21,554 nt of DNA from a virus: positions 1 through 21,554 of the IMG/VR virus record IMGVR_UViG_3300010149_000223; one strand, written 5' to 3'. Shown piece by piece: positions 1 to 21,554 of this stretch; positions within the stretch are counted from its first letter, which is position 1; each line of letters begins with the position of its first letter. The notes below the pieces were generated by a model. The model was given only the letters and a program-made list of their open reading frames with translations. It did not search any database and had not been told where the DNA came from. A program made the position numbers and the translations under genes.

Positions 1-133
1 AAGCTCTTATTAAAAAAGGGCTCTTTAGATCTGCAGCTCCGTTTGCAGGGTTAGTAATATTGACTTGGAACAGGGTAGGTCTAGCACCACCAAGTGATAG
101 CTGGGACCTAATCTCGTTAATGTTAAAAGCCAT
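1..133 (-). CDS. 19: Tail tube protein gp19, N-terminal part (runs off window)
   Basis: Only the first 44 codons are inside the window, so the gene is cut at position 1. The visible N-terminus, MAFNINEIRSQLSLGGARPT followed by LFQVNI, matches the conserved start of T4-like tail tube proteins, which stack as hexameric rings inside the contractile sheath and form the DNA channel. T4 gp19 is 163 aa, so most of the gene is missing here. The ATG at 133 has a good AGGAG ribosome site at about 8 nt. The gene follows the sheath gene directly, as in T4. A one-mismatch late-promoter-like box (AATAAATA, 150..157) overlaps the sheath stop codon, but it is weak and may be chance. The assignment rests on the N-terminal motif and on synteny. 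Confidence 0.88.
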   Translation of the reverse strand, partial: MAFNINEIRSQLSLGGARPTLFQVNITNPANGAADLKSPFLIRA

Positions 134-156
134 TGTTTTCTCCTATTCCTATTTAT

Positions 157-2091
157 TTAAAATTGTCCAACTACTTCTGAGAACTCAACTCCGCTTCTTA
201 CTGCTACAAAGTTTAGCTGTATGAAGTTAATTGATCTTGAAGGTTTGACATATATGTCTCCGACAAACTCATTTCTATCAATGACTTCGCCTGTATTGTT
301 AGTGTCATCACACACAACTCTAAAGTCTACTATACCTCTACGTCCTTGAATATCTCTCAAGAAAGGTTCTACTAAATTTTTAAATTGTGATTGTGTGAAG
401 CTGTCGTTGAACTCAAATAATGAGAACTTAGAAGCTGTACTAATTGCTTTCTCTAATACAATAAAGAGTCTTCTTACATTGATTCTATCAAATGCAGAAG
501 GCTTACCTAGTAATGTTTTGTCACCAAATAGGATTGTTCCTTGACCTGGGAATGTAACAACTGGGTTAATATCTTTCTGATATAATGAATCTCTCTCACC
601 CTTCTTAGGATTAAATGCTAGCTTAACAAGGTTCTTAATAGCACCTCTGTTATATCCAGCTGGTGAGAACCATGCATCTCTTAATGTATCACTTCTTACT
701 GCTAGACCTGCAATGTCTCCGTTTAAAGGAAGATATCTGTATACATCATCATACTTATCGTATTGATATTTGTATCCACTGTCTAGTAGTGCGTAACTTG
801 TATTTGTGAGTCCGTTTCTGAAAGTGATGATGTCATCAATTTCGGATCCAATATTGTTTACTACATCAGCTTTATCAGGTGATGCAAATAGTATACAATC
901 TTTTCTGCTTTCACAAATGTTGTCTATGATATGATTAGCAAGACCATTTTTATTTGTTCCGCCAATAGCTTTACCTTGAAGGATTAAACTGATATCAATA
1001 TCAGCTGGTTCCTTGAATAAGTCATAACCATCTGCAATGTCTGCTAATGAAATTGAACCTTCAGCTGCAGAATCAACTCCACCTGTTAGTGAATCGTATG
1101 TAGCTGCTGAACCTGACAATGCTGTGGATGAAGCTGCTAATACATTTGCTGCTAATCCTGTAGCTGCTTTAGCATAAATCCATTGTGATTGTTTTTCAAT
1201 AACATCAATCCAGTAGTTTGACTCTCCTGATTCTGTTTTAGCATCAGTAGCTCTTGATACGCCTTCGAATACTTCAATGACTGTACCTTTTGTTCCTGAG
1301 ATATCTCCATCTTCATCAATTACTACTACATGAATTTCATCACCAACACCACCTTTGGATTCAACGTATGATGAAGTTCCTGGTGCTCCGTTTACAAGAC
1401 TATGATAGTTCCACAACTTAACACCGTTAAGTGAAGTTATATCTCTAACTCCTGTATACTTTTGTTCTGTTGTAAATGTTCTTCCAGTAGTATTTGTATC
1501 TTCTGTTACTGTGATTGTTGATACAGTAAGGTATTGTACTCCTGTTGTTGAGTTACCTACTTTTAAAATATCTCCTACACCTAGACCTAATGCTATTAAG
1601 TCAGCTGAAGCAGTACCTGAGTTGGCTCCACTTGCAATAGATATATCTGCACCTAAGTCTTTTTCATACTCATCTGCTGTTTTACATACAGATACTTTTA
1701 AGCTGTCTCCAAGTGATCCTGGATACTTTGCTACAAAATGATTACCTGCATCAGAAATGGTGACATCTGCTATTTTATCTTCATTTTCTATTAGTACCCC
1801 TGAGTTAGAACCAGCATTTAAACTGGAGCTATCTATTACTCTTGATACATATAATTTGTTTCCATAGGCTAAAAAGTTAGCTGCTGTGAAAAATGTTTCG
1901 GGATTAAGATCCCCTTTTGGTTTACCAAATCGGGCAACGAGCGTCTCCTCGCTGTCTACTAAGACACGAGTTTTAGCCGGTCCCCATTTGAAAACCCCTG
2001 CTATGGCGCCTTCTGTTGTAGAAACTGCTGGTACAACGGTACTCAGATCAACTTCTGATACATTTACGCCTGGACTAACCTGAAATGGCAT
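157..2091 (-). CDS. 18: Contractile tail sheath protein gp18
   Basis: This is the tail sheath subunit. Its helical array contracts to drive the tail tube through the host envelope. The 644-aa protein is close to T4 gp18 (659 aa). It begins MPFQVSPGVNVSEVDLS and continues with GAIAGVFKWGP, a pattern typical of myovirus sheath N-termini. The C-terminal end, with RSINFIQLNFVAVRSGVEF then SEVVGQF, is the conserved core segment of T4-like sheaths, and the preceding region has the FNDSFTQSQF and DFRVVCDDTNNT motifs. The middle, about residues 100-380, is rich in S/T/G/D and is probably the variable surface-exposed part. The ATG at 2091 has AAAGGAG about 8 nt upstream. A perfect TATAAATA late promoter lies about 45 nt upstream, in the 72-nt gap after the terminase gene, so this gene and gp19 probably have their own late transcript. 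The assignment is secure. Confidence 0.96.
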   Translation of the reverse strand: MPFQVSPGVNVSEVDLSTVVPAVSTTEGAIAGVFKWGPAKTRVLVDSEETLVARFGKPKGDLNPETFFTAANFLAYGNKLYVSRVIDSSSLNAGSNSGVLIENEDKIADVTISDAGNHFVAKYPGSLGDSLKVSVCKTADEYEKDLGADISIASGANSGTASADLIALGLGVGDILKVGNSTTGVQYLTVSTITVTEDTNTTGRTFTTEQKYTGVRDITSLNGVKLWNYHSLVNGAPGTSSYVESKGGVGDEIHVVVIDEDGDISGTKGTVIEVFEGVSRATDAKTESGESNYWIDVIEKQSQWIYAKAATGLAANVLAASSTALSGSAATYDSLTGGVDSAAEGSISLADIADGYDLFKEPADIDISLILQGKAIGGTNKNGLANHIIDNICESRKDCILFASPDKADVVNNIGSEIDDIITFRNGLTNTSYALLDSGYKYQYDKYDDVYRYLPLNGDIAGLAVRSDTLRDAWFSPAGYNRGAIKNLVKLAFNPKKGERDSLYQKDINPVVTFPGQGTILFGDKTLLGKPSAFDRINVRRLFIVLEKAISTASKFSLFEFNDSFTQSQFKNLVEPFLRDIQGRRGIVDFRVVCDDTNNTGEVIDRNEFVGDIYVKPSRSINFIQLNFVAVRSGVEFSEVVGQF

Positions 2092-2135
2092 TTCAATTCT
2101 CCTTTAATTTATCGGTAGATTATTAAGCTCTCGAT

Positions 2136-2143
2136 TATTTATA
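2136..2143 (-). promoter_or_regulatory. T4-type late promoter before tail sheath gene
   Basis: The minus strand reads TATAAATA exactly, the consensus -10 element of T4 late promoters recognised by gp55 with gp33 and the sliding clamp. It lies in the short gap between the terminase stop and the sheath start, 45 nt upstream of the sheath ATG. High sheath and tube copy number makes a dedicated late promoter plausible. No -35 element is expected for this class. Confidence 0.75.
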
Positions 2144-2163
2144 TAACTTTAGATTAGAAGACC

Positions 2164-3816
2164 TTACCAAGTCTGATCTCTATCGTAGTCATAATCCCAG
2201 CTATTCACTAGTTCTCCACCTTTGAACTCGTCATCTTCATCCCAACTATTATCTCTACCATTATCTATAAAACCAAATGGTACGAGTTCGTCTTCCAATG
2301 CTTGTTCGTTTAATTTATATAGATTCTTTCTGATATCTATATCCGTAAGTTCTTTAAAGTAGTCCTGTTGAGATAACCATGCAAAAAATATTAAGCACAT
2401 GACTAAGTCATCATTTCTACCTTCTTCAGCTTCGTAACTAGTTCCTCTTTTGTTAGCTACAAAACTTGTTAACTCTGATAATATTTCAAAGTCGTTTATT
2501 ATCATCCTATCATTTTCAATGATAGTTTTTAACATAGCACAACCTATACGTTTCAATGCAGGTGTGGTTCTGATACCCATTTGGGAATCACCACCTCCAA
2601 AGCCACTGCCAGCTATTTGGCCAGCTCGACCTTTCCATTGTGCTCTTAATATATTTTCATACTCTAAATCATGATGTAGTATATCAATTACTTGTCCACC
2701 AACATCATTAATCTCTGCTAACACATGAGCTTGATTGTATGCATATGCAGCATTGTATATTGCTTTTGGATAAAGTACTGGTGCAATTACATTGTTTCTA
2801 TATGTAGCAACTACTTTATATGGTAGTTTTGTAACATCTAAAATAACAAATGCACTGTAGTCATTACCAACTCCTCTACTTGTATCAGCACATAAAGTGT
2901 ATATGTGATCAGGTATAGGCTCTTCAAAAATCTTTAAACTCTCATTAAACTGTTTAGGATTCTCGAATACTAAATGTTTTAGTTTATGTGGATCAATTAA
3001 TGTATCAGCTGATCCTAAGAACTCACATTCAAACTCAACTGCAAATTGTTTCTCTGATGTGTTTCTTATCGTTTGTTCTTTCCATTTATCATCTCTTCCT
3101 GGAACATCCCACCAGTTTACACTTACTGTGGCATAGTCATTGAATCCTTTCTCTGCATCATGCCATAGTTTATAAAACATATTCATACCATTAGGAGTAG
3201 ATGTAATCAATACTCTTGATGTTTTACCAGATGATATTGTAGGATATACAGAACTAAAGAATTCATCCTGCACCGTTGCTGGTACGAATGCAAACTCATC
3301 TAAGTATACTAAGTTAATTGACATACCCCTAACAGCAGATGCTGATGTAGATGATGCGAATATTTTGGATCCATTTTCTAATTCTATATTACCTTTGTTC
3401 CATTCTACAATACCTTGTTGTAAAAACCATGGTAAGTTTTCATAAGCTAGTTGTAGTCTTGATAGAATCTCTCTTGATGTTGCAGCTTTGTTAGCTAAGA
3501 TAGCAATGTTAAAGTCTGGATTAAATAATGCATAGTGCATCATTACTGCTACCATTGTAGTTGTCTTACCTGTCTGACGAGGCATTTTACATATAACAAA
3601 TCTGTTTTCATCAACAGTTCTCATTATATTCTTTTGGTAATCATATGGCTGATAAGGCATTAGACCTTCATCAATGCTAACAATCTTTATATATTTCTCA
3701 CAGAAGTATACTACGTCTTTACTGCATTTGACAATTTCTTGTATTTCCTCTTCGCTAAAGTCAATAGTTATATTGGCTTTTTTTAGCTTCGGATTTCCTA
3801 AATAATGATCAGCCAT
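2164..3816 (-). CDS. 17: Terminase large subunit gp17 (packaging ATPase and nuclease)
   Basis: This is the DNA-packaging motor, which translocates genome concatemers into the prohead and cuts them at headful. The 550-aa protein is somewhat shorter than T4 gp17 (610 aa). The N-terminal ATPase shows Walker A at residues 80-86 (RQTGKTT), Walker B at 169-174 (LVYLDE) and the coupling motif TSTPNG at 205-210. The C-terminal RNase H-like nuclease shows D311 in LCADTSRGVGNDYSAF, E368/D371 in AEINDVGG and D469/D470 in EEGRNDDLVM, so all the catalytic acidic residues seem present. The ATG at 3816 lies inside the end of gp16 (8-nt overlap) with only a weak ribosome site, suggesting translational coupling. 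No intein or intron is seen, although this gene carries one in some phages. The assignment is secure. Confidence 0.97.
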   Translation of the reverse strand: MADHYLGNPKLKKANITIDFSEEEIQEIVKCSKDVVYFCEKYIKIVSIDEGLMPYQPYDYQKNIMRTVDENRFVICKMPRQTGKTTTMVAVMMHYALFNPDFNIAILANKAATSREILSRLQLAYENLPWFLQQGIVEWNKGNIELENGSKIFASSTSASAVRGMSINLVYLDEFAFVPATVQDEFFSSVYPTISSGKTSRVLITSTPNGMNMFYKLWHDAEKGFNDYATVSVNWWDVPGRDDKWKEQTIRNTSEKQFAVEFECEFLGSADTLIDPHKLKHLVFENPKQFNESLKIFEEPIPDHIYTLCADTSRGVGNDYSAFVILDVTKLPYKVVATYRNNVIAPVLYPKAIYNAAYAYNQAHVLAEINDVGGQVIDILHHDLEYENILRAQWKGRAGQIAGSGFGGGDSQMGIRTTPALKRIGCAMLKTIIENDRMIINDFEILSELTSFVANKRGTSYEAEEGRNDDLVMCLIFFAWLSQQDYFKELTDIDIRKNLYKLNEQALEDELVPFGFIDNGRDNSWDEDDEFKGGELVNSWDYDYDRDQTW

Positions 3817-4225
3817 CTTTGTGTTGTTTTACTTTTCTAGCACCACCTTCAATTAAATCAGTTAGGTCTTTAGTGCTTCCTACAAACAAGTTGTTGGTTA
3901 CTTTTTGATTTTTATTTTCTTCTGGTTGTAAGTCTTTCATTTTCTTTTGAAGATCAAGTAAGTCTTTGTTAGCAGAAGATAATGTTCTAACTAAGTCTGC
4001 TACTACTTCATATGATCTTGGGTGTTGTGATTGTTGTGCTAAGTCAACAATGCCATTAAGTGCATCAGTTCCTCTCTCTATAACATTGTATAGGTTTTCC
4101 CTAGCATATTTAAAGTCATTCTCCATCTGTGGATCGACTTTCTTTTCTTCTTTAGCAGGTACTATCTCACCGTTAATAGGTTCAATATCTAGTGCCTTAC
4201 TAATTGGGTCGTTATGTTTCTCCAT
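3809..4225 (-). CDS. 16: Terminase small subunit gp16
   Basis: This is the small packaging subunit, which in T4 forms a ring that binds DNA and regulates the gp17 ATPase and nuclease. From the ATG at 4225 the protein has 138 aa (T4 gp16 has 164). The open frame extends five codons upstream to a TTG at 4240, but I prefer the ATG because a GAGG element lies about 10 nt upstream of it and the sequence MEKHNDP is a natural start. The central part (roughly residues 35-105) is charged and helical, as expected for the oligomerising coiled coil. The C-terminus has NNLFVGSTKDLTDLIEG, resembling the NxxFVGST...L ending of T4-like gp16 proteins. The start overlaps the gp15 end by 14 nt and the end overlaps the gp17 start. 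The call depends on both the tail motif and gene order. Confidence 0.88.
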   Translation of the reverse strand: MEKHNDPISKALDIEPINGEIVPAKEEKKVDPQMENDFKYARENLYNVIERGTDALNGIVDLAQQSQHPRSYEVVADLVRTLSSANKDLLDLQKKMKDLQPEENKNQKVTNNLFVGSTKDLTDLIEGGARKVKQHKDG

Positions 4226-5024
4226 TGAAAAAATCCTCAAAATCCGTTATCACGGAATAATTATCATTACTATAAATTCCACCTACTGCAATTGTTGCTG
4301 CAGCATTCGTGGTTGGATTCCTAAATTGATCTAAACCGGGCTTCTGTTTTATACCTACTGCTGCAGTATTTGATGTCAGCGTAGAATGTATCTTAGTGTT
4401 AACATTTTTAATAACACCAGCTTCTTTAACCGGTCCAAATAGATACGCTCTCATTGTAAAATTTAGATTCCATATTAATGCTCTTCTTGTCTCAAAATCA
4501 CCTTCATAAGTATCTTGGGATGCTAAACTATTTAGTACGACTGGAATATCCACTTTATAGTCCATGTCAGGAATTAGATTTATAGTGCTTGTAAATTCTG
4601 GAGTAAAGAATGGTACTACCTGTTCTAGTAGCTGCGTAGCATCTTCAGCATATCTAGTATAGATATTGAACTCAAAGTTTATATCATATGGAACTGGAGT
4701 ATACATTTTCTTTACATTGTTTCCAGTAGCAGGATCTTTAACTAGTTGATTGATTGTATTTAATTTTCTTGATGGATCATATGTTAAGTTAGTCATCTCA
4801 AATGACAATCTAGGTAATATAATACTTTGCTTCTCTGTAAGACTTAAATTTTGTTCTAGTCTAGCTGTTACTTTTTCTCTAGGAGCATAAGTTAAAGGAC
4901 ACTTTATCTTTTGGATTACATTATCATTGCTATTTCTTCTTTCAATATGTAAGTCATTGAATAATGTTCCAAAGAGTATAATATACTTTCTTATTGAAGC
5001 ATGGTAGAATTGATTACCTAACAT
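4212..5024 (-). CDS. 15: Tail completion / sheath-stabilising protein gp15
   Basis: At 270 aa it matches T4 gp15 (272 aa), the hexameric terminator that caps the tail tube and the last sheath ring and joins the tail to the neck. It begins MLGNQFYHASIRKYIILFGT then LFNDLHIERR, the conserved gp15 N-terminus. It continues with KCPLTYAPREK, LPRLSFEMTNLTYDPSRKLN, a VPYDINFEFNIYTRYAEDA segment and FFTPEFTSTINLIPDM, all recognisable gp15 positions. The ATG at 5024 overlaps the gp14 stop by one base (TAATG), indicating coupled translation. The last 30 or so residues (after QKPGLDQFRNP) look flexible and overlap the start of gp16. The identification is supported by sequence pattern, length and synteny. 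Confidence 0.94.
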   Translation of the reverse strand: MLGNQFYHASIRKYIILFGTLFNDLHIERRNSNDNVIQKIKCPLTYAPREKVTARLEQNLSLTEKQSIILPRLSFEMTNLTYDPSRKLNTINQLVKDPATGNNVKKMYTPVPYDINFEFNIYTRYAEDATQLLEQVVPFFTPEFTSTINLIPDMDYKVDIPVVLNSLASQDTYEGDFETRRALIWNLNFTMRAYLFGPVKEAGVIKNVNTKIHSTLTSNTAAVGIKQKPGLDQFRNPTTNAAATIAVGGIYSNDNYSVITDFEDFFNGET

Positions 5025-5773
5025 TAGAATGTACCACCTTCACTGAACGGATCACTGTCTGTAAAGTCAATAAAGTTGTCTGCGTTCGATTCAAAGAATG
5101 TGTTTTCACTATCAGTAATATCATCTTGGTCTGTTGCTGTACCAACTCCATCTAATAATATTCTATGTCCTGTTTCTATATGTATTGGTAGATCTCCAGT
5201 TTCCATCATTAGCTGATTGTGTATAGCCACATCAGTTGATCTGAGATCTTCTAGTATATCAATATCAGCAATACCTGTATCAAATCTTTCACCAGAGTAT
5301 TCAAACATATCTAATCTTACTTCATAAAATTGTAATGAACCCATTTGATAAAACACTGGTTCATGTTCTACAAAGTTAACTGTGTACATTTTTTTGTTTA
5401 GTGGGAAGAAGATTACATCACCCTCTCTTGGTCTTTCTATGTTTGCTAGATCTTCTCTTCCTACATCTTGTTCAAATGTTCTTCTAGCAACTGACATAGT
5501 CATTGTATCTCTTTGTTCTACACCAAACTTGGAAAGGAAGTCTCCTTCTCCTCCAAACCCTTCTACTGTATTGATATACATTGGTACTGTATAGAATTCT
5601 TTGAATGTGGCTAGCTCATCTTCTCCATACAAGCTATCGTAATCGCCATATGTCTTTGGAAGATAGTATGCTTCTATACCATAAATGTTGATAGATTCAA
5701 TTATTAAATCTTCGATCAGGTCTTGTTCTTGACTGCTCTCAAAGTTATTAAAGAATACACTTCTATTAGACAT
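5024..5773 (-). CDS. 14: Neck protein gp14
   Basis: This is a head-to-tail connector protein that, with gp13, closes the packaged head and provides the tail docking surface. It has 249 aa (T4 gp14 has 256). Typical gp14 features are the FFNNFESSQEQDLIEDLIIE start, the IYGIEAYYLPKTYGDYDSLY segment with GED following, FGVEQRDTMTMSVARRTFEQ and the PREGDVIFFPLNKKMYTVNF-VEHEPVFYQMG block. The C-terminal 70 residues are acidic and end in EGGTF. The codons for that end (GGTGGTACATTCTAATG) put a purine-rich ribosome site just ahead of the overlapping gp15 start. The ATG at 5773 follows the gp13 stop by 4 nt, with GTAGG inside the gp13 end. The assignment is secure. Confidence 0.95.
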   Translation of the reverse strand: MSNRSVFFNNFESSQEQDLIEDLIIESINIYGIEAYYLPKTYGDYDSLYGEDELATFKEFYTVPMYINTVEGFGGEGDFLSKFGVEQRDTMTMSVARRTFEQDVGREDLANIERPREGDVIFFPLNKKMYTVNFVEHEPVFYQMGSLQFYEVRLDMFEYSGERFDTGIADIDILEDLRSTDVAIHNQLMMETGDLPIHIETGHRILLDGVGTATDQDDITDSENTFFESNADNFIDFTDSDPFSEGGTF

Positions 5774-5777
5774 ACTA

Positions 5778-6515
5778 TTAACCTACAAAATCTTCTGGAG
5801 GGTATGCATATGATGACGCCATTTCTTCTTCTAGTTGCTGTCTTTCTGCAACGGCATCGTCGTATATTTTCTGCCCGTTAAACTGAACTCCTCCAGGTAA
5901 TTGTAAACCCTCAAACTTTGTTAAATTAGAACCCCATTGAATCTTAATTAAGCAACTAGCATATCTTAAGAGCCATCTGTCTTTCCATACGTCAGTAAAT
6001 GTGTCTGGATCAATAACTTTATATGCTTTAATTACTATTGTTTGGCCAGGAATTAATCTGTCCCAACCACCATCAATGTATACTCTATTGATGTGTCTGC
6101 TAAATCTTATTCTTTGTTTACCTACTAATATCTCTTCAATCATACGTATGTTTTGAAAGTTCATATAGTAAGGTACCAGCTCATACCTAGAAAGGTCGTA
6201 GAGGTCGTTTAAAGCGATCTGATACCGGACATTAAACAGGTTGTTAGTTGATAATGCATCACCGATATCAAACATATCTACAACACCAATAATGTTATCA
6301 GGCACTGTAAAGTATTTGTTATCTTTATCTGTTTGTGTGACTACGTGTTTATAGAATGTATGCTCCATTCCATCAAAGTGATAATCGACCCAAAAATCTA
6401 AAGCTTCATCTACTCTATCATCTACTTGATCTTCATCGACATTAATTTCAATGACAGGCTTACCTAACCTTCTAAGGCAATGTTCTTTAAATGTGTCTTT
6501 TGTTGTAGGTCTCAT
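5778..6515 (-). CDS. 13: Neck protein gp13
   Basis: This is a connector protein that works with gp14 at the portal vertex after packaging. It has 245 aa, shorter than T4 gp13 (309 aa), as is usual in marine T4-like phages. The N-terminus MRPTTKDTFKEHCLRRLGKP followed by VIEINVDEDQVDDRVDEALD-FWVDYHFDG is a well-known gp13 pattern. Near the C-terminus, DPDTFTDVWKDRWLLRYASC and KIQWGSNLTKFEGLQLPGG are also conserved. The ATG at 6515 is 9 nt after the previous stop codon. Its likely ribosome site GGGGAG lies about 13 nt upstream, inside the last codons (WGE) of the preceding gene. The assignment is secure. Confidence 0.95.
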   Translation of the reverse strand: MRPTTKDTFKEHCLRRLGKPVIEINVDEDQVDDRVDEALDFWVDYHFDGMEHTFYKHVVTQTDKDNKYFTVPDNIIGVVDMFDIGDALSTNNLFNVRYQIALNDLYDLSRYELVPYYMNFQNIRMIEEILVGKQRIRFSRHINRVYIDGGWDRLIPGQTIVIKAYKVIDPDTFTDVWKDRWLLRYASCLIKIQWGSNLTKFEGLQLPGGVQFNGQKIYDDAVAERQQLEEEMASSYAYPPEDFVG

Positions 6516-6523
6516 AGTATTAT

Positions 6524-6835
6524 TTATTCTCCCCAGCTAATGTCGCCGTTAGCATAGTATACTTTAAACACTCTTCCAGTGTTATCTTCTAAGTCTGTCC
6601 CTACTCTAATGTCACCCTCAACATCTAAAACTGCTTGTGGATTAGTTGTTTGTATTCCAATTCTATCTGATGTAGTATTTGCTACTAATAGATCATCATT
6701 TTTATTTTGACCCATTCTTACTACAGCTTGTGCTTTTGATTTGTTGCCTTTTATTTCTACGTTGTCATGTCCTAGATCTAATCCTCTAGTATCATCTGAT
6801 AAAAAGTCTGCTAAATGTCTTCCTTTACTTGCCAT
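6524..6835 (-). CDS. Small virion/tail-fibre-like protein with YYANGDIxWGE C-terminus
   Basis: This is a 103-aa protein of unknown exact role. Residues 58-76 (DRIGIQTTNPQAVLDVEGD) carry the IGxxTxNPxxxLDVxGD motif common in phage tail-fibre tips and structural proteins, often just ahead of a C-terminal domain. The last 15 or so residues (VFKVYYANGDISWGE) are nearly identical to the end of the next upstream-encoded protein at 6836..7534, so the two are partial paralogues. The ATG directly follows that gene's TAA (TAAATG), and GTGGGGGGAA provides a strong ribosome site inside the upstream gene's WGE codons. It lies between the fibre-like genes and gp13, so it is likely a virion structural component expressed late. 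I infer structure, not a specific location in the particle. Confidence 0.7.
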   Translation of the reverse strand: MASKGRHLADFLSDDTRGLDLGHDNVEIKGNKSKAQAVVRMGQNKNDDLLVANTTSDRIGIQTTNPQAVLDVEGDIRVGTDLEDNTGRVFKVYYANGDISWGE

Positions 6836-7534
6836 TTATTCCCCCCACGCTATGTCACCGTTAGCATAATAAACTTTAAATGCTCTGTTACTATTATCTA
6901 ATAATGTGTCTTTAATGATTACATTTGCCCCAAAGTAAGCATCACCATCTACAGATAACAAATGAGCTGGATTAGTGTTACCTATACCAATGTTATTATT
7001 AGATGCTATTGTTATATTATTAGACGATCCAATATTGTATGACATTATCTGGATTAAGTCATTATTGGATGCTGCTTGAGTTAGTATTACGTTAGCGCCA
7101 TTTGTAGCTGTATAGTCTTCTGTTTCTTCTAATAGTATTCCGTTTAAAAATACCTGAATAGAGTCTCCAGTTCTATACCCTAAACTATTACCATCATCAT
7201 CATTACCAGCAAAGTTAGTCTGATTATTTGATGATACAAATTCATATAAGGTAAATGCGGAGAACCCAGCTGCACCGGCTTCATTGGTCCAAAAGAGTTG
7301 ACCGTTACCATATGTTTTTAGAATCTGACCAGCACCACCATCTTCAGATGGAAATGCTTGAGCGTTGACTGTTAATGTGGATACGTTTGCACCGACTTCA
7401 AATACACCACCTGCTCCTTTGGAGTACAGGACACCGTCAGCTGTATTAATAGCTAATTCTGCTGTATCTAAATTTGATGTATTAGGCGGAGTGTTACTTA
7501 TCGCACTGCGCTTAATCTTTATGACCGATGCCAT
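6836..7534 (-). CDS. Modular tail-fibre-like structural protein (232 aa)
   Basis: The protein is built of modules seen in marine phage fibres. Residues 1-45 (IKIKRS...LDTAELAINTADGVLYSK) resemble the N-terminal beta-module of the Mtd tropism-determinant type. Residues 60-85 (GGAGQILKTYGNGQLFW) resemble a fibre connector repeat. Residues 120-165 (GDSIQVFLNGILL...DYTATNGANVILTQAASNND) form an 'xVFLNGxxL...DYT' domain. Residues 181-197 carry IGIGNTNPAHLLSVDGD, and the C-terminus is RAFKVYYANGDIAWGE. The C-terminal ~50 residues are paralogous to the following gene. The ATG at 7534 has GAGGAG 6 nt upstream. It is separated from the upstream gene by a 70-nt gap with a probable terminator, so it either uses an unrecognised promoter in that gap or depends on read-through. 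Exact role unknown. Confidence 0.72.
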   Translation of the reverse strand: MASVIKIKRSAISNTPPNTSNLDTAELAINTADGVLYSKGAGGVFEVGANVSTLTVNAQAFPSEDGGAGQILKTYGNGQLFWTNEAGAAGFSAFTLYEFVSSNNQTNFAGNDDDGNSLGYRTGDSIQVFLNGILLEETEDYTATNGANVILTQAASNNDLIQIMSYNIGSSNNITIASNNNIGIGNTNPAHLLSVDGDAYFGANVIIKDTLLDNSNRAFKVYYANGDIAWGE

Positions 7535-7551
7535 TTAGCTCCTCATTCGTT

Positions 7552-7563
7552 GCGTATATACGC
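7552..7563. repeat. 12-bp perfect palindrome GCGTATATACGC
   Basis: This perfect inverted repeat lies just downstream (minus-strand sense) of the 20-bp terminator palindrome and about 18 nt before the start codon at 7534. It could be an operator or a small 5'-UTR hairpin, or chance in an AT-rich gap. I see no convincing -35 element or TATAAATA box with it. Confidence 0.35.
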
Positions 7564-7572
7564 TGAGTTTAA

Positions 7573-7592
7573 AGCCCCTTATATAAGGGGCT
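7573..7592 (-). terminator. Perfect palindrome, probable intrinsic terminator
   Basis: AGCCCCTTATATAAGGGGCT is a perfect 20-bp palindrome, giving an RNA stem of 8 bp (GC-rich base) with an AUAU loop. It lies 13 nt beyond the stop codon of the 446-aa gene. In minus-strand sense it is followed by TTAAAC, so the U-tract is short and termination may be partial. It is the only GC-rich hairpin I see in a gap in this window, which supports a transcription boundary between the two fibre-like genes. Confidence 0.55.
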
Positions 7593-7604
7593 ATATAATA
7601 TTAT

Positions 7605-8945
7605 TTAGTATGTACCACCGTCAATGACTGCATCTAATTGACCTAGCTGTGAAGCTGTATATGTTATCTCTCCACCTGGTTCAGTTGTAATACCTTCTAC
7701 TACAACAAATGCTTTGTTAGCATGTGATGTGTCTCTAAAGAAACCAGAGTACTTATCTGTTCCACCTTCATCATAGTTAGCGTAGAAACCTACGTCTACT
7801 GCATCTGCATCTGTTCCTGTTTGGTTATCAGCTAGTGATAACATGTTGTCATTAATGTTTACTGTAGTACTTTCTACTGTAGTTGTTGTTCCTTGAACTG
7901 TCAAGTCACCTGATAATGTTAAGTTTCTAGCACCAATGTCTGCATCACTAGATATAGTAGCACCACCAATAGCAGCACTTGCAGCATTTACTTCACCAGT
8001 AATATCTACATCACTACCGGCTGTGATTACACCTGTTACTCCTAAAGTAGTACCTACAGTAGCAGCACCAACAATGGCTGCTGATGCGGCATTAACCTCA
8101 CCAGTAATATCTACATCGTTTCCAAATGTACCTACTCCGGTAACACCTAATGTCGTTCCTACAGTAGCTGCGCCTACGATTGCAGCTGATGCGGCATTAA
8201 CCTCTCCAGTAATATCTACATCATTACCGGCTGTGATTACACCTGTTACACCTAAAGTTGTGCCAACAGTAGCTGCGCCTACAATAGCGGCAGAAGCGGC
8301 ATTAACTTCACCAGTAATATCTACATCATTACCGGCTGTGATTACGCCTGTTACACCTAATGTTGTTCCTACAGTAGCAGCACCAACAATTGCAGCAGAA
8401 GCAGCATTTACTTCACCAGCGATATCTGCATCACCGCCTACTACTGTATTGCCTGATGTTTGTACAGATGCTACTGATACAGCATTTGTTAGTTTAACTG
8501 AAATGTGAGATGTGTTAGTACCCGCAACTACAATGTGATCGTCACCAACAATTTTAACTACGTCAGTGTTAGCACCAGTAGCTACAGATAAGTTTGCTGA
8601 TGATACGTTAGCACTTGTACCAAAGTCTACATCTACTGTGTTTGCTGTAATTGTGATTGCACCTGAATCGTTAGATGTAATACCAATACCGTTAGCACCT
8701 GTTAATACTACGTTTGTGTTTGCAGCATTACCAGTACCTGTTAATTTAATTGTAGCACCATCGGTGTCAGTAACTGTACCTATTGCATAAGCGTCACCAG
8801 AAATCTGGATTACATCTGTGCCGTTTGAAGATGAAAATAACTTCTTATCGGCAAGGTTGATTGCTAATTCACCTTGTTCTAGTGCACCATTACTTGGTAC
8901 TTGACCAGCACTGGTATTTCTTTTTAATTTAATAATTGAAGCCAT
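7605..8945 (-). CDS. Repeat-containing tail-fibre-like structural protein (446 aa)
   Basis: Residues 1-42 (IIKLKRNTS...LEQGELAINLADKKLFSS) are the same N-terminal Mtd-like module as in two neighbouring proteins. Residues 43-170 are Thr/Ala/Val-rich beta sequence. Residues 177-316 are four near-perfect 35-residue repeats, with a partial fifth to about residue 331. Residues 345-420 (LTVQGTTTTVESTTVNINDN, then a DAVDVGFYANY...YSGFFRDTS block) form a domain I recognise from marine phage structural proteins. It ends DGGTY. The ATG at 8945 has AGGAG about 8 nt upstream. The composition suggests an elongated trimeric or solenoid fibre shaft with a terminal domain. Particle location is inferred, not shown. 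Confidence 0.75.
   Translation of the reverse strand: MASIIKLKRNTSAGQVPSNGALEQGELAINLADKKLFSSSNGTDVIQISGDAYAIGTVTDTDGATIKLTGTGNAANTNVVLTGANGIGITSNDSGAITITANTVDVDFGTSANVSSANLSVATGANTDVVKIVGDDHIVVAGTNTSHISVKLTNAVSVASVQTSGNTVVGGDADIAGEVNAASAAIVGAATVGTTLGVTGVITAGNDVDITGEVNAASAAIVGAATVGTTLGVTGVITAGNDVDITGEVNAASAAIVGAATVGTTLGVTGVGTFGNDVDITGEVNAASAAIVGAATVGTTLGVTGVITAGSDVDITGEVNAASAAIGGATISSDADIGARNLTLSGDLTVQGTTTTVESTTVNINDNMLSLADNQTGTDADAVDVGFYANYDEGGTDKYSGFFRDTSHANKAFVVVEGITTEPGGEITYTASQLGQLDAVIDGGTY
7998..8417 (-). repeat. Four tandem 105-bp repeats encoding 35-residue units
   Basis: These lie inside the 446-aa fibre gene (residues 177-316). Each unit reads roughly GEVNAASAAIVGAATVGTTL then GVTGVITAGNDVDIT. 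A partial fifth unit continues to about 7953. The protein repeats are almost identical while the codons differ (for example GCAGCA against GCGGCA, and different Gly/Val codons), so the units are not a very recent duplication. Such arrays can change copy number and so alter fibre length. Confidence 0.92.
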
Positions 8946-8959
8946 TTTTTTCTCCTAAT

Positions 8960-9193
8960 CTATTTTATATGATTTTGCAATCTTTCCAAAACGAATGGGC
9001 TTGTTCTACGCTTTGGTTTACTCTTAACTTTATTTATTTTTTCTAGCTCTTTGATACGTAATCTTTGAACTTGAACTTCAGTTGTTAATTGCATATTCTT
9101 TTCTGTTAATTCATTTATAATCTGTTGTTGATTTTGAATGTATTGACTTAACATTACTAATTCATCTGTATCTAAATCTTTTAAATCACTCAC
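8960..9193 (-). CDS. Small coiled-coil protein, function unknown
   Basis: The 77-aa protein is almost wholly helical and charged. Residues 10-56 (ELVMLSQYIQNQQQIINELTEKNMQL...RLRIKELEKI) have a heptad-like spacing of I/L residues, as in a parallel coiled coil. A basic tail follows (KSKPKRRTS). It begins with GTG, and that GTG shares its first base with the TAG stop of the preceding gene (TAGTG). A GGAGGG ribosome site sits inside the last codons of that gene, so translation is coupled. Wedged between structural genes, it could be a fibre trimerisation peptide, assembly chaperone or scaffold. I do not recognise a family. Confidence 0.7.
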   Translation of the reverse strand: MSDLKDLDTDELVMLSQYIQNQQQIINELTEKNMQLTTEVQVQRLRIKELEKINKVKSKPKRRTSPFVLERLQNHIK

Positions 9194-9936
9194 TAGTAAG
9201 ACCCTCCATCTAAATCGTCAAATGTAGGAGTGTCATTGCTTATCTGTAGTACCTGTCCATTAGACCCAGTAGCCTGTGCCATTGTGGATGTATTGCTAGC
9301 AAAGAATACTCCTTTATTTGTGAATGTGTTTAGTCCAGTACCACCATCACTCGTCTTTAGTGGCGATGCTAAACTATCTATTGTTGCATTATATAATGTG
9401 ACATCTTTTATACCTGTTGCAAAAGTATCTCCTTGATACCTTGCTCCTGTTACAAAAATGCTCTTACTATCAGATACTCCTGATGGTAAGTTGGATCCTA
9501 TGAAGTTTAAAGTACCTGATTGATAATCAAAGTACCATTCATCATTGTTTCCTGAACCTGTTTCAAATAACTGTGTTCCATTAGATGCTGGATTTCCTGA
9601 TCCAGCTGTATCTACATATACTTTCAATTGATATGTAGCACCAAACTTTGGTGGTATCCAGTTAGTTGTTCCTGTCTTCCATGTTCTGTTATTTGTTGCT
9701 GTTCCGTCTTCTGTTGTTTCTAACTCTGTATAAATTCTTATTACAGTTGTGTTTGCTGCTGGCATTACAGATGGAATGTTTCCTATATCTGACCATACCT
9801 CATTAGGTTTAATTATTAAGTCTGATACAATAGCTTCATTGGGAGCTTTCTTATTTGCATTAGTATCTGTCTTAGCTTTACTAAATCCTACCTTCTTCCA
9901 CAGTAAGTCTACTTTTTGGGTATCACTTATAGCCAT
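9193..9936 (-). CDS. Virion structural protein, tail-fibre-like (247 aa)
   Basis: The N-terminus MAISDTQKVDLLWKKVGFSK then AKTDTNANKKAPNEA is a pattern I associate with structural proteins of marine T4-like phages. Residues 95-165 (WIPPKFGATYQLKVYVD...NDEWYFDYQSGTLNF) read as a beta-sandwich-like domain. Residues 190-247 contain a fibre motif (LKTSDGGTGLNTFTNKGVFF) and a QATGSNGQVLQISND segment, ending LDGGSY. The ATG at 9936 overlaps the preceding stop (TAATG) and uses a GGAGGT ribosome site within that gene's last codons. It probably connects or decorates fibres or the baseplate. The family memory is mine and was not checked; the exact role is unknown. Confidence 0.75.
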   Translation of the reverse strand: MAISDTQKVDLLWKKVGFSKAKTDTNANKKAPNEAIVSDLIIKPNEVWSDIGNIPSVMPAANTTVIRIYTELETTEDGTATNNRTWKTGTTNWIPPKFGATYQLKVYVDTAGSGNPASNGTQLFETGSGNNDEWYFDYQSGTLNFIGSNLPSGVSDSKSIFVTGARYQGDTFATGIKDVTLYNATIDSLASPLKTSDGGTGLNTFTNKGVFFASNTSTMAQATGSNGQVLQISNDTPTFDDLDGGSY

Positions 9937-12900
9937 TATTCGACCTCCAACTGTGATAAGTAGTCACCATCATCTAACTTTATTCCTACTAATATTTGAT
10001 TGTTAAATGAGTCAGTAGCATTCTGATCACCTAGTGTTAATGTAAATCCTGCATTACTATATGTAGTGCCATCTATAATTCTATCACCTGATGTGAATGC
10101 ACAACCATCAGAACCATTACCACCATTGCCTGTATCTGCTCCAGGTGTTCCTGCACCACCGTATGTAGTACCTGCATCTAACCAACCGTTTAATCCTGAT
10201 GCGTCATCTATAGCTGTGTTAGGAGCTGCAATAAAGAAGCCTGATACTTTACCAGTTAGCTTGACTGTAAAGTTTGCCATTGTAGTTCTTTTGAATGCAA
10301 ATCTAAAATACTGTGTTCCACTTCTACCTGTAGCTAAGTCTGGTCCTACTGGTAAGTATCCACTAGATAGGTTTGTATCGTAGTGTTGTAAATTTCCATA
10401 TCTAACTACTGCTTCATCCGTACCTGCAATAGTTACCGCACCTGTCCAATTGTTAGATGCGTAATAATCTTGGCCACTATTGAATGTTGGTGTTGAACCA
10501 GACCATCCAGTTACAATTCTTAAACCATCAGTATTGAACCCAGCACCTAAATCATCTGACACTGGTATACCTGTTTCATTTACTCCTGACGATGTTCCAT
10601 TGTAAACTGCAACCTTTGTATTTGAGAATGCTACTGTGCTACCAGTACCATTAACATTTTCCATATTCATGTTAAAACCTTCTACTCTTCTACCTCCACC
10701 ATTAACATTTATTTGGAAAGTATCAATGTTTACATTTGCACCCATACCTGTATTTGCTTTTGGTTTACCGCTAGATAATAATCCAGAAGGCAATATTGTA
10801 TAGTCTTTATATTGTGTACTAAATGATGATCCACTATCACCTTCAATATTAGTGCCACTTGTAATGTTAAATATGTTGCTATCATTCTTATAGCATTGAC
10901 CTGCAACGTTGCTTACCAATGCTCCTGCTACGTTTAGTGTAGCATCATTTGTATAGTATGGAATTCCAGATACATATGCTAGTGTTCCAGCAGAGTTCTG
11001 TGTCAACGTTGTTCCACTAAAATTAATTACTGGTGTACCAGTTAAATTATCTTTTACAAATTGTAATACTGAGGTGTTTCCTGTTTCACTGTGATTGAGC
11101 TTGTATGTGTGAACACCATTAGCTAAACTAGACTTAGATACTCTAGATCTAAAGCCAGAATATAATCCTGGAGCATATATTCTACTTGTACTACCTACAC
11201 TAGATCCTGTGGCATTGAAGTTATAGAAATCTAATTCATCAACGACTACTAATGAATTATTAGTACCAGTGTCATCTCCTGCTGTAAAATTAATTGTTCC
11301 ATCTACTGATCCATCAACTATAGCAGATAAGCTACCTGTGCTAGCATCATATACTACCTGGGAGTTTGCTTCTCCTGTGGTCTCAATTGAACTTGATGTT
11401 GTATATCTTGTAATGGAATCCCCTTCTCCGAGCGTCGATTCTGTTGAATGATCGATATGCTCTGCTGCGAGTCTTGGTGATGATCCAACTGATGATGAGG
11501 TAAGACTGAATGACTTTCCAGACAAACCTTCTGGAGCTCCAATTGATGTGTTGAAGATCTTAATCTGTTTAGATGTTGTGTTAGGCAATGCACTTGGACT
11601 CGCTGTTGAGTGAGTATTGATTGTGAATGTAATCGTGTTCCTTCCTGTGCCTGAACCTGATGAATATGAATGTGCGAGTCTTGCTCCTTGTGTTCCACCA
11701 TCGACGCTTGTGTTTGACACGCTGTCAGTAGAACTGTCACCCCAATTGACAAAGAAAGATGCAACGACATCATTTGCATTTGTTGTTTCGTTTTCAAGAT
11801 AAATTGTTTCACCTGTATTAGCCTCTGTAATTTCTGATCCGCTTGATGCAACATTATATAGATCAAAGTCTGATATTGGATCTGCTGTAAACAATGTTAT
11901 TAAATCTGTTACTGTTTGAGTTGCTGAATTGCCTTCACCAAGTGCTCCAGTGTTCTTTGCTGTTACTGATATATCAAAAGGGGAGTTGGTATTATCAGTG
12001 TAAGTATGCGATGGCGTCGAGCTTGTTACATTGCTGTTAGAACTACCATCTCCCCAATCAATATCAAAAGCGTTAGCATTTCCTACTACGTTTAGTGTGA
12101 GTGTTGCAACTAATGGTGCACCACCTGTGTTTCCTGATGTGCATGTTACCACGACATCTCTTACGTATGTTTTTTGATGTATGTTAAACATTACTTCGTT
12201 CATAGAATCTATTGCATTAGCAACACTGGTTGATTCTGTTATTGATGTTACTGCACCTTCTATGTTTCCTGATCCTGAACCATTGGCATATATTCCATCT
12301 GTTGGTAATCCAACAGTTACTGCTGAACCTACTGTGTTAATTGCACCTACTAAATTATCTACGTACAGTTTAGTGGTAGCATCTGTATCACTTGATGGTG
12401 CTGATCCTAATGTTATTTGATTTGCAAATACTGTCTTATAGTTTGATGATGATGTTCCTAATGTAAATGTATCGTCTGTTGTAGGTACTATATTATTGTT
12501 TACTGATGCACCTAATGATATTACATCACCACCATCACCAAGTGATATATTATCACCTCTTAATACTATATCGCCATTTACTGTAAGAGTGTTAGCTATA
12601 TTAACATCTACAAAATCACCCGTATTAGCTGTGACTATGTTTGCAGTTACATTACCTGTAGCTGATAAGTTGTCACCAGATTGTGTTCCTATAGTTAATG
12701 TGTTAACTGTTAATACATCTATTCCACCAGTTGAGTTGGCTACAATAGCTGCACTGTTTGTTAATGTACCAGGTGTAACATTGAGCAATGCTACATCACT
12801 TCCACCTGCTATCTTTATTACTTCATTGGAATCAGAATTAGCACCAATAAATAGATTGTTTGAAGCAAATGAATAAGCTAGTTCACCGTTAGCCAATACC

Positions 12901-12953
12901 GTAGGCGTGGCATTAACGTGACTTCTTTTTATTTGAATAGTTGAGTCTGGCAC
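9936..12953 (-). CDS. Large virion surface protein with PKD-like domains (1005 aa)
   Basis: This is a large beta-rich structural protein. Residues 1-47 (IQIKRSHVNATPTVLANGEL, then AYSFASNNLFIG) are the Mtd-like N-terminal module shared with neighbours. Residues 75-200 are a fibre-like Val/Thr/Asn region with the ATTKLYVDNLV motif at 192-202. Residues 265-350 form a PKD-like Ig domain with DWGDGSS (299-305) and PSHTY (314-318). A second copy at 375-465 has VNWGDSST (402-409) and LAHSYSSG (426-433). The C-terminal half is Ser/Gly/Thr-rich without a motif I recognise. PKD-like domains on phage particles are thought to help bind carbohydrate or host surfaces. It starts with GTG at 12953, overlapping the TAG of the upstream gene, with GGAGGT upstream. 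No protease or lyase motif is seen. Confidence 0.78.
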   Translation of the reverse strand: MPDSTIQIKRSHVNATPTVLANGELAYSFASNNLFIGANSDSNEVIKIAGGSDVALLNVTPGTLTNSAAIVANSTGGIDVLTVNTLTIGTQSGDNLSATGNVTANIVTANTGDFVDVNIANTLTVNGDIVLRGDNISLGDGGDVISLGASVNNNIVPTTDDTFTLGTSSSNYKTVFANQITLGSAPSSDTDATTKLYVDNLVGAINTVGSAVTVGLPTDGIYANGSGSGNIEGAVTSITESTSVANAIDSMNEVMFNIHQKTYVRDVVVTCTSGNTGGAPLVATLTLNVVGNANAFDIDWGDGSSNSNVTSSTPSHTYTDNTNSPFDISVTAKNTGALGEGNSATQTVTDLITLFTADPISDFDLYNVASSGSEITEANTGETIYLENETTNANDVVASFFVNWGDSSTDSVSNTSVDGGTQGARLAHSYSSGSGTGRNTITFTINTHSTASPSALPNTTSKQIKIFNTSIGAPEGLSGKSFSLTSSSVGSSPRLAAEHIDHSTESTLGEGDSITRYTTSSSIETTGEANSQVVYDASTGSLSAIVDGSVDGTINFTAGDDTGTNNSLVVVDELDFYNFNATGSSVGSTSRIYAPGLYSGFRSRVSKSSLANGVHTYKLNHSETGNTSVLQFVKDNLTGTPVINFSGTTLTQNSAGTLAYVSGIPYYTNDATLNVAGALVSNVAGQCYKNDSNIFNITSGTNIEGDSGSSFSTQYKDYTILPSGLLSSGKPKANTGMGANVNIDTFQINVNGGGRRVEGFNMNMENVNGTGSTVAFSNTKVAVYNGTSSGVNETGIPVSDDLGAGFNTDGLRIVTGWSGSTPTFNSGQDYYASNNWTGAVTIAGTDEAVVRYGNLQHYDTNLSSGYLPVGPDLATGRSGTQYFRFAFKRTTMANFTVKLTGKVSGFFIAAPNTAIDDASGLNGWLDAGTTYGGAGTPGADTGNGGNGSDGCAFTSGDRIIDGTTYSNAGFTLTLGDQNATDSFNNQILVGIKLDDGDYLSQLEVE

Positions 12954-13207
12954 TAGAAAGTACCTCCATCAATAGGTAATGCTTTTAAAACGTATTCATC
13001 GTTTGTAGCATCATATACTAATGTACCTCCATCAACTTCTGTTGTATCATTTACATCAAGTAGATCAGCTATTTTTGTTTTACCGCCGCCTAGTCCACCT
13101 GATGATAATGTTACCGTGTTAGTACTTGTAGCGCCTTGTATGCCACCACTTCCGCCTATGCTCACTTTTATATTTGATGAAGTTTGATTGAATAGAGTGT
13201 TAGCCAT
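12953..13207 (-). CDS. Small Gly-rich fibre-like structural protein (84 aa)
   Basis: The protein has a Gly/Ser/Thr-rich first half (IGGSGGIQG, LSSGGLGGGKT) and a second half, IADLLDVNDTTEVDGGTLVY followed by DATNDEYVLK, that matches the 'L-x-DVxDT...dGxxLvYDaxxxxwv' linker common in phage tail fibres. It ends IDGGTF. The ATG at 13207 overlaps the stop of the previous gene (TAATG) and has AGAGGT about 10 nt upstream. Likely a small virion surface component or adaptor for the large PKD-like protein encoded next. The fibre-linker match is the only functional clue. Confidence 0.68.
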   Translation of the reverse strand: MANTLFNQTSSNIKVSIGGSGGIQGATSTNTVTLSSGGLGGGKTKIADLLDVNDTTEVDGGTLVYDATNDEYVLKALPIDGGTF

Positions 13208-13536
13208 TATTTGGTTACCTCTGGTGTAACTGTGACTATGCCTTCTAATATTCTAGATTTAACATTAGACACATCTGTCAGTTCTACATCATATACATAT
13301 CTTCCAGCACTCATACTGGATGTCACTGCGTTATTGAGAGTAAGTGTTAGGGTGCCTGTATTGTTTGCTAAAGAGGCTGAAAAGTTTGTTGCGTTTGATG
13401 ATGAGTGTGTTTTTCTTATTTGTGAGGCTGCAGACATCCCAGTCAAATCTAACTGTAATCCGCTATTATCTGTTAAGTTAACTGACGTTGTAAAGTCAGT
13501 GCCTTGGTCTATTAGAATATTAACTCTAGTTGCCAT
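13207..13536 (-). CDS. Small beta-rich virion protein, baseplate/fibre N-domain-like (109 aa)
   Basis: The sequence MATRVNILIDQGTDFTTSVN then LTDNSGLQLDLTGMSAASQI, and later SAGRYVYDVELTDVSNVKSR with ILEGIVTVTPEVT, reads as a compact Ig-like or BppU-N-like beta domain. I recall similar small proteins in T4-like cyanophages as structural. It is the first gene of the fibre gene run. A perfect late promoter (13562..13569) and a strong GTAGGAG ribosome site precede it. A 9-bp stem (13538..13567) could mask that ribosome site in transcripts from further upstream. The family is not named with certainty. Confidence 0.7.
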   Translation of the reverse strand: MATRVNILIDQGTDFTTSVNLTDNSGLQLDLTGMSAASQIRKTHSSSNATNFSASLANNTGTLTLTLNNAVTSSMSAGRYVYDVELTDVSNVKSRILEGIVTVTPEVTK

Positions 13537-13537
13537 C

Positions 13538-13567
13538 TAAATACTCCTACATATGCACGAGTATTTA
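13538..13567 (-). promoter_or_regulatory. RNA stem-loop that would mask a ribosome binding site in read-through transcripts
   Basis: In minus-strand RNA, UAAAUACUC (13559..13567) pairs perfectly with GAGUAUUUA (13538..13546) across a 12-nt loop. The 3' arm contains the GAG of the AGGAG ribosome site for the gene starting at 13536. The 5' arm overlaps the TATAAATA late promoter, so a transcript begun at that promoter would lack most of the arm and leave the site free. In T4, lysozyme gene e and other late genes use this arrangement to block translation of early read-through RNA. Confidence 0.6.
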
Positions 13568-13569
13568 TA
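13562..13569 (-). promoter_or_regulatory. T4-type late promoter for the fibre gene run
   Basis: This is a perfect TATAAATA on the minus strand, in the 46-nt gap between the accessory cassette and the first fibre gene. Its spacing to the ATG at 13536 leaves room for a short leader carrying the GTAGGAG ribosome site. It probably drives 13207..13536 and the coupled genes after it, as far as the hairpin at 7573. Confidence 0.78.
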
Positions 13570-13582
13570 ACAACCGGTAGAT

Positions 13583-13918
13583 CTACTTGTTGATTTTAAC
13601 TATGTTCCTGGTATGAATTATTCTATTGCTTTTACATTTGTATTCAAGTTGATCTTTATTATATCCTTCTAAGCAATCTAATGCTCTCTTTGTGTTTCCA
13701 TACATTATAAACCATAATGTATTTTGATCAACTAGTTTTAATTCTGTTACAGCTTGTTGGCCTTTGGCTTGAGCTTTTCTTTTTAAGAAGTGATTGTTAA
13801 ATAATACTTCTAGACCAATAAGATCGCTATAAAACTCATTAGGATTTTGATATGCGTTCCAGTAATTTCTATATTCTTCTACAAGGGCGAATTTGAAATC
13901 CTTTCTAAACTCTCTCAT
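13583..13918 (-). CDS. Hypothetical protein (111 aa), last gene of accessory cassette
   Basis: I do not recognise this protein. It is charged and probably helical, with MREFRKDFKFALVEEYRNYW then NAYQNPNEFY at the start and a basic C-terminus (KCKSNRIIHTRNIVKINK). Two features stand out: the NTLWFIMYGNTKRALDCLEG segment at residues 66-85, and many Lys/Arg residues. The ATG overlaps the stop of the oxygenase-like gene by 4 nt (ATGA), so it is translationally coupled to that gene and probably works in the same process. No signal peptide or membrane segment is seen. Confidence 0.7.
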   Translation of the reverse strand: MREFRKDFKFALVEEYRNYWNAYQNPNEFYSDLIGLEVLFNNHFLKRKAQAKGQQAVTELKLVDQNTLWFIMYGNTKRALDCLEGYNKDQLEYKCKSNRIIHTRNIVKINK

Positions 13919-14640
13919 TTTTGTTCTTCTGGGGTGAGCTCATCAACAATGTCTGCCCAAATGTTTTCATCAAATACTACCCATCCTAAAGTAATTCTTG
14001 GACCGCCATATGCTGCATGCCATAATAATTTATCATGCTCTTCTTTCTTACCATAGTAGCCTAGCTTACAATGCCATCCTACAGGATCATCTAAATGAAC
14101 TAAATGTTTATCAGGGTCTGCCAATAATGTGCCTTTAGGTTGTCCTGTCGGATCAATGTTTCTCCAGTATCCTTTACCAGTAGGATTCCATGTAAACAAA
14201 CAATTAAATCCTGGTACATTCCAATTAGTATGCCATGCAATGTATCCATCTTCTGGATAAAACATTTTTAGTGCACAAAATTTATATCCAATATATGAAC
14301 CAAGCTCATCATCAAGTTCTCTAGATTTCTCTATATATTTCTTTATCCATAATTTTTCATCAGGTGTAAATCTATGCCCCTCATGTTGTAATGTTTTAGC
14401 TAATGTTGGCTCATTCATATCGTACCCATAACTATCTGGTGGATATCCATCATGAGTATCTACAGGCATACTTCTTAAACATTCTAACGAGGTTGAATAT
14501 TCAGACCTATTTTCTTTTTTAAATTTGCCTTTGGTTTTCCAGTTAGGTAGATTTACGTCAGGTCTATTTTCTGACATAAATTTACTGTACTTATCTAAGA
14601 TCTGTAAAAGATCCGTATTGAGAGTCAATATCTGCTTCAT
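13915..14640 (-). CDS. Probable 2OG-Fe(II) oxygenase-like protein
   Basis: The 241-aa protein has a core that looks like a double-stranded beta-helix oxygenase. Residues 117-141 (IGYKFCALKMFYPEDGYIAW, HTNWN) supply a candidate metal-binding H137-x-N139. H190 (VGWHCK) or H208 (LLWHAAYGGPR) could be the distal His, and R215 (GPRITLGWVV) the 2-oxoglutarate-binding Arg, in the typical final 'H...G.RxtLgw' strand. The usual Asp of HxD is Asn here, so activity is not certain. Such genes are common in marine T4-like phages, with mostly unknown substrates. The ATG at 14640 has AAGGA about 8 nt upstream and overlaps the glycosyltransferase end by 50 nt. An internal Met at 14574 lacks a ribosome site. 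Alternatives are a cupin-like fold or an inactive relative. Confidence 0.55.
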   Translation of the reverse strand: MKQILTLNTDLLQILDKYSKFMSENRPDVNLPNWKTKGKFKKENRSEYSTSLECLRSMPVDTHDGYPPDSYGYDMNEPTLAKTLQHEGHRFTPDEKLWIKKYIEKSRELDDELGSYIGYKFCALKMFYPEDGYIAWHTNWNVPGFNCLFTWNPTGKGYWRNIDPTGQPKGTLLADPDKHLVHLDDPVGWHCKLGYYGKKEEHDKLLWHAAYGGPRITLGWVVFDENIWADIVDELTPEEQK

Positions 14641-15409
14641 ATGTATATCCTTTTTTTACTGCAGCCGGATCAATGGTGTAATGTAATACAGCCTTCTTAT
14701 GACCTGGTCTTAGTTCGGTTTCTTTGTATCCAGTAACAAAATTATATTTTGCATCATTAGGTAATCTAATTAGATCTAATTTTTCGGCAAGCTCTGGATT
14801 CTCATAGAGCGCTCTCCAAAATGCAAATGTGTCCCAGTACTCCAATCGTTCTGGAAAGGGTTTGGTATTCTTATCTACAGTATGTATCTTATACCACTTT
14901 AACCATTGATGCCATAGCTCTTGCGTGCGCTCGTTCTTATTCCAAGCAAACATTCCACAATGCCATCTAAACTTATGAGCCTTACCTTGCTTATATAATT
15001 CTATATGCTCTGGATCATAATGATTAAGTTCTCTGCCAGGAATTCCTGGACCTTCTTGCTCATCGTGACTGAAGTATACGACTTTAGCATTGTATGGTCT
15101 ATTCTCTGACATTACTACATCATGATTTCCAAGATGATCAAACACTTCTTCCAGCTCTGGTGAAATGACAAATGTATCTACATCTAAGTATACAGTTTGG
15201 TCAAATGGTGTTTGCGGTAAAGCCCATAACTTTGTTCTACAGTGTACGGGTACTGGTGTTACAATATGATCAAATAAATGTCTATGTCTATCCTCTAGCC
15301 ATTCCTCATGTGTATAGAATGCTAGCTTAGCATCAGGTATCTCATCTTTTAAACTCTCTGCAGCCATTATCGCGGCTTCATAAAACGGCTTTGATAATGT
15401 GGCTACCAT
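14591..15409 (-). CDS. Glycosyltransferase, GT-A fold, GT8-like
   Basis: This protein transfers a sugar from a nucleotide sugar; donor and acceptor are unknown. It opens with MVATLSKPFYEAAIMAAESL, a typical GT8-like first strand and helix. It has KLWAL and then the metal-binding DxD in VYLDVDTFVISPELEEVF (the two Asp at about residues 76 and 78 of the 272-aa form). Later come HCGMFAWNKNERTQELWHQW, in the place of the 'NSGVm..n' acceptor loop, and WDTFAFWRAL. The frame runs up to a GTG at 15427, but AGAGG at 15417..15421 best serves the ATG pair at 15412 and 15409, so I chose 15409. It lies in a cassette with an oxygenase-like gene and next to a giant Tyr/Lys-rich repeat gene. Targets could be virion fibres, host surface sugars or DNA. 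Confidence 0.8.
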   Translation of the reverse strand: MVATLSKPFYEAAIMAAESLKDEIPDAKLAFYTHEEWLEDRHRHLFDHIVTPVPVHCRTKLWALPQTPFDQTVYLDVDTFVISPELEEVFDHLGNHDVVMSENRPYNAKVVYFSHDEQEGPGIPGRELNHYDPEHIELYKQGKAHKFRWHCGMFAWNKNERTQELWHQWLKWYKIHTVDKNTKPFPERLEYWDTFAFWRALYENPELAEKLDLIRLPNDAKYNFVTGYKETELRPGHKKAVLHYTIDPAAVKKGYTYEADIDSQYGSFTDLR

Positions 15410-15419
15410 CATATAGCCT

Positions 15420-15956
15420 CTATTCACTTTTGTTGCTGTCCTCGATTAAAATAGCACAACCGTAAGCAAGTGCTTCAAAGTATGTTGTAGATTTTCTTAA
15501 GTTTCTTTTTAGTAATTTGTTCTCACTATTTTTAACAACTGACATGTCCATGAATTGGCTTTTGACTTCCCATAATTTGGATCTGATCTCTTCTCTGTCT
15601 GCTGTTGACTTAGCCTCCTCCATAGCATAATTTCTAGCCTTTTGAATCTGAACTTCTCTGTTTGTATTTGTTATCAGTTCTTCTTCAGTAAACTGATTAA
15701 CAATATCTCTGTATAATGGATGATTTGTATCAGCAGGAATTTCACTCTCAACAGTCGCCATGCCATCTGGTCTAAGCAAGATGCATGATAGTTTTGTTTT
15801 ATTGTTGTCAATGTAATGTGGGTACTGTATGATTGGTAACCCTGGATCAATTTCAAAATCCTTTACCCTAAGACCCTTAGGAGGTTCTTGTTTGGTTTGG
15901 TTTGTAGGTGGGCTAACTCCTTCAGGAAGTTTAGCATATCGTTGTTCTTCAGTCAT
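15420..15956 (-). CDS. Hypothetical protein (178 aa), first gene of accessory cassette
   Basis: I do not recognise a family. Residues 1-35 are polar and Pro-rich (PEGVSPPTNQTKQEPPKGLR). Residues 36-95 look like a small alpha/beta domain (LPIIQYPHYIDNNKTKLSCI, LLRPDGMATVESEIP). Residues 96-160 form a long charged helix, possibly a coiled coil. A short hydrophobic end follows (YFEALAYGCAILIEDSNKSE). No signal peptide or clear membrane anchor is present. It starts with ATG at 15956, with a modest GAGAG ribosome site, about 26 nt below a strong sigma70-like promoter with an embedded late promoter. Its position at the head of the cassette suggests expression both early and late. Confidence 0.72.
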   Translation of the reverse strand: MTEEQRYAKLPEGVSPPTNQTKQEPPKGLRVKDFEIDPGLPIIQYPHYIDNNKTKLSCILLRPDGMATVESEIPADTNHPLYRDIVNQFTEEELITNTNREVQIQKARNYAMEEAKSTADREEIRSKLWEVKSQFMDMSVVKNSENKLLKRNLRKSTTYFEALAYGCAILIEDSNKSE

Positions 15957-15981
15957 AATTAATCTCTCAAATTTAGTTCAT

Positions 15982-16010
15982 ATTATACACAATAGTATTT
16001 ATAAGGTCAA
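15982..16010 (-). promoter_or_regulatory. Sigma70-type promoter for the accessory cassette
   Basis: On the minus strand TTGACC (16005..16010) is followed after exactly 17 bp by TATAAT (15982..15987). This is one mismatch from the full bacterial consensus at optimal spacing. It directs transcription into the 178-aa, glycosyltransferase, oxygenase-like and 111-aa genes and would be read by unmodified host RNA polymerase early in infection. A late promoter lies in its spacer. Confidence 0.8.
15996..16003 (-). promoter_or_regulatory. T4-type late promoter inside the sigma70 spacer
   Basis: TATAAATA on the minus strand, perfect match, sits between the -35 and -10 elements of the sigma70-type promoter and 40 nt from the start codon at 15956. 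The two promoters overlap, so early and late polymerases would compete for or succeed each other on the same site. Confidence 0.72.
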
Positions 16011-16012
16011 CA

Positions 16013-16029
16013 GTTAAGCTATCCTTAAC
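16013..16029 (-). other. Short inverted repeat over the stop codon of the giant gene
   Basis: GTTAAG and CTTAAC form a perfect 6-bp stem with a 5-nt loop across the stop codon of the giant repeat gene. No U-tract follows in minus-strand sense, so it is a poor intrinsic terminator. It may be incidental or a weak 3' stabiliser. It is the only structured element I see between the giant gene and the cassette promoter. Confidence 0.3.
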
Positions 16030-19000
16030 CATAATTTAATTGTTGAAACTGTTTCATAAGTTCCTGTGACAGTTAGTCCTGACCACAACTTATCATAAAC
16101 GCCTGTGTAAGTTTTAACATAGTTACCAGTATACACGCCTGTGTATTCTTTCTGGTATGCTTTTTCAAATTGGCCAACATAAGTAGCTATGTACTGTTTA
16201 TTGAATGATCCCTCAAACGATCCTTCATACTCTTTAGTATAGTTGCCCAAGAATACTTTTCCATATGCACCTATGTAAGTGTGCTCGTATATGCCTGAGT
16301 ATTCTTTTGTAAAGTTGCTTGAGTAATATCCAGTAAAAGTTCCTTCGTATTCTTTAGAGTATATTTTTAGATATGTGCCAACATATTCTCTTTGGAAGGA
16401 TCCTTCAAATTGTCCTTCATATAATCCAAGATAGGTTTTAGTATACAGACCAGTGTATACACCAGACCATATTTTTTCAAATTGTCCTGTGTATGTTCCT
16501 TCATATCCTTTTGTAAATGCACCCTCAAATTGTTTATCAAACGCACCTTCATATTGTTTGCTGAATTGTCTTGAATATTGTCCAACGTATGTCTTGGTAT
16601 ATTGTCCAATGAAGGTTCCTTCATATTCCTTTTCATAGTTTCCAACATACAGTTTATCATATATGCCAATGTAGGTTTTATCAAACGTACCCTCATATTC
16701 TTTACTATACAGTTTTAGATAAGTTCCTGAATATCCTCTTTGGAATGTTCCTTCAAATGTACCTTCATATAATCCTGTATATGCTTTAGTGTAAACGCCT
16801 ACGTAAGTTCCTGTATATGTTTTATCATAATACCCTTCAAATGTTCCTTCGTATTGTTTATTAAATACACCTTCAAACTGCTTATCAAATGAGCCTTCAT
16901 ATTGCTTTGTATATATTCCTACATAAGTTCCCTGATACAATTTAGTAAATTGTTTGTCAAAAGATCCCTGGTATTGCTTTGTATATATTCCTAAGAAAGT
17001 ACCTTCATACTGCTTATCGTAATATCCTTCAAAGGTTCCTTCATATTCTTTGGAATAGATTTTTAGATATGTACCGACATATTCTCTTTGGAAGGATCCT
17101 TCAAACGAACCTTCATATTGTCCTAAGTAAGTTTTTGTAAACTGTCTGCTATATTGTCCAGTATATGATTTTGTATAGTTGCCTACAAATAAACCTTCAT
17201 ACCCTCTTGTGAATGCTCCTTCGAATTGCTTATCAAATGAACCTTCGTATTGCTTTGTATATATTCCTACATACGTTTTAGTGTAGTTTCCAGTATATTG
17301 CTTTGTAAATGAACCTTCGTATTGTTTATTATATTGACCAGTATAGGTTTTTACATATGCACCAATATATGTTTTGTCAAATGCTCCTTCATACAGTCCA
17401 GTGTATACACCTTGATAATCTTGAGCACCTGAATATGCTCCTATATAGTATCCAGTAAACACACCTTCGTATGCTTTTTCATATGCTTTATTAAAGTAGC
17501 CTTCATAATATCCAGTATAGTCACCCTCATATGTTCTTGATCCAGACCATAGTTTTGCATATGCTCTTTGATAGTTAACACTTACATATGTCTTATTGAA
17601 TGCACCTTCGAATGATCCAGTATATTGACCATCGTATGTTCTAGTACCTTCAAATTGACCTGCATATGCTTTGATGTATGCTACGTTATATAACTTTTGA
17701 TAGTTTCTTTGATATTGTCCAGTATATGTTCTTGATCCAGCGTATGTTCCTTCATACGTTTTATTGAATACACCCTCATACTGCTTATTGAATGCACCCT
17801 CGAAGGTTCCTTCATATAAGCCAACATATTGTTTAGCAAATTGCTTATCGTAATGTTTAGTATAGATTCCTACATATGTCTTAGTGTATGCTTTCTGATA
17901 TGTTTTCTGATAAGCTCTAGTGTATGAGCCTACATAATTTTTATTGTACGCACCCTCATAAGCTCTCTCATATGCCTTTGCATAATGATTTGTATAGTTA
18001 CCAGTATATGATTTCTGATAGTTCTTTACAAATATACCAGCATACTGTCTTTCGTAATTTCTGTTAAATGCGCCTTCATATACTGCTGTATAGATTCTAT
18101 TGTATTGTCCAATATATTGTTTTGTAAACAACCAAGTATATGTTGCTACATATTGTTTTGAGAATACTCCTTCATAGTTAGCTGAGTATTGTCTTGTGTA
18201 GAATCCTTCATATTCGCCAGCATAGTTTCTTCCATATTGTCCACTATATGCTGCACCATATTGTTTTGCATATGTTCCTGAAAATGATCCTTCGTATTGT
18301 TTAGCAAAGAATCCAGTGAAAGTTCCTTCATACTGTTTGTTGAATGCACCTTCAAATTGTTTTGAGAAGTATCCTTCGTACACTCCTTCATATTGTCTAT
18401 TATATGTGCCAGCAAAAGTTCCAGAGTATTGTCTACCATATAGTCCTTCAAACAATCCTGTGTATATTCTGGCATAGCTTGCAGTGTATCGTTTTGTATA
18501 GTTTCTTGCAAATGATCTTTCGTAGTTAGCACCATACTGACCCGTATATGTCTTAGTGTAGTTTCTAGTATATCCCTTTGTATAGTTGCCAGTGTACTGT
18601 CTGGTATAGTTTCCTGTATACTGCTTAGCATAGTTTCTTGTGTAGTCTTTATTATAATTACCAGCATATAGCTTGGTGTAGTTGCCAGTATATGCCTTTT
18701 GATAGTTTCTGGTGTAGTGTTTAGTATAGTTTCCAGTATACTGTCTTGCATAGTTTCCTGTATACTGCTTCTGATAATTTCTATTATAGTAACCAGTAAA
18801 TGTTCCTGTAAACAGTTTTAAATAATTGCCAGCATATGCTCTTTGCCAGTTGGTGTTGTAATAACCTGTATACGCTCTATCGTAGTTACCCGAATATGCT
18901 TTTGTAAAGTTAGTACCGTATGTACCAGAATATGTCTTAGTATAGTTGCCTGAATATGCCCTTGTGTAGTTACCGGAATAGGCTTTAGTAAAGTTTCTTC

Positions 19001-21554
19001 CATATGTTCCAGAGTATTGTTTTGTATAGTTTCCAGCATAGGCTTTAGTGTAGTTGCCTGCATATGCTTTTGTATAGTTTTTTCCATACGTTCCACTATA
19101 TGCTCTATCATAGTTCCCTGAATATGCCCTTGTGTAGTTACCTGTATACTGTCTATTATAGTTTGTTGCATAGTAACCCGTGTATGCTCTATCATAGTTT
19201 TTAGTATAGTTACCAGCATAGTCCCTAGTATAATTGGTAGCATAGTAACCCGTGTATGCTCTATCATAGTTTTTAGTATAGTTACCTGCATACGCTTTCT
19301 GGTAGTTGGTAGCATAGTATCCTGTAAACACTTTAGCATACTGTTTAGTATAGTTGCCTGCATATGCTCTGGTATAGCTTCCTGCAAATGCTCTGGTATA
19401 GTTACCTGCATATGCTCTGGTATAGCTTCCTGAATATGTAGGGGCATAGTTGGCAATGAAAAATGCTATCTTTTCAATTGGTGTTAATGGACCTTCCCAT
19501 AACCCTGGAGCTTGTTGTGGGGGCCCAGGGCTGCCTGGCTGAGTACCAATATAAAGACCACCACCAAGCTCATACGATATACTTTGCCACGTCTTAGTAT
19601 ATCCACCAGCAGTAAAGGTTCCTTGTGAAACATAGTTTATTGCACCAACCCATGCGGACGGTCCAACGTAACTTAATGTACCAACATATGTGGCTGCACC
19701 TGTATAAGCTGGTCCTACATAATATAAAGGTGAAAATTTTCCTGCACGTGCATAGCTTGCTTGATATGTTGTTGATCCACCTTGGAAGTATCCAAGGGAT
19801 GTATATGTTCCTGTACCTGCAAAATATGCTGTACCTCCATAGTACTGGTCACTTAAATAGTTGCCCGAAGGTGAATAGAATCCTGTAAATGAATTATTAT
19901 AATACCCTGTAAACGTACCGTTATAGTATCCCGTAAACGAACTATTGTAGTAGCCTGTATATTGTCTACTATAATGTCTTGTATAGTTACCTGCATATGC
20001 TCTTTGCCAGTTGGTAGCATAGTAACCAGTGTACTGTCTATTATATCTCTTAGTATAGTTACCAGCATATGCTCTTTGATAACTAGTAGCATAGTAACCA
20101 GTGTACTGTCTATTATATCTCTTAGTATAGTTACCAGCATATGCTCTTTGATAATTGGTAGCATATTGGCCAGAGTATGTAGTGTTGTAGGATCCAGTAT
20201 ATCTTTTTGTATAGTTACCTGTATACTGCTTTAAGTAATTCTTGTTATAGTACCCTGTCCATTGTCTATTATAATAACCTGTATATTGTCTTGAATAGTT
20301 ACCAGTATATTGTTTTAAATAGTTCCTGTTATATGATCCAGTAAATGTAGTATTATAAGATCCAGTATATACTCTGTTGTATTGTCCTGTATACTGTTTT
20401 AAATAGTTTCTGTTATATGAACCAGTGTATCTTTTTGTATAGTTACCAGCATATGCTTTAGTAAAGTTTCTTGTATAGTATCCTGTAAACGTACCTGTAA
20501 ATTCTCTAGAATAGTTTCCAGCATATGCTTTTGTATAGTTCTTAGAATATTGACCTGAGTATATTCTTTCGTAAACACCAGACCATACTTTGGCATATTG
20601 TTTTGCATAGTTTCTTGTATAGCTTCCACTCCAAAGTCTATCATATAGACCCTGCCATTGCTTTACATAGTTTTTTGAATAGTTCTTAGTATATTGACCA
20701 GAATATAGTCTGTCATAGACACCTGTATATACTCTCTGGTATAACTTCTGATAGCTTCTATTGTATGTTCCAGTCCACAGTCTATCAAACTGACCTATGT
20801 ATGCTTTTTGATATGCTCTATCATAATTCTTCTGATAGTTCTTTTGAAAGTTTCTAGCATATTGTCCAGCATATTGTTTTAGGAACGATCTTGTATATTG
20901 TCCTGTATATGCTTTATTCCAAAGTCTTGCATATTGTCCAGCATAGTTTTTAGTATACACTCCAATATATACTTTTGTAAATAATCTTGAATAAGCGCCT
21001 GAGTAATGTCTAGTCCAAAGACTACTATATACTCCAGTGTACTGACTGATCCATGCTTTGTTGTAGATTCCAGTATATTGCTTTAACCAATTTTTAGAAT
21101 ATATACCTGCAAAGTTTTTCTGATATTGTTTTACATAAACGCCAGCATATTGTTTAAGATATGCCTTCTGAAAGTTTCTAACATAATTAGTAGCAAAAAC
21201 TCCTTGATATGTCTTTGTCCAAATTCTATCATACTGACCTACATAAGTTTTAGTATATGCTTTTGTATAAGCACCTTCATATGCTTTCTGATAGTTTCTT
21301 ACAAATGCGCCTTCATAATGTTTACCATATGCTTTTTGATATAGTTTAACATATGCACCTTGATAAGTTTTTGTATATGATCCAACAAATTGTTTGTTAT
21401 AGTTGGTTACATAATCTCTAGTATAGTTAGAGTTATAAGATCCCTCATAGTTTCCGTTAAGAAAATATCCTACATAGAATTCTGTCGTGCTAGCAAATGT
21501 TCCCTCAAACTGTCTGCTATATTGTCCAATATAAGTCTTGGTGTATGTACCGGT
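16014..21554 (-). CDS. Giant aromatic tetrapeptide-repeat protein, 5' end beyond window
   Basis: The reading frame is open from the right edge of the window to the TAA at 16014. That is 1846 sense codons with no real start visible; the GTG at 20960 is just a Val codon inside the repeats. Almost the whole chain is a tandem tetrapeptide [Y/F/W]-x-[G/K/R]-x, for example YTGN-YTRA-YSGN-YDRA. A non-tetrapeptide segment at 19437..19877 and a few register breaks near 17411..17750 and 21445..21505 interrupt it. The C-terminal ~20 residues (VTGTYETVSTIKLWLRIA) leave the repeat. Tyr alone may be near a fifth of all residues. Within a beta-strand, the aromatic and the G/K/R would face one side, giving tyrosine ladders. 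I know no named family. Its place among tail and fibre genes suggests a giant fibre, filament or adhesin. Location in the virion is inferred only from context. Confidence 0.85.
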   Translation of the reverse strand, partial: TGTYTKTYIGQYSRQFEGTFASTTEFYVGYFLNGNYEGSYNSNYTRDYVTNYNKQFVGSYTKTYQGAYVKLYQKAYGKHYEGAFVRNYQKAYEGAYTKAYTKTYVGQYDRIWTKTYQGVFATNYVRNFQKAYLKQYAGVYVKQYQKNFAGIYSKNWLKQYTGIYNKAWISQYTGVYSSLWTRHYSGAYSRLFTKVYIGVYTKNYAGQYARLWNKAYTGQYTRSFLKQYAGQYARNFQKNYQKNYDRAYQKAYIGQFDRLWTGTYNRSYQKLYQRVYTGVYDRLYSGQYTKNYSKNYVKQWQGLYDRLWSGSYTRNYAKQYAKVWSGVYERIYSGQYSKNYTKAYAGNYSREFTGTFTGYYTRNFTKAYAGNYTKRYTGSYNRNYLKQYTGQYNRVYTGSYNTTFTGSYNRNYLKQYTGNYSRQYTGYYNRQWTGYYNKNYLKQYTGNYTKRYTGSYNTTYSGQYATNYQRAYAGNYTKRYNRQYTGYYATSYQRAYAGNYTKRYNRQYTGYYATNWQRAYAGNYTRHYSRQYTGYYNSSFTGYYNGTFTGYYNNSFTGFYSPSGNYLSDQYYGGTAYFAGTGTYTSLGYFQGGSTTYQASYARAGKFSPLYYVGPAYTGAATYVGTLSYVGPSAWVGAINYVSQGTFTAGGYTKTWQSISYELGGGLYIGTQPGSPGPPQQAPGLWEGPLTPIEKIAFFIANYAPTYSGSYTRAYAGNYTRAFAGSYTRAYAGNYTKQYAKVFTGYYATNYQKAYAGNYTKNYDRAYTGYYATNYTRDYAGNYTKNYDRAYTGYYATNYNRQYTGNYTRAYSGNYDRAYSGTYGKNYTKAYAGNYTKAYAGNYTKQYSGTYGRNFTKAYSGNYTRAYSGNYTKTYSGTYGTNFTKAYSGNYDRAYTGYYNTNWQRAYAGNYLKLFTGTFTGYYNRNYQKQYTGNYARQYTGNYTKHYTRNYQKAYTGNYTKLYAGNYNKDYTRNYAKQYTGNYTRQYTGNYTKGYTRNYTKTYTGQYGANYERSFARNYTKRYTASYARIYTGLFEGLYGRQYSGTFAGTYNRQYEGVYEGYFSKQFEGAFNKQYEGTFTGFFAKQYEGSFSGTYAKQYGAAYSGQYGRNYAGEYEGFYTRQYSANYEGVFSKQYVATYTWLFTKQYIGQYNRIYTAVYEGAFNRNYERQYAGIFVKNYQKSYTGNYTNHYAKAYERAYEGAYNKNYVGSYTRAYQKTYQKAYTKTYVGIYTKHYDKQFAKQYVGLYEGTFEGAFNKQYEGVFNKTYEGTYAGSRTYTGQYQRNYQKLYNVAYIKAYAGQFEGTRTYDGQYTGSFEGAFNKTYVSVNYQRAYAKLWSGSRTYEGDYTGYYEGYFNKAYEKAYEGVFTGYYIGAYSGAQDYQGVYTGLYEGAFDKTYIGAYVKTYTGQYNKQYEGSFTKQYTGNYTKTYVGIYTKQYEGSFDKQFEGAFTRGYEGLFVGNYTKSYTGQYSRQFTKTYLGQYEGSFEGSFQREYVGTYLKIYSKEYEGTFEGYYDKQYEGTFLGIYTKQYQGSFDKQFTKLYQGTYVGIYTKQYEGSFDKQFEGVFNKQYEGTFEGYYDKTYTGTYVGVYTKAYTGLYEGTFEGTFQRGYSGTYLKLYSKEYEGTFDKTYIGIYDKLYVGNYEKEYEGTFIGQYTKTYVGQYSRQFSKQYEGAFDKQFEGAFTKGYEGTYTGQFEKIWSGVYTGLYTKTYLGLYEGQFEGSFQREYVGTYLKIYSKEYEGTFTGYYSSNFTKEYSGIYEHTYIGAYGKVFLGNYTKEYEGSFEGSFNKQYIATYVGQFEKAYQKEYTGVYTGNYVKTYTGVYDKLWSGLTVTGTYETVSTIKLWLRIA
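16078..19436 (-). repeat. C-terminal tetrapeptide repeat array (12-bp period)
   Basis: About 280 tandem [YFW]-x-[GKR]-x units. From 19436 to about 18450 the units are mainly YTGN/YAGN alternating with YTK/YTR types, giving an eight-residue super-period. From about 18450 to 16130 units with Glu before Gly (YEGT, FEGA, FEGS) become dominant and alternate with NK/DK/TK units. Six-residue or five-residue spacings break the register at 17411..17750 (GSRTY, GTRTY, GAQDY, VSVNY). Confidence 0.93.
19437..19877 (-). other. Non-tetrapeptide segment inside the giant repeat protein
   Basis: About 147 residues in frame that do not keep the four-residue register. The first part has loosely spaced Y-x-G motifs (YYGGTAYFAGTGTY, YVGPAYTGAATYVG, YVGPSAWVGAINYV). 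Then comes a Gly/Pro-rich linker (GSPGPPQQAPGLWEGP) and a hydrophobic helix-like stretch (LTPIEKIAFFIANYAPTY) before the repeats resume. It could be a folded domain, hinge or cleavage region between two fibre arms. No known domain is recognised. Confidence 0.8.
19878..21554 (-). repeat. N-terminal tetrapeptide repeat array (12-bp period), open at window end
   Basis: About 135 further [YFW]-x-[GKR]-x units continuing out of the window. Positions 21554 to about 21290 include Glu-Gly units (FEGT, YEGS, YEGA). The rest, down to 19878, is nearly free of acidic residues and strongly basic, with Trp at some aromatic positions (RLW, KNW, KAW, RQW). Near 21445..21505 the register is disturbed (FASTTEFYVGYFLNGNYEGS). 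Confidence 0.9.

Follow-up and report, generated by a model that had tools for sequence, protein, structure and literature searches.

A giant aromatic tetrad protein of T4-like phages as a probable virion fibre built from one long antiparallel beta-hairpin

The locus and its open frame

The window, by which we mean the whole stretch of DNA that was analysed, coincides with a complete public virus record (21,554 bp). It encodes terminase subunits, tail sheath, sheath stabiliser, head closure and adaptor proteins, fibre-like proteins and a tail-fibre assembly protein. The terminase shows 57% identity to its counterparts in Synechococcus phages (S-SM2 and S-SKS1 among them) and in single-cell marine viruses. 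A preliminary description of the sequence had treated it as a T4-like phage, which the terminase, sheath and neck genes support. The features relevant to this study are:

7605..8945, minus strand: second tail-fibre-like protein, 446 aa (PHROG 19966, E 4e-7)
13207..13536, minus strand: L-shaped tail fibre assembly-like protein (PHROG 3304, E 1e-21; PHROG 1084)
13915..14640, minus strand: conserved neighbour of 241 aa with an HxN..H..R pattern
14591..15427, minus strand: conserved neighbour, a GT8-like glycosyltransferase (PF01501) with a YLDVD (DxD) motif
15420..15956, minus strand: conserved downstream neighbour of 178 aa, syntenic in L008, L009, L012, L014 and C48C1
16017..16073, minus strand: conserved 19-residue C-terminal tail of the giant protein, TVTGTYETVSTIKLWLRIA
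16074..19460, minus strand: C-side (putative return) arm, aa 699-1827, comprising a 144-unit inner run, a break block and a 112-unit outer run
17418..17732, minus strand: break block B2, aa 1275-1379, in the return arm
19461..19865, minus strand: central Gly/Pro-rich non-repeat segment, aa 564-698 (135 residues), an interruption at the symmetry centre
19866..21554, minus strand: N-side arm, aa 1-563 of the frame, a 132-unit run and a short run, with its 5' part beyond the contig end

The minus-strand frame at 16014-21554 has 1,846 residues without a stop and is cut off by the contig end. We counted 415 tetrads with an aromatic residue at i and i+4, compared with a mean of 120 and a maximum of 152 in 2,000 shuffles, in agreement with the earlier estimate of some 400 tetrads reaching past the window. 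Position 1 of the tetrad is occupied by Y (321), F (81) or W (13), and 92% of residues at position 3 are G, K or R (180, 129 and 71, respectively). Tandem repeats are also present at the DNA level, with periods of 8 to 40 residues in multiples of four. The preliminary description of regular aromatic tetrads over 5.5 kb holds for the array itself but not for its uniformity, as the array is broken by the non-repeat segment at aa 564-698, by a block of phase inserts at aa 1275-1379 and by the separate 19-residue tail. Block B2 consists of 2-residue R-T/Q-D phase inserts and NYQRAYAKLWSGSRT, and a mirror-placed counterpart, B1, was found in full-length relatives. The C-terminal tail bears the family hallmark ..LW[VLI]R[TVI]A.

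Two close relatives, L008 (2,645 aa) and L009 (2,436 aa), are complete. Upstream of the position equivalent to 20960, these proteins continue with further repeat and then an N-terminal domain of ~250 residues, so that the apparent start at 20960 is indeed false, as previously proposed. Alignment to L009 indicates that the window protein is short of ~818 N-terminal residues, giving a full length of ~2,660. Additional giants, complete or partial, were retrieved via the N-terminal domain, the profile of which matched 163 IMG/VR loci. Eighty of these loci were kept and part of them examined; the examined loci encode proteins of at least 314 aa in which N-domain, aromatic tetrads and tail follow in order. 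The N-domain, chain order and gene neighbourhood are conserved among relatives. Homologues with the same period therefore exist, and an assembly artefact is very unlikely because intact relatives come from independent metagenomes.

The gene neighbourhood includes the GT8-like gene, for which four of six members matched PF01501 (best E 3.4e-6; window copy E 0.01). The adjacent product of 13915..14640 gave no meaningful match in Pfam or PDB; its HxN..H..R pattern resembles, by eye only, 2OG-Fe(II) oxygenases. In the complete Kyanoviridae genome C48C1, a divergent 3,347-aa homologue is followed by the same three neighbours. Where the sequence of close relatives extends further upstream, the giant is preceded by a gene with the same repeat, whose product carries a C-terminal GP38-type adhesin domain (PF05268); the two copies tested scored E 9e-13 and 4e-12. 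PF05268 was absent from the giant protein itself (window, P0001 and P0002) and was detected only in the neighbouring gene (P0004 and P0005).

Searches of Pfam, PHROG and PDB sequences identified no family that explains the repeat, consistent with the earlier view that it belongs to no named family. Among individual matches, Prion_octapep scored 19.8, below its cut-off of 32, and the match of the window to PHROG 430 (baseplate hub lysozyme), shared by no scanned relative, was treated as compositional. A tblastn match in S-RIM2 corresponds to a non-aromatic VTGN repeat, and matches in Enterococcus phage Riverwalk and Vibrio phage F23s1 lie outside or antisense to annotated genes and were taken as chance. 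A scan of bacterial and archaeal genomes for the pattern returned short chance repeats only, and no account of such a protein was found in the open-licence literature. The family is common in IMG/VR, yet neither Pfam nor PHROGs includes it and nearly all cultured phage genomes lack it.

Mirror register and pairing code of the arms

In the giant members, the segments are arranged in the order N-domain, outer run, break block, inner run, central segment, inner run, break block, outer run and tail, with both inner runs long and the central segment free of repeat. The outer runs match from side to side, with 112/112 units in L008 and L009, 54/54 in L012, L013 and L015, and 54/52 in L014. Arm lengths of giants, measured in residues from the centre, are 1145/1137, 1046/1037, 875/899, 875/871, 1240/1247 and 1380/1387 (r=0.998), and near-equal arms were seen in most measured members, from 21/20 up to 1,377/1,387. 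The main interruption lies no more than 5% from the centre in 27 of 40 non-redundant complete members (median offset 1%); automatic assignment of the tip fails where there are several interruptions, as in C48C1 and L021. The central segment aligns poorly between relatives, whereas the arms align.

The two sides are also related residue by residue. Gly sites on one side predict Gly sites on the other at constant i+j, which in the window is 1265 (0-based; centre at ~aa 634) with z=8.6 after removal of local composition, as also in L008, L015, L014 and L024. The corresponding sum in L008, 2873 (0-based), holds over the entire 1,145-residue arm with z=13.0, and values of 10.8, 9.8 and 9.5 were obtained for L015, L014 and L024. 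Shuffled sequences reached maxima of 4.3 and 5.2 for the window (300 shuffles) and 6.0 for L008. L052 (z 7.8) and the divergent, short L039 (z 5.1) peak at their own central segments. Of 137 mirror pairs at position 3 of the window protein, 46 are Gly-Gly, 14 mixed and 77 non-Gly (odds ratio 88, p=8e-22); the Gly-Gly odds ratio in L008 is 142 (p=1e-50). Shifting the window register by one unit lowers the correlation from 0.79 to -0.27 and -0.50. The Phage C48C1 protein, L048 and L035 yielded no single mirror register. Gly by itself follows no common period along an arm.

The preliminary description suggested that aromatic and G/K/R residues share one face of a beta-strand, and proposed a stacked tyrosine ladder or beta-solenoid. 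The beta conformation is supported, and the strict period of four and the shared face would accord with the coiling of a single chain. A solenoid, however, predicts local or parallel couplings between turns; parallel registers gave nothing comparable to the antiparallel one in the inner runs, and one antiparallel register spans the whole protein. Coiling would also leave the equal arm lengths unexplained, and we consider the solenoid very improbable.

An unfolded, sticky filament had been offered as a further possibility, for which one might cite the low complexity of the chain and very low AlphaFold2 confidence (pLDDT 29.5 for the tip region with arms and 48.4 for the N-domain), which is too low to inform the fold. 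However, complementarity that is exact to the residue between halves, over distances of up to ~2,400 residues, needs selection for a fixed contact, and a low-complexity chain without defined structure is scarcely credible. The mirror-symmetric co-variation indicates instead a long antiparallel fold-back hairpin, an outcome that neither of these models predicts.

We also asked how the arms are matched to each other. With the arms in mirror register, position 2 on one side lies opposite position 4 on the other. Enriched pairs at these positions include D-R, E-Q, Q-N, A-Y, V-S, L-N, N-T and D-T, and these recur transposed; at position 3, Gly-Lys pairs are avoided and Lys-Thr is enriched. The log-odds of position 2 by position 4 correlate with those of the transposed matrix (r=0.78, p=4e-15; untransposed control 0.05), and the same symmetry holds inside single proteins. 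Related proteins are not independent of one another, but the transposition test is free of this effect, since the residues that it sets against each other are different sites within the same proteins. When trained on other members, with positions 2 and 4 only, the code ranked the window register first of 919, also when transposed, and ranked the L008 register first of 1,196. For L018 and L012, it likewise selects the mirror register of the neighbour gene that is fused to GP38. The giant of L012 itself gives a weaker signal, with several near-equivalent registers. Pairing by charge was rejected: at offset 0, like charges exceed opposite charges since Lys faces Lys at position 3, showing that the code is not plain electrostatics.

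Direct copies of 116 residues (29 units) are present within the outer arms, and mirror symmetry might in principle be a by-product of such repeat duplication. Duplication cannot reverse residue order, however, and mirror identity between the arms is barely above background (0.32 versus 0.28), from which we conclude that the arms are complementary and not copies. Given in addition that the code of positions 2 and 4 is symmetric only on transposition, we attach almost no weight to this explanation.

Mutual information peaks at offset 0, with secondary coupling at offset -2 for positions 2/4 (0.43 and 0.26 bit) and +2 for positions 1/3. In a twisted antiparallel ladder, the diagonal neighbours of hydrogen-bonded sites lie on the opposite side from those of non-hydrogen-bonded sites. 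The couplings of opposite sign on the two faces match this geometry, and suggest that the arms form a continuous, twisted antiparallel beta ladder.

A proposed hairpin fibre

These observations lead us to propose, with considerable confidence, that one polypeptide folds into one giant antiparallel beta-hairpin, and that this hairpin serves as a fibre of the phage tail or of another part of the virion. Covariation by itself would fit a hairpin within one chain, but also a domain-swapped trimer or a homodimer of straight antiparallel chains. Fold-back is favoured over the other arrangements because minimal members carry short central turns. The smallest members resemble simple hairpins, such as YTGSYSGAYTGNYTGAYTRFF-AGSIGG-FFSGTYTGFYTGSYSGSYSG, and their central Gly turns include AGSIGG (AGSIGGF), FIGG and GGARYG. 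In the homodimer, two extended chains would lie head to tail with the central segment in mid-rod, giving double the length from the same constant i+j covariation. The short Gly turn at the centre of minimal members argues against such a rod, which would have no need of a variable, non-repeat central segment. Fibres, moreover, attach by one end, and T4 gp37 folds back (PMC6957217). We regard the homodimer as unlikely.

In the hairpin that we favour, the N-terminal domain of ~250 residues, probably an attachment domain, would anchor the base. An outgoing arm of aromatic-x-[G/K/R]-x tetrads (~870-1,380 residues in giant members) would lead to the Gly/Pro-rich central segment (19461..19865 in the window), which we propose as the turn or distal tip and as the most likely point of host contact. 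The chain would then return an equal distance, each residue paired with its partner in the outgoing arm, and the conserved 19-residue tail would end beside the base. Side-chain complementarity would set the register, with aromatic rows on aromatic rows, Gly on Gly and Lys on Thr/Lys, while positions 2 and 4 would contribute pairs such as D-R, E-Q, N-Q, A-Y and V-S. By analogy with the T4 gp37 needle, the hairpins probably trimerise into a thin fibre. Arms extended at 0.33 nm per residue would measure ~290-455 nm, and tilt or supercoiling would shorten them.

The giant protein is most likely a tail fibre, because the paralogous neighbour in relatives fuses the same repeat to a GP38 adhesin. This neighbour has its own mirror symmetry, with the adhesin placed after the return arm; folded back, it would carry the adhesin at the same end as the N-terminus. 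The host may be touched by the tip of the giant, or by the GP38 adhesin of the paralogous fibre. The hairpin could instead form a neck whisker, decorate the head or belong to a secreted matrix, as the locus is flanked by baseplate or fibre-like genes on one side and by head-tail joining genes on the other. This seems rather unlikely to us, given the GP38 tail-fibre adhesin on the adjacent paralogue of relatives and the tail-fibre assembly and fibre-like genes close by.

We further favour, somewhat more cautiously, the idea that each fibre is an uninterrupted antiparallel ladder several hundred nm long, with strands of >1,000 residues, its register held in a side-chain code resembling base pairing, and that it evolved from a hairpin of 20 residues as the two arms lengthened in step. 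None of the libraries and papers searched contains this repeat, such a strand length or such a code. If correct, no beta strands known to us would come near the giant arms in length (the T4 stem arms have 50 residues), and these arms would represent a natural case in which residue pairs encode the register of two strands over >1,000 residues. It could then be tested how so long a hairpin avoids slipping as it folds, how the two arms are extended jointly in evolution (as in the outer runs of 54/54 and 112/112 units), and how marine T4-like phages make contact with distant hosts. The minimal 314-residue members represent an immediate crystal target, and the pairing code may provide rules for designing beta fibres.

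Comparison with known fibre proteins

The structural protein SWTG_00067 of S-RIM2 has a short period-4 V/L-T-G-N repeat, but lacks aromatics and a homologous N-domain, and the resemblance is likely to reflect convergence or chance. WJE88074, a hypothetical protein of Phage C48C1 (Kyanoviridae, OQ984149), shares the N-domain, aromatic tetrads, C-terminal tail and three syntenic downstream genes with the window. It differs in that only about half of its steps are aromatic, it contains several globular inserts and no mirror register was found. The GP38 adhesin family (PF05268) is joined to the same repeat in the paralogue of relatives, whereas the giant itself has no GP38 domain.

The closest parallel is the distal needle of T4 gp37, the stem and tip of which we take to be PDB 2XGF. 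To our knowledge, the aromatic tetrapeptide does not occur in T4 gp37. The gp37 protein has HxH iron sites, while no HxH motif is present in the window protein or five relatives, and PDB sequence searches gave no match to gp37 or its collar domain, and none of any kind for the N-domain. In view of these differences, we suggest that the giant protein works like the gp37 needle, rather than assigning it to the gp37 family. In the T4 needle, stem residues 882-931 and 960-1009, two equal arms of 50 residues, flank a receptor-binding tip at 932-959; tip and stem are inserted in a collar of 811-881 and 1010-1026, and Gly921 of the stem packs on Phe970 of another subunit (PMC6957217). The out-tip-back chain with equal arms and a central tip is thus already known on a small scale in gp37; in the giant family, the same topology is indicated by covariation rather than by structure, with arms of up to 1,387 residues.

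Duplication in the outer arms

A direct duplication of 29 units (116 residues) was found in both outer arms, the parts of the repeat runs farthest from the central segment, in two close complete relatives (L008, aa 252–699 and 2179–2626; L009) and in the window. Outer runs of 112 units exceed those of 54 by two of these modules in each arm, and we suggest that both arms were lengthened in matched fashion.

Homologues and a separate repeat lineage

L007:8854–18897, 3,347-aa homologue of the giant fibre, Phage C48C1
L048:3969–13496, L035:1–5091 and L045:3593–7120, repeat proteins of a separate lineage, encoded upstream of an N-domain gene

The Phage C48C1 homologue intersperses aromatic tetrads with TRTR-x-S units, and carries several globular inserts, one of them duplicated exactly. 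At locus L018 (10001–18018), the fibre gene occupies two overlapping frames, with a stop after 10001–11962 and resumption in another frame at 12118–18018; this split is a frameshift or an assembly error. Locus L021 encodes adjoining tandem paralogues (7467–9971 and 9986–12610) that share the N-terminal domain and C-tail, suggesting a two-fibre set.

In the separate lineage, of which the L048 protein is the longest (3,176 aa), the VFYGGFASGSQTTN motif recurs and the C-terminal end is an adhesin-like Gly-rich domain. A mirror register (i+j constant between arms) was looked for in this repeat protein and was not found.

Downstream genes and other repeats

At every locus compared, that of Phage C48C1 among them, two genes lie downstream of the one for the giant fibre.

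window 14591–15427, GT8-like glycosyltransferase with DxD motif
window 13915–14640, protein with HxN..H..R pattern

The GT8 member glycogenin glycosylates its own tyrosine, and the two neighbouring proteins might modify the fibre.

Elsewhere in the window, a 446-aa fibre-like gene (7605–8945) contains a tandem repeat of 105 bases in 4.6 copies (7955–8433). The known cyanophage structural protein S-RIM2 SWTG_00067 (L033:7414–13152) has a short period-4 V/L-T-G-N repeat that, unlike the fibre tetrads, lacks aromatics, but possibly follows a related structural principle.
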